64,000 nt of DNA from an uncultured Chlorobiaceae bacterium (GTDB lineage Bacteria; Bacteroidota; Chlorobiia; Chlorobiales; Chlorobiaceae), in NCBI GenBank assembly GCA_903869365.1, contig CAIPYV010000062.1:1-64000 (forward strand), given 5' to 3'. The position numbers and the translations under genes were made by a program. Below the pieces are notes generated by a model, which saw nothing but the letters and a program-made list of their open reading frames with translations, made no database searches and was not told where the DNA came from. Shown one piece after another: positions 1-64,000 of the stretch. Positions within the stretch are counted from its first letter, which is position 1, and each line of letters begins with the position of its first letter.

Positions 1-52
1 CCACTTTGGCCTTAAAGTCACTGCTGAAATTTTTTCGTGTCCTTTTTGTCAT
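1..52 (-). CDS. IS3-family transposase OrfA, N-terminal 17 codons only
   Basis: Reading the minus strand from an ATG at 52-50 gives MTKRTRKNFSSDFKAKV, which then leaves the window. This is the usual start of the small OrfA protein of IS3-family elements (HTH_Tnp_1 helix-turn-helix, pattern F-K-A-K-V). An AAGGAG ribosome site lies about seven bases upstream, which supports the start. OrfA binds the inverted repeats and normally combines with OrfB by programmed frameshifting to give the DDE transposase. The rest of the gene is not visible, so its integrity is unknown. Confidence 0.8.
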   Translation of the reverse strand, partial: MTKRTRKNFSSDFKAKV

Positions 53-112
53 TACCTGCTCCTTTTTGGGGCAAGTTAACAACTTAAACCGCTGTCTAAA
101 AATCGGGGTCCA
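1..112 (-). mobile_element. End of an IS3-family insertion sequence, cut by the window edge
   Basis: The element enters from the left edge. On the minus strand, an IS3-type terminal sequence (TGGACCCCGATTTTTAGACA, about 93-112) is followed by a short leader, a strong ribosome site and the first codons of an IS3 OrfA transposase. The exact outer boundary is uncertain by several bases because the target duplication and the other end are outside the window. The element sits downstream of bchE, beyond its terminator, and does not disrupt a visible gene. Confidence 0.7.
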
Positions 113-277
113 CTATAGTGTGACGAAATGGAGATTAAAGAGGTGGCAGGCACAACAGTCTATAACCAGATCTATCCCTCAAAAGGCTGGGTTGATTTTT
201 ATCATTGGTTGTTCGTGGACTGAATGGGCTTATACCATAACCGCCACAGATAAAGAATTTATCACACTCTTTAAACT

Positions 278-337
278 GTTCGATCATAAAAGCAAAAGCC
301 CTCCGTTGTTGAAGGGCTTTTGCTTTTATGATCGAAC
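278..337. terminator. Long perfect inverted repeat downstream of bchE, probable bidirectional terminator
   Basis: Positions 278-302 and 313-337 are perfect 25-base reverse complements around a 10-base loop. The core hairpin (AGCCCT/AGGGCT) is flanked by A- and T-rich arms, so either transcript gets a stem followed by U-rich sequence. It lies 8 bases past the bchE stop and shields bchE from the IS element. No gene is supported in the 113-277 stretch. Confidence 0.8.
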
Positions 338-345
338 AAGAGTTG

Positions 346-1986
346 TCAGCAGTTGCGGACTGTTGAAGAGTTACGATCTTTGATTGTCGTTTCGTCAAAC
401 TCGTCCCAGTTGTGCTCATCGTGCTCACGCTGGTAACCGGCCTCTTTAAGACCGAAGCTCATGTCAGCAACCATTTCAGGGCGTAGCTCCTTGAGGTTTT
501 TGACCTCGTTCTGACTAAGAATCCTGGACTTGTCAAAGCCGAGATCAATTTCGATCTTGTTGTTCTTTGTCTTGACGCGATCGATATCGTAGAAGCGCTT
601 GGTAATGGTGGTCTGTGCAAAAGCTTTCAGACAGCCAAGCATATACTTGCGTACATAAGGATCTTTTATCCATGGGTAGCCGAAGAAGGTCTTGCGTGCG
701 TAGAAGCGAGCATAAGATTTCAGCACAAGCTTCAGCACATCTTCACGCTCCATGTTGTCGGGCTTGATGATTGGTGTAACAAAGTTGTATTTTGAGTAGT
801 CGCGCACCTCAACTCTGTCGCCAAGCTCCTTGAAGAGATCGGAGAAAGGCCATGGGGTGTAAATGGTCCAGTTGGCCATATCCGGATCCCAGTCCTTGCA
901 GAGCTGGTAGGTCTCTTCAATGGTTTCAGGAGTTTCGTGCTCAAGACCCATAACGAACTGTGCTTCAGCCACGATTCCATTTTTCTGCAACAGCTTGATG
1001 GCAAGCTTGTTTTCCTCAATGGTCGTCTCTTTGCGGAAGCGGTTAAGGTTCATCTGGCTGGCAGCTTCGGTGCCAAGTGAAACGTGGACGAGGCCTGCCT
1101 TGCGGAAGAACGGCAACAGATCGGCATCGCGCATGATATCGGTTACACGGGTATTGATACCCCAGGTGACGTCAAGCTTTCGATCGATAAGTTCCTGGCA
1201 GAGCGAAACAAATTTCTGTTTGTTGATTGTTGGCTCTTCGTCAGCAAGAATGAAAAATCCTACTTTGTACTTTTTAACCAGCACCTCTATCTCATCGACA
1301 AAAGTTTTCGGACTGCGTGCACGGTAGCGCCGCCAGAACTGCCACTGTGAACAGAAGGTACAGGTAAAGGGACATCCTCTCGCAAAGTTGGGAACCGCAA
1401 GACGGCAGTTCAGAGGTGTATAAATGTATTTATCCCAGTCGTAAAGGCTCCAGTCGGGAGTGAGGGTATCGAGGTCCTCAATAACCGGATGTGCGGCGGT
1501 GGCAAACACCTTGCCGTCGTCATCAATGTAAGCGATACCGGTAATTTCGGCCCGGTTTTTTTTGTCAGTACCAGCGTCAATTTCTCTGATAAGATTAACA
1601 GTAACTTCTTCACCTTCACCGCGGACAATGTAATCGGTTTCCGGTGCTTCGCTCAGTACCTGTGGATACATGAATGTAGAATGAATACCGCCCATAAGTG
1701 TCCGGATGTTCGGATTGACTTTTTTAGCAAGTTTCATGATATCCTGCGCCTTGAAGATAGAGGGTGTGATGTTGGTGGTCATCACCACATCCGGCTTATT
1801 TTTGCGGATGATCTCCTCAATCTGATCGTCAGTAAGGTAGTCGGCCATGGCATCAACAAATCGCACTTGATCGTACCCTGCCTGTTTCAGTGCGCCACCG
1901 ATATAGGCTACCCAGCTCGGCGTCCAGTTACCGGCAATTTCAGCTCCGCCTGAATGATAATTTGGCTGAACCATCAGTATTTTCAT
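346..1986 (-). CDS. bchE: Anaerobic Mg-protoporphyrin IX monomethyl ester cyclase
   Basis: This oxygen-independent enzyme closes the isocyclic ring E of Mg-protoporphyrin monomethyl ester to give protochlorophyllide, using SAM and cobalamin. The 546-residue protein has an N-terminal B12-binding-type Rossmann domain (about 1-135, with LMGGIHSTF) and a radical SAM domain. The CxxxCxxC cluster motif is visible in RGCPFTCTFCSQWQFW near residue 205. A C-terminal region typical of BchE follows. The start is supported by a GGAGG ribosome site. The gene is the last of a minus-strand group with bchM and bchH upstream, and a hairpin terminator follows it. Length and motifs match the family, so the call is firm. 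Confidence 0.96.
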   Translation of the reverse strand: MKILMVQPNYHSGGAEIAGNWTPSWVAYIGGALKQAGYDQVRFVDAMADYLTDDQIEEIIRKNKPDVVMTTNITPSIFKAQDIMKLAKKVNPNIRTLMGGIHSTFMYPQVLSEAPETDYIVRGEGEEVTVNLIREIDAGTDKKNRAEITGIAYIDDDGKVFATAAHPVIEDLDTLTPDWSLYDWDKYIYTPLNCRLAVPNFARGCPFTCTFCSQWQFWRRYRARSPKTFVDEIEVLVKKYKVGFFILADEEPTINKQKFVSLCQELIDRKLDVTWGINTRVTDIMRDADLLPFFRKAGLVHVSLGTEAASQMNLNRFRKETTIEENKLAIKLLQKNGIVAEAQFVMGLEHETPETIEETYQLCKDWDPDMANWTIYTPWPFSDLFKELGDRVEVRDYSKYNFVTPIIKPDNMEREDVLKLVLKSYARFYARKTFFGYPWIKDPYVRKYMLGCLKAFAQTTITKRFYDIDRVKTKNNKIEIDLGFDKSRILSQNEVKNLKELRPEMVADMSFGLKEAGYQREHDEHNWDEFDETTIKDRNSSTVRNC

Positions 1987-2132
1987 CGGTCTCCATCCTC
2001 CAGATATGTTTTTTACAAAATAGGGATAGCAGTACAGAACAAAGATAACCTTGATTATACTGTTAAAAATCCCTGAATTACTAATTTACAACTTTTTTAT
2101 AAAATATTCATACGGTTTTCACCATAACGTCG

Positions 2133-2831
2133 TCACTTGTGAGATGAGTTCATAAGCATGGTGTGATAAAATCCCCAACTGATTTTTTCTTTATTTTTCA
2201 CTTTCATCCCGGCAGTCGCCATAGCTTTCTGCATCTCTTCGTCACGGATCATCTGGATGGTTGTGCGACGTTCCTTTTTCGGGAAATAACCGCCAATCCA
2301 GTGCTGCAGGGCAAGAATGTTATTATAGGGAGCATAGGTGAAAATAACCGAGCCTTTAGTCAGGCTGCTCAGGTTGCGGAATGCCTGGGCGAATCCTTCT
2401 GCAGGGTAATGGATCAGTACATCAAAACAGACCACTGCATCATAAGTGCCGCTTACCGATTCAATGGTATTGACTTCAAATTCAATGTTTTTCTGAACAC
2501 CCTGCTTTATAGCTTCAGTTTTGGCTTTGTCAACCATTTGAGAGGCGATATCGACTGATTTAACCTTGTAGCCCGCTTGAGCAAGACGAATACTGAACAG
2601 TCCTGTTCCGCATCCGGCATCAAGCACGGTTGCGCCTTTCGGAAGCCCAAGATGCTGCAGCCAGTCAAATGCCTTATCCATCATAACGGCATGGCCTTGA
2701 CGGACAGTATTACGTACGGAAGAGAGTTTGTCGTCACCGTATATGGATGCCCATCGCTGAAAGCCCTGGCCGTTGAAATACGAACGGAGCATTTTCTTGT
2801 GTTCTTCAGCATTGAAAGAGGAGCTGCTCAT
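2133..2831 (-). CDS. bchM: Mg-protoporphyrin IX O-methyltransferase
   Basis: It transfers a methyl group from SAM to the ring-C propionate of Mg-protoporphyrin IX, the step between chelatase and BchE cyclase. The 232-residue protein is a class I methyltransferase with motif I as [12 protein letters not shown] (about residue 69) and the acidic end of strand two in [11 protein letters not shown]. The family signature FDVLIHYP is near residue 137. It lies 61 bases after bchH and 146 bases before bchE on the same strand, so the three probably form one transcript. No strong ribosome site is seen at the ATG. Confidence 0.95.
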
Positions 2832-2892
2832 GGTATAAAATTTTGTCGGTTACGTGGTTGAGTTGATATTGTACATCTTCTGTAAAGGTGCT

Positions 2893-5800
2893 TTATTGGT
2901 GAACACCTTCAATTCTGGTTTCAAGATCGGCATAGAGTTCCTGAAGCTCTTCAATGGTGCTCTCCTCTGCTTCCCAGAATCCTCGAGAGTGCGCTTCGAG
3001 CAGCCTTCTGGTCATCGACATGGTTGCATGCGGGTTAAGGGCAGCAAGTCGTTCCAGCATGGTTTTGTCCTGCAGAAAAGTTTCGTGGAATTGATCATAG
3101 GTCCATTTTTTAACTGCCGAGGCAGTGGCACTCCATCCATAAGTGTTGCTGAGATGAGACTCAATCTCCCTGACTCCCTCATAGCCGTGCTCAAGCATGG
3201 CTTCATACCACTTGGGATTGAGCAGTTTGGTCCGTGCCTCAAGCGAGACCATCTTTTCAAGTGAACAGATCCGCTGCTTTGTTCCCGCACCATCGATATC
3301 ACCAACCATCACTGTTGGTTTCGTTTTACTGAGGTGTTCAACGGTTTTTGAAACTCCGCCAAGATACTCATAATAATGGTCAATATCAGAAATACCGATT
3401 TCATAGCTGTCGATATTCTGGAATGTCAGAGTAACATGCTTCAGTGCAGAACGAAGAGCATCAGGGCACTCCTTCCAGTGACCGGTAGATGTTACAGCAA
3501 AGCTTTTGCGACTGACAAAGGCTTCAGCAAGCTGGTTGTCCTCTTCCCAGGTACTGCTTTCAACCAGATGGTTCACATTTGCTCCATAGCTGCCGGGCGC
3601 ATTGGAATAGACCCGGTTTGAGGCTTCATCGAACGTACAGTTTCTCTCGAGCATCTCCTTCTGTACATGCTTTCGTAAAAAGTTCATCTCTTCGGGTTCA
3701 TCGGCAGCAGCGGCCATGCGGGCTGCCTTGTCGAGCAGTCGCACCTGCAGGGAGAGCAGATCTCTGAAAATACCGCTGATGGTCATGACCACATCCATGC
3801 GGGGTCGGCCAAGTTCTCTCAGAGGGATAAGCTCAACATCACCGATTTTTCCAAGTTCATCGGTTTTAGCTTTCGCACCCATCAGCGCCAGTGCCTGGGC
3901 AACTCCTTCGCCATCGCTTTTCAGGTTGTCTGTCCCCCACAAGATCAGGGCTATGGATTCAGGGAGATTGCCGCTCTCTTTTTTGTATTGCAGCAGCAGC
4001 TCTTCAGCTGCACGTTTTCCAGCCTGCTGGGCGAAGGTTGATGGAATAGTGTAGGGATCAAGGCTGTGAATATTTCTGCCTGTTGGGACAATATCAGGGT
4101 TTCGAACGAGGTCATTTCCGGGAGAAGGAGGAATGAATTTCCCTTCAAGAGCGTGGAGCACTGCCTGGAGCTCATTATTTTCAGCGAGATGAATGAGAAT
4201 GATGTTCATGAAATGCCAGAAGCGATGCAGTGCAACCGGTTTTATGCCTGCTTCCCGATGAAGATAGTCGTCTGCTGACGATATTCGAACAGCAAGGCTT
4301 CCTTCAAGTAACCTTGCCATAGAAATATTACGGGTTTTCTCGGCATCGAAATGTCCGGTAAATCGTTTGACAGATTCACGGGAAATTGTGGAGACCTGCT
4401 GCCATCTCTGCTGAGCTTCCTTGTTATATTCTTTTTCATCAAGAAGTTGCAGATAATTGTAGTTCAGGTGGTTGCAGATCAGTTCGGGCAGGGTTTTTCC
4501 GTCAAGTTCCGGTCGGCTGTGTGCCGCCAAAAGGGCGAGATGGTCGCTGACACTTTCGGGCGAAGAAGTTTCGCCCATGATATGGAGTCCAAGTGGAATC
4601 ATGCGCTCCTCAATAAGGTAAAGCTCACTGTTCAGTCTTGTGATAAACTCCTCGGCAGGCGAATGATTCTGGCCGCCGTCAATTTCAAGAGCGATGGCAA
4701 GCTCCTTGATCTCATCAAGCAGCTCATCTGATGGATTGCTTCTGTAACCCGAAACAAGGTCTTTGAGTTTCCGCAGTCCCTTGTAGAGTCCGGCATGTTC
4801 CAGTGGTGGTGAAAGGTAGCTTACCAGAGTAGCGAAACCACGACGCTTGGCAATGGCCCCTTCACTCGGATTATTGACGCAGTAGCAGTAAAAATTAGGG
4901 AGAGCACCTATCAGTTTTTTTGGCCAGCACTGGCTCGACAGTCCAACCTGCTTTCCAGGCATGAACTCAAGTGCACCATGGGTGCCGAAGTGCAGCACGG
5001 CATCGGCGTTGAAGCAATGTTCAATCCATGTATAGAACGCTGCAAAGGCATGGTTCGGTGCAGCATCCTTTGCCATGAGAAGACGCATCGGATCGCGCTC
5101 GTAACCGAAACTTGGCTGCTGGCCGATAAAAATATTGCCAAAAGCGCATCCGAGAATATGAAAACGGGTGCGGTCATTGAGAATTTCGCCTGGAGCGTCT
5201 CCCCAGAAAGGTTCTATACCCTGATATGCAGGGAAGAGTCTTCGGTACTCATCGACCGGCAAATGCGCATGAACATTACCATCGGTACCGTATACAAGGC
5301 GATTGCCATCAAGGAGCCGATCTTTCAGCTCTTCAGTACTCTCCGGAACATCCACAAGGTACCCTGCAGCTTTCATTTCCAGCAGCAGTCGGTGCAGGCT
5401 CTCAAAAACATTGAGATATGCTGCCGTACCTGCATTACCAAGATTGGGAGGAAAATTAAAAAGAATAATGGCAATTTTCTTGTTGTTCGTCGGTGTATCC
5501 TGCAGCCTGAGAAACCGTTGTACTCGTTCAGCAATAATTTTCACCTCAGCTTCAAGCGGGATTGTCCGTTCACTGCCGCTTTCCGTACCGGCAAAGATCT
5601 GGGGTTCTATGGAGCCGTCCAGTTCAGTTACTGCTACACTTAAAGCAGTTTGCAGCGGTGTCAGGCCAAGATTGCTTTCACGCCACAGTTCTATGGGCTG
5701 GAAGGAAAGAGGAATAAGATTCAGGCAGGGGATATCGAGTTTTTTCAGCACGACGATCGCTTCAGAAGCCTTGTTTTCTGCAGGACCGCCGACAAGCGAA

Positions 5801-6723
5801 AATCCTGTAGCATTGATCAGCAATGCAGGCTTCAGAGAACCGGGTGTTTCAGAGTTGAAAAAACGGTCAAGCACTGGACGAAAATCGAGACCTCCACTAT
5901 AGGCGATACAGCTCTTGATTCCTTTTGATTCAAACGAGTCTATCAAATAGTTCAGATGCGCCATGTTTTTGCTCAATACTGTTGAGCGCATGGCAAGAAT
6001 CACGACAAGCCCAGTGTCAAGGTTTGATTTGTTCTGTTGCTGCCAGTCAAGAAACGATGGAGCAGAAAAGAATGGTTCAGCTGCTTCAGGATGGCAGATT
6101 GCTGCATCTGGATAAAAGAGTGGATCTTCCTGGGGGAGCTTGCCTTTCCAACCTGGAACGTAGCGGTCAACCAGAAGACAAAGAAATCGTTCCATGTTTT
6201 CCTGTGAACCATTCAGCCAGAACTGGTGAGCCGCTATAAAAGTATGGATATCGCGTGCCTTACCAGGAAGGTGCTTCATGATTTTACTGACATTACGCAC
6301 AAGTGTAAGCTGTCGCTGGCTTTCACCATGGTTCTGCTTTGGCATCAGTTTTGACGCCCATTGCTTGAAAATATTTGATTCCTTCGGATCTTCTTGTTTA
6401 GGCTTTCGCAGTGAAAATTTACCAAGACGTGTCTGGGTTATCAGCACGGGATTGCTCGTAATGATACAGACCGGGCACGTAAGAGCATTAAGCAGTTTTT
6501 CCAGTGGGCGTACAATCTCCTCGCTGAAGAGCATCGATCCGAATACTACATCCGCCTTGGGAAGAACATGTTCAAGCGTTTCCCAGAGTTTTTTGCTGTT
6601 ATGAAGACCAAGACTGAAAACCGAAACTTCCAGACCTGCATGAAACTTCCTGTTCAGCTCACCAGCAGCAGCTTTCAATGTGCTGTTGTTCGTGGCCTCC
6701 ATGGTAAGGAACACAAAATGCAT
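2893..6723 (-). CDS. bchH: Magnesium chelatase subunit H (paralogue next to bchM)
   Basis: This is the large porphyrin-binding subunit that inserts Mg2+ into protoporphyrin IX together with the BchI and BchD AAA+ subunits, which are not in this window. The 1276 residues match the BchH/CobN family in length. An N-terminal DUF3479-type domain is followed by the CobN/Mg-chelatase core with [17 protein letters not shown] (about 575) and [13 protein letters not shown] (about 616), and the C-terminal family motif [19 protein letters not shown]. Green sulfur bacteria carry three paralogues (BchH, BchS, BchT). The adjacency to bchM favours the bchH name, but paralogue assignment by eye is not certain. 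A second paralogue lies upstream at 7411-11214. Confidence 0.93.
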
Positions 6724-6850
6724 AAGTTAAACCTGTCAATAATATGTTACTGCCGCCAGATTCTCCACAAAGAGTAGAGCTTTCGGTTATGGGATCCCTT
6801 AAGAGTTAACGATGTGTGTTGGGAATGGATAAGCGAAAAAAGAAGGGATA

Positions 6851-7249
6851 TCAAATCAGTAGGACAGGATTTTGCTGAAAGAGGTTGCCCGGTTTTAGCA
6901 GAGAGGAGGCAATGAAAAAATCATTGCTGTTTTTATCAAGAGCACTATGCGTTAAGCTGAACTGCAGGTGATGCAGAATATCAGGGAATGGGGGAATCCC
7001 TGGATGGATGGACAATGAAGGGGAGGCTTGATGGACTTGTGAAGAGAAACAGCGATCGGTGTTTTCAATGTCGTGGTGCTGAGTGGGAGAGTTCTCATGA
7101 AGGAGCAGTTCACGAGTGGCAACGGTACCACGTGACTTTGTTTTTGATTTGGTGTTGAGAGAAGTTGTTTTACCAAGAACGCTGAAACCGACAACAGAAA
7201 CCACAAAGAAAAGCAGAACCTCGAGTGATCGGCAGATGCTGCGTATCAT
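6851..7249 (-). CDS. Possible small secreted or membrane-anchored protein between two chelatase genes
   Basis: The frame is open from 7309, but the best start is the ATG at 7249, which has AAAGGA four bases upstream. The product is about 132 residues. Its N-terminus (MIRSICRSLEVLLFFVVSVV) looks like a signal peptide or anchor, and the remainder is polar and rich in His, Ser and Pro (QHHDIENTDRCFSSQVHQ). I do not recognise a family. The make-up recalls small His-containing periplasmic proteins found near metal or TonB systems in Bacteroidetes/Chlorobi, but that is only a resemblance. Codon use is not obviously that of a highly expressed gene, and a spurious frame remains possible. Confidence 0.45.
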   Translation of the reverse strand: MIRSICRSLEVLLFFVVSVVGFSVLGKTTSLNTKSKTKSRGTVATRELLLHENSPTQHHDIENTDRCFSSQVHQASPSLSIHPGIPPFPDILHHLQFSLTHSALDKNSNDFFIASSLLKPGNLFQQNPVLLI

Positions 7250-7350
7250 GTTTTCCTTTGCTATGTCCATAAGTACATATTTACCTGAATATACCAAACA
7301 GATCAGCAAAAAGAAACCTGTGTTACTCTTGTCAAGTTGATGTTGCTATG

Positions 7351-7384
7351 AAAAAAAAGCACGGAGTGCGCCGTGCTTTTTTTT
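7351..7384. terminator. Symmetrical hairpin terminator after the second chelatase gene
   Basis: Eight A residues, the stem GCACGG (7359-7364), a six-base loop, CCGTGC (7371-7376) and eight T residues form an intrinsic terminator working in either direction. It lies 27 bases beyond the stop of the minus-strand gene at 7411, so that chelatase paralogue is probably transcribed separately from bchH. Confidence 0.85.
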
Positions 7385-7410
7385 CTGTAACAGCTATTCT
7401 TTGCAGAGGT

Positions 7411-10400
7411 CTAAATTTCTATCCCTTCGAGGCGGTCTTCAAGGTCGGAATAAATTTCCTGCAGCTTTTCGATCATGTCAGGGTCTGCGCTCCACATTCC
7501 GCGTCCGCTGGCTTCGAGCATACGTCCAACAATGTTTTTGAAAGCTTTTGGATTGACCTTCATAAGGCGTTCGCGCATTTTTGGGTCCATAGCGTATGTT
7601 TCAGCCGCTTCCTTGTACACCCAGTCATCAACACCCTTCGTGACTGCGTCCCAGCCCAGCATATAGGTAAAGCGGTTGCTGATTTCTGCTGCGCCACTGT
7701 GACCCTGATCAAGCATTGTTTCAAACCATTTCGGGTTGAGCAGTTTGCTGCGGAACTCGACCTTCAGAGCTTTGTCAGCATCGTCGATTTTCACATCAGC
7801 GGTAAAGGTCTCAACATAGTTCAGTTTTACATTGTCCCCTTTCGGGTTGCGGCGACGGGCTGAAAGCTGCAGTGCTCCTGAAGAGGAGAAGTAACGGTCA
7901 ATGTCCGTAATGCCGAATTCAGCTGAGTCAACCTGCTGTACCACTCGATCCACGGTACTGAGGAGACCTTTCAGAATATCGGTCTGCTGGTCACCGTATC
8001 GGTTCCCCCCGTAAGCAAAACCGGTACGCTTGATGAACATATTGTCGAGATCCTCTTCAGACTCCCAGGCAGAATCCTCAACAAGTTCCTCGACCTGCGA
8101 ACCATAAGCTCCCGGTGCTTGAGTAAAGAGGCGAGAGGTGGCGCTCTCGAAATCCTTGCCCTCTTTCAATGAGGCGTCAACATGTTTTTTGATATGGTTC
8201 ATCTCATACGGCTCAATTGCTCTTGCTGCATCCTTGACCAATTTATCAAGATGATCGACAAGCACACCGAAGGTGTCACGGAATATTGAGCTGATCTGGA
8301 TCAGAACATCAATTCTTGGACGGCCAAGCTTTTCAAGCGGAACAAGACGGTAGTGGCTGATCTTGCCCTGTGCATCGTAGGCCGGTTCAGCACCCATAAG
8401 ATGGATGATGACAGCCACAGCTTCACCCTTGCTCTTGATGGTATCAAGACCCCAGAGCACCTGGGCAATTGTTTCCGGGTACTGACCGTTGTTTTCCTCG
8501 GTGTGGCGTTGAAGAATGGTTTCAGCAATCTGTTTGCCGCGTTTAAAGGCCAGTTCTGAAGGAATGCGCCATGGATCTATCGCATGTATGTTTCGACCAG
8601 TTGGCAGTATGCCAGCACCGTCACGTACCAAATCGCCTCCGGAACCTGACGGAATGTATTCACCGCACAGAGCTCTGAGGAAGCCCTTCATCTCATTGCG
8701 GTTGTCCTCAAGTGCACGCTTCAGGGCAAGTCCATCCTGCAGTGCAGTGTTGACGGCCTCGACCATCTCGTGCGATATCTTTGCTCCACCGGTTATTTTG
8801 CTGAATACCGTTGTCGGGTTAGTCTGTCCGAAAATGGATTTTTCTATAAACTCTCTGGTATGCTCGTCAACTGTTTCACGCGATTTGAGGGCCATCGGTT
8901 CACCCTTTCGTGCACGAGTGGCAAGGGAGGCGTAATCTCCGTAGGTAGTGTCCTCACCGATTGCCTGCATGATGATCGATGGCAGTGACTTTTCATTGCC
9001 GCGCACCTTCAGGTACTCTGTAATGGTAGTTACCTGGGTTTCAAGCTTTGGGGTTTCGCCGAATACATGCAAAGAGTTTGAAATCAGACGGCCTTCAAGC
9101 TCCATCATATAGGTATAGAGTCGGCTGATATAGTTCTGGAAACTTTCCCCTTCAACGCGAGGGCAGTCATCCGTCAGATTGAGCTGCTGTGCTTTGGTGA
9201 TGATCACCTCTTCAGTCTCAACATCAACGATCTTTTCAAGGCCACGTTCGCGGTAATCATTCAGCATCTCCTTGAATGCCGGCAGTTCTTTGTAGAGTCC
9301 AGCCCTTGCAAGAGGAGGAATGTTGTGAGAAATCATCGTCGCATAACCTCGTCGTTTGGCGATATTCGCCTCGCTCGGATTATTGATGGGGTAGATGTAG
9401 AAATGCGGAACTTCACCAAGCAGTGCATCCGACCAGCAGTCACCGGTTACGCCGAGTTGCAGGCCAGGCATCCATTCCGCCGTGCCGTGCATACCAATGT
9501 GTACAAGAGCATTGGCTCCGAAGACACGGCTGATCCAGCGGTAGAAAGCGATATACTGATGATGCGGCGTGTTCTCTTTGTCAAAAAGCAGACGCATCGG
9601 ATCACCCTGAATACCAAGACGCGGCTGAACACCGATAAAAATATTGCCGAGCGTTATGCCGCCGATAAAAAGTCTGTCAGGTTTAATCGGGGCAATGTCA
9701 CCGGGAAATCCGCTCCAGCGCCCTTCAATGCGCTCACGTTCCCTGACGCTGGTGATACTGTTGAACAGTTCCCTGTCAATGGAAAAACAATCCTGTTCGT
9801 GTGCCTGAATTTCGTAATCTGTAGCTTTATCAAGCATGCCAAGCAAAGCTTCAGGTGATTCCGGCAGCTCACCGATGTTGTACCCTTCAGCTCGGAGCGA
9901 CACGAGGATATTATAGATGCTTTTCGGTACGTCGAGCAGAGCGGCACTTGCTTTCTTACCCATACCTGGTGGATAGTCATAAACGACGAGAGCAACTTTC
10001 TTCTCTCTGTTGGAAACCTGTCGCAACTCCGAAAACTTTTTGGCAAGTCCGGCAAGTCGATCCAGACGATCTGGAACAGTTTGCAGACGTCCATCCTTGA
10101 TGGCACCAAGTACTACCGGGCATACTGCGCCGTCCATCTCTGGTAGCGAATAGGTCATAGCCGACTGCAGCGGTATAACCCCCTGCGACTTCCAAGAGGT
10201 GAAATCCTGTATAAAGAGTGGTTGAGATACCACATAAGGCGCATTGATTTTTCCGAGTATCTCTTCGCGTGCAGCAGACGATGAGCCCGGTGTGGTTGCG
10301 CCGGCTGGGCCTCCCACAAAACCGAAGCCCATCATGTTGACCAGCATGTCAATGTTGTTGTGTGTAAACCACTCCCGGGCGGCTACGTGCCCCTCAACTC

Positions 10401-11214
10401 CCATAACAAAAACCGGTAAGGGATTAAGCCCCTTGGCCTCGATGGCACGGATAGTATTGTCGATATACTCTTTTTCCTGAAGCAAATGCTTACGGAAAAA
10501 AAGGAGTCCGATGTTTCTTCTTTTTGCTGAAGCCTTATCGCGTTTATGCAGCCATTTTTCATAATGGTGCAGATCTTTCTGATACTCCGGTGCATCGGGA
10601 TGGTAAAAGCCCATGGTTGGAACTTCCTGTACCTTTTCAACCTTGACCTCTACCTCGAAATACTCAGCTACGATATAGTTGAACATCGATGCCAGGTTGT
10701 CGGTTGTTGGATTCATCCAGTAGGTGTAAACCTGCATCCAGTTCTTGAAGTCCTTTGCCTTTTTTGGGATGAGCGGCAGCATGGTGCGCATTATTTTCAG
10801 CAGCTTCATGTAGCCGTAAAGAGCATCCTCATCGCGACCCTTTACCAGCATCTTCGCAACTTTTTTAACAATATCAGGCATTCCGCTTCCGTCTCCCGAT
10901 ACGACATAATTGCCGACTTTTGTCAACTGCATCACTTCAGGCATCGATTCATAGGCAAAAATAACCTTGACCTTTGACTCTCCGATCTGCTCATGGAGCC
11001 AGTCCGCCTGTACTTTGAACTGTATCAGGGTAGTAAAAACACAATCGGCATTTCGGATTGCATCGGCTGCTTCAGGGTTCTGATGCTCAAGATCCTGATC
11101 AGTCCATTGGGTCAATTCGATGTGTGCGGCTATCTTGGATGTTACCTCGCGCCATACTCGCTGGTTGCATTGCTCCATTCCGACAATAGCGGCAATTCTG
11201 ATTTTATTGTGCAT
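7411..11214 (-). CDS. Magnesium chelatase H-subunit paralogue (BchS/BchT type)
   Basis: This is a second full-length (1267 residues) BchH/CobN-family protein. It keeps the core motifs LVHIGMHGTAEWMPGLQ (about 585), NNPSEANIAKRRGYATM (about 627) and LVRDGAGILPTGRNIHAIDP (about 883), but it is clearly diverged from the copy at 2893-6723, especially at the N-terminus. In green sulfur bacteria the extra H subunits (BchS, BchT) are thought to bias Mg-porphyrin flux towards the abundant antenna BChl c/d/e or to regulate it. Which one this is cannot be decided by reading. It has its own terminator downstream and a leader hairpin upstream, suggesting independent expression. Confidence 0.9.
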   Translation of the reverse strand: MHNKIRIAAIVGMEQCNQRVWREVTSKIAAHIELTQWTDQDLEHQNPEAADAIRNADCVFTTLIQFKVQADWLHEQIGESKVKVIFAYESMPEVMQLTKVGNYVVSGDGSGMPDIVKKVAKMLVKGRDEDALYGYMKLLKIMRTMLPLIPKKAKDFKNWMQVYTYWMNPTTDNLASMFNYIVAEYFEVEVKVEKVQEVPTMGFYHPDAPEYQKDLHHYEKWLHKRDKASAKRRNIGLLFFRKHLLQEKEYIDNTIRAIEAKGLNPLPVFVMGVEGHVAAREWFTHNNIDMLVNMMGFGFVGGPAGATTPGSSSAAREEILGKINAPYVVSQPLFIQDFTSWKSQGVIPLQSAMTYSLPEMDGAVCPVVLGAIKDGRLQTVPDRLDRLAGLAKKFSELRQVSNREKKVALVVYDYPPGMGKKASAALLDVPKSIYNILVSLRAEGYNIGELPESPEALLGMLDKATDYEIQAHEQDCFSIDRELFNSITSVRERERIEGRWSGFPGDIAPIKPDRLFIGGITLGNIFIGVQPRLGIQGDPMRLLFDKENTPHHQYIAFYRWISRVFGANALVHIGMHGTAEWMPGLQLGVTGDCWSDALLGEVPHFYIYPINNPSEANIAKRRGYATMISHNIPPLARAGLYKELPAFKEMLNDYRERGLEKIVDVETEEVIITKAQQLNLTDDCPRVEGESFQNYISRLYTYMMELEGRLISNSLHVFGETPKLETQVTTITEYLKVRGNEKSLPSIIMQAIGEDTTYGDYASLATRARKGEPMALKSRETVDEHTREFIEKSIFGQTNPTTVFSKITGGAKISHEMVEAVNTALQDGLALKRALEDNRNEMKGFLRALCGEYIPSGSGGDLVRDGAGILPTGRNIHAIDPWRIPSELAFKRGKQIAETILQRHTEENNGQYPETIAQVLWGLDTIKSKGEAVAVIIHLMGAEPAYDAQGKISHYRLVPLEKLGRPRIDVLIQISSIFRDTFGVLVDHLDKLVKDAARAIEPYEMNHIKKHVDASLKEGKDFESATSRLFTQAPGAYGSQVEELVEDSAWESEEDLDNMFIKRTGFAYGGNRYGDQQTDILKGLLSTVDRVVQQVDSAEFGITDIDRYFSSSGALQLSARRRNPKGDNVKLNYVETFTADVKIDDADKALKVEFRSKLLNPKWFETMLDQGHSGAAEISNRFTYMLGWDAVTKGVDDWVYKEAAETYAMDPKMRERLMKVNPKAFKNIVGRMLEASGRGMWSADPDMIEKLQEIYSDLEDRLEGIEI

Positions 11215-11250
11215 AAAATTACAAAAAGATGTGCGTTTGTTGTGGTTTTA

Positions 11251-11280
11251 ACAGGATTGGAAAATGTAATAAAATCCTGT
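11251..11280. repeat. Inverted repeat upstream of the second chelatase gene
   Basis: ACAGGATT (11251-11258) and AATCCTGT (11273-11280) are perfect reverse complements around a 14-base loop, 37 bases upstream of the ATG at 11214. No T-tract follows on the minus strand. It is therefore more likely an operator or a leader hairpin than a terminator. Confidence 0.4.
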
Positions 11281-11297
11281 GATGTATACTAACGATT

Positions 11298-11335
11298 AAA
11301 AAAAGAGCCAGCCCCTCATTGTGAAGGGCTGGCTC
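11298..11335 (-). terminator. Intrinsic terminator of the TonB-dependent receptor gene
   Basis: GAGCCAGCCC (11305-11314) and GGGCTGGCTC (11326-11335) form a perfect ten-base-pair stem. The run of A at 11298-11304 gives a T-tract immediately after the stem on the minus strand. It lies 33 bases past the receptor stop. Confidence 0.88.
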
Positions 11336-11367
11336 AGGTCATTACGACTTATTGCTTATGGATCTCT

Positions 11368-14004
11368 TCAGAAAGTGAAATCCACTCCGGCAACATAAGA
11401 ACGTCCTGGTGCACGGAACCACTCCGCTTCTTCGTATTGTACGTTTCCGATGTTCCTGCAGAGTAAACTGGCACTCATGTTCTTGTTGATCTGATATTTC
11501 GAACCAATGTTGAACACGATGAAGTCGCCAGGATAATTCGCACTTTGTTTGTTCGGGTAGGAGCTGACAGACTGGTAAATCCCTACATAGCGGCCATTCA
11601 AGTTAAGAGAAAGTTTATTGAAGGGCTTCCATGTTGCGCCAGCTGATGCTGTATGCTCCGGCCTGTATGGTAACCAAGTTGGATCAGGATTCTGATCCTG
11701 GTTTGTATTGGCTCCTGCAACATAGGATGTGTTTTTGGCATTAAGGTATGTATATGCAGCATTAAATGCCCAAGCAGTATTAGGCCTGTAATTTAAGCCG
11801 GTTTCAATACCCCATATGCGTGCCTTTGTGATGTTTCTGTACTGATATGTTTGATCGAGATTGATAACCGACTCAATCAGATTATCATAGTCGTTTAGGA
11901 ATCCGGCCACATCAAATGAAACCTTCTCGCTGAACTGTTTGAACAGACCGAGTTCATAAGCAGTCATGGTTTCTTTGTCAAGTGCTGGATTCGGTGTTCC
12001 GGTAAACATTCCTCCATCTCTTATGAAACGTTCAGACAGTGTTGGTGCACGGAAGCTTTTACCCCATGAAGCCCGTAAGGACATATCATCTAAAGCCAAA
12101 TAGTTGAATGCGATGCGAGGGCTTATGGCATCAACTGATTTGTTTTGTATGGCAACAAAGGCCCCAGGAGTCGTTTCGGCCTTGTCAGCATCAATACCAC
12201 TCCAGTCATAACGCAATGAGAGCAGGGAGGTCAGCTTGTTTGTCAGTTTCCATTCGTCTTGTAAAAATGCTGAAGCATTTTTTTCCTGAATGGGCTTCAA
12301 TGTGTTCTTTACCGGCAAATCAGCAGAGCAAGTTGTCGTCTCAAAATTCGTGATATTGCCGTCAATACCCACTACAAATCTGTGGTCATTGTTTATCCTC
12401 CAGTCCAATTTTGCCCCAGAACCATAGCGGCTTGAATTTGTTTCATTGAATTCGCCTGGGGTTCTCACTTTTCCTGTAGCATAAGTCTGATCCAGAATCG
12501 TAGAGTTGTAATCAATCAATGTAGAGTTGTATGTGTAATAGGCACGGGCATCGAAGCTCAGGTTATCACTCAATAGATTGACATAGTTGAGTCCGGTTAA
12601 TGCGTTTTTACGCTGGATGGTGTCATCCTTATAGACATCGTATAATTTGTAATTAGCGATGCCGGCACCAAAACTATTTATCAATGCAGCATATTGCGCT
12701 GCGGTTTTCATACCGTTAAGAGGATTTCCAGGACCCATGAATACCATCGTAGGAAAAGATGATGGAATTGTCACTGTCCTTCCTGCAGCTGTCAGTGAAG
12801 CACCTGGATGTGCAGTCATGTAGGATGCGAATGATGCTACATCCTGAAAAGCCTTGGCGTTAACATAGATATCATAAGCGTTTTCGGGGTGAGGTGTAAA
12901 TGTTGGTGTCGGTACAGCGTAGAAATCGTATGGCATTGAGTATGCATAACCGCCATTTGTTTCATTATAAAACGCGGTTACCTGAAGATACTGTTTTGCG
13001 TTTATATCATAGCGGGCTTTCAGCTTCACATCATCCAGCTTGGTTTGGGCATTCTGGCGATAGCCGTCATCGTTGCTATGACTGTAGAGGACATTGTAGT
13101 TCCATTTTCCGTCTTTGTTGCCAAAGCCGACATATGTGTTCCAGAGCCATGGAGTATAACCGTTCCGGTAAACGCTCTGGTCACTTGACGCAGGTGCGTC
13201 ATAAAAACCTACACTTGAACCTGCTTTTACTTCAAATTGATCTGGAAGGTGTCCAAAGACGTTAACAACACCACCCATAGCGCCTGAGCCATAGAGAGTA
13301 GCTGCAGCACCTTTTAGAACCTCAACCTTGTCTGCAGCATTCATATTTACTGCAGGCCAGGCAATTTCACCTGATTCAGGAGCATTGAGAGGGAACCCAT
13401 CATAGAAGCCCTGTACACGGGTTCCTATTGCTCCACCCTGATAGGTATTTGAACCGCGAATCTGGATGCTTGATGTAGTCTGACCACCAGCTCGGGTAAC
13501 GACGACACCAGGGACATCTTCTATCACTTTATCAAGAGTCGGGTTGGCCTCCTGTTTGATCCTTTCCTGCGAAACCACATTAACGGTTACCGGCACTTCA
13601 AGTCGGCTCTGTTTGTAGAGTGATGCGCCGACCACAACCTCGGATGCCATGACCGTAGTCTGGCCGATACTGAAATTCACTGTGGAGGTCTGTCCGGCGC
13701 TGACGGATACAAGCTGACTTGACGGGGCGTATCCTACGATGGATACAGCAATTTTTTCCTGTTTGGCGGGAACGTTGTAGATGGTAAAGTTGCCGTTCAT
13801 GTCGGTGGCGGTTCCGATTGTTGTGCCGGCAACGGTGACCGAAGCACCGTACACTCCTTCACCGTCAGCTTTGTCGGTGATTTTGCCTTTAATTGTCCCT
13901 GTGTCAGCTCCGTAGGAAGGGAGAGGTACCAGCAAAGCCATCAGGCTAAACGCCGATACAACAAAACGGACGAAGCGAAAAGCTCCTGCATGTTTTGTTT
14001 TCAT
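11368..14004 (-). CDS. TonB-dependent outer-membrane receptor
   Basis: This is an outer-membrane beta-barrel that imports a scarce ligand using TonB energy. The chosen ATG at 14004 starts a signal peptide (MKTKHAGAFRFVRFVVSAF..., cleavage near PSYGA/D), giving about 878 residues. A carboxypeptidase-regulatory-like domain (about 38-110) precedes the plug (DKVIEDVPGVVVTRAGG and SIQIRGSNTYQGG) and a barrel ending in the typical aromatic strand (YVAGVDFTF). An upstream in-frame ATG at 14040 would spoil the signal peptide. The ligand is not evident. The position beside chelatase genes makes a cobalamin, iron or other pigment-synthesis cofactor plausible. No cobalamin riboswitch or clear Fur box was seen upstream. 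Confidence 0.9.
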   Translation of the reverse strand: MKTKHAGAFRFVRFVVSAFSLMALLVPLPSYGADTGTIKGKITDKADGEGVYGASVTVAGTTIGTATDMNGNFTIYNVPAKQEKIAVSIVGYAPSSQLVSVSAGQTSTVNFSIGQTTVMASEVVVGASLYKQSRLEVPVTVNVVSQERIKQEANPTLDKVIEDVPGVVVTRAGGQTTSSIQIRGSNTYQGGAIGTRVQGFYDGFPLNAPESGEIAWPAVNMNAADKVEVLKGAAATLYGSGAMGGVVNVFGHLPDQFEVKAGSSVGFYDAPASSDQSVYRNGYTPWLWNTYVGFGNKDGKWNYNVLYSHSNDDGYRQNAQTKLDDVKLKARYDINAKQYLQVTAFYNETNGGYAYSMPYDFYAVPTPTFTPHPENAYDIYVNAKAFQDVASFASYMTAHPGASLTAAGRTVTIPSSFPTMVFMGPGNPLNGMKTAAQYAALINSFGAGIANYKLYDVYKDDTIQRKNALTGLNYVNLLSDNLSFDARAYYTYNSTLIDYNSTILDQTYATGKVRTPGEFNETNSSRYGSGAKLDWRINNDHRFVVGIDGNITNFETTTCSADLPVKNTLKPIQEKNASAFLQDEWKLTNKLTSLLSLRYDWSGIDADKAETTPGAFVAIQNKSVDAISPRIAFNYLALDDMSLRASWGKSFRAPTLSERFIRDGGMFTGTPNPALDKETMTAYELGLFKQFSEKVSFDVAGFLNDYDNLIESVINLDQTYQYRNITKARIWGIETGLNYRPNTAWAFNAAYTYLNAKNTSYVAGANTNQDQNPDPTWLPYRPEHTASAGATWKPFNKLSLNLNGRYVGIYQSVSSYPNKQSANYPGDFIVFNIGSKYQINKNMSASLLCRNIGNVQYEEAEWFRAPGRSYVAGVDFTF

Positions 14005-14170
14005 GATTGTTATATAGTTTAGTTGCAATGATACGAACAAAAAAACATGGTCAATATTTTCTTTTTACCTTGTTTGCGCACATAATCATAAGCATCGCCT
14101 ATCAGCAATCAGAACAGGAATTACATAACACATTTCAAATGGCAATCATCAATTTTGTTTCAATTTATTA

Positions 14171-14218
14171 AAAAAAAAACAGAAAGATGCAACTAATACG
14201 ATAAACGTAGAGTGCATC
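14171..14218 (-). terminator. Probable terminator of the SPT-like gene
   Basis: On the minus strand GATGCA (14218-14213) and TGCATC (14191-14186) form a stem followed by TTTCTG and a run of T (the A-run at 14171-14179). The loop is long (about 21 bases) and the stem short, so the assignment is moderate. Confidence 0.5.
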
Positions 14219-14225
14219 CTCGTTT

Positions 14226-15428
14226 TCAAATAACGCCCAGCTCTTTCCCTATGGAGATAAACTCATTGACAACTTTGTCAAGATGCTCACGTTTGTGAGT
14301 TGCCATAAAACTTGTACGGAGTGCTTCGTGGCCAGGCATGACCCCTGGCCGGATGAAAGCATTGACGTAAACACCGGCATCAAAGAGTTTTTTCCAGAAG
14401 AGAAGGGTTTTCATCTGATCTTTGATCAGGACGGTAACGATAGCTGTACGTGACGGCTGGAGTGTAAACCCGGCATGTAAAAGTCCCTGGCGAACGTAAT
14501 CGGTATTTGCGATCAGCCGTTCCATAAGTTCCGGCTCATTGCGGATGATTTCAAGGGTTGACAGCACTGCAGCTACGCTTGCCGGTGTGGGCGATGCGCT
14601 GAAGATCAGTGAAGAAGCGTTGTGTTTGATATAGTTGATGACGCTCCGGTCACCTACAACGTAACCACCAAGTGAACCAAAAGTTTTCGAGAATGTCCCC
14701 ATGATGAGGTCGACCTCGTTTACAAGCCCAAACTCTGATGGGGTGCCTCTGCCATTTTTTCCGATGACACCGACAGCATGAGCGTCGTCAATAAGAATTC
14801 GGGCATCATATCTCTTTGCCAATGCCACAAGGCCTGGAAGATCGACAATTTCTCCTGAAACTGAAAAGACCCCATCAGAAACGATAAGCCGTCCTGCAGT
14901 TCCCGGAATATTCTGAAGCACGCGCTCCAGATCTTCCATGTTATTGTGGTTATAGCGTACCAGATTTGCTCCGGCTCCCTGCGCCATGATGGATGCAGCC
15001 ACAAGGCTTGCATGGTTGTCACGGTCAGATACAATGTATTCTCCTCGTTGGACCAGAGTCGGGATAATGCCTTGTCCTGTCTGGTATCCGGTGCTGAAGA
15101 GCAGACACCGTTCTTTTTCAAAAAAGTCGGCAAGCTTCTCTTCAAGTTCAACGTGCAGATTGACGGTGCCAGTCATGTAACGGGAGCCACTGCAGCTTGT
15201 GCCGTATTTGTTGATAGCTTTGATTGAGGCCTCTTTAACCCTTGGGTCAGCGGTAAGCCCGAGATAGTTGTTTGAACCGGCCATGACCAGTTTACGCCCT
15301 CCAAAAGAGACTACCGGACCTTCATTTTCATCTATTGGGTGAAAAAAGGGATATAAACCCTGCGCCTTTACTTCGTCAGCAAGGGTAAACTCAATGCATT
15401 TTTTAAACAGGTCTTTCGCTTTATCCAC
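14226..15428 (-). CDS. Serine palmitoyltransferase-like alpha-oxoamine synthase
   Basis: This PLP enzyme decarboxylatively condenses an amino acid with an acyl thioester. The 400 residues show the fold-I alpha-oxoamine synthase pattern: [15 protein letters not shown] (about 53), [14 protein letters not shown] (about 75), [15 protein letters not shown] (about 214) and the PLP-lysine motif [12 protein letters not shown] (about 244). [25 protein letters not shown] and [10 protein letters not shown] resemble Bacteroides serine palmitoyltransferase more than biotin-pathway BioF, from memory of that sequence. The start is GTG at 15428 with no good ribosome site. A divergent SDR gene lies 250 bases away. 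Alternative identities are 2-amino-3-ketobutyrate CoA ligase or KAPA synthase. Confidence 0.85.
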
Positions 15429-15677
15429 AGGAACGCATATTTACTTCAGCTATAACAAAAAAAAAGCTGGAATTTCTTGTATTTACGGTCAATGCTCTTA
15501 TTAGTTGTTTTCGTTCGATGACCGGGTTTTTTGCAAGTTGGTTTTAGCCATGTACCGAAATGTATTAAAAATTTTATTTTTTTGTTGAATATGCTCTCTG
15601 GTTTTTTTCCTGTTCGGAAAGCCCCCATAGTGAAATCAGCAGGGGGAGAGGTGGAATAATAAGAAAATATATGAGAA

Positions 15678-16670
15678 ATGGCTGAAACAATACTGGTGAC
15701 TGGTTCCACTGGGTTTATTGGGGCAAGGATGCTGAGCTATCTTGCAAAAGAGGGGGAGATCATAAGGGTTTTTCTTCGGCCAGAGAGCGTAGGAGTAGCT
15801 CTTCCCGAAGGTGTTGATGTTGTTCAAGGCCGTTTCAGTGACAAGGAAGTTCTTGCTCGTGCTGTGCGGGGTGTTGATCGGATTGTACATCTTGCGGGGT
15901 TGACGAAAGCTCTCGATGAAACAGGGTATGATGCTGGCAATGTGATGCCGGTGAAAAATCTTCTTGAAGCAGTCAAAGAGCATAACCCGACGTTGAAAAG
16001 ATTTCTGTTTGTCTCCTCCCTCACTGCTGCCGGTCCGGCTTCGGAAGGTATACAGGGAGTCAGAGAGTCTGATTTCCCATGTCCGGTAAGTGCCTATGGA
16101 CGAAGTAAATTAAGAGCCGAGACCCTTTGTCTTGAAAGTGCAGCTGATATTCCGGTTACCATAGTGCGCCCGCCCGCTGTATACGGACCAGGGGACCGTG
16201 ATGTACTTCAGGTTTTTCAGATGCTTGCCAAAGGGCTATTGGTAACGGTAGGCAGTGCAGCGAAGCAACGATTCAGCCTGATTTATGTTGACGATCTTGT
16301 CAGAGGGATCATGATGGCCGCCCGTTCGGATAAGGCTGTTGGTCGTGTTTATTACATTACTTCTCCCAGTTCATGCTTCTGGGAGGAGCTTGTTGCCGTT
16401 TCGCAGCCGGCACTTGGTTTCAAGAAATTGTACAGGGTATCGCTTCCTAAACCGTTCGTCTATCTTCTTAGTATGGTGATAGGTTCGTCAGGTTTGTTAT
16501 CCGGAAAACCCCCGCTTCTCAATCGCGATAAAGCCAATGAACTTGTTCAGGATTATTGGGTCTGCTCTCCTGAACGGGCTATGCTCGATATTGGCTTTAC
16601 AGCGGGTACCACTCTTGCTGAAGGGGTGGCAAAAACAATTTGCTGGTACCGTCGGAAAGGGTGGTTGTGA
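15678..16670 (+). CDS. Extended SDR, NAD(P)-dependent epimerase/reductase (possible ceramide-reductase-like)
   Basis: The 330-residue protein has the nucleotide-binding TGSTGFIG at the N-terminus (about 8), the catalytic Ser region VSSLTAAGP (about 113) and YGRSK (about 142) as the Tyr-Lys pair. It ends with WYRRKGWL, a tail common in epimerase-like reductases. Such proteins are annotated as NAD-dependent epimerase or dihydroflavonol-4-reductase. The bacterial ceramide reductase CerR belongs to this broad group. The gene is divergent from the SPT-like gene at 14226-15428, which hints at a shared lipid pathway, but substrate cannot be read from the sequence. It converges on holA with a 30-base gap. 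Confidence 0.85.
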   Translation: MAETILVTGSTGFIGARMLSYLAKEGEIIRVFLRPESVGVALPEGVDVVQGRFSDKEVLARAVRGVDRIVHLAGLTKALDETGYDAGNVMPVKNLLEAVKEHNPTLKRFLFVSSLTAAGPASEGIQGVRESDFPCPVSAYGRSKLRAETLCLESAADIPVTIVRPPAVYGPGDRDVLQVFQMLAKGLLVTVGSAAKQRFSLIYVDDLVRGIMMAARSDKAVGRVYYITSPSSCFWEELVAVSQPALGFKKLYRVSLPKPFVYLLSMVIGSSGLLSGKPPLLNRDKANELVQDYWVCSPERAMLDIGFTAGTTLAEGVAKTICWYRRKGWL

Positions 16671-16700
16671 ATTCTGGCAGCCTTGGTAAGATGAAATTGC

Positions 16701-17741
16701 TCATCCAAGCAGTTGCTGCATCAGTCTGAGAAGCAGATATTTTTCATCCGGGTAGGGAAGTAGCCCTTTGAGCGCAGCATCGGTTTCCCTCAGTGCGGTG
16801 ATGGCATGCTCGCTATCTTGCAAAGAAAAAGATCTGCTGTAGGTGACATAATTTTTAACAAAGTACTCCTGTTTCCCGAACATGCCCAGAATTTTTGCAA
16901 TCTCTGCCTGGGGAAGTTTCCGAACGTCGGGCAGAGAGAGTTTCCAAAGACGAAGATAAAAAGTGGTAAGAAAGCGGATAATGTTGCCGAGTCCCTCTTT
17001 CTGGCCCTCCTGATCCATGATCATGAGCGAGATGCCGCTGCAGAGTCTCAGGTTACGTTCAGCGAGGGCTTTTTCAAGTTCAAAGACGTTATACGTGCGG
17101 GATATGCCGACGCAGTCATAGACATCCATTGCTGTGATGCGTTTTTCGGTGCATCGGGCAGAGGCATACATGATTATCTTTTCGATCTCGTGGCATATTT
17201 CCCGAGCCGATGGCTGGATATAGGTTGTAAATGCCTTGAGGGCATCAGGTTCAAATTGCCATCCTGCAGCCTTGGCTCTATTGGAAGCAAACGTGTCAGG
17301 AGCTTTGATGATCGGGAAATCATGGCGATATTTTTGCAGCGCGCTGAACGAATTCTTTTCCAGATCTTTTTTTTCGACAGGATCAGCATCGCATACCAGA
17401 ACAGTAAATTCCGCAGGACTCTTAAGGTAATTGCTGAATTTTTCGTCGTGTTTTTTTTGCAGCTCTTTCGTCGCGGGCTTTTTAATTTTGTCAAATTGCC
17501 GGACGATGATGAGCTGTTTCGAGGTAAACATGGGGTATTCGGAGGCTTTCGATATGAGTTCGCCTAAAGTGAAATCAGTGCCGTAAAAAATATGGGTGTT
17601 GCATGCGGCGTCATTTTCTGATGTAAAGAGTGCTGTTCTGATCATTCCGGCACACTCTTCTTTCAGGAAACTTTCGGGGCCATAAAAGAAATAAACCGGT
17701 GAAATTTTGCCGGCAAGAATGTTTTTTCTTAGTGTTTCCAT
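16701..17741 (-). CDS. holA: DNA polymerase III delta subunit
   Basis: Delta is the clamp-loader wrench that opens the beta clamp. The protein has [17 protein letters not shown] at the N-terminus, the usual HolA start, followed by the poorly conserved AAA+ domains lacking a Walker A and a helical collar domain. The ATG at 17741 (346 residues) is preferred to an in-frame TTG at 17759, but there is no clear ribosome site for either. Next upstream on the same strand is ssb (45 bases away), a reasonable replication pair. Confidence 0.9.
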
Positions 17742-17786
17742 TGGAGTGGGGTGCACCAAAGTACACCCTCGATGTAGAACAAAAGT

Positions 17787-18242
17787 TTAAAAGGGCAGAT
17801 CATCTTTTTCATCTTCAAGCAGTGGTCCCGAAGGTGGAGCTGAAAATGCAGGTGTTGTGCTTTGCGGCCGTTCATAACCTGGCGATGCTCCTTCGTTAGG
17901 TCCCTGTCCGGAAGGCTTGCTGTCAAGCATATTCATGTCGGTGATCACAATCTCAGTCGTGTACTGCTTCACGCCCTCTTTTTCCCAGCTTCTTGTCTGC
18001 AGTTTTCCTTCGATGTATACCTGCGATCCTTTGTGCAGATACTCTTTGCATATTTCTGCCAACCGTCCCCAGGCAACGACTCTATGCCATTCCGTTTTTT
18101 CCTGCCACTCTCCCTGCTGGTTTTTGAATTTTTCGCTTGTTGCGACGGTAAAGTTAGAAACAGTTGTTGATCCCGCCTGACGGCTTTCCGGTTCTCCACC
18201 GAGTCTTCCGAGAAGAAATACTTTATTAACGCCTTTTGCCAT
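17787..18242 (-). CDS. ssb: Single-stranded DNA-binding protein
   Basis: The OB-fold begins [20 protein letters not shown], with the family signature [19 protein letters not shown] (about 53). A Pro/Gly-rich linker follows, and the acidic tip DDLPF ends the protein and recruits partner proteins. The ATG at 18242 gives 151 residues, and an upstream TTG-type extension to 18266 is unlikely. SSB coats single strands during replication, recombination and repair. Its neighbours are holA downstream and pyrK upstream. Confidence 0.97.
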
Positions 18243-18315
18243 AATGTTGTTCTCTTCGTTGATCAAAGTTTTCGGGTATGATATCCCCGTTACTTAAAAG
18301 ATATATCTATACGTT

Positions 18316-19110
18316 CTATACTACAAGCAGTTTTGCATCAATGACGGGGCCTTCACGACAAAGAAGGATGGTTCGTATGCCTTCGTCCGTGGTGTTGATT
18401 TCAACACTGCATCCGTAACAGATACCAATACCGCAACCCATCACCGATTCGAGCGAGATGTCACACGCAATGCGATGTTCCTGGCTGAATTTTGCCAGCA
18501 CTTTCAACATCGGATTTGGACCGCAGCCAAACAGCTTGATGGAACCCTCTTTTTCGATATCACGCAGATCTCTGTCGAGGAGATCAATGACAGTGCCTTT
18601 AAAGCCTGTGGAGCCGTCATCTGTTGCCAAACGGCAGTTGCTGAGGTTTTGGGCAAGCAGGTCATTTTTGGTACGTCCTCCGATCAGGTTGATCACCTTT
18701 TTGCCATGAACAACAAGTGTTTTTTCCAGAAACCGCATTGGAGCTGTGCCGATTCCTCCCGAAACAAGAATGGCAGTGTTGAAATCATAGTCGTCAATGG
18801 TAAAACAGTTTCCCAGAGGCCCAAGCACCATAACACTTGATCCCGCTTCCGAGTCACAGAAAAGCGAAGTTCCGCACCCGATGGATTTAACCATGATATC
18901 AATGAAATCCCCTTGTACATCGTGGATGGAAAAGGGCCTTCTGAGCAGCGGTTGGGATGTGTTGCTGACCTTTACGTTGACAAAGTTTCCTGGTTTTGCC
19001 CTGGCAGCAATGAACGGACAGTTGAGGGTGATGATGCTGACGTCGGTGCAGATGCGGCGAGTCTTGATGATGGTTGCCCTGACATCGACAATAGGGTGAG
19101 TTTCGAGCAT
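18316..19110 (-). CDS. pyrK: Dihydroorotate dehydrogenase electron-transfer subunit
   Basis: PyrK passes electrons from dihydroorotate oxidation (PyrD type B) to NAD+ through FAD and a [2Fe-2S] centre. The protein (264 residues from the ATG at 19110; an in-frame TTG lies at 19122) has the flavin motif RRPFSIHD (about 57) and the NAD-domain LVSGGIGTAPMRF (about 110). The C-terminal cluster-binding cysteines are in MGCGIGICYGCSVEI and LLCREGP. PyrD is not in the window. A 342-base divergent region separates it from the ArsA gene. Confidence 0.92.
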   Translation of the reverse strand: MLETHPIVDVRATIIKTRRICTDVSIITLNCPFIAARAKPGNFVNVKVSNTSQPLLRRPFSIHDVQGDFIDIMVKSIGCGTSLFCDSEAGSSVMVLGPLGNCFTIDDYDFNTAILVSGGIGTAPMRFLEKTLVVHGKKVINLIGGRTKNDLLAQNLSNCRLATDDGSTGFKGTVIDLLDRDLRDIEKEGSIKLFGCGPNPMLKVLAKFSQEHRIACDISLESVMGCGIGICYGCSVEINTTDEGIRTILLCREGPVIDAKLLVV

Positions 19111-19452
19111 AATGCTTTTCAAAGAAAGTGACGGTGCAGTTTTTTTCCGAGATGAACTAATTAAGTGAGTGGAAGGATCATTTGCAAACCATTCCCTGAC
19201 ATTACCTTGTTGAGAGGTGCTGCAAACTGTTCGTTACTCTTTTCATTTGATTAAATTAAATGAAAGCGTGGCCAGCTTCACCGTTTTTTTTGTGAATGAC
19301 ATTGCCGCTATAAAACAATTAATAACTGGTATAAAGTTTTTAACATTGCCTGAAGTGAGTATGTTAGATTCTTTTGTAGTGTCAGATCAGAGTTATATCT
19401 TTAACTTCAAAAGATTTTTTCCTCTGTACATATCAAATCCAATGTTTGGTTC
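19111..19452. other. Divergent intergenic region between pyrK and the first arsA gene
   Basis: About 340 AT-rich bases with no convincing gene. It contains an imperfect palindrome TTTCATTT (19241-19248) / AAATGAAA (19258-19265) that could be an operator. The region must hold promoters for both pyrK (minus) and arsA (plus), but I cannot point to reliable -35/-10 boxes. Confidence 0.5.
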
Positions 19453-20679
19453 ATGCGTATTTTAACGTTTACAGGTAAAGGTGGAGTAGGCAAAACCAGT
19501 GTTTCTGCCGCTACGGCTGTCCGCTTGTCGCAGCTTGGCTATCGCACACTCGTCCTCTCAACCGATCCCGCTCACAGTCTTTCGGATTCATTTAATCTCC
19601 CTCTCGGCGCAGAACCGACAAAAATCAAGGAAAATCTCGACGCCATTGAGGTCAATCCGTATGTGGATCTCAAGCAGAATTGGCATTCGGTACAGAAGTA
19701 CTATACAAGAATCTTTATGGCCCAGGGTGTTTCAGGAGTCATGGCCGATGAAATGACCATACTACCCGGAATGGAAGAGCTGTTTTCCCTTTTACGGATA
19801 AAGCGCTATAAAGCTTCCGGTCTCTATGATGTTCTTGTGCTTGATACAGCCCCGACAGGCGAAACTTTAAGGCTTCTGTCCCTTCCCGATACGCTCGCAT
19901 GGGGGATGAAAGCTGTCAAAAATGTCAATAAATATCTTATCAAGCCGCTCAGTAAACCTCTTTCGAGGATGTCTGATAAAATTGCATTTTTTATTCCTCC
20001 CGCAGATGCTCTTGATTCGGTTGATCAGGTATTTGATGAGCTTGAAGATATCCGCGATATCCTTACAGATAATAAAAAATCAACAGTTCGTCTGGTGATG
20101 AATGCGGAAAAAATGTCGATCAAGGAGACCATGCGTGCCTTGACCTATCTGAATCTTTACGGTTTCAAGGTGGATATGGTGCTTGTCAACAGGCTGCTTG
20201 ATATCAATGAGGATTGTGGATACCAGGAGAACTGGAAAGCCATACAACAGAAATACCTTGGTGAGATAGAAGAAGGGTTTTCACCTCTTCCTGTAAAAAA
20301 GCTCAGGATGTACGAACAGGAAATTGTGGGTCTCAAGTCGCTTGAAATGTTTGCTAAAGACATGTATGGTGATAGTGATCCTTCAGATATGATGTATGAT
20401 GAACCACCGATCAAGTTTGTCCGCAATGGCAATGTCTATGAAGTACAGTTGAAGCTTATGTTTGCCAATCCTGTCGATATCGATGTATGGGTTACCGGTG
20501 ATGAGCTCTATGTACAAATTGGTAATCAGCGCAAAATCATCACACTGCCGATCAGTCTCACTGGTCTTGAGCCAGGGGATGCTGTTTTTAAGGAAAAATG
20601 GCTTCACATTCCTTTTGATCTTGATCGTCACGAGGATAGTCGGATGCAAAAAGAACAAAAGGTCTATGATCGCGGGTAA
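19453..20679 (+). CDS. ArsA/Get3-family ATPase with C-terminal HSP20-like domain (copy 1)
   Basis: This P-loop ATPase is of the anion-transporting/tail-anchored-protein-targeting family. The deviant Walker A is [15 protein letters not shown] (about 8), switch I is in LSTDPAHSLSDSF, and switch II/A-loop is LDTAPTGETLRLL (about 135). The last ~90 residues (from PPIKFVRNGNVYEVQLK) form the ArsA_HSP20-type beta domain found in many bacterial members. It lacks the cysteine triad expected of true arsenite pumps. The gene lies immediately upstream of csmC, with a paralogue at 23546-24700. A role in moving or assembling chlorosome or membrane proteins is an attractive inference, unproven here. Confidence 0.88.
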   Translation: MRILTFTGKGGVGKTSVSAATAVRLSQLGYRTLVLSTDPAHSLSDSFNLPLGAEPTKIKENLDAIEVNPYVDLKQNWHSVQKYYTRIFMAQGVSGVMADEMTILPGMEELFSLLRIKRYKASGLYDVLVLDTAPTGETLRLLSLPDTLAWGMKAVKNVNKYLIKPLSKPLSRMSDKIAFFIPPADALDSVDQVFDELEDIRDILTDNKKSTVRLVMNAEKMSIKETMRALTYLNLYGFKVDMVLVNRLLDINEDCGYQENWKAIQQKYLGEIEEGFSPLPVKKLRMYEQEIVGLKSLEMFAKDMYGDSDPSDMMYDEPPIKFVRNGNVYEVQLKLMFANPVDIDVWVTGDELYVQIGNQRKIITLPISLTGLEPGDAVFKEKWLHIPFDLDRHEDSRMQKEQKVYDRG

Positions 20680-20805
20680 ATTCACATGATGAAGAGTACT
20701 TGTTTAGATCAATTATTATGTTTATTTTTTTAGCATATAACTTCATTAGTCTATCATCATAACAGAGGCATGGTTCAGTGGGGCCTCATTTCCTTGGAGA
20801 GTAGA

Positions 20806-21225
20806 ATGTCGGAATCGTACCAGAAACTTCGTAAGGATTTCAAAGAACTTGACTTTACTGATCGCCTTACTTTTCTTGCAGAAAGCGTTCTTTTAACCGG
20901 ACAGAGCGCAGTTGTTGGCAGTTTGAATATTGCAGGCAACATCTTTGATACGGTAACCGGTACAGTGGGCGCAGTTATCGATGCATCGGGTATCGGTAAT
21001 CTGCTCGGCAGTACAGGTGGCGTTGTTGGAGAAACCATTGACCGCGTTGCGATAACCGTTAAAGACGCATCAAGAACCGCCAATGAGTTGTATGCAAGTG
21101 CTGTGGAAACTGTTGAAAATGCAACAGGAAATGCCGCAACAGCTGTTGGAGATGCCGGGGTATCAGCTTCTGAAGTAGTCAAAAATTTTGCAGGATCATT
21201 TCAGAAAGGGCCAATAAAAAAATAG
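20806..21225 (+). CDS. csmC: Chlorosome envelope protein C
   Basis: The ATG at 20806 is preceded by GGAGAG, giving 139 residues, close to the known CsmC length. The sequence starts [20 protein letters not shown], then has a long Gly/Val/Ala-rich hydrophobic region (about 36-75, [19 protein letters not shown]) suited to the lipid monolayer, and an Ala/Val-rich amphipathic tail. CsmC is a structural protein of the galactolipid envelope of the chlorosome. In other green sulfur bacteria it is co-transcribed with csmA, which follows here after 123 bases. Confidence 0.9.
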
Positions 21226-21348
21226 CAGGACTTGGTTTTTCGCCCTGTTTTCTTTTTTGTTTTTTTTTGTTTATTACTGTAAATTAATGAAAGAACAGTG
21301 CTTTAAGTTTCGGATAACTTTCCAATAATTAAATTCCAAGGAGGAATT

Positions 21349-21594
21349 ATGAGTGGTGGTGGCGTTTTTACCGATATTCTGGCTGCAGCCGGACGTATTT
21401 TTGAGGTGATGGTTGAGGGGCATTGGGAAACTGTAGGTATGCTGTTTGATTCTTTAGGTAAAGGTACCATGAGAATCAATCGCAACGCTTATGGCAGCAT
21501 GGGCGGAGGCGGATCAAGCCTTCGTGGTTCATCACCTGAAGTCACCGGCTATGCTGTTCCTTCCAAAGAAGTAACATCAAAGTTTGCGAAATAA
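21349..21594 (+). CDS. csmA: Chlorosome baseplate protein CsmA precursor (BChl a-binding)
   Basis: The 81-residue precursor is nearly identical to known Csm[21 protein letters not shown], then VEGHWETVG with the single His that ligates BChl a, then NRNAYGSM. The C-terminal propeptide (about the last 20 residues, [15 protein letters not shown]...) is removed on maturation. CsmA forms the paracrystalline baseplate that passes excitation from BChl c aggregates to the FMO protein. A strong AAGGAGG ribosome site precedes the ATG, fitting very high expression. A hairpin terminator follows. CsmE (46896-47141) is its paralogue. Confidence 0.98.
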
Positions 21595-21617
21595 GTACCG
21601 CAGAATTATCTTTTTCA

Positions 21618-21652
21618 GGCAGTGAAAAGTATTTGGTTTCACTGCCTTTTTT
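21618..21652 (+). terminator. Terminator of the csmC-csmA operon
   Basis: GGCAGTGAAA (21618-21627) and TTTCACTGCC (21637-21646) form a perfect ten-base-pair stem followed by six T residues. It sits 23 bases after the csmA stop. Confidence 0.93.
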
Positions 21653-21872
21653 ATTTTACGTAGGTAGTAAGCCCCGCTCGAAATAAACAGCCTCCTTCTT
21701 TCCTATGATGCATGATGCCCGTTCTTGCTTCGTTACCTTCAGTCTACGTTGACATCAGCCATGTTTATGAAGCCGAAAGAACTTCGGTTAATCGAGTATT
21801 TCTGTTTATTATAAAAATTTGATAGATTTCATTTCAGCGTCCCAATAAGTATTAAGTGAGCGAGTGTGGTTA

Positions 21873-23498
21873 ATGGTTAATTTATCTTTGTATATCTCAG
21901 GGCAGACTGAACAGGATGATGTAACTGAGTTTTTTCAGAAAGGCCTCATGAATGTCGGTGAAAATCCGATTGCATTTTTTGAAGGGGTTTTTTATGAATC
22001 ACATCAGGAACGAGTTGGCAATATTGCCTTTCAGGATTACCTTATTTATACTGATAAGGCAGTTTATTTTTGGGCAAGAGGTTCAAGTAAAGATTATCTC
22101 GACAGATTTGATCTTGCTTCAGTTTCCGTAAACAGTCGGAATAAAGATCATGATTTTGCAACGTTGAATTTTAAGATTCGACGTGATGGCAAGGAGGCTG
22201 TTTATGTGATTTTTGATATGGTGGAACTGCGGGAGGCTGAATTGATATCCCGACTCCAAACTGTTATCGAATCGATCATAGAAGAGCATCTTGGCCTTAA
22301 TTACCGCAATAATCTGCCTGACGATGTTTCTTCCATAGTTCTTCGTGGAGCACGCGGGGTTTGTGTTCCTCGAGTAATTTCTCTTCGTTTTGATTCACCA
22401 AATATAGCGCAACAGGAAAGTCAGATCGGCTATGGTCAGGATCTGCTTGAGCAGTACAAGGCAAATATCGGGTATTCGACACCGGAACAGTCACAGAACT
22501 TCAGCGGAAAACCCACCGGCGGAGAACGTCATTCAGGGGGCTTTTCCCCAGCTGATGCATTAAAGGGAATTGAAAATATTCTTCCCAAGGATCCCGCTTC
22601 ATTGAAAAGAATCGCTGAATCAATAAAAGAGATGGTTGGAGATGCTCCCTTCAAAATTCGGGAACAGCTTAAGAACGATCTGCAGCATGTTCCCGGTATG
22701 CTCACAGCCCTCAACGAACTGGTGATCAGTATTGCTGATAATCCTCAGGCTGAGCGCTTTGTTCTGAATATTATTAAAACTGCGGTACGCAATGACGGGA
22801 TGATTGGCTCGGTTAACAAACTTATGAAACTTTCTTCCAGTTTTGGTGGAGGGGCAAAGAAAACAGCCCAGAAGAGTTCCTCAAGAGCTGGTGTTCCTGA
22901 TGCAAATGATGATGTACCGAAGAATCAGCAACGACGGGGTGGCGATGATGATAGTGTGAATACTACAAGAAGAAAAAGTATTCATATAAAAAGTGATGAT
23001 GAAGCAACGCAGAATGATGATTGCTTCGGAAATGATATTGTCGGGAGGCAAGAGAATATTGTTTCTTCAGCATCTGCAAAAAAAATGAATAATTTTGGTG
23101 ATGTTGACGAAGAAACAGCCCCGAAGCGTAAAAAGATTATGATTAAAGCTCCTGAAGAGAATACTCCATCCATTGTGAAAAACATGATGAGTATGGATGA
23201 TTTTTCCTTTGAATCTTCTTCCGTGCCGGATATCAAGGAGTCAGGAGAAATTGTTGAGCATGAAAAGGATAGCAATGTACCAGGTGTTCAACGTAAAAAA
23301 ATCAGGATTGTGTCGGATGACGAACCAGAAAGTATTCATCCGTCTGGAGAAGTGGCCTCAGCACCTGCATTGGATAAGGTTTTTTCAGAGGCAGGATCAG
23401 TTCTTCGTGCGGATAATGAAGCATCAGAGAGCACAGCCGTTGTTCCCGGTAAGGTAGCTGGGCGTGAATATGATAACGAAGGACAAACCCATCACTGA
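21873..23498 (+). CDS. Unknown protein with N-terminal PH-like domain and repeated basic-acidic tail motifs
   Basis: I do not recognise a characterised homologue. Starting at the ATG at 21873 (an upstream GTG also exists) the product is about 541 residues. The first ~130 residues ([35 protein letters not shown]) look like a bacterial PH-type beta sandwich ending in a helix. The middle (about 220-330, [20 protein letters not shown]) is helical and Pro/Gly interrupted. The acidic, low-complexity C-terminus carries three copies of a short motif: [24 protein letters not shown] and [12 protein letters not shown]. No membrane segment is seen. It lies between csmA and the second arsA gene, so a role in chlorosome or membrane organisation is possible but inferred from position only. 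Confidence 0.8.
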
Positions 23499-23545
23499 CT
23501 GCCGTTCATTCAAAATCAAGTCCACTCAATAGTTTTATTATAAAC

Positions 23546-24700
23546 ATGAGAATTATTCTTTACTTGGGTAAAGGAGGGGTAGGTAAAACTACCGTGTCAG
23601 CAGCAACTGCAACCGCGATTGCCCGCAGAGGGCAGCGTGTTCTGATTATGAGCACCGATGTGGCTCACAGCCTTGCCGATGCCTTGAGCGTTGAACTCTC
23701 TTCTAAACCTGTCGAAGTTGAAAAGAATTTATTCGCCATGGAGGTGAATGTTCTTGCTGAAATCAGGGAGAACTGGAGTGAGCTTTATTCCTATTTCTCT
23801 TCGATATTAATGCACGATGGTGCCAATGAAGTCGTTGCTGAAGAACTTGCGATTATGCCAGGTATGGAGGAGATGATCAGTCTGCGTTATATCTGGAAGG
23901 CAGCCAAGTCAGGTAATTATGATGTAGTTGTTGTTGATGCCGCACCGACAGGCGAAACCATGCGCTTACTTGGAATGCCGGAATCTTATGGATGGTATGC
24001 GGACAAAATAGGAGGTTGGCACTCTAAAGCTATTGGTTTTGCAGCTCCTCTTTTAAGCAAATTTATGCCTAAAAAAAACATCTTCAAGCTTATGCCGGAG
24101 GTGAATTCACACATGAAAGAGCTCCATGCCATGCTTCAGGATAAAACGATCACGACATTCAGGGTCGTACTGAATCCCGAAAATATGGTTATCAAGGAAG
24201 CATTGCGGGTGCAGACCTACCTCAACCTGTTCGGTTATAAGCTTGATGCGGCTGTGGTTAATAAAATTCTTCCTCAAAGCTCATCTGATGACTACCTGCA
24301 GAGCCTTATCGATATTCAGAGTAAGTATCTCAGGGTCATTGATAACTGCTTCTATCCTGTGCCGATTTTCAAGGCTAAACAATCTATCGCTGAAATCATC
24401 AATACCGACAGGCTCTATGAATTGAGCCAGCAGATTTTTGAGGATAAAAATCCAGCTGATATACTTTATATTGATGAAAAGACTCAGTTGCTGGAGAAAG
24501 TCGATGGTAAATATGTACTGAGCCTTTATCTTCCGAATGTTGAGGTGACAAAGCTTAACGTGAATATCAAGGGTGATGAACTGCTTGTCGATATCAACAA
24601 CTTCCGCAAAAGCATTATTCTTCCAAATGTACTTGTAGGTCGAAAGACAGAGGGTGCCGACTTTGCAGAAGGCAACCTTAACATCACTTTTGCCAACTGA
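23546..24700 (+). CDS. ArsA/Get3-family ATPase with C-terminal HSP20-like domain (copy 2)
   Basis: This is a 384-residue paralogue of the ATPase at 19453-20679. Walker A is [19 protein letters not shown], switch I is [13 protein letters not shown], and the A-loop is [20 protein letters not shown]. The final ~85 residues ([20 protein letters not shown] onward) again form a short HSP20-like beta domain. No arsenite-binding Cys motif is seen. It starts 47 bases after the PH-like gene, suggesting co-transcription, and ends at a bidirectional terminator facing folK. Client proteins are unknown; the chlorosome gene context is suggestive. Confidence 0.88.
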
Positions 24701-24731
24701 GCGAACACTAATAAGTTCTTGCAGAGGTAAA

Positions 24732-24787
24732 CCACATAAAAAAAAGAGAGACTGTTTTACGAAGCACTCTCTCTTTTTTTTATGTGG
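24732..24787. terminator. Bidirectional terminator between arsA copy 2 and folK
   Basis: Positions 24732-24751 and 24768-24787 are perfect 20-base reverse complements (CCACAT, eight A, GAGAGA) around a 16-base loop. It serves both convergent genes, and its right arm overlaps the last codons of folK. Confidence 0.9.
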
Positions 24788-25278
24788 ATGGTTTCTTTCA
24801 CCCGTATCAGTACTGACCGATCTGTGCAGCAATTGAGAAGTTGCTGGATGGTTTCCTGTTTTTCAGGGTGCAGAGGGTTTGCAAGGTCAAGGAGGGGAAT
24901 AAGCACAAATTTTCGATGAAGCAGTTCGGTATGGGGGATTGAGAGCGATGTGGTGTTGATGCATTCGTTGTCATAGAGGAGAATATCGAGGTCAATGACT
25001 CTTGGACTCCATCGAGGATAGGCGTCGGGCCGTCCCAGCTCCTGCTCAATAATTTTGCAATATCGGCGAAGCTCTTCCGGTTGAAGTGAGGTCTCAAGGA
25101 GTATGACGCCGTTATAGAAACGGTTCTGTTCAGTTTCGCCTACCGGTTCGGTCATGTAGATCGATGATACTTTGTAAACTGATGTGTTTGGGAGAAGGCT
25201 GAGTCGGTCAACAGCTTCCTGAAGGTGACTGAGACGGTTTCCAATATTGGAACCGATTCCGAGAAATACCTTGTGCAT
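24757..25278 (-). CDS. folK: 2-amino-4-hydroxy-6-hydroxymethyldihydropteridine pyrophosphokinase
   Basis: HPPK transfers pyrophosphate from ATP to hydroxymethyl-dihydropterin in folate synthesis. The 173-residue protein has GIGSNIGNRLSHLQEAV (about 7) and the HPPK signature RWSPRVIDLDILLYDN (about 89), including the Mg-binding Asp pair. It starts 9 bases after the folB stop, so the two are an operon. The last residues (IHIKKRESAS) are encoded inside the terminator hairpin, so the C-terminal tail is probably a dispensable extension. Confidence 0.95.
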   Translation of the reverse strand: MHKVFLGIGSNIGNRLSHLQEAVDRLSLLPNTSVYKVSSIYMTEPVGETEQNRFYNGVILLETSLQPEELRRYCKIIEQELGRPDAYPRWSPRVIDLDILLYDNECINTTSLSIPHTELLHRKFVLIPLLDLANPLHPEKQETIQQLLNCCTDRSVLIRVKETIHIKKRESAS

Positions 25279-25287
25279 AGGATTTAT

Positions 25288-25665
25288 TCAGGCACGCGAG
25301 ATGGAATAATCGGCCTCTGCGTAATCACAGATACCATCAATAGGAGGGTTGTGTTTTCGAACCTTGATGCTGACCCTGTCCAGAACAGGAAAATCATGGA
25401 GAAGCTCATGAGCTATTTTATAGGCAACTGCCTCAATAAGAAAATATTTTTTTAGAGTCAGAACTTCTCGAATTTTTCTGTAGACAGCGCCGTAATCGAC
25501 GGTTTTTGTTATAGCATCGTTTTGTGCTGCATCAGTAAAGTCAAAAGAGAGTTCCGCATCGACTTCATATTTCGCGCCGATAGTATGCTCTTCTTTGAGT
25601 ACCCCATGGTGTGCATAGAAAACGATATTTGTTAACCGGACGCATGAACTGTTGAGCTGTGCCAT
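25288..25665 (-). CDS. folB: Dihydroneopterin aldolase
   Basis: FolB cleaves dihydroneopterin to 6-hydroxymethyl-dihydropterin and glycolaldehyde, the step before FolK. The protein has [20 protein letters not shown] (about 17) and a catalytic Lys near the C-terminus ([12 protein letters not shown]). The ATG at 25665 (125 residues) is preferred over the in-frame TTG at 25671. It begins two bases after the stop of the YopX-like gene, so translation of the two is probably coupled. Confidence 0.94.
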
Positions 25666-25667
25666 AG

Positions 25668-26006
25668 TCAAGGCCTGATCTCCTTGTTGTCGTACTTATT
25701 GCCGATAACTTCACACTCCGGAACACAATACCACAAAAGCATATCTGAGCTGCCATCATTGAGTATTTTGAAACTACCCGATTCAAAAACAACAGTGACG
25801 ATATAATCATCCCACTGTAACAGATCCCCTTCGTAAATCTCATGCCCATCTTTATCATAAAGTCCGGTAAACTGAAGCCATTCAGATCGTTGCCTGAAAT
25901 CCAAAAAATCGACATCCCGGGTATTGACCGTCGAGAATTGCCAACCCTCCTGAAGTGATGCAATGTTCTGAAATAATGCCTTAAACTTGATCTTGTTGAT
26001 ATCCAT
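25668..26006 (-). CDS. YopX-family protein
   Basis: The product begins [20 protein letters not shown] (ATG at 26006; the frame stays open to 26075). It contains [20 protein letters not shown], the hallmark of the YopX family (about residues 43-62), and ends with the typical [13 protein letters not shown]. YopX proteins are mostly encoded by phages and are of unknown biochemical role; they form a small beta-rich fold. Here the gene is first in a tight unit with folB and folK, with no other phage gene nearby. It may be a domesticated phage gene. No strong ribosome site is seen. Confidence 0.82.
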
Positions 26007-26220
26007 CTCGGTCCAGAAACAACCAGGAAACAGGACAGGGTTTCGAGGCAATTTCAAAAGCTGGTATCTGTCCATACCGAAAGCGTGATAATATAATAAT
26101 TCTCTCTCTCGTTAATACAATGTGAGGGTTAAAATCATTTTTTACAAGGCGTTCAAAAGCCAAAATTTCACTACCTTCATAGCGAAAAGCCATTTTATTA
26201 ATGTATCAGGAACGGCAATT

Positions 26221-27099
26221 ATGAAGAACAATGCTCGTAACGATTTTTACGAGGGGTGCCGTGCAAGGGCTATTATGCTTGCTATAGAGGAGGATCGTTA
26301 TACAGGTGATATTACGACGCTGGCAACTATTGAGTCTTTTCAGGAAGGCAGCGCTGTAATCAAAGCCAAGGAGGACGGTATTGTCGGCGGTGTTGATGTT
26401 GCTGTGCAGGTTTTTGCTGCCTGCGATCCTGATCTTTCAATTCTGCTTCATCACAGGGATGGAGAAGCGGTATGCAGTGGTGATATTATTCTTGAATTAA
26501 AAGGAAAACTTGCCCCTCTGCTTATTGGTGAGCGTACTGCGCTTAATTTTATGCAGCGCATGTCAGGCATAGCTACTCGAACCAGGGCTTACGTCGATAA
26601 GGTGAGGCATACACAGGCAAAAATTCTTGATACACGGAAGACGGCTCCTGGTCTGCGCTATTTTGATAAAGAGGCGGTAAAGATAGGCGGAGGGGTGAAC
26701 CATCGTTTTGGCTTGTTCGATATGATTCTTATCAAGGACAACCATATTGATGCCTCTGGGGGTATTGCCCAGGCAATACGACGCGCACAGAAATACCGTG
26801 AAAAAAAACATCTTGATGTGAAAATCGAAACCGAAGTACGTTCCATGGACGAGTTGAGCAGGTCTCTGGTCTGTTTGCCGGATATTATCCTTCTGGATAA
26901 CTTTACGCCAGATCTTATAAAGGAGGCTGTTGTCTATGTCAAGGCCACCTGCAGCAGCGTGCTGCTCGAAGCTTCAGGCAATATCGGTATGCACAATGTG
27001 AAGGAGGTAGCTGAAGCCGGTGTTGATTTTATTTCTATCGGAGAATTGACCCATAGTGTCCGGGCTCTTGATCTTTCAATGACGATTAAGCTTGTCTGA
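26221..27099 (+). CDS. nadC: Quinolinate phosphoribosyltransferase (nicotinate-nucleotide pyrophosphorylase)
   Basis: NadC makes nicotinate mononucleotide from quinolinate and PRPP in de novo NAD synthesis. The ATG at 26221 follows AGGAA and gives 292 residues; the frame extends further upstream without family similarity. Motifs include GDITTLATI (about 28), LNFMQRMSGIATRTRAYVD (about 108), DTRKTAPGLRYFDKEAVKIG and FISIGELTHS near the end. It is divergent from the YopX-folB-folK unit and ends at a bidirectional terminator facing trigger factor. Confidence 0.96.
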   Translation: MKNNARNDFYEGCRARAIMLAIEEDRYTGDITTLATIESFQEGSAVIKAKEDGIVGGVDVAVQVFAACDPDLSILLHHRDGEAVCSGDIILELKGKLAPLLIGERTALNFMQRMSGIATRTRAYVDKVRHTQAKILDTRKTAPGLRYFDKEAVKIGGGVNHRFGLFDMILIKDNHIDASGGIAQAIRRAQKYREKKHLDVKIETEVRSMDELSRSLVCLPDIILLDNFTPDLIKEAVVYVKATCSSVLLEASGNIGMHNVKEVAEAGVDFISIGELTHSVRALDLSMTIKLV

Positions 27100-27222
27100 C
27101 AGGGGATGGATATGGCGGTAGGATCTCTATTGCTCATGACCGCCACTCTGCAGCTGCCACAGCACTGATTTATACCTGATGAGAGAGGGGTTTTAACGTG
27201 TGGTGTTTGATGGTTGACGAGT

Positions 27223-27265
27223 AAAAAAAAAGCAGGAGTGATGTTTCACACGCCTGCTTTTTTTT
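27223..27265. terminator. Bidirectional terminator between nadC and tig
   Basis: An A-run followed by GCAGG (27232-27236) pairs with CCTGC (27253-27257) followed by a T-run. The A and T flanks extend the helix, so it terminates both convergent genes. Confidence 0.8.
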
Positions 27266-27283
27266 ATAATGACATAATTATTG

Positions 27284-28567
27284 TCAGGCCTTATGAAGAG
27301 GAATTGGTCTCTCTTCTTCAGTGATGGTAACCGTAGACTTGATAAGATCGTAGATTTTATCTTTAAGAATAGTATCAGTGATGTAATCCCTGAATTCAGA
27401 AGACATATAAGTGTTCAGAAGATCTTCTGCATTCCCCGCCCCGTTTTTATCCGCTTCTTTCTCTGCATAAGCTTTGATGTCATCGTCCGATACTTCAAGA
27501 TTATCGAGTTCAGCTATTTTCTTGCTTATGAGCAGCCACTGTGCATGTCGAATCGCATTAGGTCTCATCGATTGGCTGAACTGCTCTTCGTCAAAGCCTT
27601 TCGGGAAACGTCCGCCCATTTGGCGTTTGGCATTTTCAACAAGCATTTTCGAAAAGGATGCCACCATCGATTCCGGAGTAGGTACCGGATTTTCATCAAT
27701 CAGTTTTGCTGAAATGGATTCAAGCAAATCTTCCTCGGATTTTAACAAAAAGTGCTGTTCAATCTGGATGTGTACGTCCGCAGTGAAATCCGCCACTGAT
27801 TCAAATCGATCTCCGGTGATCTCTTTGACCAGATCATCAGTAAGTTCCGGTAACTCAAGCCGTTTGATCTCGCTGATGTTAACGCGGTATCTGGACGGTT
27901 CTGCTGTTGAATCTTTCTGATCGTTTTCAATATCGACCACCTCTCCTGCTTTTTTACCTGTAAGCGCTTTACGGAAAGGGTTCTCTTCGGGCAGGTACTC
28001 GAGGGTGAAATGATGGTTCTCAGTTTTCTCTTCTTCTAAAGGTTCGCCGGCTTCATCAAGCTTGTATACGTTGCCGATGACAGTGTCAGTTGATAATGCG
28101 GCTTCATCGACGCTGATCAAAGTGCCTCGACTTTTGAGAATCATATTGATCTCATGCTCAACGTCCTTATCTGTGACAGGATAGCGGGCCTTGGTGAAAG
28201 AATAATCGCTGAAATCTTTCAGTTCGAATGCAGGATGGATCTCATAAGAGAGCCGAAGAGTAAGCTGTTCGGGCTCAAAGTTGACATTGATTAACTGTGC
28301 GCGGCTTGCCGGTTTAATATTTTCGGCTTCAGCAATTTCCCCAAAATATTTTGAGGCCATTTTTTCGGCTATTGTTGCCTCTATTGATGGTCCAGCCAGT
28401 TTTTTTATCAAACTTGCAGGGGCGTGTCCTTTTCTGAATCCCTTGATCTGTATGCTTCTCTTGGCTTCTTCAAGTTCCTGGTTATATTCGGTACCGAACT
28501 CTTCCGCGGAAAGAATAATTTCGAGTTCCTGTTCGGTTTCGCTGACGTTCTTGATATTCTTTTGCAA
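27284..28567 (-). CDS. tig: Trigger factor, ribosome-associated chaperone
   Basis: Trigger factor binds near the ribosome exit tunnel and shields nascent chains. The 427 residues fit the family. The ribosome-binding signature is seen in [19 protein letters not shown] (about 43), a diverged FKBP-like PPIase domain occupies about 155-240, and a helical C-terminal cradle follows. The start appears to be TTG at 28567 ([15 protein letters not shown]), with only a weak purine-rich site before it. It is transcribed separately from the M16 peptidase upstream. Confidence 0.94.
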
Positions 28568-28663
28568 GTCTCTCTCTGGTTAATTAGTGAGTGTGAAAAA
28601 TTAAAAGTTAAGAAGATACGAATTAATCCTCTGTTTTAAAACAGCCCTTCTCAGGCATTTCGC

Positions 28664-29944
28664 TTACCGACCCGGTTTATACACCAGTGTTGAATACGGT
28701 GCATTATGCACCAAGCGCATGGCAGCTTCGGCAATACCATCAGCCGTGACAGCCTCGATAGCAGCTGTTTTTTCTTCTGGCTCAATATATCTGCCGAAAT
28801 AGGAAATATCGGATGCCATCTGAGACATTCGGCGAGTCATTTTTTCCATTCCCATGATATGTGAGCCGAGTAGTTTCGTCTTTGCCGCTTGTACTTCTTC
28901 CCGATCAGGACTTTTCAGTGAGTCGCCCTGGAGCAGCTCCTTGATCAGTTCAAGAGTTACCTTCGTCTTGTTGCTGTCGGTGCCGGCATAAATGTTCAGC
29001 GTGGTCAGATCATCGTAAAAAGTGATTGATGAATAGACATTATAAGCGAGGCCCCTCTTTTCACGAAGTTCAAGATTAAGCAGGGAACTCATGCCATTAC
29101 CGAGCATTGAGTTCAGAACCATCAGGCTGTAAAAGAGAGGATCATGCCGGTCTATAGCCGTGCCGAGTACAATCTGCGCCTGGCAGACCCGTTTTTTCAG
29201 AGTCAGTTCAAAAGGAGTATAATCTTCTTGAAGGAAAGGCTGGCGAACATACTGGATGCCTGTTGGTTCTCTGAGTTTGCCGAGAAATCGTTCGCTAAGC
29301 CGCATGATTTCATCGTGATTGACTTTTCCAGTAGCAGTGAGCAGCATTTTTTGCGGGACATAGTGTTGCCGCATGAAGTTTTTCAACGTCTCATCCGTAA
29401 AATTTCCGACGCTTTCTTCAGTTCCAAGGATCGGTGTTCCAAGAGGGTGAAGGGGAAACGAGCGCAGATCAAACTCGTCAAAAATAAGTTCTTCAGGAGT
29501 GTCGTTGACGCTGCTGATCTCCTCAATGACTACCTCTTTTTCTTTTTCGATCTCCTCAGGGGGGAAAACCGGGTCGCAAACAAGATCCGAAAGCAGGTCA
29601 AAGGATGATTCAAGGTGTTCCGCAAGGCAGCGGAGATAGATGCATGTTTGCTCTTTGGTGGTGAAAGCATCAAGGTAGCCACCATTTTTTTCGATATTTC
29701 TCGCAATGTCGATGTATGATCGTTTTCCTGTACCTTTAAAGAGGGCATGTTCAATAAAATGCGCCAATCCCTGGTTCTCTTCGGGATCATCACGCGAGCC
29801 TGCATCAATCTGAATACCGAGGGTAACGCTTTGGACATAAGGCACTGCATCGGTGACGATCTTTAATCCATTTGCCAGTTTATCTTGGTGGACCGAAGCA
29901 TCGGAAGAAGATGTCGGAAGATGCAGAGATTTTTGTTTTGACAT
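28664..29944 (-). CDS. M16-family zinc metallopeptidase (processing-peptidase type)
   Basis: The inverted zinc motif HxxEH is visible as LAHFIEHALFKGT (about 62), with the downstream Glu region GGYLDAFTTKEQTCIYL. The 426-residue length and the second inactive-like half (VCQAQIVLGT and NSMLGNGMSSLLNLELREKR) fit a single-chain M16B peptidase. These enzymes degrade or process peptides in the cytoplasm or periplasm. No signal peptide is seen. The gene lies about 100 bases upstream of tig on the same strand. Confidence 0.93.
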   Translation of the reverse strand: MSKQKSLHLPTSSSDASVHQDKLANGLKIVTDAVPYVQSVTLGIQIDAGSRDDPEENQGLAHFIEHALFKGTGKRSYIDIARNIEKNGGYLDAFTTKEQTCIYLRCLAEHLESSFDLLSDLVCDPVFPPEEIEKEKEVVIEEISSVNDTPEELIFDEFDLRSFPLHPLGTPILGTEESVGNFTDETLKNFMRQHYVPQKMLLTATGKVNHDEIMRLSERFLGKLREPTGIQYVRQPFLQEDYTPFELTLKKRVCQAQIVLGTAIDRHDPLFYSLMVLNSMLGNGMSSLLNLELREKRGLAYNVYSSITFYDDLTTLNIYAGTDSNKTKVTLELIKELLQGDSLKSPDREEVQAAKTKLLGSHIMGMEKMTRRMSQMASDISYFGRYIEPEEKTAAIEAVTADGIAEAAMRLVHNAPYSTLVYKPGR

Positions 29945-30113
29945 TACTGAATTATTTTTCTAATGCTGATGACAGGAATTGAATGCAATGTAGTTTTAAT
30001 TCTTATTTTTGTAAACAGTGAAACTTTAACGTCTTTTATACGTTACCACATTACAGGTATATGTTATCTTTTCTACCGACTAAGCGGAAAAAAGCGGAAA
30101 TATTCAGCGTTTA

Positions 30114-31103
30114 ATGCCCAAAACATCAATTCTTATAACCGGGGCAACAGGATATATAGGGTCCCAGCTCGTTCTTGCCCTGCTTTCAAAATTTTCCGGA
30201 GAGATCAGTTGCAGGGTGATGGTGCGGAAGAGTTCGGATACTTCTTTTCTTGAGGGGTTGCCTGTTGGTATTGTTCGTGCCGATCTTCTTGATTCCCTTG
30301 CGCTCATGGAAGCCTTCAAGGGAGTGGACACGGTGTTTCATTGTGCCGGACTGATTTCCTATACAAGGAAATTTCGTAATGAGCTCTATGATACCAATGT
30401 TCTTGGAACAAGAAACGTTGTCAATGCCTGCCTTTTCAACAATGTCCGGAAGCTCGTCGTGACCAGTTCCATTGCCGCTATTGGAGCCACTGAGGACGGT
30501 ACACCTGCCAGTGAGTCAACCTCTTTTCAGGAGTGGCAGCGCAGGAATGGGTACATGGAGTCCAAGCATCTTGCTGAGCTCGAGGGATTACGAGGAGTTG
30601 CTGAGGGACTTGATGTTGTCATGGTCAATCCCGGTGTCGTGATTGGTGTGGACCGGAAAAATCCTGCTTCGGTCAGCTCATCGAATGATGTGTTGAGATT
30701 GATCTATCAGGGCAAGTTGCCGCTCTTTCCTTCTGGAAGCACAGGTTTTGTCGATCTCCTCGATGTGGTTGATGCTCATATTGCAGCATGGGAAAAGGGA
30801 TGTTCCGGAGAGCGTTATGTTGTTGTGGGTCATAACCTGTCGTTCCGTGCGCTTTTCGCACGGATTGGGAATCTTGCAGGCAGCAGTGTCAGACATTCAT
30901 TTATGGTCCCCTATGGCATTGGCTTGCTTGCCGGTTTTGGTGGCGAACTTTGGTCGATGCTGTCGAACACTCCCTCATTTATCAGTCTGGAAAGTATACG
31001 TATTTCATCGAGGCTGCTTGCATACAGCAATACCAGGTCAGTGCAGGAATTAAGCTTGAGTTACCGGGATCTTTCCGAAACACTTAAGACCATTATAACC
31101 TGA
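30114..31103 (+). CDS. Extended SDR, NAD-dependent epimerase/dehydratase family
   Basis: The 329-residue protein has [12 protein letters not shown] at the N-terminus, [16 protein letters not shown] (about 73), [11 protein letters not shown] (about 116) and YMESKHLAE as the catalytic Tyr-Lys. It resembles dihydroflavonol-4-reductase-like or HpnA-like epimerases. The product is not inferable. It differs clearly from the SDR at 15678-16670. It precedes recA by 37 bases, probably coincidental operon structure. Confidence 0.85.
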
Positions 31104-31140
31104 AAGTTCTCTCTTTCTCCAATTTTATCACCGTTGTTCT

Positions 31141-32187
31141 ATGGATACTCAAAAAATTGACAAAAAGGTAATCGAAGTTGATCCGGCAAAACTTAAACAA
31201 CTGAATATTGCCGTCGAAGCTCTCGAAAAACAGTTCGGCAAGGGCGCTATCATGCGCATGGGCGATGATTCGGCGGGTATGAAGGTTCTCTCCATTTCAA
31301 CCGGGTCGATGGCGCTTGATTTTGCACTTGGAGTTGGTGGACTGCCTCGTGGCCGTGTAACCGAAATCTACGGACCCGAATCATCGGGAAAAACAACTCT
31401 TGCCTTGCATGTTATTGCTGAAGCGCAGAAAGAGGGAGGTATTGCGGCAATTGTGGATGCCGAACATGCTTTCGATCCTTCTTACGCCCGAAAACTCGGT
31501 GTTGATATCAATGCACTGCTTATCAGTCAGCCGGAATCCGGTGAACAGGCACTCTCTATAGTTGAAACGCTTGTCAGGAGTGGAGCCATTGATGTGGTGG
31601 TGGTTGATTCTGTCGCGGCTCTGGTGCCTCAGGCTGAGCTTGAAGGTGAAATGGGTGACAGTGTCATGGGTCTGCAGGCAAGGCTTATGAGTCAGGCCCT
31701 GCGCAAGCTGACCGGAGCTATTTCCAAATCAAGCTGTGTCTGTATTTTTATTAACCAGCTTCGCGATAAAATCGGGGTCATGTACGGCAGCCCCGAAACA
31801 ACTACTGGAGGGAAGGCCCTGAAATTTTATTCCTCTGTGCGTCTTGATATCCGTAAAATTGCGCAGATCAAGGATGGTGAGGAGAGTACCGGAAACCGTA
31901 CCAGGGTGAAGGTTGTTAAAAACAAGGTCGCGCCTCCATTCAGATCAGCTGAGTTTGATATACTTTACGGAGAAGGGATATCGGCGATTGGAGAACTGAT
32001 AGATCTCGGTGTTGAGTTTGGTGTTGTAAAAAAAGCTGGCTCTTGGTTCAGTTATGGTCAGGACAAACTTGGTCAGGGACGGGAAACCGTCAAAAAGGCT
32101 TTGCGTGAAGATCCTTTGCTCTATGCAAAGATTCATGCGCAGGTTAAGGAGCTGATGGCACGACCTGTCGAGGTAATTAACGAATAG
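31141..32187 (+). CDS. recA: Recombinase A
   Basis: RecA forms filaments on single-stranded DNA for strand exchange and SOS induction. It has Walker [14 protein letters not shown] (about 78), the MAW-like segment, [19 protein letters not shown] (loop L2 region, about 204) and an acidic C-terminus. The 348 residues match the family. dusB starts two bases after its stop, so the two are co-transcribed. No obvious SOS box is visible in the short upstream gap. Confidence 0.98.
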
Positions 32188-32189
32188 GT

Positions 32190-33233
32190 ATGAAAATCGG
32201 AACCATTGATATTGACCGTCCTGTTATGCTTGCGCCCATGGAAGATGTGACAGATAGGGCGTTTAGGCAGCTGTGCAAGCGGCATGGGGCGGACATTGTC
32301 TATACCGAGTTTATCAGTGCCGAAGCTCTGCGCAGGGGTATTGAAAAATCAGTGCGCAAACTGACGGCAGACGTTATCGAAAGACCACTTGCCATACAGA
32401 TTTTCGGTAGTAGTGTCGACTCGATGATTGAGGCCGCTGTGATAGCTGAAGAGTATAGTCCTGATTACCTTGATATTAATTTCGGATGTCCCACAAAAAA
32501 AGTTGCCGGCAAGGGTGCTGGCGCGGCATTGCTCAGGGAACCTGAAAAAATGGCACAAATTGCGGAAGCAGTTGTTCGTGCGGTAAGTATTCCGGTGACT
32601 GCCAAAACAAGAATAGGCTGGGATCGGGAGTCTATCAATATCGTTGATGTCATGCATCGACTTGAGGATGTCGGCATCCAGGCACTTGCCGTGCATGGAC
32701 GTACGAGAAGTGAAATGTATAAAGGGAAAGCGGACTGGAACTGGATCCGTGAAGTGAAAGAGCATGCACGTATACCCATCATTGCCAACGGTGATATATG
32801 GACACCCGAAGATGCCGTTGCCATGTTTGAGCAGACCGGGGCGGATGGAGTGATGATCGGCAGGGGAGCAATAGGAAATCCTTTTATCTTTGAACGTGCA
32901 AAGCAGTTGGTGAAAACAGGCAAACCGATGCCTTTGCCGGATTTCAGGGAAAGGATAGAGGCCGCTGTGGAGCATTTAAAGCTTTCAATCCAGTACAAGG
33001 GTGAAAAGTATGGAACGCTTGAAATGCGTCGTCATTATGCAACCTATCTGAAAGGCCTTCCGATGGTCTCTCGGGTACGCAATAAACTGGTACGCGAGGA
33101 TTGTGGGGAGCAGGTTATCGATATTCTTCTTGCATATCGCCAGGAGTGTGAAGGATATGCAAGGGAGGGAACAATCCATGATGGTGTGGAATACCTCAAT
33201 GACCATTCAAATAGACTTGAATTAAATTACTAA
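32190..33233 (+). CDS. dusB: tRNA-dihydrouridine synthase (DusB/NifR3 family)
   Basis: This FMN enzyme reduces uridines in tRNA D-loops. It has MLAPMEDVTDRAFRQLCKRH at the N-terminus, the family signature YLDINFGCPTKKVAGKGAGA (about 95) with the catalytic Cys, and VHGRTRSEMYKGKADW (about 168). It ends with a typical helical tRNA-binding domain. Length is 347 residues. It directly follows recA and precedes asd by 21 bases, suggesting one transcript. Confidence 0.93.
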   Translation: MKIGTIDIDRPVMLAPMEDVTDRAFRQLCKRHGADIVYTEFISAEALRRGIEKSVRKLTADVIERPLAIQIFGSSVDSMIEAAVIAEEYSPDYLDINFGCPTKKVAGKGAGAALLREPEKMAQIAEAVVRAVSIPVTAKTRIGWDRESINIVDVMHRLEDVGIQALAVHGRTRSEMYKGKADWNWIREVKEHARIPIIANGDIWTPEDAVAMFEQTGADGVMIGRGAIGNPFIFERAKQLVKTGKPMPLPDFRERIEAAVEHLKLSIQYKGEKYGTLEMRRHYATYLKGLPMVSRVRNKLVREDCGEQVIDILLAYRQECEGYAREGTIHDGVEYLNDHSNRLELNY

Positions 33234-33254
33234 GCAATAAATATACAATAGGTT

Positions 33255-34277
33255 ATGAGTAACTCGGATGTTGGCTGTCGAGTAGCGGTGTTTGGTGCAA
33301 CCGGTTTGGTTGGACGCACCATGCTCAAGGTTCTGGAAGAAAGAAATTTTCCTGTAAGCGACATTGTTCCGCTTGCTTCACCCAGAAGTGCCGGTCAGGT
33401 TGTGCAGTTCATGGGGCGGGAGTTTATTATCCAGGTTCCCTCTAAAGAAGCTTTTCGTGGAGTCGATATTGCGCTTTTTTCAGCAGGTGCTACAGCAAGT
33501 AAAGAGTGGGCTGCTGTCGCCGCATCGGAAGGTGCGGTTGTCATCGACAATTCATCGGCATTTCGCATGGATCCTGATGTGCCTCTTGTGGTGCCAGAGG
33601 TTAATCCCGGAGATATTTTTAAAGGAGACGGTACTCCTGAACCCATTATTGCCAACCCCAACTGTTCAACCATTCAGATGGTTGTGGTGCTCAAACCGCT
33701 TCATGACCGGTATGGCGTCAAGAGAGTGGTGGTATCCACCTATCAGTCGGTTACAGGGAAAGGAAAGGTTGGACGCGATGCCCTTGAAAGCGAGCTTGCC
33801 GGTGAAAAGCAGGATGAGTTTACCCACTTTCACCAGATAGCATTCAACGCCGTGCCGCAGATTGATATGTTCACCGAGAACGGCTATACCAAGGAAGAGA
33901 TGAAGATGGTCAATGAGACCCGAAAGATTATGGGTGATGACTCAATAAGCATTTCGCCTACAACGGTACGAATCCCTGTCTATGGCGGACATGGAGAGTC
34001 TCTTAATATAGAGCTTGCAGAGGATTTTGATATTGATGAGGTGCGTGAGCTTCTCAGTCGCTCATCGGGGATAATCCTGCAGGACGATCCTTCAGCCCGC
34101 ATCTATCCCATGCCGCTCACCTCTTATGAACGTGATGAGGTTTTTGTAGGAAGGATTCGCCGCGACTACTGGCATCCCCAAACTCTGAACATGTGGATTG
34201 TTGCCGACAACCTGCGCAAAGGCGCTGCAACCAATGCTGTCCAGATTGCCGAAGTTGTCATCGCGAAAAAGTTGTAG
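33255..34277 (+). CDS. asd: Aspartate-semialdehyde dehydrogenase
   Basis: Asd reduces aspartyl phosphate to aspartate semialdehyde for lysine, methionine and threonine, and for diaminopimelate. It has FGATGLVGRTMLKVLEE at the N-terminus, the catalytic Cys in IANPNCSTIQMVVVLKPLH (about 133) and the signature TTVRIPVYGGHGESLNIEL (about 236). The 340 residues are normal. Its last 20 bases overlap the end of the convergent unknown gene. Confidence 0.96.
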   Translation: MSNSDVGCRVAVFGATGLVGRTMLKVLEERNFPVSDIVPLASPRSAGQVVQFMGREFIIQVPSKEAFRGVDIALFSAGATASKEWAAVAASEGAVVIDNSSAFRMDPDVPLVVPEVNPGDIFKGDGTPEPIIANPNCSTIQMVVVLKPLHDRYGVKRVVVSTYQSVTGKGKVGRDALESELAGEKQDEFTHFHQIAFNAVPQIDMFTENGYTKEEMKMVNETRKIMGDDSISISPTTVRIPVYGGHGESLNIELAEDFDIDEVRELLSRSSGIILQDDPSARIYPMPLTSYERDEVFVGRIRRDYWHPQTLNMWIVADNLRKGAATNAVQIAEVVIAKKL

Positions 34278-35145
34278 TCCCATCATTTTCCGCAAGAGCC
34301 ATCAGTGCCGTGCTGATGGCTTTTACTGCTGAAACTGAAGAGATGGAGAAGTTGTGCGGATTACTGATCGATATTGATGGGGGAATACCGAATGTTTTTA
34401 GAGCGATTGAGGTTTCTTTTCCGATCAGTGCCACGATCATTGTATCGGCCATGGTGCCGGTAACCTGTACGCTTGTTTCCCGACAGACAGGGTTGTCTAC
34501 AAGTTCCTTTATGGCGAAATATTCCCTCTCTTCTCTGTTTTTTACCTGATGGAACGAAAAATAATCAATTCGCCCGTTTCTTGATATGCTCAGGAGTACA
34601 TAATTGTTTTCAAGTTCAAGGATAACTTGCGGTTCTTCGGTGAGCCTCGAGAGGTAAAGCATAGGCAGTTGCGGAGAACCACTGAACACTATCCGATGAT
34701 TGGTTGAAAAGAACTCCGAAACTGTTCTGCACTGTTCTTCAGGATAGAAAAGCAACAGATGTTTTTTTAGCAATTCGCCGTCGGTATTGTCGCTATACCT
34801 GGTATTCTCGCAACGGTATTGTTCAGGTTGCGTTAAAAAGAATCCGGCTTCGATAGCACTGTACTCTTTACACTCTTCAGGGCTTGCCTCTGCAGGAAAG
34901 TACGCCGGAAGAGGTAAATAGTTTCCTGGTTCAACACAGAGAGCAATATCCTCTTTTGGCCACTCTTTAAGGTGTCGCTCAAGTTTGTTCAGGATACGCT
35001 TCCTTTTTCCAGAAGCAAGCTCCCCGAGGCCTGATTGAAAGGTTTTACAGGTGCTCAGGCTGTATCCGGTGCTTCCAGATGTTGTAAGCCGGACAACAGT
35101 GCATTCCGTTGTGTTGATGGAGCATGCTATCTGATTGTTGCTCAT
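34258..35145 (-). CDS. Unknown protein, possibly DUF3822-like
   Basis: The 295-residue protein has no motif I can name with certainty. Its alternating strands (ALCVEPGNYLPLPAYF and LLFYPEEQ), together with LELENNYVLLSISRNGRIDYF followed by FHQVKNREEREYFAIKEL, resemble the DUF3822 family of Bacteroidetes/Chlorobi, distantly related to actin-fold proteins. No signal peptide or membrane span is seen. Its start overlaps the comEA-like stop as TAATG, so translation is coupled. Its 3' end overlaps asd on the opposite strand by 20 bases. Confidence 0.8.
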   Translation of the reverse strand: MSNNQIACSINTTECTVVRLTTSGSTGYSLSTCKTFQSGLGELASGKRKRILNKLERHLKEWPKEDIALCVEPGNYLPLPAYFPAEASPEECKEYSAIEAGFFLTQPEQYRCENTRYSDNTDGELLKKHLLLFYPEEQCRTVSEFFSTNHRIVFSGSPQLPMLYLSRLTEEPQVILELENNYVLLSISRNGRIDYFSFHQVKNREEREYFAIKELVDNPVCRETSVQVTGTMADTMIVALIGKETSIALKTFGIPPSISISNPHNFSISSVSAVKAISTALMALAENDGTTTFSR

Positions 35146-35639
35146 TACTCCAGAGTGAAATGTTGTTTTAGGACTTCAAGCTTTTTTTCGCTGATCCCTT
35201 TGACTTCAAGAAAGTCCTGAAATTGTTCCACTTTGCCGCCTTTTTCCGTTCTTAAGGCAATCAGGCGACCAGCCATAACAGGCCCGATTCCCGGAATTTT
35301 CTGTAACTGCAGACTGCTGGCTTTATTGAAAGAGATTGTTCCGGCAAATACTTTTTTCCCCAATGAGAGGTGCTTCTCCTTTTCTTCAGCAGCAACCTCC
35401 TGCTCTACATCCTTTTTGACCGTCTCCTGTTCAACGGCTGCAATCTGTATAAGGCTGTCGACTTCTGCTTCTCGATATCGGGCTCTCTCCGCCTTTTTAA
35501 CAAGGAGGTCTGCATTCTCCACCGAATTGCTGTTCTTCAAAATAACCCCAAGCACAAGAAATCCCAGAAGAATCGAGACCATATATATTTCAGCTTTGGT
35601 AAGGCTGAGTTTGATAGCCAGTTTTTCAAGGAAATTCAT
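35145..35639 (-). CDS. ComEA-like helix-hairpin-helix protein with N-terminal membrane anchor
   Basis: The 164-residue protein has one membrane helix (about 17-36, AEIYMVSILLGFLVLGVILK), a charged linker likely to be coiled-coil (about 46-90) and a C-terminal tandem helix-hairpin-helix domain: NKASSLQLQKIPGIGPVMAG, FQDFLEVKGISEKKLEVLK. ComEA-type domains bind double-stranded DNA non-specifically and capture it at the envelope during transformation. It lies 21 bases after alr and is coupled by TAATG to the next gene. Whether this strain is competent cannot be told here. Confidence 0.88.
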   Translation of the reverse strand: MNFLEKLAIKLSLTKAEIYMVSILLGFLVLGVILKNSNSVENADLLVKKAERARYREAEVDSLIQIAAVEQETVKKDVEQEVAAEEKEKHLSLGKKVFAGTISFNKASSLQLQKIPGIGPVMAGRLIALRTEKGGKVEQFQDFLEVKGISEKKLEVLKQHFTLE

Positions 35640-35660
35640 AATATTCAGGTTTAACTCGTT

Positions 35661-36821
35661 CTATACAAAAACACGCTTTACCCTGGAAGAAACCGAACAA
35701 AGTGTTTCGTAGCTGATGGTGCCGGCAATGTCGGCAAGTTCTTCAGCTGAAGTTCCGATCCATCCAAAAAGAACAGCTTTATCTCCAATTTTGACATTAT
35801 GTTGTGTGCCGAGGTCAACCATGATTTGATCCATCGTGACTGTGCCGACCTGTTGGTAAGTTTTGCCGTTGATCATGACGGTTGCGCGACCAGACAGAGT
35901 CCGAAAATAGCCATCCGCATACCCTGCGGCAATGGTTGCAATATGTCGTGGCCCAGGTGCGGCCCAGGTTCGGTTATAGCTGATTGTGGTTCCTGCAGCT
36001 ACCGTTTTGATAAACATCACTGTTGCCTCAAACTGCATGACCGGTTGTACATCAAGACGACAAGGGGTGTTCTTTGCGGGATGATAACCGTAAAGAAGGA
36101 TGCCGGGACGAACCATATCAAGCCAGGAATCCTGCAGCGAAAGGAGTGCCCCGCTGTTGGCAGCATGTTTGCAGACTGTTTGTCTTGATGCATGTTCATA
36201 TTCTTTGGTAAGCGTCTTAAATACAGCAAGTTGTTTTTCTGTGAAGCCATCGGTTGATGTGCTGTCGGCAAAGTGGGTATAGATACCCTTAAGCTCAAGG
36301 TATGGTGACTGGTCGATTGTTCTGCACATCTCCATAGCTGTTTCAGGGGTAACACCGAGTCGTCCCATGCCAGTGTCGACTTTAACCTGTATGGCAAGCG
36401 TTTTGCCGTGGCTTGCAGCAATCTCATTTGCAATCTGAAGTGTCCTGGTATCGCAGAGCGTCATATCGATGCCGTATTTCAGAAAAAATTCAATATGAGA
36501 GGGTAGCGGTGAAGAAAAAGCAAGAATCCTTGCAGATTTTTTCAGGACACCGCCAGTTTTAAGTTCAATGGCTTCATGGATGTTTGCTACGCCAAAATCT
36601 TCGATGCCCGTTGCTTCCAGTGTTTCAGCAACTCTATGGACATTATGGCCGTAAGCATTTGCTTTAACAATGCCCATGATACGTGCCTTACCAGCTATCT
36701 TTTCACGGATAAGGCTTATATTTCTGGTTAAGTGTTCAAGGGAAACAAAAGCCTCTGTCATGGTTTCGGCAGGCATTTCTCTCGTAGAAAAGTCCGGTTT
36801 GTATTGGTCCATAAAGCGCAT
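35661..36821 (-). CDS. alr: Alanine racemase
   Basis: Alr makes D-alanine for peptidoglycan. The PLP lysine is in IMGIVKANAYGHN (about 51), and the barrel continues with VKVDTGMGRLGVTPE (about 148). The second catalytic residue region is TTISYNRTWAAPGPRHIATI with the Tyr. The 386-residue length fits the family. Either ATG at 36821 or at 36812 could be the start. It leads a minus-strand unit with the comEA-like gene and the unknown gene. Confidence 0.96.
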   Translation of the reverse strand: MRFMDQYKPDFSTREMPAETMTEAFVSLEHLTRNISLIREKIAGKARIMGIVKANAYGHNVHRVAETLEATGIEDFGVANIHEAIELKTGGVLKKSARILAFSSPLPSHIEFFLKYGIDMTLCDTRTLQIANEIAASHGKTLAIQVKVDTGMGRLGVTPETAMEMCRTIDQSPYLELKGIYTHFADSTSTDGFTEKQLAVFKTLTKEYEHASRQTVCKHAANSGALLSLQDSWLDMVRPGILLYGYHPAKNTPCRLDVQPVMQFEATVMFIKTVAAGTTISYNRTWAAPGPRHIATIAAGYADGYFRTLSGRATVMINGKTYQQVGTVTMDQIMVDLGTQHNVKIGDKAVLFGWIGTSAEELADIAGTISYETLCSVSSRVKRVFV

Positions 36822-37011
36822 GCCGTTTTGTGGTTACAAGGCCAGTTTTCCCTGATTCCGGAACTTTCAGTAAAAAAACATATTTTGTTTCTGATTTTCA
36901 AACCCGAAAGCCGCTTATTCCTTCGCTATCGTGAATTGAGCAATTAATGTATATTTTCTTTGAAGGTTATAAGGACTTGTTATCACGTTAATCCATTTTT
37001 CAGCTACTATC

Positions 37012-38385
37012 ATGTCGAACCACGATATATTCGGGCTGGCAGCAGAAACACCGCTGGTTCTTGTCAAACAGATGGCCCGCCATATTCGGCCAAAGGTTAT
37101 GGCTAAGCTTGAGTACCTCAACCCTGCTTGTTCCCACTATTACCGTGTGGCATCAGCCCTCATTACAGATGCTGAAGAGCGCAAGCAGATTTATCCGGGA
37201 ATGACTCTTGTGGACTGGACATGCGGAAACAGCGGGATTGCTCTGGCTATGGCCGGGGTAAGACGAGGCTACAAGCTTCTTCTTGCTGCACCTGATAAAA
37301 TATCGCGGGAGAAGCAGGAGGTGCTCAGGGCTATTGGTGCTGAACTGGTTATTACTCCTTCAGATGCTTTGCCCGGGGAACCGCGCAGTTGCATGAATGT
37401 AGCGGAAAGCCTGGTTAAAAGTATTCCCAATGCCTTTTATGCCGGTATGTATGATAACCCGGTAAGTGTAAAGGTCCACAGTGAAGCTACCGGCAGCGAA
37501 ATTTTTCACCAGACAGAGGGCAAGGTTACCCATGTTTTTGTACCGATGTTCTCAGGTGCGATGGCTACCGGTCTTGGCCGTTTTCTGAAAGAGAGAAATC
37601 CCGGGATCAGCATTATAGGTGTTGAGTCACAGGGTTCTATATACGCAGGCCTATTGCACGATGGAAAACCGGGCACTCCAGTTTTTACAGAACTTGAGGA
37701 AATAGGTTCACGCCAGGCATCGGCCTTCTGGGATCCATCCGTTATCGATGATGTTATCCAGGTAAGCGATTATGATGCCTTTAACTGTGGGAGAGAACTT
37801 TTGAGGGCAGAAGCTGTCTTTACCGGTGGCGCCTCCGGTGCGGCTATGTCTGCAGCGCTTCAGGCTGGAAAGGAGTATCGTGAGGACGATTGTATTGTCG
37901 TTGTGATGAATGATTTCGGGGGCTATTATCTGAGCAAAATGTACAGTGATGAATGGATGCGGAAGCGGGGCTTTTACCGCAAAGCGAAGTCAGCTCTTGA
38001 GCAGATTACTGCAGAAGATATCCTGCAGTTGAAAGTTCGCAGGGATCTGATTTTTGCATATCCTGAAAATACCCTTGCTGAAGTCTTCGAAATGATGAAG
38101 CAGAACGATGTTTCCCAGCTTCCCATTGTTTCATATAACGCTCCGATCGGCAGTATCAGCGAAAACAAGATTCTTTCTATTCTTATTGAAAATGATGAAG
38201 CGATGAATTCAAAGGTTGTCGGGTTCATGGAGCAGCCTTTTTCTGTGTGCCAACCAGATGCAACTATTTCTGAATTATCTGACAAGTTACAGCAAAGTGC
38301 ATCAGGGGTATTGATCAGTCTTTCTGACGGAAGGCTCCAACTCCTTACTAAATCAGATCTTATTGATGCGTTGACTCATAAGTGA
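37012..38385 (+). CDS. Cystathionine beta-synthase-like protein with CBS pair, lacking the PLP lysine
   Basis: Residues 1-325 have the fold-II cysteine synthase/CBS pattern: ETPLVLVKQM, AKLEYLNPACSHYYRVASAL, VDWTCGNSGIALAMAGVRRG, NPVSVKVHSEATGSEIF and FTGGASGAAMSAAL. Residues ~331-457 form a two-motif CBS (Bateman) regulatory domain. In active enzymes the NP-x-x-S-V-K-x-R loop supplies the Schiff-base lysine. Here it reads NPACSHYYR, with Tyr43 in its place. The phosphate-binding GTGGT loop is also degraded (MFSGAMATGLG, about 178-188). The frame is intact over 457 residues, so this is not a simple pseudogene. It may be a non-catalytic sensor or bind another ligand. Confidence 0.88.
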   Translation: MSNHDIFGLAAETPLVLVKQMARHIRPKVMAKLEYLNPACSHYYRVASALITDAEERKQIYPGMTLVDWTCGNSGIALAMAGVRRGYKLLLAAPDKISREKQEVLRAIGAELVITPSDALPGEPRSCMNVAESLVKSIPNAFYAGMYDNPVSVKVHSEATGSEIFHQTEGKVTHVFVPMFSGAMATGLGRFLKERNPGISIIGVESQGSIYAGLLHDGKPGTPVFTELEEIGSRQASAFWDPSVIDDVIQVSDYDAFNCGRELLRAEAVFTGGASGAAMSAALQAGKEYREDDCIVVVMNDFGGYYLSKMYSDEWMRKRGFYRKAKSALEQITAEDILQLKVRRDLIFAYPENTLAEVFEMMKQNDVSQLPIVSYNAPIGSISENKILSILIENDEAMNSKVVGFMEQPFSVCQPDATISELSDKLQQSASGVLISLSDGRLQLLTKSDLIDALTHK

Positions 38386-38595
38386 GTGCTGCAAAATTAT
38401 CTGGTTGTTTTTTTTGAGGGATTTACTTAATTAAGCACCTCTGAACATTCCGCTTTTTTTTAAGGTGCGATGCACTATATTGCGCAGTGAAGCTGGAAAT
38501 AATGTCAGGCAAGGTGCTTCCTGACCCTTGTAATCATTGATAAAACAGAGAATATCCCGACGATTGATGAGCGGGTTAACCACCAGCAATATGAT

Positions 38596-39156
38596 ATGAA
38601 GGTAGAGTCCAGAAAAAGGCAGTTTATTTTAGATGGTAAGATCAAGGCTTGCTTCTGTGAAGGATGCGGTCAGATTACCGACAAGACGTTTGTTGGCGAA
38701 TGGATACCAAGTGATAAACCGAAGGACGATGATTTTCTGACGGCAGTTCCGGTTAAAAAGCATAAAGACGGGAAGAATGGTGTAAGCGATATACCTCCTG
38801 CAGCTGAAAACCAGTACTGGATTCGCTGTTCGCAGTGCAATCAGGTTTTCTTGCTCAAGGAGTGGCAGATACAGATTGACAGGGAAGTCAGTCCAGAAGA
38901 GTTGAAAGCCGAAGATTGTCAGGTGTATTCACCCCATGGTATTTACGCTAAAGGTGATGCACTCTATCATAAGGCGCTTGGTGAGGTTGGGGTGGTCAGG
39001 GAAAAACAGGCAACAGGCAGTGGAGCTTTCGTTATTATTGTGGAATTTTGTAAAAGCGGCAGAAAACAGCTTCTCGAAAATGTGCAGCTGAATTCCTCCA
39101 AAGAAAAAAATTCAGAGAGCCTTACCGATATTATTAAATTAAAACTAAGACGTTGA
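38596..39156 (+). CDS. Unknown zinc-ribbon protein with C-terminal SH3-like domain
   Basis: The 186-residue protein carries two CxxC knuckles (CFCEGCGQ near 19 and RCSQCNQ near 81) that could bind one zinc. A C-terminal segment GDALYHKALGEVGVVREKQ...FVIIVEFCKSGRKQLLENV resembles the small SH3/Tudor-like domain seen at the end of UvrD and related nucleic-acid proteins. I do not recognise the full-length family. It lies 24 bases upstream of rpsU on the same strand, so a link to RNA or translation is possible. Confidence 0.8.
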   Translation: MKVESRKRQFILDGKIKACFCEGCGQITDKTFVGEWIPSDKPKDDDFLTAVPVKKHKDGKNGVSDIPPAAENQYWIRCSQCNQVFLLKEWQIQIDREVSPEELKAEDCQVYSPHGIYAKGDALYHKALGEVGVVREKQATGSGAFVIIVEFCKSGRKQLLENVQLNSSKEKNSESLTDIIKLKLRR

Positions 39157-39180
39157 TCTTTTAAAAGGGGGTGAATTACA

Positions 39181-39378
39181 TTGGTTAGTGTGCAGATAAA
39201 TGATAATGAATCAATCGATAAAATGCTGAAACGCTTCAAGAAAAAGTATGAGCGGGCAGGAGTTTTAAAGGAGTTTCGTGCAAACGCATACTTTGTTAAA
39301 CCTTCGATTGATGGTCGTTTAAAGCGTTCGAGAAGCAGACGTAGAGCCCAGCGGGCAAATGAAGAACGCAATTCATGA
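39181..39378 (+). CDS. rpsU: 30S ribosomal protein S21
   Basis: The 65-residue protein [20 protein letters not shown] continues with the basic tail [17 protein letters not shown] typical of S21. The start is TTG at 39181, supported by AGGGGGTGA seven bases upstream; no in-frame ATG exists before it. S21 sits near the anti-Shine-Dalgarno of 16S rRNA. A terminator follows. Confidence 0.95.
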
Positions 39379-39405
39379 TCATTCTGATCGTAACAGTTAT
39401 GCAAG

Positions 39406-39436
39406 GCAGCTCCTAAACGGGAGTTGCTTTTTTTTT
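39406..39436 (+). terminator. Terminator of rpsU
   Basis: GCAGCTCC (39406-39413) pairs with GGAGTTGC (39420-39427), including one G-U pair, and is followed by nine T residues. It separates rpsU from aroA. Confidence 0.9.
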
Positions 39437-39458
39437 GTAAACACCAATCTATTGACTC

Positions 39459-40763
39459 ATGAGAGTGTTCAAGGGTGAAGTTACAGCGTTGCCGCCAGAC
39501 AAGTCGATCTCCCATCGTGCAGCGCTTATTGGCGCATTGTCGGAAGGAACAACAGAGATCACGAATTTTTCCGGAGGATTTGATAATCAGTCAACCCTCA
39601 GTGTGTTAAAGGAAGCCGGCATTACGATCATACAGCAGGAAGAGGAAGCTGCGTCCGGTCGTCGTATTCGAAAAGTAGTCATAGAATCAAAAGGATTATG
39701 GAGTTTTCATGAGCCTTCCGCTCCGTTGATGTGCAACAATTCAGGTAGCACCATGCGAATGTTTGCCGGTATTCTTGCCGCTCAGCCATTTGCAAGTGAA
39801 CTGATAGGTGATAGTTCGCTGATGAAGCGGCCAATGAAAAGGGTTGCTGATCCCTTGCGTCAGATGGGGGCAGCTGTGGAGCTTTCAGACTCAGGAACCG
39901 CACCGATCAGGATACAAGGCACCAAAGAGCTTAAACCTGTCGAGTACAGGCTTCCTGTACCCTCAGCGCAGGTGAAGTCACTGGTGGCCTTTGCCGCCCT
40001 TCATGCTGATGGCGAAACCAGGATTATCGAAACGGTGCGTTCGCGTGATCATACCGAAGTGATGCTCGATCTTGAAACCATAATGCATGAGGGCGATCGG
40101 ATCATTGTCGTGCCAGGAAGAAAACGTCTTGCCGCAAAACCCTTTTATATTCCCGCCGACCCTTCCGCAGCATGTTTTATTGTCTCGCTTGGCCTGCTGG
40201 CCCGCGGTTCTGAAATCCTGATCAGGGATGTCTGTCTCAACCCTACAAGAGCAGCATATCTTGCTATTCTTTCTGCTGCCGGGGCTGGTATAACAATTGA
40301 AAACCAGCGGGTGATCGGCGGGGAATCCATTGGAGATATTCTTGTCCGGAACATTGCAGGGATTGAACCTCTTCAGATCAGCGATCCGCAGCTGGTTTCT
40401 TTTATTATTGATGAAATACCAATGCTTGCCGTGCTTTCAGCGTTTGCATCCGGCCAGTTTGAACTCCATAACGCCTCCGAGCTGAGAACCAAGGAGAGTG
40501 ACCGGATCGATGCCCTTGTGGTCAATCTTCAGCGCCTTGGCTTTGATTGTGAAGAGTATCCGGACGGCTTCATTGTCAAGGGCCGCATGAGAATACCATC
40601 AGGAACGGTAGTAATCGACAGCTTTGATGATCACCGCATTGCCATGAGCTTTGCCATTGCCAGCAAGGCAGTGGGGATCGAACTCGATATTACCGATATC
40701 AAGGTGGTCGGTGTTTCTTTTCCGAATTTTTTTGAAATTATTGACGGCTTGGAAGTCCGATAG
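39459..40763 (+). CDS. aroA: 3-phosphoshikimate 1-carboxyvinyltransferase (EPSP synthase)
   Basis: AroA joins shikimate 3-phosphate and PEP in chorismate synthesis. It has [18 protein letters not shown] (about 10), the signature [20 protein letters not shown] (about 88), [15 protein letters not shown] (about 167) and [14 protein letters not shown] (about 344). The 434-residue protein is full length. The ATG at 39459 lies shortly after the rpsU terminator with no strong ribosome site. Confidence 0.97.
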
Positions 40764-40780
40764 TTCAGGTGCCTTTTCGT

Positions 40781-41572
40781 TCAGCTAAGTCGGACTTGTT
40801 CGATATGGTCAAGCAGTGCAAGGTTGAAAACCTCGGGCTGCTCCATATTTGAGATATGTCCAGCGTCAGCAAGCAGCCGGAGCTGTGAACCCGGGATTCT
40901 GGAACTTATGCTTCTTGCCGTGTCAGGAGTAGTGAGTTTGTCTTCAGCCCCGTTAAGAACCAGGACAGGGCAGGAAATGGTTGCAAGAAGAGAAGTTGCA
41001 TCGGAACGCATCATGATGGCCCGCATTGCTGCGGTGATGACACCTGCCGGCTGCGCTCTGATCATACTCTCGGCTTGTGCGACCAGTCCCGTTCTCGTGG
41101 TGTACGTTGCCGGGGTAAAATAATTTGGTATCATACGCCGTATCGCTTCCTGTGATCCACCAGTTTCTATTGCACCGATGAACTCTTCGCGCGCCAATCG
41201 GGCTTCGGGCGTATCACCTTCTGCTCTTGTATCGCAAAGCACCAGAGATGCTGTTTTTTCTGGGTAGACTCGGTAGAATTCAAATGCCTGATAGCCACCC
41301 ATCGAAAGGCCGACAATCGTTGCTTTTTCAATGTCCAGTGATTCAAGAAGCAATGCCAGCTCATGGGCATAATCGGTAAAGGTCCAGCTCTCTTTTGCTT
41401 CTGAGCCTTCAATGCCATAAGCGTTCGGAGCTATAACCGTCATGCCTTTATGCACAAGGGGTTCAATCTGGAGCTGCCACATGGCGGCAGAGAGTGGAAA
41501 AGCATGCAACAGAAGAACAGCATGACTTTTTGTGCCACATCCTGCTGGGTCGGCTCTGAAGTATGTCAGCAT
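40781..41572 (-). CDS. Alpha/beta-hydrolase fold protein
   Basis: The 263-residue protein shows the nucleophile elbow GLSMGGYQA (about 98), the acid in LVLNGAEDKLTTP (about 211) and the catalytic His in ADAGHISNMEQPE (about 240). LLHAFPLSAAMWQ at the N-terminus supplies the oxyanion hole. It resembles 3-oxoadipate enol-lactonase and haloperoxidase-like hydrolases, but the substrate is unknown. It ends 18 bases from the aroA stop (convergent), and a YtxH gene ends three bases upstream of its start. Confidence 0.87.
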   Translation of the reverse strand: MLTYFRADPAGCGTKSHAVLLLHAFPLSAAMWQLQIEPLVHKGMTVIAPNAYGIEGSEAKESWTFTDYAHELALLLESLDIEKATIVGLSMGGYQAFEFYRVYPEKTASLVLCDTRAEGDTPEARLAREEFIGAIETGGSQEAIRRMIPNYFTPATYTTRTGLVAQAESMIRAQPAGVITAAMRAIMMRSDATSLLATISCPVLVLNGAEDKLTTPDTARSISSRIPGSQLRLLADAGHISNMEQPEVFNLALLDHIEQVRLS

Positions 41573-41575
41573 CTC

Positions 41576-41899
41576 TCAGTTTTCCTGAGTTTTAGGATAT
41601 CCCTTGATGTCCCTGATAATGCTGTTCGCTTCGTTGAGAATTTTTTTGGCTTCGTCACGAGCGTTGTCAATGATATCCTGAGAGCGTTGTTTTGCATCAT
41701 TGCTGTAGGCATCATCGTGCTCATTGTTTTCGTATAATTCCGTGGCTTTGTCGATTGCAAGTTTTACCTTGCCGGAAATAATCTGCTGGGTTTCAATTCC
41801 TTTATGCGGAGCAAACAGCAATCCCATGATAGTCCCTACAGCCGCGCCAAGCGCTGCTCCGAAAAAAAGCCCCTTGTAAAACTTATCCTGTTGTTCCAT
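41576..41899 (-). CDS. YtxH-domain small membrane-associated protein
   Basis: From the ATG at 41899 the product is 107 residues: MEQQDKFYKGLFFGAALGAA, with a Gly/Ala-rich hydrophobic segment (about 10-32) and then LLFAPHKGIETQQ, the YtxH signature, followed by a charged helical tail. YtxH proteins are small general-stress or envelope proteins of unclear function. The frame is open to 41974, but that would overlap the upstream gene. It is followed after three bases by the hydrolase. Confidence 0.8.
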   Translation of the reverse strand: MEQQDKFYKGLFFGAALGAAVGTIMGLLFAPHKGIETQQIISGKVKLAIDKATELYENNEHDDAYSNDAKQRSQDIIDNARDEAKKILNEANSIIRDIKGYPKTQEN

Positions 41900-41937
41900 A
41901 GTGCGATGAGGTTTTGTTTTCAAAGAATATAAGATTT

Positions 41938-43347
41938 TTAACCCTTTAACATACTCATAATCTCTTCGCGGCACTCGACTATGCGCTCTACCAGATCCTG
42001 ATGGCAGAGGAGTCTGAACTTCTTGGTGTAGCGTTCAAAGGCCAGAATAAAGTCTGATCTGAAAACCGATTCGTTCAGATCATCAAACCGAATGTATTCT
42101 GACTCAAGCTGCAGGTTATAGTGGATGTGTTCGGAACGGGTAGGATAGACCCTGAGCTCTTTCAGATCTGCATAATCAAAAATATCTTTTTTCGAGGGCG
42201 GGTCAATCAGCACCTCATGACCATGAAGGCCGAGATGGTAACGTTTGTTGAGAAAGTTACAAATCTCCACCTCCTTTACTCGGCGCATCTTGCTGTCAGC
42301 ATTATAGATGAACCAGCGATCATCAGCCTGGGCAGAATCATCGAGGTAGGGTTGCACAGTTATTGCCCTTTTGTAAACCCTGCGCATGAGGATATCCTCC
42401 AGAAGGGCTCCAAGGGGATGATCTTTTTCCGGCATAAGGTTTTTCAGCTCATGCAGCACCCGATCATCGGCATTGCCGTAAAAAAGTTCACGCATGGCGT
42501 CAGGTGACAGAAGTTCTTCACTGGCAATATCCTGTAGAAGTCGTCGAAGCATAGCCGAAAGAGCCCTGCTGGTATGATGCCAGTAGACATTGCGCATCAT
42601 CATGTATTTTGCAAAGAGCAGGCTTTCAAGCGGTGCAATGCCTTTTTCTGTTATGGCAAACCGTTCACGCTGCGGATCGGGCACAAATGACTCAATCAGC
42701 CGTTCAATATCGATGCTTCCATAAGGAATGTTGCAGTGGTGAGCGTCGCGCATGAGATAGTCCATTTTATCAGGGTCAAGCGTACCGCTGATAAGTTTTC
42801 CAAACCGGTTCCCTGAACTTCCGGTGATAAGGCTTATGACCGATTCGGGCGATACTTTCCACTCTTCCTGCAGGATTTCAGCTATGGTTGCAACCCCTGG
42901 ATTTTTCTCATAAATAAAGTGCCGGCAGAGTTCCTCATGATGCAGAAATACCGGTTCGCTCCCGTACAGGGGAATCTGTTCCTCAATAATATGGGCATGG
43001 GGAAAGTGACCGATATCGTGCAGCAGGCATGACGATAGCAATACCCTGCAGTTATGGTCATCAAATTGAAAGTTGTCATTCTGAAGACTGAGGGCTAAAG
43101 GGTTTGTCAGCATCCTCTGCAGAATGAGCTTCATAAGATGATAAACCCCTATCGAGTGCTCAAACCGCGTATGAGTAGCTCCAGGGTAGACCTGCTGTGA
43201 GAAGGAGAGCTGCCGTATTCCCTTAAGACGCAGAAACGTAGGGTGGGAAAGAATCTGTTTCATCGCTCCGCTCAGCGGGATGTGTCCCCAGATGGGTATG
43301 CGGATAAATCCACCGTCAGAGTGAAAAAGCAAGTGTTCAGCTATCAT
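41938..43347 (-). CDS. HD-domain phosphohydrolase (SAMHD1/dGTPase-like)
   Basis: The 469-residue protein has H-GATHTRFEHSIGVYHLMK (about 57) and the metal motif LLSSCLLHDIGHFPHAHI (about 107), then SGTLDPDKMDYLMRDAHHC (about 186). This layout matches the HD superfamily branch that includes deoxynucleotide triphosphohydrolases and SAMHD1. The substrate is probably a nucleotide, but this is by family only. The YtxH gene follows 38 bases downstream. No start-site ribosome motif is evident. Confidence 0.88.
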   Translation of the reverse strand: MIAEHLLFHSDGGFIRIPIWGHIPLSGAMKQILSHPTFLRLKGIRQLSFSQQVYPGATHTRFEHSIGVYHLMKLILQRMLTNPLALSLQNDNFQFDDHNCRVLLSSCLLHDIGHFPHAHIIEEQIPLYGSEPVFLHHEELCRHFIYEKNPGVATIAEILQEEWKVSPESVISLITGSSGNRFGKLISGTLDPDKMDYLMRDAHHCNIPYGSIDIERLIESFVPDPQRERFAITEKGIAPLESLLFAKYMMMRNVYWHHTSRALSAMLRRLLQDIASEELLSPDAMRELFYGNADDRVLHELKNLMPEKDHPLGALLEDILMRRVYKRAITVQPYLDDSAQADDRWFIYNADSKMRRVKEVEICNFLNKRYHLGLHGHEVLIDPPSKKDIFDYADLKELRVYPTRSEHIHYNLQLESEYIRFDDLNESVFRSDFILAFERYTKKFRLLCHQDLVERIVECREEIMSMLKG

Positions 43348-43513
43348 GGTCTCACTGGGGTTTATAAAATACTGGCTATGTCATGAAGATACGCAACTGA
43401 TCACGGTCAGCAAACCGCAAGCCTGAAGTGGGAGCAGAAGATCTATCTGATAAAACAGATCAAAATAAACGTAATATAGGTGGATTTTTATTGGGAAATA
43501 AATTTTATTATTC

Positions 43514-43541
43514 GTAATATTGAAGTGAAAAATAATATTAC
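43514..43541. repeat. Inverted repeat upstream of the dual-OB-like gene
   Basis: GTAATATT (43514-43521) and AATATTAC (43534-43541) are perfect reverse complements 12 bases apart, in AT-rich DNA 55 bases before the ATG at 43596. The arrangement suits a dimeric regulator binding site. The rest of 43348-43595 shows no gene. Confidence 0.35.
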
Positions 43542-43595
43542 TTTTGTTCTTAGTTGCTCTGTCCAATAAACTTTTTTGTTATCCAAGGGAGAGAT

Positions 43596-44297
43596 ATGCA
43601 GAATATTATTGTTACCGATCTCACGGGCTTAACTCATCAGCAGGTTGTTTCTACGGCAGGAATCGATTTGATGACCGGTACATGCATTCGGTTGGTGCCG
43701 TACCTTACGACTTCAGAATGCAAAAGATTCAACATTTTTCCCGGTGTGATTCTAAGTGGAGAATTTACTCCGGTTCAAAATCTTATAGCTCCACATTACG
43801 AAGATATGTTTTACAAAAAGCTCAGCAATTTTGGCACATGTAGTTCTTCGGATTTTAAACTTGCGTTAGAGGCAGGATTATTTGATACCGTAGAAAAGGG
43901 GTTTCAGATTGAATTAGTGCAAAATCAAAAGTACATTCCTGTGAGTCATGCCGTAGATAGATCAATAATAACAATAAAAACCCAACCAGGCAGTGTTGAA
44001 ATTGTTGAGAGTGCATACCATCCTGGGAAGATAAAGTTAAATTTTGTAGATAATTCCGATCGTGCGTTTAAATTTATGCCCTTAACTGACTTTGGTCTTA
44101 ATGGTTTTGCAGAGAGTTGCCATAACCTGAAAGAGCTGAAAACATTGAACGACTTTATTCGTTCGCAAGCCGAAATCTATCTGCGTATAGGCTTGAGCAC
44201 CCCTTGGAACAATGGCACGACCAATGGTTATTGGATGCAGGTTAACGGACTCTATACTTTTCCGGACTACCATCATGAAATCAGAAATTATCATTGA
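43596..44297 (+). CDS. Unknown protein, possible dual OB-fold domain
   Basis: The ATG at 43596 follows AAGGGAGAG, giving 233 residues. The sequence is rich in beta strands, with two segments that look like OB folds (GTCIRLVPYLTT...GVILSGEFTP and KFMPLTDFGLNG...). It has a C-terminal IGLSTPWNNGTTNGYWMQVN-GLYTFPDY. The pattern IGLxRPW...GYWxQVNGIYTFPDY is one I associate with dual-OB-domain proteins found beside mobile and defence genes, from memory. No catalytic motif is seen. It is a lone plus-strand gene in AT-rich DNA between minus-strand genes, consistent with recent acquisition. Confidence 0.7.
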   Translation: MQNIIVTDLTGLTHQQVVSTAGIDLMTGTCIRLVPYLTTSECKRFNIFPGVILSGEFTPVQNLIAPHYEDMFYKKLSNFGTCSSSDFKLALEAGLFDTVEKGFQIELVQNQKYIPVSHAVDRSIITIKTQPGSVEIVESAYHPGKIKLNFVDNSDRAFKFMPLTDFGLNGFAESCHNLKELKTLNDFIRSQAEIYLRIGLSTPWNNGTTNGYWMQVNGLYTFPDYHHEIRNYH

Positions 44298-44299
44298 TG

Positions 44300-45796
44300 T
44301 TATGCCTTTCTCGCCTCCTTGAGATGCAACTTGCACACCTTGCGGAAATGGTGGCCATAAATAGCAAGCGTTACAGCATGCGGTAACGCCTTCTGGCGGT
44401 TGAAAAAGGTCCATGTCAGCATTTTCCAGTATTGAAAACGTTCCCTGCCTACGACACCGAGCACTACTGTTGATCGGGCAAAAGCCATGAGGTGACCGAT
44501 ACGAAAGCCTCCTTTGAATGCAGGAGTTTGGTACTCACTGAGGAGTGTTCGGATTCTGTTATAATACTGTTTCGGAGCATAGAGCTGAGTCATCATGTCA
44601 GTATATCCCTTACGCAGAATTTCCATATCCATTTTCGGTATAATATTGGTGTTGCTGTCGGCATTATCTCCGCTTGAGTTATGCAGCAGCCGCCCCTCTT
44701 TTTGCATACGTTCATAGAGCTTTGTGCCGGGCAGAGCCTGAAGGATACCGACCATGGCGGTGACGATACCGCTTTTCTGGATGAATTCAACCTGCTTCTG
44801 GAAAATCGATGGAGTGTCGCTGTCAAAACCGACAATAAACCCTCCCTGAACCTCCATGCCTGCCTGCTGAATTTTTTTTATGTTACCAAGCATGTCTCTT
44901 GATGTGTTGTGCTCTTTGCCGCAAGCTTCAAGTGCGGTGTTATCAGGAGTTTCAATGCCGATAAAAACCTGGGTAAATCCGGCTTGTACCATCAGCGACA
45001 TCAGTTCACTATCATCAGCCAAGTTGATCGAACATTCAGTAAAAAATTTGGTGGTTGATTTGTTGTTATGTTGCCATTCGATCAGTTGTGGAAGAAGTTC
45101 TTTTTTAAGGTAACTTTTGTGGGCAATAAAGTTATCGTCAACGAAAAAGATGCTGTCCCGCCAACCCAGTCGTTTTATCCCGTCAAGCTCTTCAATAATC
45201 TGGGCGCTTTTTTTCGTGCGGATTTTATGGCCGAAAAGTGCCGTTACATTGCAGAAATCGCAGCGGTAAGGACAGCCTCTTGAAAACTGAACTGCCATAG
45301 CGACATACTTTTTTATGTCAAGCAGATGCCATTGCGGTACAGGTGTAAGGGTAATATCCGGAAAGAGTTCCGAGGTGTAGATTTTTTTTGGAGTTCCATT
45401 CTTCAAATCTTCAAGAAAAGGCTGCAGGGTAAGCTCAGCTTCGTTGAGGACAAAATGATCAACAGTAGGGAAGGCTTCAGGTTCTGAAGTAAAGAGTGGG
45501 CCTCCGGCAACCACCGTCAGGCCGGCCTTGTTGCACAGGTCAATGATCTTTCTTGCCGATTCCTGCTGTACTGCCATGGCGCTGATAAAAGCCATGTCGG
45601 CCCATGCAATCTCCTTCGCTGTCAAGATGGATACATTAAGGTCGATCAGCTTTTTTTCCCAGCTTTCAGGAAGCATTGATGCTACGGTTAAAAGTCCGAG
45701 CGGAGGCAGCGATGCTTTCTTGTTTACAAACTTCAGGGCATGCTTGAAACTCCAGAAGGTATCAGGAAATTCAGGGTAGATCAGCAGAATATTCAT
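44300..45796 (-). CDS. B12-binding radical SAM protein, DUF4070 family (BchQ/BchR-like)
   Basis: The 498-residue protein starts LLIYPEFPDTFWSFKHALKF, continues with a B12-binding-type domain (about 1-140, VVAGGPLFTS) and a radical SAM core with the cluster motif SRGCPYRCDFCNVTALFG (about 173). A C-terminal DUF4070 region follows (about 360-498). In green sulfur bacteria this family includes BchQ and BchR, which methylate C-8 and C-12 side chains of antenna BChl, and elsewhere hopanoid C-2 methylases. Which reaction this copy performs is not readable. It ends three bases from the convergent dual-OB-like gene. Confidence 0.87.
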   Translation of the reverse strand: MNILLIYPEFPDTFWSFKHALKFVNKKASLPPLGLLTVASMLPESWEKKLIDLNVSILTAKEIAWADMAFISAMAVQQESARKIIDLCNKAGLTVVAGGPLFTSEPEAFPTVDHFVLNEAELTLQPFLEDLKNGTPKKIYTSELFPDITLTPVPQWHLLDIKKYVAMAVQFSRGCPYRCDFCNVTALFGHKIRTKKSAQIIEELDGIKRLGWRDSIFFVDDNFIAHKSYLKKELLPQLIEWQHNNKSTTKFFTECSINLADDSELMSLMVQAGFTQVFIGIETPDNTALEACGKEHNTSRDMLGNIKKIQQAGMEVQGGFIVGFDSDTPSIFQKQVEFIQKSGIVTAMVGILQALPGTKLYERMQKEGRLLHNSSGDNADSNTNIIPKMDMEILRKGYTDMMTQLYAPKQYYNRIRTLLSEYQTPAFKGGFRIGHLMAFARSTVVLGVVGRERFQYWKMLTWTFFNRQKALPHAVTLAIYGHHFRKVCKLHLKEARKA

Positions 45797-45934
45797 TGTA
45801 GCATTGACTCCGGCAATTCAGTTTGATGTCGTCGTATACAATAAAGAGCAAACTCATAATTAACTCTCTCTCTTCATATATAAAACACTGAAAGGACGAT
45901 AGAAAGTTGCATACATAAAACATATACTCGTGCA

Positions 45935-46669
45935 CTAATATCTGTCAAGCGTAAATTTTTCGCCGAGATACATTTTCCTTACCTCTGGGTTGGAAGCTAT
46001 TTCTTCAGGGCTTCCATGCATGAAGATGCTGCCATCGAAAAGCAGGTAGGCATGGTTGGTAATAGAGAGGGTTTCATGCACATTATGGTCGGTTATGAGT
46101 ACACCGATGCCGCGTTTGGCAAGCCCTTCAACGATCTGCTGAATATCTTCAACGGCAATGGGGTCAACTCCGGCAAATGGTTCATCAAGCAGGATAAATT
46201 TTGGGTTAAGCGACAATGCTCGTGCTATTTCTGTACGCCTGCGTTCACCACCTGAGAGGGCATAGCCCATGCTTTTTCGAATCCCTGCAATGTTGAGATC
46301 TTCCAGCATCATATTTGTTTTCTCCTTCCTTTCTGCTTTTGAAAGGGAGGTGAATTCCAGCACACTCAGGATGTTTTCCTCTACCGTCAAGTTGCGGAAC
46401 ACTGAAGCTTCCTGGGGGAGATAACCAATACCAAGGCGTGCCCGCTTGTACATGGGAAAGCGAGTAATGTTTGTTGAATCCAGAAAGACATCTCCCCCGT
46501 TTGGTCGAACCAAGCCCACAATCATATAAAACGTTGTGGTCTTTCCAGCTCCGTTCGGCCCAAGAAGTCCTACGATTTCACCTTGTTTCACCTCGATCGA
46601 TGAGCTTTTTACAACTTCTCGTTTGTTGTAGATCTTTTTCAATTTGCTGCAGCTCAGAATTGCTTTCAT
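45935..46669 (-). CDS. lptB: LPS-export ABC transporter ATPase
   Basis: LptB powers extraction of LPS from the inner membrane with LptF/G. The 244-residue ATPase has Walker [17 protein letters not shown] (about 34), [19 protein letters not shown] (about 81), the signature [16 protein letters not shown] (about 139), Walker [21 protein letters not shown] and the H-loop ITDHN. These are LptB hallmarks. The partner genes are not in the window. Confidence 0.95.
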
Positions 46670-46812
46670 ACCGATGCTGAAAAGGTAAAGTTTTGGAGTG
46701 TTGTCTCTTACGCTGGGGTAGGCTAAACTACTCCTTCAATGTACAATTTATAGAAAATATTGTATGACAAAAGAGCGGGTGAAGGGGAATGGCAAGAAGC
46801 AGACCGGGCAAT

Positions 46813-46839
46813 AAAAAAACGAGGCGAATAGCCTCGTTT
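46813..46839 (-). terminator. Terminator of csmE
   Basis: AAACGAGGC (46817-46825) and GCCTCGTTT (46831-46839) form a nine-base-pair stem with a five-base loop. On the minus strand the stem is followed by a run of T (the A-run at 46813-46819). It lies 57 bases past the csmE stop. Confidence 0.88.
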
Positions 46840-46895
46840 ATAATTTCTTACAAATCCATGGACATTACCATTGAAGATCAAAAAGTCGTACAGCC

Positions 46896-47141
46896 TTAAT
46901 CTTTGAATCGTTGCTCAATCTCCTTACAGGGCTTGGCGTATCCTGAAACCTCAGGAGAAGAACCTCGTAACCCTGAACCACCATTCAGAAAAGGATAGGC
47001 GATATTCAGTAAACGCTTCGTCGTTTTTCCGATATTTTCAAGAGCATCTCCTACAACCCACCAGTGCCCATCAATGAAAACTTCCACAAATCTTCCGTAA
47101 GCCTCAGCTCCTCCGGTAAAAACTCCTGATAATTTGCTCAT
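46896..47141 (-). CDS. csmE: Chlorosome envelope protein E (CsmA paralogue)
   Basis: The ATG at 47141 gives 81 residues (a GTG two codons upstream is possible). The sequence aligns with CsmA: AYGRFVEVFIDGHWWVVGDA keeps the His that binds BChl a in CsmA, and [20 protein letters not shown] matches the CsmA C-terminal propeptide. CsmE is a minor envelope protein thought to share CsmA's pigment-binding mode. It is monocistronic, with its own terminator, far from the csmC-csmA operon. Confidence 0.93.
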   Translation of the reverse strand: MSKLSGVFTGGAEAYGRFVEVFIDGHWWVVGDALENIGKTTKRLLNIAYPFLNGGSGLRGSSPEVSGYAKPCKEIEQRFKD

Positions 47142-47308
47142 GGCCACTTGTTTTAGGGTTAACTACATTCTACTTCTAATTTAAAGAATCCAGCCAGTAT
47201 AAAAAAATGTTTTTATTCAGGAAATCAGTGTCACAGAACAATGACAAACTGACTGATCGACAAAGGATTTGCTATTTTACTTTTTTTAAAACTTATAGAT
47301 TTTATCCT

Positions 47309-47842
47309 ATGGGAAAAGTGATGCCTTACAAAGGAGTATGGCCGCAGCTGCATGAAACAGTTTTTATGACGGACGGCACGTATGTTATTGGCGATGTGCA
47401 CATTGGGGCATATTCAAGTATCTGGTTCAATGCGGTCGTTCGGGGTGATGTTTGTCCAATCCGTATCGGGGAGAAAACAAGTGTGCAGGATAATGCCACT
47501 CTGCATGTTACGCACGATACCGGTCCTCTGACCATTGGCAACTGTGTGACTATAGGTCATGGCGCGGTGCTGCATGCCTGTACGGTAAAGGATTATGTAT
47601 TGATCGGCATGGGCGCGGTACTGCTGGACGACTGTGTTGTCGAACCTTATTCGATTGTTGCGGCTGGATCACTGGTAAGGCAGGGTTTTACGGTACCTTC
47701 AGGTATGCTGGTTGCCGGAGTACCCGCCAAGGTTATGAGGCCGATTACCGAGGATGAGCGTCGCAATATTGAAGAGTCGCCTGAAAATTATGTACGCTAT
47801 TCGCAGAACTATCTGGAAGACGAAAAAGTCATTCGCAAATGA
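47309..47842 (+). CDS. Gamma-carbonic-anhydrase-like hexapeptide-repeat protein
   Basis: The ATG at 47309 starts the 177-residue protein MGKVMPYKGVWPQLHETVF. Left-handed beta-helix repeats follow (VIGDVHIGAYSSIWFNAVVR, VQDNATLHVTHD, TIGHGAVLHACTV), with His residues in positions used for metal binding. It ends with a helix. The family includes PaaY/YrdA-type proteins and gamma carbonic anhydrases; activity is uncertain. The ORF is open upstream to 47207, but that part lacks family similarity. Confidence 0.9.
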   Translation: MGKVMPYKGVWPQLHETVFMTDGTYVIGDVHIGAYSSIWFNAVVRGDVCPIRIGEKTSVQDNATLHVTHDTGPLTIGNCVTIGHGAVLHACTVKDYVLIGMGAVLLDDCVVEPYSIVAAGSLVRQGFTVPSGMLVAGVPAKVMRPITEDERRNIEESPENYVRYSQNYLEDEKVIRK

Positions 47843-47996
47843 GGTTTCAGTTGTTAATTTTTTTCAGATGGGTTCTTCCCTGATTTCGCTAAATTGCACC
47901 AGAAGTTTTTGATTTTGCCAGGCATAGAGGGCTTTTTCCTTGTGTTTTGGCAAGTCTTGTTTTTTTGAACGTATTACTGAAAATCTTTTTCATGTT

Positions 47997-49190
47997 ATGA
48001 TGCAAAACGATGTTGTTGTTGTCGGCGGTGGTATTAGCGGCCTCAGCCTTGCTTTTTATTGTGTGCAGGCTGGCATGAAAACCACAATACTTGAAAAAAA
48101 CGATACTATCGGCGGCTCCTTTGCATCTCCTCCCTACAGTGCAAACGGCAAAAAATTCTGGCTGGAAATGGGAGCGCATACCTGTTACAGTTCATATCAG
48201 AATCTCCTGGAGATCATCGAGACAATCGGTATAAAGGATACCATTATCCCTCGTGCCAAAGTGCCTTTCACCCTGTTTATGAATGGGAAAATCAAATCTA
48301 TTGTTTCTCAACTCAACATTCTCGAACTGCTTGTTTCTGTTCCGAACCTTTTCAAGCTTAAAAAAGAGGGGCTGAGCGTCAAGTCCTATTACTCGAAAAT
48401 TGTAGGAGAACGGAACTACCGAGAGGTAGTTGGCCATTTTTTCAACGCAGTCCCTTCACAGGTGACCGATGATTTTCCTGCTGAGATGATGTTTAAAAGC
48501 AGGGAAAAAAGAAAGGATGTACTGAAGAACTATACCTTCAAAAATGGCTTGCAGAGCGTTGCACGGGCTATTTCTGCAAGGAGCGGTCTGAACGTTTTTA
48601 CGAACCAGGATGTGGGTTCAGTTCGCTATGTCGATGGCTTGTATGAGATAAGAACTGCAGATGGTGGAGAGTATTCAGCAAAAACCCTCGTTTTGGCGAC
48701 TCCATCAATGGTTTCCTCAAAGCTCCTGCAGGAGATCAATCCCGATATGGCAAACCATCTCGCTCGTCTTAAGGCGGCGGATGTCGATTCACTTGGAGTC
48801 ATTGTTCGCAAGGAGAATATTTCAATGAAACCGGTTGCTGCACTTATTGCACCAAACGATGTGTTCTTTTCGGTGGTCTCCCGTGATACGGTACCCGACG
48901 ACAACTATCGTGGCTTTGTTTTCCATTTCAAACCCGGTCTTGACGACAAAACGAAACGAAGCCGTATAACCGAGGTGCTTGGAATCGGCATGTCGAAAAT
49001 AGAGCATACGGTTTCTAAGCTCAATACAGTACCTACGCTCCAGGTTGGTCATCATCAGTGGCTGGAAAAAACCAATACGTTGTTGAAGAAGGAAAAGAAT
49101 CTGCTGCTGACCGGCAACTATTTTGGCGGTATGGCTATTGAGGATTGCGTCAGCCGCTCACGAAGTGAATTTAATCGGCTGCGGGGATAG
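47997..49190 (+). CDS. FAD-dependent protoporphyrinogen-oxidase-like (HemY-type) enzyme
   Basis: The ~397-residue flavoprotein has the dinucleotide-binding VVVVGGGISGLSLAFYCVQA at the N-terminus, ILEKNDTIGGSF (second FAD strand) and the C-terminal FAD motif LLTGNYFGGMAIEDCVSR (about 369). The overall layout matches HemY/PPOX-like amine oxidases. A porphyrinogen oxidase would supply protoporphyrin to the bch pathway, and in strictly anaerobic green sulfur bacteria the electron acceptor would not be oxygen. The start is one of two adjacent ATGs at 47997/48000. The following MscS gene starts 54 bases later. Confidence 0.8.
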   Translation: MMQNDVVVVGGGISGLSLAFYCVQAGMKTTILEKNDTIGGSFASPPYSANGKKFWLEMGAHTCYSSYQNLLEIIETIGIKDTIIPRAKVPFTLFMNGKIKSIVSQLNILELLVSVPNLFKLKKEGLSVKSYYSKIVGERNYREVVGHFFNAVPSQVTDDFPAEMMFKSREKRKDVLKNYTFKNGLQSVARAISARSGLNVFTNQDVGSVRYVDGLYEIRTADGGEYSAKTLVLATPSMVSSKLLQEINPDMANHLARLKAADVDSLGVIVRKENISMKPVAALIAPNDVFFSVVSRDTVPDDNYRGFVFHFKPGLDDKTKRSRITEVLGIGMSKIEHTVSKLNTVPTLQVGHHQWLEKTNTLLKKEKNLLLTGNYFGGMAIEDCVSRSRSEFNRLRG

Positions 49191-49244
49191 GAAATCAGAA
49201 ATCTTGGTCAATACTATCCATGGCCAGTTTATAGCGGAACGCGA

Positions 49245-50321
49245 ATGGAAAGTTTTCTTTCATTGTGGAGTTTCCCTCAGGGTACTTACCTGATACCGGC
49301 AATTATTGTTCTCTCTGCCATTCTTTTTTTTGTGGCGGCAAATTCACTGTTTAAGGTAGTAATAAGGGTTATCCGTACCACAATCAAAGAAACTGGCGTC
49401 TGCTATGAACTTATGGTTTGGCCGTTCAGGCTGCTGGTTTCCATCATCGTTCTAACCCTTCTGCTTCATTATGTACCGGTTATTCCAGAGGTAAAAGAGT
49501 TTCTTAAACATACACTCCTTATCAGTGCAATTATAGGGATCGTATGGTTCATGATGCGGCTGTTTCTGTTGTTTGAACAGTTTATTTTACAGCACTATTC
49601 ACCGAAAGTCAGGGAAAACGAGGCGGCAAGGAAAATTGCCACCCATGTCAGTCTAGTCCGCAAGATCCTCAACATGATCCTTGTTATCATTGCGGTCTCG
49701 GGTGTTTTGATGACCTTTGATACTGTTCGTCAGGTAGGGTTGAGTATTCTTGCTTCGGCAGGCATTGCCGGTGTTATACTTGGTTTTGCAGCCCAGAAAA
49801 GTCTTACAACTCTTATAGCGGGTATCCAGATTGCTATAACTCAGCCGATCAGTATTGATGATGTTGTTGTCGTTGAGAATGAGACGGGAAGAATTGAGGA
49901 AATTACTCTGACCTACGTTGTTGTTCAACTCTGGGATAAGCGTCGATTGATTGTACCCATAACCTGGTTTATTGACCGTCCCTTCCAGAATTGGACCCGT
50001 ATCTCTGCAGAGCTTCTTGGTACGGTGTTTCTGTACATGGATTATACAATTCAACCCGATACGCTTCGCCATGAGCTTGAGCGGATAGTCTCTTCAACAC
50101 CGCTATGGGACAGGAAGGTTGTAAAGATGCATGTGACCAATACCAGTGAGAAATCGGTAGAAATGCGTGCGCTTGTCAGTGCGGCGAACTCCTCGGAACT
50201 CTGGGAGTTGCGTTGTCTGGTGCGTGAGCAGTTGATTGAGTTCATAAGGAACAATTATCCCGGATGGATGCCGAAAGTTACCATGGAAATGGAACAGATC
50301 AGAGTCGCTGATAAAGTATAA
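49245..50321 (+). CDS. MscS-family mechanosensitive ion channel
   Basis: The 358-residue protein has several N-terminal membrane helices (about 17-38, 60-80, 85-110, 140-165). The pore helix and cytoplasmic beta domain follow (ILASAGIAGVILGFAAQKSL, then AITQPISIDDVVVVENETGR). A C-terminal alpha/beta region ends in KVTMEMEQIRV. It releases solutes on hypo-osmotic shock. The next gene on the strand is a PPIase 138 bases away. Confidence 0.92.
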   Translation: MESFLSLWSFPQGTYLIPAIIVLSAILFFVAANSLFKVVIRVIRTTIKETGVCYELMVWPFRLLVSIIVLTLLLHYVPVIPEVKEFLKHTLLISAIIGIVWFMMRLFLLFEQFILQHYSPKVRENEAARKIATHVSLVRKILNMILVIIAVSGVLMTFDTVRQVGLSILASAGIAGVILGFAAQKSLTTLIAGIQIAITQPISIDDVVVVENETGRIEEITLTYVVVQLWDKRRLIVPITWFIDRPFQNWTRISAELLGTVFLYMDYTIQPDTLRHELERIVSSTPLWDRKVVKMHVTNTSEKSVEMRALVSAANSSELWELRCLVREQLIEFIRNNYPGWMPKVTMEMEQIRVADKV

Positions 50322-50459
50322 AAAAATGTGTTTTTTCTTGTTTTTTCCATAGCTTCGCTGCTTATTCTGATTATTACCGGTTCCTGTTGATGGCGGGAGT
50401 CTATAGTGATCAGGGTTGTAGTATGTAATAGTTTTGATCAGAAAAACAGGGAGGCAAGC

Positions 50460-50888
50460 ATGGCTCAAGCCAAAAAAGGGGATACAGTAAAAGTTCATTA
50501 TACCGGAACGCTTGACGATGGTACAGTATTCGATACATCGGCTGACCGTGAGCCGTTGGAGTTTACGATAGGGGACGGGCAGGTTATACCGGGGTTTGAT
50601 GTTGCCGTACTTGATATGGCCCTTGGTGAAATCAAGGTTTCCGTTATTCCAGCCGAAGAGGCTTATGGTATTCATAGCGCAGAGTTGGTAACAGACGTAG
50701 ACAGGGAGCGGTTTCCTGCTGATATGGAACTTGAAATCGGTCAACAGCTTCAGGTGGGTCTTGCCGATGACCAGCAGGCTATTGTGATGGTTGTCGATAT
50801 GAGTGATACAGCAGTAACGCTTGATGCCAATCATCCGCTTGCCGGCCAGGATCTGACGTTCGAGATTGAGCTTGTCGAGATTCTCTGA
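50460..50888 (+). CDS. FKBP-type peptidyl-prolyl isomerase, SlyD-like
   Basis: The ATG at 50460 follows GGGAGG, giving 142 residues. [20 protein letters not shown] and [20 protein letters not shown] mark the FKBP fold, and the inserted IF domain (about 70-125, [19 protein letters not shown]) marks the SlyD branch. The His/Cys-rich metal tail of E. coli SlyD is absent. It lies next to the hydrogenase genes (convergent). SlyD helps insert nickel in hydrogenases elsewhere, though the missing tail weakens that link. Confidence 0.92.
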
Positions 50889-50896
50889 GTTGAGAG

Positions 50897-50926
50897 GCAG
50901 GAAAGCACTCCCGCTTTCCTGCTTTT
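50897..50926. terminator. Hairpin between the slyD-like gene and hydA
   Basis: GCAGGAAAGC (50897-50906) and GCTTTCCTGC (50913-50922) are perfect complements with a six-base loop, followed by four T residues on the plus strand. It lies 9 bases after the PPIase stop and 17 bases past the hydA stop. Confidence 0.85.
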
Positions 50927-50938
50927 ATCCCGTTTTCC

Positions 50939-52213
50939 TCAGTGCACCGAGCATGAAATACAGGGGTCGTAGGATCTCACCAGCATTTCGCAGAGCTTTT
51001 CGATCTCCCTGTCGTTTTTCCCTTCCTTTAAAGCTTGTTCAGCCAGCTCCCGTAGATCATCATGGATGTTAGCGTTATTCTGTGTTGTCGGAATGATACA
51101 GTCCGCATGAACCACTTTTCCCTCAGCATTGGTTTCCAGATGATGATAGAGAATTCCTCGTGGTGCTTCAACTGCGCCGGTTGCTGAACCGGCTTTCGGG
51201 GTGTAAGGGCGTTTTATCTCGCCGATCTCCATGTCAAGCAGGGTATTGATCAGCTCTTCGGCATCCTCAAGAATATGAACACACTCAATAAGCTGGGCAA
51301 TGTTGTTCATGAACGGGTTGTGACAGACCGGCTGGAGGCCGAAGCTTGCAGCCGCCTCTTTCGCTTTCGGATGAAGCAGCTGATAGTTGTTGTTGAATCG
51401 TGCCAATGCACCGGCAACTGATGATGCACGGCTTAGTCTGGTGTATTTTGAGGTGGAATAATCCCTGGTGTACTCGTTGGTCATGGCGAGATACTCATTC
51501 TCATCACGGTTAACACCGTCTGTCGAGACGAGGCGACCGCCGATTGATGGATAGCTCGATCCATTAGAGAGAGAGATAAATTCAGTTTCTCGTTTAAAAT
51601 CAGGAATGGCAATTGTCCGGAAAAAAGAATATGCCGTCTCAAGTGCCGGTTTCCTCTCCCGGATCATGTCGCGAAGTTTTATGAGTTGCTGTTGGTCGGG
51701 TGCCTTGCTGAGCCCTCCGACCACAAGACTGACAGGGTGGGTGCAGCGTCCAGTTGTGACTGTGCTGATCTCGTTGCCGAGTTCCTTGAGCAGCAGTCCC
51801 GCCTTGATAACATCAGGGTGGGAGTTGATGAGAGGCAGGATGCTTGCTGCAGCGGCAAAATCCGGAGCAATAAGAAAAAAGAGATGAAGTGCATGGCTTT
51901 GAAGGGTTTCGCCGTGCATGGCAAGGAGCCTTATTTTTTCTGCGGCATCAGGGGGATCAATGTTCATTGCCCTTTCCAGTGCTCTGATACTGGCAAGGGC
52001 GTGACTGATGGAGCAGATTCCACAGATTCTCGATGTTAAAAAAGGAACTCTCTCGGCACTCATACCTTTCACCATCACCTCAAAAAACCTCGGTGTTTCA
52101 ACAACAGCCCATCGGGCATCCAGCAGCTTGCCATTCTTGACGGTGATGGTGATGTCTGCGTGCCCTTCAACTCTCGGCAAGTGATGGATAGCTATGGTAA
52201 AGTCACGCTTCAT
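50939..52213 (-). CDS. hydA: Group 3b [NiFe] hydrogenase (sulfhydrogenase) large subunit
   Basis: HydA carries the NiFe active site. The 424-residue protein has [11 protein letters not shown] near the N-terminus, the L1 motif [16 protein letters not shown] (about 62) and the L2 motif [10 protein letters not shown] at the extreme C-terminus. It ends directly at that His: the usual C-terminal extension removed by a maturation endopeptidase is missing. Overlap with hydD is 11 bases. With HydB, HydG and HydD it would form a soluble NAD(P)-linked, possibly sulfur-reducing enzyme. Confidence 0.95.
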
Positions 52214-52967
52214 AATTGGTGAATCCTTCGAATGCGTTATAAAAAGCCATTTTTTCTCGCAGGTCGTCCTGGCTGAGCCCTCTCTCTGTTACCAGTGCAA
52301 GGAAGGCCGCCATATTGATCTCCTCTGCCGGGCCGCGGCATCCAAGACAGGGAGTTTTTCCTGTTGTGCATACCGAATTGCACCCGGCACGGGTGATCGG
52401 GCCAAGACAGATTTCGCCAAGCTCAAACAGGCAGGTGTTGATCTGAGCCTTGCATTCAACGCATACAGGATATTTCGGGAGGAATACCAGCGAGCCGGTA
52501 ACCAGGCTTACCACAATGCGCTCCACCTCTTCTTTGTTGACAGGACAACCAGGAATGAAGAGGTCAACCTTGACAATCTCGCTGATCTTTCTTATCGGGC
52601 TGGTTTCAATCAACATGCACGGATAGACTTCAGTTACCGATTCCTTGAGTGGAAATTTGTTTTTCAGGCTGTTGACGCCACCAAAACATGCGCAGGTCCC
52701 GAATGCCACAAGGGTTGTTGCCTGACGTCGTATTGCCTCAAGCCGCTCCACCTCATCTTGCCGGCTGACGCTTCCCTCTATAAGTGCAATATCGTAATCG
52801 TTGTGCTGTTCAGAAGATATCTCCCTGAAATTTCTGATATCGAGCAGCTCAAAAAAGTCCGTAAGGCTTGATTCCCTGTTGGCAAGCTGCAATTGACATC
52901 CTTCGCAGCAGGTAAAGTCGAAAGACGCGATTTTCAGCTTGTTAAAACTAAAACCTTGGTACTTCAT
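52203..52967 (-). CDS. hydD: Group 3b [NiFe] hydrogenase small subunit
   Basis: The small subunit holds the iron-sulfur relay next to the NiFe centre. The 254 residues include [16 protein letters not shown] (about 17, proximal cluster), [13 protein letters not shown] (about 91), [13 protein letters not shown] and a Cys-rich C-terminus ([18 protein letters not shown]). No twin-arginine signal is present, so the enzyme is cytoplasmic. It starts 10 bases after hydG and overlaps hydA. Confidence 0.94.
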
Positions 52968-52977
52968 ACTGATTAAT

Positions 52978-53895
52978 CTATATGGCTTCCTTGAGATTCA
53001 TGACCGACCAGTAATCGAAGACCGGGCCGGTAACACAGGTAAAGGTTGATCCAACCATGCAGCGGCAGCATTTTCCCATCCCGCAGTGCATCCTTCGCTC
53101 CAGAGAGACGAACATACGATTCATGGGAATCCCGATCTTGTCCAGATAGCGGCAGACAAATTTAAACATGACCGGTGGTCCGCAGACAACAGCATAGGTA
53201 TTTTCAGGATCAATGGAAATATCAGTGAAGAGATCGGTGATTATTCCGCTTTTTCCTTTCCACTCTGCAGAAGGGTGTTCGACAATAGTATGCAGAGTGA
53301 TATGGTTGATCAACTCCCATTCGTCGAATTGATAGGCGAAAAGCAACTGCGAAGGCTCTTTTACACCGTAAAGCACATGAACGTTCAGGAACCTCTGCCG
53401 ATGCTCGTTAATCCAGTATAGCGGAGCGCGCAGCGGAGCAAAGCCGAGACCTCCCGCAATAAGAAGAATATTGTTTCCTGACATTTCATCCATGGGAAAT
53501 GCTGATCCGAATGGCCCTCTAATGGCAACATGCGCTCCCTCACCCACATTGAAAAGTGCGGAAGTGACATGACCCGCTTTTCGGATACAGAGTTCCAGAA
53601 ACTCATGGTTGCTGTTTGAGCTTGAAATTGAGATCGGAACCTCCCCGTAACCTGGAAGTTCAAGCATGAGAAACTGACCGGGCTTGAACCTGAAAATATC
53701 CCGTGCCCGATTGTCGAGAATGCGGAGCTGAAAAAGTTTTTCCTGTTCCGTGAGACGGACAATATTGGTGATAGTACATTTATACCCCGTGTCGGTTTTC
53801 ATGATCTCCGAACGGCGATTGAAATCAGGAATTGATGAGGTAAAATCTTCCCGGTTTATCTCCTGCCGGCGGATGACGAAACGTTTGTCAGGCAT
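52978..53895 (-). CDS. hydG: Group 3b hydrogenase gamma subunit (FAD/NAD(P)-binding diaphorase)
   Basis: The 305-residue flavoprotein has the FAD motif VPISISSS (about 115), [18 protein letters not shown] (NAD(P) region, about 148) and a C-terminal [2Fe-2S] site in [19 protein letters not shown] (about 273). It links the hydrogenase to NAD(P)H. In group 3b operons it normally follows hydB directly; here hydB is separated by about 1.3 kb carrying an opposite-strand gene. An ATG at 53895 gives a ~30-residue N-terminal extension, and the ATG at 53802 is a possible alternative. Confidence 0.93.
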
Positions 53896-54478
53896 AACTC
53901 TTTCTCCATTCTGAATCTGTTATGATTATGCTCTTCTTCTTGTAATAATTATACGGATGATTATACGGCAACTCTATTTATTCAAATGGGATGTATAAAA
54001 AAAATTAATTATCAAAACGTTATCTCTGTGCGCTATATTAAAAGTATTTTATCTCATAAATAACGGAAATGAGCTGATATATTTTATAGTAAAAAAAATC
54101 GAAAAACATAGTACACAGCAATACATAGAGTTGCTTATATGTAGGTTGGGGTGATTTCAGAACCCCAAAAAAACTAAAGCTCTCTTGAAAGGATAACTCT
54201 TTTCAGCCTGCAGGTAAAGTTTGCCTTCTTTAAAAGAAACTTCTTATAAAAATATTATTGTTCCCTACTCCTCCAAGAGCCGGAAAAGATTCCGTTGTTA
54301 CTTCAAGGCAAGATCAAATTGATAATTTTAGTGGTTTTTTAAGCATGCCTTCATAATTCTTTAAGGTTCTCTGTAATATCTTTCTTGTAGAAAGAAATAT
54401 TTCAAGAAAGACCGAAATCACAACATTAATCAAAATATTACTGCTATGAAGCCTCAACGAGAAGCAAAAAATCAATCT
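53896..54478. other. AT-rich spacer inside the hydrogenase gene set
   Basis: No gene is supported; all frames are rich in stops. It contains the direct repeat ATTATACGG in the segment about 53948-53972. It also holds a hairpin TTGGGGT (54146-54152)/ACCCCAA (54162-54168) without a following T-tract, and CTTTCTTG/CAAGAAAG around 54385-54415. The base composition differs from the flanking hyd genes, consistent with DNA that arrived with the following gene. It must also hold a promoter for hydG if hydB read-through is insufficient. Confidence 0.55.
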
Positions 54479-55162
54479 ATGAAGCACAATCACAATGTAT
54501 TGTATGGATTACTGATACTTGTACTATCACTGATGACTTCTCTGTCTAATATCCAAGCCGAAAAAGTTGAAGATATAGAAAGAAACACTCATAAAACTGT
54601 AACCATTGGCAGCCAGGTTTGGATGCAGGAAAACCTTAATGTCACCAAATACCGAAATGGAGATCTTATCCGCCAGGCAAAAACAAATGAAGAGTGGAAT
54701 GATGCTGGCGCTAATGGAGAGGGAGTCTGGTGTTATTATAATAATGATCCGGTTCATGGAATAAAATATGGTAAATTGTACAACTGGTATGCTGTTCATG
54801 ATCCCCGCGGTCTTGCTCCGTTAGGCTGGCATATCCCGACCGATAAAGAATGGACAACAGTAATAAATACGTTGGGTGGAGAAACAATTGCTGGTGGAAA
54901 AATGAAATTCAACGGAGTATCACAATGGCAAAGTCCAAATGTTGGAGGGGATAATAGCAGTAATTTTGGCGCGGTGCCAAGTGGCATGAGAGGAATAGAT
55001 GGAAATTTCAACTTTATAGGAGAAAGTGCCTATTTCTGGTCCAATTCGGAATACTCAATCACAACCGCATGGTACAGAGTGATAAACCATCACTTGCCAA
55101 CTGTTGTCCACAGCAGTGAAGAAAAAGTAGATGGCTTATCTGTTCGTTGTATCGCAGATTAA
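54479..55162 (+). CDS. Secreted FISUMP-domain protein inserted between hydB and hydG
   Basis: The ATG at 54479 begins a clear signal peptide (MKHNHNVLYGLLILVLSLM, cleavage near NIQA/E), and the frame opens at 54446. The mature ~200 residues show the Fibrobacter succinogenes major paralogous (FISUMP) domain: TVTIGSQVWMQENLNVTKYR, YGKLYNWYAVHDPRGLAPLG, WHIPTDKEW, FSAVPSG-like NFGAVPSGMRG and the ending GLSVRCIAD. FISUMP proteins are exported and of unknown function. The gene converges on hydB with a seven-base gap and opposes the hyd operon, a strong sign of insertion. Confidence 0.9.
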   Translation: MKHNHNVLYGLLILVLSLMTSLSNIQAEKVEDIERNTHKTVTIGSQVWMQENLNVTKYRNGDLIRQAKTNEEWNDAGANGEGVWCYYNNDPVHGIKYGKLYNWYAVHDPRGLAPLGWHIPTDKEWTTVINTLGGETIAGGKMKFNGVSQWQSPNVGGDNSSNFGAVPSGMRGIDGNFNFIGESAYFWSNSEYSITTAWYRVINHHLPTVVHSSEEKVDGLSVRCIAD

Positions 55163-55169
55163 CAATAAA

Positions 55170-56273
55170 TCACGGGTTAAGTTGCAGCAGCTGTTTGCGC
55201 CAAAGAGCGCTTCCATTTGCTGCAACCAGACCTCTCCCACCATCCATTCGCAGATCGTTAATCACATCTTTTGGATTTATCCCGGAAAGGCATGCCCTTC
55301 CGCATCGGTTGCAGCCCACACAGATCTGCTGGTTGGCATTTTCGGCAAATCCTCTGTGCTGATGGTAATAACGGTACTTAAGGCGGTCGCCGTTTTTTGG
55401 ACGGAAATTGTGTCCTCCGGCAACTTCAGCAAAATCAACAAGGTTGCACGAGTAAAGTCTTTTCTGGCGGACAGCGCTTTTCAGATTTGTTTCAAACGAC
55501 TCCTCAACTGAGTAACAGTAGCATGTTGGACAAACCATTGCGCAGCTCCCGCAGTTAAGGCATTTGTTGCCCCATTTTTCCCAGACGGGTGAGTCAAATT
55601 CAATATCAAGAATGCTCGGAAGACCGGTGACGTCAATTTCAGCAACAAAACTGTTTGAGATAAGTTTTCGCCGTTCAACGAGTTTCCAGTTGTCTTCGTC
55701 AAGGGGATCTCGGGTATCAAACTCCTTGAGAAAATTGAAAGCTTTCGATGAGTTGATCGAGAGGTAGTACTCTTCGCCGATATCAGAACAGAAAAGATTG
55801 AACCCGGTTGAGACGATATGATGGTTCATGGACTTGCAGAAACAGTCGGGCAGCGGGAGATGATCCATGCCTACGACAAAGGTGTTCTTGCGTTTTGCGA
55901 GATAATATGGGGAAGGGAAGTGACCGTTGAGCAGAACATCGTCAAGAATGTTCAGTGCGCTGATATCACATGGCCTCAGGCCTATAAGAACAATTGGGCT
56001 TGAATCGTATGATATCTGCTGCTCCCAATCTTCATCGTGAAAGACAAAACGCGACAACTCCTCGCGGAAAGGAAGAAAAAAATGTTTGGCCGATGATGCC
56101 GTCGCGCTGTAGTCGAAAGCAATATCCTCAAGCGATGTTACCGGCAGAAACTGGTAGACTGCATTTCCTTTGCAGTCAGAACCAACCTGGTGCGGCCCGA
56201 AAGAGCTGTTATCCCGCACAAGCGAACCAATAAATCTTTTGAACTCAGCTTTTGTAATGACTTTGTATATCAT
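55170..56273 (-). CDS. hydB: Group 3b hydrogenase beta subunit (4Fe-4S electron-transfer protein)
   Basis: The ATG at 56273 has AAAGGAG upstream and gives 367 residues; the frame extends to 56312. HydB has two ferredoxin-type cysteine sets: [19 protein letters not shown] (about 242) and [20 protein letters not shown] (about 322). [20 protein letters not shown] (about 94) matches the sulfhydrogenase beta/AsrA family. It carries electrons between HydG/HydD and other acceptors. Its partner genes lie 1.3 kb downstream beyond the inserted FISUMP gene. Confidence 0.92.
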
Positions 56274-56351
56274 CGCACCACACTCCTTTCCCTGAAAGGT
56301 ACACAAAACCATTATGGAAGAAAAAGGAGTATTTTGTTTATCCGTTTCTTT

Positions 56352-57599
56352 TCATACCCTTTTTTCAAGCACATAAACCTTGTCGTTTTTTCTGACCTTT
56401 GTACACTTGATGGTGACGTTATCACCTTTAACAGCAGTATTGGCAGGCAGATCGTTTGCATAAAAATCCTCAGCAATCACGGTGAAAACTCCTGTTTTAG
56501 CTCCCAGAATAGAGAGCTTGTCGCCGCTTTTGAGACCTCGTGCACAGATAAGGATTTCAGCAACCTCTGCTTTCGGGTAATATTTCTTGACGTCTCCGAT
56601 AAAGATTTTCTTTTCTTCTGCCATTGACCCATACTCCCTTGTCCAGGCTTCAAGAGGTTTTCCGAAATAAAATCCTTCAGAAAATCCACGGTTATAGACA
56701 AGGACAAGCTCTTTTTTAAGTCTATTGGTCAGTGTATTGTACTGTGTCCGGAATCCCGGATCTTGACGATGCCCTTGACAGAAGTCGATAGCTGTGCGAT
56801 AAGCCGCCGTGACGGTATTGACATATTCAGGGCTGCGGCTTCTTCCTTCAATCTTGAAGCCACTGATTCCTGCATCAATGAGAACGTCAAGAAATTCAAT
56901 AGTGCAGAGGTCTTTCGGACTCATTACATAATCATTACCGATCTCAAGCTCCTCGTTCTCCTCCGGATCGGTAATGATATATTGCCGGCGACAGGGCTGA
57001 ACGCACTGCCCGCGGTTTGCCGAACGTCCGAAAACATCCTGCGACATGAAGCATCGCCCCGAAACAGCGACGCACATCGCCCCATGAACAAAGCATTCAA
57101 TGCGCACGTCAAGCCCGTCAGCTTTTATTTTTCCGGTAATATGGCGAACCTGTTCAAGGGAGAGTTCCCGGGCCAGCACAATCATTTTTGCCCCGAGATT
57201 GGCAAAGAACTTGACTGAACTGTAGTTGCTGACCGAAGCCTGTGTTGAAATATGAAACGGCATACCAGCTTTACGGCAGGCTTCAACGACCGCCATGTCC
57301 GAGCATATCACAGCATCGAATCCTGCTTTCTGGGCTGCGGCAACGGTCTGCGTCATTTTTTTCAGTTCACCATCATAGACAATGGTGTTCAGCGCAAGGT
57401 AGCTTTTGGCGTTGAACTCAGTGCAGAGCGATTTCAGGACTGGGAAATCCGCAATGATAAAGTTGCTGCTTCCAGCGCGCATATTATACCCCTCGGCTCC
57501 AAAATAAACGGCATCCGCCCCCGCATTCAGTGCGGTTTGCAAAGAGGTCATATCACCGGCAGGTGCAATCAGTTCAACAAAGTGTTCCTGTATATCCAT
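56352..57599 (-). CDS. Peptidase U32-family protein (TrhP/YegQ-like)
   Basis: The 415-residue protein starts [20 protein letters not shown] and has the U32 signature region [20 protein letters not shown] (about 165) with [13 protein letters not shown]-terminal beta domain starts near residue 330. Members of this family, once called collagenases, are now mostly tied to prephenate-dependent 5-hydroxyuridine formation in tRNA (TrhP) or 23S rRNA hydroxylation (RlhA). The conserved Cys residues could hold an iron-sulfur cluster. The exact role cannot be read. Confidence 0.9.
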
Positions 57600-57972
57600 T
57601 AATTAGTATTTCCTTTGGTGAGCTTTTCCTCGTAACTCAACCGTTGCGCCGTTTGGTTCGTGTGTTGTCAATGATCCTGAATCGCATCCTCTCCTCAAAA
57701 GTCGGTTTGCACCAGGAGACAGAGATTTGCCTTTTGAGTATAAGTCACTGCCGGGATGTTTATAAACGCGAAATATAGCAAGTCGTTCCACCGGATTTAC
57801 TCCTCAGTGCTCTAATCATCCATTATTATTCAGTTTTTGCATTAAAATGGCACATTTTTGTACGATAATTGAATAATAGTGGCACATTATAAGGGGGTAT
57901 TAAAAAATCCAGCCGATCAGAAAGATTGTGAAAATGTTTAATCGACATTAATCTTGAGCGAAATCCGAATTT
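57600..57972. other. Divergent intergenic region between the U32 gene and the membrane-protein gene
   Basis: No gene is supported. The left half (about 57610-57780) is less AT-rich and has the inverted repeat CTCAAAAG (57694-57701)/CTTTTGAG (57731-57738). On the minus strand it would form the long leader of the U32 gene. The right half is AT-rich and has two TGGCACATT direct repeats (57848-57856 and 57880-57888), 32 bases apart, upstream of the plus-strand gene. Confidence 0.55.
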
Positions 57973-58776
57973 ATGAATGAACGTTTTTTTCTGAAACTTC
58001 TGCTGGTTCTTTTGAGCGGGCTTATAGCAGCTGAAGTGCTGGTCGTGACACTGCTTGGTCTTAAGCTTGAGCTGATTCTTCTCTGCTTTATCATTGGAGC
58101 CGCTCTTGCAGGAATTCTTTTTGTCGTAAGGCTTCTTTTGACGGAACGTAGCGATATTGACTCAGTGTCGATGCGGCGCGCAAAAGAGAAGAAAACCGAT
58201 ATTATGCAGGAGCGCCTCAAGGAATATGGTGTTGATGAGGAGTTTCTTGGCGGAAAGGCTGTGAATCGTACTCAATGGAGTTCTCAGAAGCCCTCCTTAG
58301 AGCACTCTGCAGGCAGAGAAGAACCGGTATTGCCAGTCACGGCATCAATTGAAGAGGCCATCAGGGTTCATGCCGAGATGTATGGTGGGCTTGGGGGGTT
58401 GCTCCAGATGATCGAAAAAATTGATGAAGCCTCTTTCGACCGGCTTGTGAAAAAAGTCGGTTTTGGTGATGTTTCCCGCGAGGAGGTAATCCTTAAAATT
58501 ACCCTCATGACCACTGGTAACTCAAAAGCAGTCGAAAGTGACGGGAAACAGCCGTGTGTCCTTGAGGGACATTCCATGGATAGGGAGAGTTTCGATGACT
58601 ATATCCGGCGATGTATGAATGTCGCAGATGAGGAGTCGGAGAGTGCGGACAGTGGTTTCTCCGTTGAGCTTGACAGTGCTGCGCTTTCTAAGGGAACCGG
58701 TGCTATGCCAGCGGATTTTTCTCATGATCCGAAAGCGGTGTTTTCAAAGCTCAATAAACCGGGAGCGCATTCATGA
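57973..58776 (+). CDS. Unknown protein with two N-terminal membrane helices
   Basis: The 267-residue protein has two hydrophobic helices (about 6-28 and 32-54, LLLVLLSGLIAAEVLVVTLL and ILLCFIIGAALAGILFVV), then a charged linker and a soluble domain. The soluble domain includes PVTASIEEAIRVHAEMYGGLGG and LLQMIEKIDEASFDRLVKKV. I do not recognise the family. Its stop overlaps the next start (ATGA), so it is translationally coupled to the RNA methyltransferase. Confidence 0.78.
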   Translation: MNERFFLKLLLVLLSGLIAAEVLVVTLLGLKLELILLCFIIGAALAGILFVVRLLLTERSDIDSVSMRRAKEKKTDIMQERLKEYGVDEEFLGGKAVNRTQWSSQKPSLEHSAGREEPVLPVTASIEEAIRVHAEMYGGLGGLLQMIEKIDEASFDRLVKKVGFGDVSREEVILKITLMTTGNSKAVESDGKQPCVLEGHSMDRESFDDYIRRCMNVADEESESADSGFSVELDSAALSKGTGAMPADFSHDPKAVFSKLNKPGAHS

Positions 58777-59582
58777 GCTCGCTTGAAATACCTGTGTTAA
58801 GCAAGGCAAAGATCAAACAGTATATAAAACTGCATCAGAAAAAATTCAGGGATGCAGAAAGTCTTTTTATGGCAGAAGGTCTCCGCACAGTCCGGGAACT
58901 CTGCCAGAACCTGCCCGATGAGGAGATGCTTGTGGCGCTGCTTTTCAGGGTTGGCGAGACGGAGAGTGATGGTTTTGTCGCAAAGTATAAGGAAAAACTC
59001 TTTTCTATAAGCGACAGGGAGTGCGCTCAGCTTTCCGGCACTTCGACCCCGCAAGGGATTTTTGGAGTTTTCCGTCAGCAGAGACGAACAGAGCATGCCG
59101 CTGAAACCGGTAGCGACATGCCGGCAAAATCATTTCTTGTTGCGCTTGATGATGTCCAGGATCCAGGCAATGTGGGAACGATACTCAGAACCGCGGTATG
59201 GTTCGGTGCCGAGTCAATGATCTGCAGCGCAGGAACAGCCGACAGGTACAATCCAAAAGCAGTTCGCTCCTGCGCAGGGAGCATTTATGGACTGCACCAT
59301 TACGGTGTGGAGCACCTTGATCAGGAACTTCTGAGACTTCAGAAAATCGGCTATTCCATTCTTTCGGCATCGCTTGATGGAAAAGATTTCAGGGAATTCA
59401 GTGCATGGCCCGAAAAGCAGGTACTGGTGATCGGTAACGAAGCGAACGGCGTCAGTAAACCCGTTAGAGCGCTTACCGACCAGCTTGTCAGGATACCGCA
59501 TGGAGGAAAAAAAGTCAGCGTTGAATCATTGAATGCCTCCGTATCAGCGGCCATTCTTATGGAGCGTCTGGTGTTGACCTGA
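58773..59582 (+). CDS. TrmH/SpoU-family RNA 2'-O-methyltransferase
   Basis: The 269-residue protein has an N-terminal substrate-binding domain (about 1-105, RDAESLFMAEGLRTVREL) and a SPOUT knot: DDVQDPGNVGTILRTAVWFG (about 130), VLVIGNEANGVSKPV (about 212) and IPHGGKKVSVESLNASVSAA (about 243). This is the layout of 23S rRNA 2'-O-methyltransferases such as RlmB/TsnR. The precise target nucleotide is unknown. It is coupled by a four-base overlap to the upstream membrane protein. Confidence 0.92.
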   Translation: MSSLEIPVLSKAKIKQYIKLHQKKFRDAESLFMAEGLRTVRELCQNLPDEEMLVALLFRVGETESDGFVAKYKEKLFSISDRECAQLSGTSTPQGIFGVFRQQRRTEHAAETGSDMPAKSFLVALDDVQDPGNVGTILRTAVWFGAESMICSAGTADRYNPKAVRSCAGSIYGLHHYGVEHLDQELLRLQKIGYSILSASLDGKDFREFSAWPEKQVLVIGNEANGVSKPVRALTDQLVRIPHGGKKVSVESLNASVSAAILMERLVLT

Positions 59583-59596
59583 AATGATGTCATGTC

Positions 59597-60352
59597 TCAG
59601 ATGTTATCTTCATCGACAGGCAGGGTGTTATGAAGATGCAGCGGGTTAGCTGTTTTTGCACGCATACGGATATTCAGTACTTCAACCGACACGGAAAATG
59701 CCATGGCAAAATAAATGTACCCCCTTGGTATTTCATAACCTGCACTTTCGGCAAACAGGGTAACCCCGACAAGAATAAGAAAACTCAAGGCAAGCATTTT
59801 AATGGTCGGGTGCTCATCAACAAAATCACTGATGGTTTTGGACGCAAGCATCATGACGAAGATTGCAATGACAATGGCGAAGATCATCACCTCGACTCTG
59901 TTAGCAAGTCCGACAGCAGTAATGACCGAGTCAAGTGAAAAAACAATATCAAGTACGGCAATCTGCAGCATAGTGAAGGCAAAATTGCCGGCTGAGCCGC
60001 TTTTCATTGTCTGTTCTGTTCCTTCAAGACTCTGATGGATTTCCTGGGTGCTTTTTGCAATCAAAAAAAGCCCTCCTGAAATCAGGATCAGGTCGCGGCC
60101 AGAAATAGGATGACTGAACATGGTAAACAGAGTAGCTGTAAGTCCCATAACCCAGGTTATCGAGAGCAGAAGCGCGATTCTGGTCATCATGGCGAGTCCT
60201 AAGCCAATAATCCGGCCTTTCTGTTGCTGCTTTTTTGGCAGCCGTCCTACAATAATCGAAAGAAAGATAATGTTGTCGATGCCGAGAACAATTTCGAGCG
60301 CCGTTAACGTTGCAAGGGCGATCCAGGTTTCCGGCAGCATGAGCCATTCCAT
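59597..60352 (-). CDS. TerC-family membrane protein
   Basis: The 251-residue protein has seven likely membrane helices and the family motifs ALEIVLGIDNIIFLSIIVGR (about 20) and VLDIVFSLDSVITAVGL (about 133), with acidic residues inside helices that could bind metal. TerC/Alx-type proteins take part in manganese export and in loading metals onto exported proteins, and give tellurite resistance in some bacteria. It converges on the rRNA methyltransferase with a 14-base gap. Confidence 0.93.
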   Translation of the reverse strand: MEWLMLPETWIALATLTALEIVLGIDNIIFLSIIVGRLPKKQQQKGRIIGLGLAMMTRIALLLSITWVMGLTATLFTMFSHPISGRDLILISGGLFLIAKSTQEIHQSLEGTEQTMKSGSAGNFAFTMLQIAVLDIVFSLDSVITAVGLANRVEVMIFAIVIAIFVMMLASKTISDFVDEHPTIKMLALSFLILVGVTLFAESAGYEIPRGYIYFAMAFSVSVEVLNIRMRAKTANPLHLHNTLPVDEDNI

Positions 60353-60468
60353 TTGTATGGGGATAAGGTTTTAATAAGGTTGTACTCTTAAGCAATGTAC
60401 TGAACTGATCGTGTTCGGCAAAAAGCAGGCGATGCACGAGGTTTTTCGTTACATTGCATCAGGTAATC

Positions 60469-61884
60469 ATGCCTGACATTTCATTACATCCTCTTATGCA
60501 GAAAGATCAGGACTTTCCTGAGTTAGCGGTTTTGCGAGAGACCTTTGAGCGAGGCATAACCCGCGATTTTTCATGGAGGTGTGCGCAGCTGCTTGCACTT
60601 GAGGCATTTCTTATCGAGCGCGAGCAGGATATTGCAGGTGCAGTGTATGAAGATTTCAGGAAGTCTCCGGCGGAGACTTTTTTAACTGAAACAGGATATC
60701 TTCGCGGAGAGATCCACTTCGTCCTGAAACATCTTAAATCGTGGATGAAACCCCATCAGGTTTCCATTCCTCTGATCTATCAGCCGGCAAAGGGTTCATA
60801 CACTTCTGAACCGTATGGTGTTGTACTGATCATAGGCGCATGGAATTATCCCCTGAACCTTTGTCTTGCACCGCTCATCAGTGCAATCGCGGCAGGTAAC
60901 TGTGCTGTAGTCAAACCATCGGAACATGCTCCCCACACAGCAAAAGTCATAGCCCAAGGGCTGGGTCACTATCTTGACCGAAACGCGATAAGCGTCTTTG
61001 AGGGAGGAGTTGAAGAAACGAAGGCACTGCTTGAAAATCGGTTTGACTATCTGTTTTTTACAGGAAGCCAGTCGATCGGTCGTGAGGTCATGCATGCCGC
61101 AGCAAGGCATCTGACACCATTGACTCTCGAACTTGGCGGAAAATGTCCCTGTATTGTCGACGAGAATGTTGATCTCACGGTGGCAGCTCGCCGGATTGTA
61201 TGGGCCAAGTTTTTAAATGCAGGGCAGACCTGCATAGCTCCAGATTATGTTATGGTGCACAAGAATGTTGAGGGTGAACTGCTCCTTTCTATCCAGGATG
61301 CTATCGCCGATTTTTACGGTGACGACCCAAGGGTAAGTCCGGATTATCCCCGCATAGTCAATAAATATCATTTTCATCGGCTTGAAAAACTTCTTTCCCG
61401 TTCTTCTCCGTCGAGAGAATGTATAACCGAGCCGCATGACTATTATATCGCGCCGACAATTCTTCAAGGAGTGACTCTGGAAGCTGAGGTTATGCAGTCT
61501 GAGATTTTCGGCCCTTTGCTGCCGGTTATTTCCTATAGAGATCTTGGGGAAGCGCTTGAAGGTATCGGTAGAGGAAGCAAACCCCTTGCGATCTATCTTT
61601 TTTCTTCGGATCTGACAGTACAGGAGAGAGTCGTGCGTCAATCCCGATCCGGAGGAGTATGTATCAACGACCTGCTTTTCCAGGCATCTGTTCACCGGCT
61701 TCCTTTCGGTGGAATCGGAAGCAGCGGATTCGGCGCTTATCATGGCAGAGCTGGTTTTGATACCTTTTCCTTTCAGAGAAGTGTTTTAAAACGATCGCTT
61801 TATCCCGATCCTGATCTGCGTTATCCCCCTTACGGCAGCAGAAAGTTTTACTTTCTCAAGCGCCTCGTCACCTTTTTCCATTAA
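60469..61884 (+). CDS. Aldehyde dehydrogenase (class 3 type)
   Basis: The 471-residue protein (ATG at 60469; a TTG lies five codons upstream) has [20 protein letters not shown] (about 123), the Glu motif [16 protein letters not shown] (about 220) and the catalytic Cys in [14 protein letters not shown] (about 250). Its short length and membrane-like Phe-rich tail fit ALDH3 enzymes that oxidise medium and long fatty aldehydes. The patatin gene follows after 17 bases, so the two may act on lipid-derived products. Confidence 0.93.
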
Positions 61885-61901
61885 TTTTTTTCACTATTTG
61901 T

Positions 61902-62672
61902 ATGAAAAAAACAGGTCTTGCGTTTGGGGGAGGAGCAGTACTTGGCGCGGCCCATGTAGGAGTGATCAGGGCATTGAGTGAATTGCATATTTCTGTTTCA
62001 ATGGTCAGTGGTACCAGCATTGGGGCTTTTATTGCCGCCCTTTACGCCTTCGGAAAAAGCTGGCAGGAGATACGCGATATTGCTTTCGATCTCGATTGGC
62101 TTGATTTGTCAGGCCTCGTGCTATCTCAGTATGGTCTTTTGTCCAATAAAAAATTTGGAGATATTGTTACCGAACTGCTTGGCCATAAAAATATCGAAGA
62201 TGCATCAATACCTCTTTCAATGGTTGCTACGAATATCGGAACAGGAAAAAAAGTTGTTTTTACCGAAGGAGATGTTGCCCAAGCCGTCATGGCAAGCAGC
62301 TGTATTCCCGGTATTTTCCGGCCTGTAGACTACTTAGGGTCACTGCTTGTTGATGGAATGCTGATGGAAAATGTTCCGGTCTCACCGTTAATCGAGAGCG
62401 GAGCTGAATCGGTGATTTGTGTTGATCTTCTTGCGCACCATGCGTTCAAGAAACCTGACAATATTATCGGACTTCTGTTGAACGCCTTCTACAGTACCAT
62501 TACCAATACGACAGCTATCCAGATATCCTCTGTGGATTTATGTATTTCGCCGGATCTCTCTCAATTTAATCTGATCGATTTTGACCAGGTGCCGGATATT
62601 TTGGATGCAGGCTATCTCGCGGCTCTTCCTGTGCTGAAATTATGGGTGGAAAGGGAAAAGAGAAATGTTTAA
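61902..62672 (+). CDS. Patatin-like phospholipase
   Basis: The 256-residue protein has the oxyanion loop [19 protein letters not shown] (about 7), the catalytic Ser in [13 protein letters not shown] (about 36) and the Asp in [17 protein letters not shown] (about 148), the complete Ser-Asp dyad of the RssA/patatin family. No signal peptide is present, so it acts in the cytoplasm on membrane lipids or acyl esters. It is closely spaced after the aldehyde dehydrogenase. Confidence 0.92.
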
Positions 62673-62812
62673 AACAGAAAATCATTGGCTATTGTTTTCG
62701 GAATTTGTAATTTAACGTATTAAAAAGAAGGTTTTATCGTGAGTTTCTGATAGCGGCACAGAGTGATATCCTGCATTTTGTAATGAAATGTTTTAACTAA
62801 ATGGAGGTTGCA

Positions 62813-63283
62813 ATGCCTATTCGTCGATTAAGGGAGTTTCTTGACAGCCATGCAGTCAGGTATTTTATCGTCAGTCATTCTGCTGCCTATACCGCGCAGG
62901 AAATAGCTGCAGCTGCTCATGTTCCCGGAAAAGAACTTGCTAAAACAGTCATGGTTAATATTGCCGGCAAAATGGCCATGGTGATCTTGCCTGCTTCACG
63001 TCAACTTGATTTTGAGCTGTTACGTGAATTGACAAAAACAAGAGACGTTGAACTTGCCGGAGAGAAAGAATTTGCAGGATTGTTTCCTGAATGTGAGATA
63101 GGTGCCATGCCACCGTTTGGTAACCTTTTTGGTATGGATGTTTATGTATCGGAAGAACTCGAAGCTGACGATGAAATAGCATTCAATGCCGGAGCACATA
63201 ATGAGTTGCTGCGCCTTTCCTATGAGGATTATAAAAAACTGGTTCATCCCAAAGTTGCCAAGCTCTCTTTGGCAGTGAATTGA
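62813..63283 (+). CDS. YbaK/ProX-family aminoacyl-tRNA deacylase
   Basis: The ATG at 62813 (156 residues) is chosen because GGAGG lies just upstream; an in-frame ATG at 62801 overlaps that site. The fold signature includes VSHSAAYTAQEIAAAAHVPG (about 20), KTVMVNIAGKMAMVILPAS (about 44) with the conserved Lys, and IGAMPPFGNLFGMDVYVSEE (about 96). These domains hydrolyse misacylated tRNAs such as Cys-tRNA(Pro). It stands free of prolyl-tRNA synthetase. Confidence 0.9.
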   Translation: MPIRRLREFLDSHAVRYFIVSHSAAYTAQEIAAAAHVPGKELAKTVMVNIAGKMAMVILPASRQLDFELLRELTKTRDVELAGEKEFAGLFPECEIGAMPPFGNLFGMDVYVSEELEADDEIAFNAGAHNELLRLSYEDYKKLVHPKVAKLSLAVN

Positions 63284-63329
63284 ATTCGGCAGTCATGATG
63301 GATTTTTACGGGGAAATGTTCCTCTTTTT

Positions 63330-64000
63330 ATGAAGATTGCCTTATACACGGGGACCTATGTCAAAGATAAGGACGGCGCAGTAAAATCCATCTCTCAGCT
63401 GGTTTCTTCATTCAGAAAAAACGGTCATCAGGTGACGGTATGGTCCCCTGATGTTTCATCAAAGGATAATCACGACGGTTTAACGGTTCATACTATGCCC
63501 GCGGTGCCGATACCGCAGTATCCTGATTACAAGCTTGGTTTTTTCCGACCCGAAACCGGGCGGCAGCTTGATGCCTTTGCCCCCGATATTGTGCATATTT
63601 CAACACCTGATATTGTTGGGAAAAAATTTCTCCACTATGCAAAGCACAAGTCTCTTCCCCTAGCCTCCGCATTTCATACGGATTTCCCCTCCTACCTTAA
63701 GTATTACCGACTCAAGTTTGCTGAGAGGTCTTTGTGGAAATATCTTACCTGGTTTTATAACTGCTGCGATATTGTTTTTGCCCCTAATGAGAGTGTTCGT
63801 CTGAAACTTGAAGATCAGAACATAAGAAATGTTGAAATCTGGTCGAGAGGGGTCGACAAGGAGCTTTTTGATCCAACTCGGCGATCTCAAAAACTTCGTA
63901 CAGCATGGAATGCTGATGGCAGAAAAGTGTTTATCTATACCGGACGCTTTGTGCTTTACAAGGATATTGAGGTTGTCATAAAAGTTTACGAGCGTTTTAT
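63330..64000 (+). CDS. GT4-family glycosyltransferase, truncated by the window end
   Basis: From the ATG at 63330 the frame stays open to the edge (about 223 codons). MKIALYTGTYVKDKDGAVKS and SSFRKNGHQVTVWSPD are the N-terminal Rossmann start of GT-B glycosyltransferases. HTDFPSYLKYYRLKF, DIVFAPNESVRLKLE, SRGVDKELFDPTRR and VFIYTGRFVLYKD are typical of GT4 enzymes of the MgtA/SqdX/PimB type. They transfer hexoses to lipids or glycans. The C-terminal catalytic half is missing, so substrate prediction is not possible. Confidence 0.9.
   Translation, partial: MKIALYTGTYVKDKDGAVKSISQLVSSFRKNGHQVTVWSPDVSSKDNHDGLTVHTMPAVPIPQYPDYKLGFFRPETGRQLDAFAPDIVHISTPDIVGKKFLHYAKHKSLPLASAFHTDFPSYLKYYRLKFAERSLWKYLTWFYNCCDIVFAPNESVRLKLEDQNIRNVEIWSRGVDKELFDPTRRSQKLRTAWNADGRKVFIYTGRFVLYKDIEVVIKVYERF

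Follow-up and report, generated by a model that had tools for sequence, protein, structure and literature searches.

A predicted lineage-specific cystathionine beta-synthase pseudoenzyme of the Chlorobiaceae with a possible Bateman-gated regulatory role

The pseudo-CBS gene and its surroundings

The pseudo-CBS gene lies at 37012-38385 on the plus strand of the 64,000-nucleotide stretch of Chlorobiaceae DNA analysed here (the window), with 457 codons plus a stop. The reading frame is stop-free and encodes a protein of 457 aa, made up of a fold-type-II core at about residues 5-323 and a Bateman module of two CBS motifs at residues 330-457 (37999-38382, plus strand). Pfam identified PALP (8.8e-57) and two CBS stretches. 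This was in agreement with the first-pass annotation, which had described 457 codons with a two-motif CBS domain and had rightly guessed a green sulfur bacterial lineage. The best NCBIfam match was TIGR01137, cystathionine beta-synthase (CBS), at 338.8 bits, which did not reach the curated cut-off of 510.25. Furthermore, the AlphaFold2 model had a mean pLDDT of 90.4, and the nearest solved structures were CBS enzymes, with the core superposing on CBS-like cores at 1.3-1.5 Å. The earlier description of the fold-II domain as otherwise intact held for the fold, as the structure matches indicated, but not for the pocket, which was broadly rebuilt. Judged from domain order, fold, phylogeny and locus, which all agreed, the protein is a CBS by descent.

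A promoter-like element, TGTATATTTT, was located upstream of the start at 36948-36957 (plus strand) and had a single match in the window. In 53 of 75 relatives, TGTATAT[TC]TT was located 58-78 nt before the ATG, and it is probably the promoter element of the pseudo-CBS gene. Its conservation fits expression of the gene. A search for a riboswitch or a known RNA near the gene found none.

Downstream, orf186 (38596-39156, plus strand) encodes a protein with two cysteine pairs and no Pfam match above the cut-off. Its synteny is conserved, and it marks the locus CBS-orf186-aroA; across most of the order it lies 5' of aroA, with or without the CBS gene. In addition, a 295-aa protein with no Pfam match is encoded at 34258-35145 on the minus strand, and it is conserved in the neighbourhood across the Chlorobiaceae while diverging fast (30-72% identity).

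The former cofactor site and the rebuilt pocket

The former lysine motif, NPACSHYYR (residues 37-45; 37120-37146, plus strand), aligned with NPGGSSKDR of the Mycobacterium tuberculosis CBS Rv1077. Tyr43 (codon TAT, 37138-37140) occupied the position of the Schiff-base lysine, which bore out what had been read from the window alone. The lysine was present in 72/72 active-type CBS, a term that denotes the presence of the catalytic residues in the sequence and says nothing of measured activity. Among the 80 distinct Chlorobiaceae sequences, 77 were informative at residue 43, with Tyr in 75, Asp in one, Ser in one and Lys in none. This loss (0/77 compared with 72/72) is far beyond chance.

The other loops of the site were also altered. 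The phosphate loop (residues 179-184; 37546-37563, plus strand) reads M-F-S-G-A-M in this protein for x-G-T-G-G-T of the active-type sequences, so the change noticed earlier near residue 180 was that of GTGGT to FSGAM at 180-184; over the clade the loop is x-S-G-A-M. Three further replacements had gone unmentioned. The Asn loop, DWTCGNSGIA (residues 68-77; 37213-37242, plus strand), stands for E-x-T-S-G-N-T-G of the active enzymes, with Ser replaced by Phe, Tyr or Cys at residue 71, besides Thr replaced by Ser at residue 74. The Gln that is invariant in active enzymes, and that holds the substrate carboxylate by homology, was replaced by Met146 (37447-37449, plus strand; Met in 70 and Leu in 6 of 76, compared with Gln in 72/72). 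Moreover, Ala274 (37831-37833, plus strand) replaced the Ser in contact with the pyridine nitrogen of PLP (Ala in 74/76, compared with Ser in 72/72).

When the PLP contacts of MtbCbs, as described in PMC9232105, were mapped, K44 corresponded to Tyr43, G181 mostly to Ala, Ile or Val180, T182 to Ser181, T185 to Met184 and S269 to Ala274, and Ser72 of the Asn loop was mostly Phe or Tyr in the pseudoenzyme clade. The retained contacts were S42 and, in most sequences, N74 and G183. Of the fold-II positions with a conservation of 95% or more across the 72 active-type CBS, 8/11 PLP or substrate contacts were replaced compared with 11/54 other positions (Fisher p = 0.0014), a result that describes where the stem changes fell, because the clade sequences share ancestry. 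On this alignment, the cofactor site is dismantled as a whole, beyond the lysine alone. By function, the protein fails those functional-CBS tests that were run, with the Schiff-base lysine in NPGGSxKDR, the phosphate loop GTGGT and the pyridine-nitrogen Ser all missing. Since the 412-nm PLP band is abolished in MtbCbs K44A (PMC9232105), we infer that the pseudo-CBS would form no PLP aldimine and perform no CBS chemistry.

Within the rebuilt pocket, the polar residues His42, Tyr43, Arg45 and Ser181 were nearly invariant among the pseudoenzymes, and residue 180 varied freely. Trp240, His42 and His61 were specific to pseudoenzymes.

Distribution, origin and shift of constraint

Orthologues were found in 79/86 Chlorobiaceae genomes from two genera, with intact copies 67-95% identical and a nearly constant length of 457 or 456 aa. 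Named loci with the gene were those of Chlorobium sp. L227-S-6D and Chlorobaculum sp. 24CR, among others. When species genomes of bacteria and archaea were scanned, the Chlorobiaceae were the only group among the best 80 relatives to lack the lysine. The seven Chlorobiaceae genomes without a match also lacked orf186 (7/7) and aroA (6/7), so missing contigs are more likely than gene loss. Aside from one doubtful copy, the other members of the family seen in the Chlorobiaceae were CysK-like, and CysK-type paralogues retain SVKDR. The doubtful copy, a second CBS (genome G092, locus L197), has an intact SIKDR motif and is 29% identical. As the single match of its kind, in a genome with 4% contamination, it was rejected as a second active CBS and probably belongs to a foreign contig.

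An intact-looking CBS (SIKDR, GTGGT and Ser), about 44-47% identical, was present in 10/10 genomes examined of two sister families. In most of these ten genomes, the CBS gene was followed by orf186 and then by aroA where contig or gene order permitted, as in the Chlorobiaceae. Because the lysine-bearing CBS of the sister families occupies the same CBS-orf186-aroA locus, the ancestral CBS is taken, on gene order and alignment, to have been converted in place in the ancestor of the Chlorobiaceae. The pseudoenzymes formed one clade in the tree (SH-aLRT 100), adjoining the active-type CBS of the order, on a stem of 0.9 changes per site with tips of 0.02-0.15. As read from these branch lengths, there was a single loss event on a long stem, a burst followed by renewed constraint.

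The active-type CBS of the order (L034-L043) carried TAGNTG for TSGNTG, with Ala for Ser, and shared Trp69 with the pseudoenzymes; this combination might perhaps represent an early step, or evolutionary intermediate. In genome G045 of the same order, the CBS gene was followed by a gene of the cystathionine gamma-lyase/synthase type, the arrangement expected for transsulfuration. In a third family of the order, orf186-aroA was present and CBS was absent. At one such locus (L213), alr (11-169), orf186 (628-1113) and aroA (1498-2784) lay together with no CBS between them, which would be explained either by a clean loss or by insertion elsewhere. Thus, the idea of orf186 as an obligate partner of the CBS was weakened.

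The selection check that had been proposed earlier revealed purifying selection. Pooled pN/pS was 0.126 over the whole gene, and the fold-II core stood at 0.15 compared with 0.066 in the Bateman module. These values are uncorrected proportions over 234 pairs, and are slightly raised by two pairs that include a misregistered sequence, L190. The DFGGY junction (residues 301-305; 37912-37926, plus strand), at the border of core and linker, was the most constrained loop (0.034). The Asn loop (0.056) and the lysine loop (0.084) were also below the core, but the phosphate loop (0.156) was not. For the active-type orthologues of the order, the identity of the core was 73.7% compared with 60.8% for the Bateman module; for the pseudoenzymes, the median identities were 71.2% and 87.5%, respectively. 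Constraint has moved off the catalytic core and onto the sensor module, and the Bateman module is the best-preserved part of the protein.

The 457-aa protein has, by alignment and model, lost its catalytic residues with the fold intact, and is kept under purifying selection. The earlier proposal of a retained pseudoenzyme was strongly supported: the gene is conserved across the family under purifying selection, the altered form arose once, and it is orthologous, in place, to the active-type CBS. At the level of sequence, a single event removed the PLP lysine and most of the contacts to PLP and substrate, and purifying selection acts on the rebuilt pocket loops and, most of all, on the Bateman module.

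Possible role of the pseudo-CBS

The published adenosyl-binding motif is GhxS/TxhD/E (PMC4133348). CBS2 of the pseudo-CBS reads QLLTKSD, and T446-K-S-D449 (38347-38358, plus strand) resembles a remnant of this motif, with Thr446 in 70/76 and Asp449 in 76/76 sequences. An adenosyl ligand, as had been suggested earlier, was supported by these two residues but not by the remainder: neither the G nor a hydrophobic residue in front of D is present, CBS1 lacks the acid of the motif, and the CBS2 motif of the active-type CBS of the order is the same and likewise imperfect. The suggestion of adenosylcobalamin found no support. The SAM contacts of MtbCbs were uninformative as a ligand test, being unconserved even in active relatives.

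Our main reading, to which we assign a probability of roughly 0.6, is that of a lineage-specific CBS pseudoenzyme, made in place in the ancestor of the Chlorobiaceae and acting as a Bateman-gated regulatory scaffold. The fold-II core would be the dimer scaffold, and the remodelled pocket face and the DFGGY junction would signal to a partner in which state the Bateman module is. This partner would most likely be one of the enzymes of sulfur amino-acid metabolism. A ligand of the module, perhaps an adenosyl compound, would control shape or assembly; the tetramer of MtbCbs is assembled through its Bateman module (PMC9232105). The loss of catalysis may be tolerable because the Chlorobiaceae live in sulfide and retain CysK-type enzymes. 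A sensor or scaffold role would fit the swapped constraint. The occurrence of the neighbour orf186 without any CBS counts against this reading, as does, on the residues present, the imperfect adenosyl motif.

A new catalytic use would also be compatible with the purifying selection seen in the new pocket. A repurposed enzyme, with new chemistry or a new cofactor in the rebuilt pocket or with PLP bound non-covalently, would account for the low pN/pS of three of the four pocket loops and for the near invariance of His42, Tyr43, Arg45 and Ser181. However, Tyr43 is not strict (Asp and Ser occur), residue 180 is free to vary and the phosphate and pyridine contacts are lost, which makes such an enzyme unlikely. 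The same losses bear on a PLP enzyme working through a substitute lysine. K326 in the linker is an extra conserved lysine, and together with K425 and K457 it is conserved in the pseudoenzymes and nearly absent in active enzymes, but the fold-II core has no conserved lysine that is specific to the pseudoenzymes, and K32 and K101 are as invariant in active enzymes as in pseudoenzymes. This candidate was rejected as very improbable. A relic gene in decay, or an artefact of sequencing, would also show a loss of catalytic residues, but the 80 distinct sequences from independent genomes, of 457 or 456 aa, showed a pN/pS of 0.126 and conserved synteny. Moreover, the tree gave a single clade with slow tips, and decay was ruled out, with next to no probability left for it.

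Capture of a partner protein's tail or loop by the remodelled pocket, as in CysK-CysE and CYSL-1-EGL-9, might be the main function in place of a Bateman ligand. The rebuilt form of the pocket loops is conserved, and CysK homologues are described as capturing partners in this way, in one case after loss of activity (PMC5562914). Nevertheless, the residues with which CysK-type enzymes bind the tail or the substrate carboxylate (the Asn-loop Ser/Thr and the Gln) are replaced, and the Bateman module, rather than the pocket, is most conserved; capture is thus an unlikely explanation. In addition, Cys413 of the Bateman module (38248-38250, plus strand) was invariant in the pseudoenzymes and absent in active-type CBS when the two were aligned. 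A thiol, sulfide or redox sensor, in which intracellular sulfide or persulfide would be read by the conserved Cys413 and by Cys127 and Cys259 of the core and would gate a partner enzyme or regulator, seems rather improbable. If it were true, the dead CBS would be a family-wide switch of green sulfur bacterial sulfur metabolism.

The pseudo-CBS, for which the Bateman-gated scaffold remains our preferred reading, shares an ancestor with the bacterial CBS that have a Bateman module (Rv1077; TIGR01137) and resembles them in domain order, length and fold, but differs from them by the missing Schiff-base lysine, the loss of most PLP contacts and a constraint that is now strongest on the Bateman module. 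The nearest known cases of this kind are the nematode protein CYSL-1 (Caenorhabditis elegans) and the plant TSB-like protein. CYSL-1 is a member of the CysK family that lost its biosynthetic activity and turned regulator, as is proposed for the pseudo-CBS. However, CYSL-1 is CysK-like, keeps a bisulfide site and binds the C-terminus of EGL-9, with no Bateman module described in the excerpt of its source (PMC5562914). The plant TSB-like protein, a tryptophan synthase beta pseudoenzyme, is also a dead member of the fold-type-II PLP family and controls its partner allosterically, but it arose by duplication and became inactive through changes at two key residues (PMC12727527). In the pseudo-CBS, the whole cofactor site was dismantled, the active enzyme was replaced in place and the sensor module was kept; the Bateman module, the extent of pocket loss and the in-place replacement distinguish it from both CYSL-1 and TSB-like. 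A literature search that took in few subscription papers found no prior report of a Chlorobium CBS pseudoenzyme. The locus is a clear-cut natural example of how an enzyme becomes a non-enzyme, with the ancestor-type enzyme still at the same site in the sister families and a measurable shift of constraint from catalytic core to sensor module. The Chlorobiaceae genes are likely labelled cystathionine beta-synthase and should not count as a transsulfuration step in metabolic models. Conjugative gene transfer has been published for Chlorobaculum tepidum (PMC3842273), and the question of the pseudo-CBS is testable in this species.
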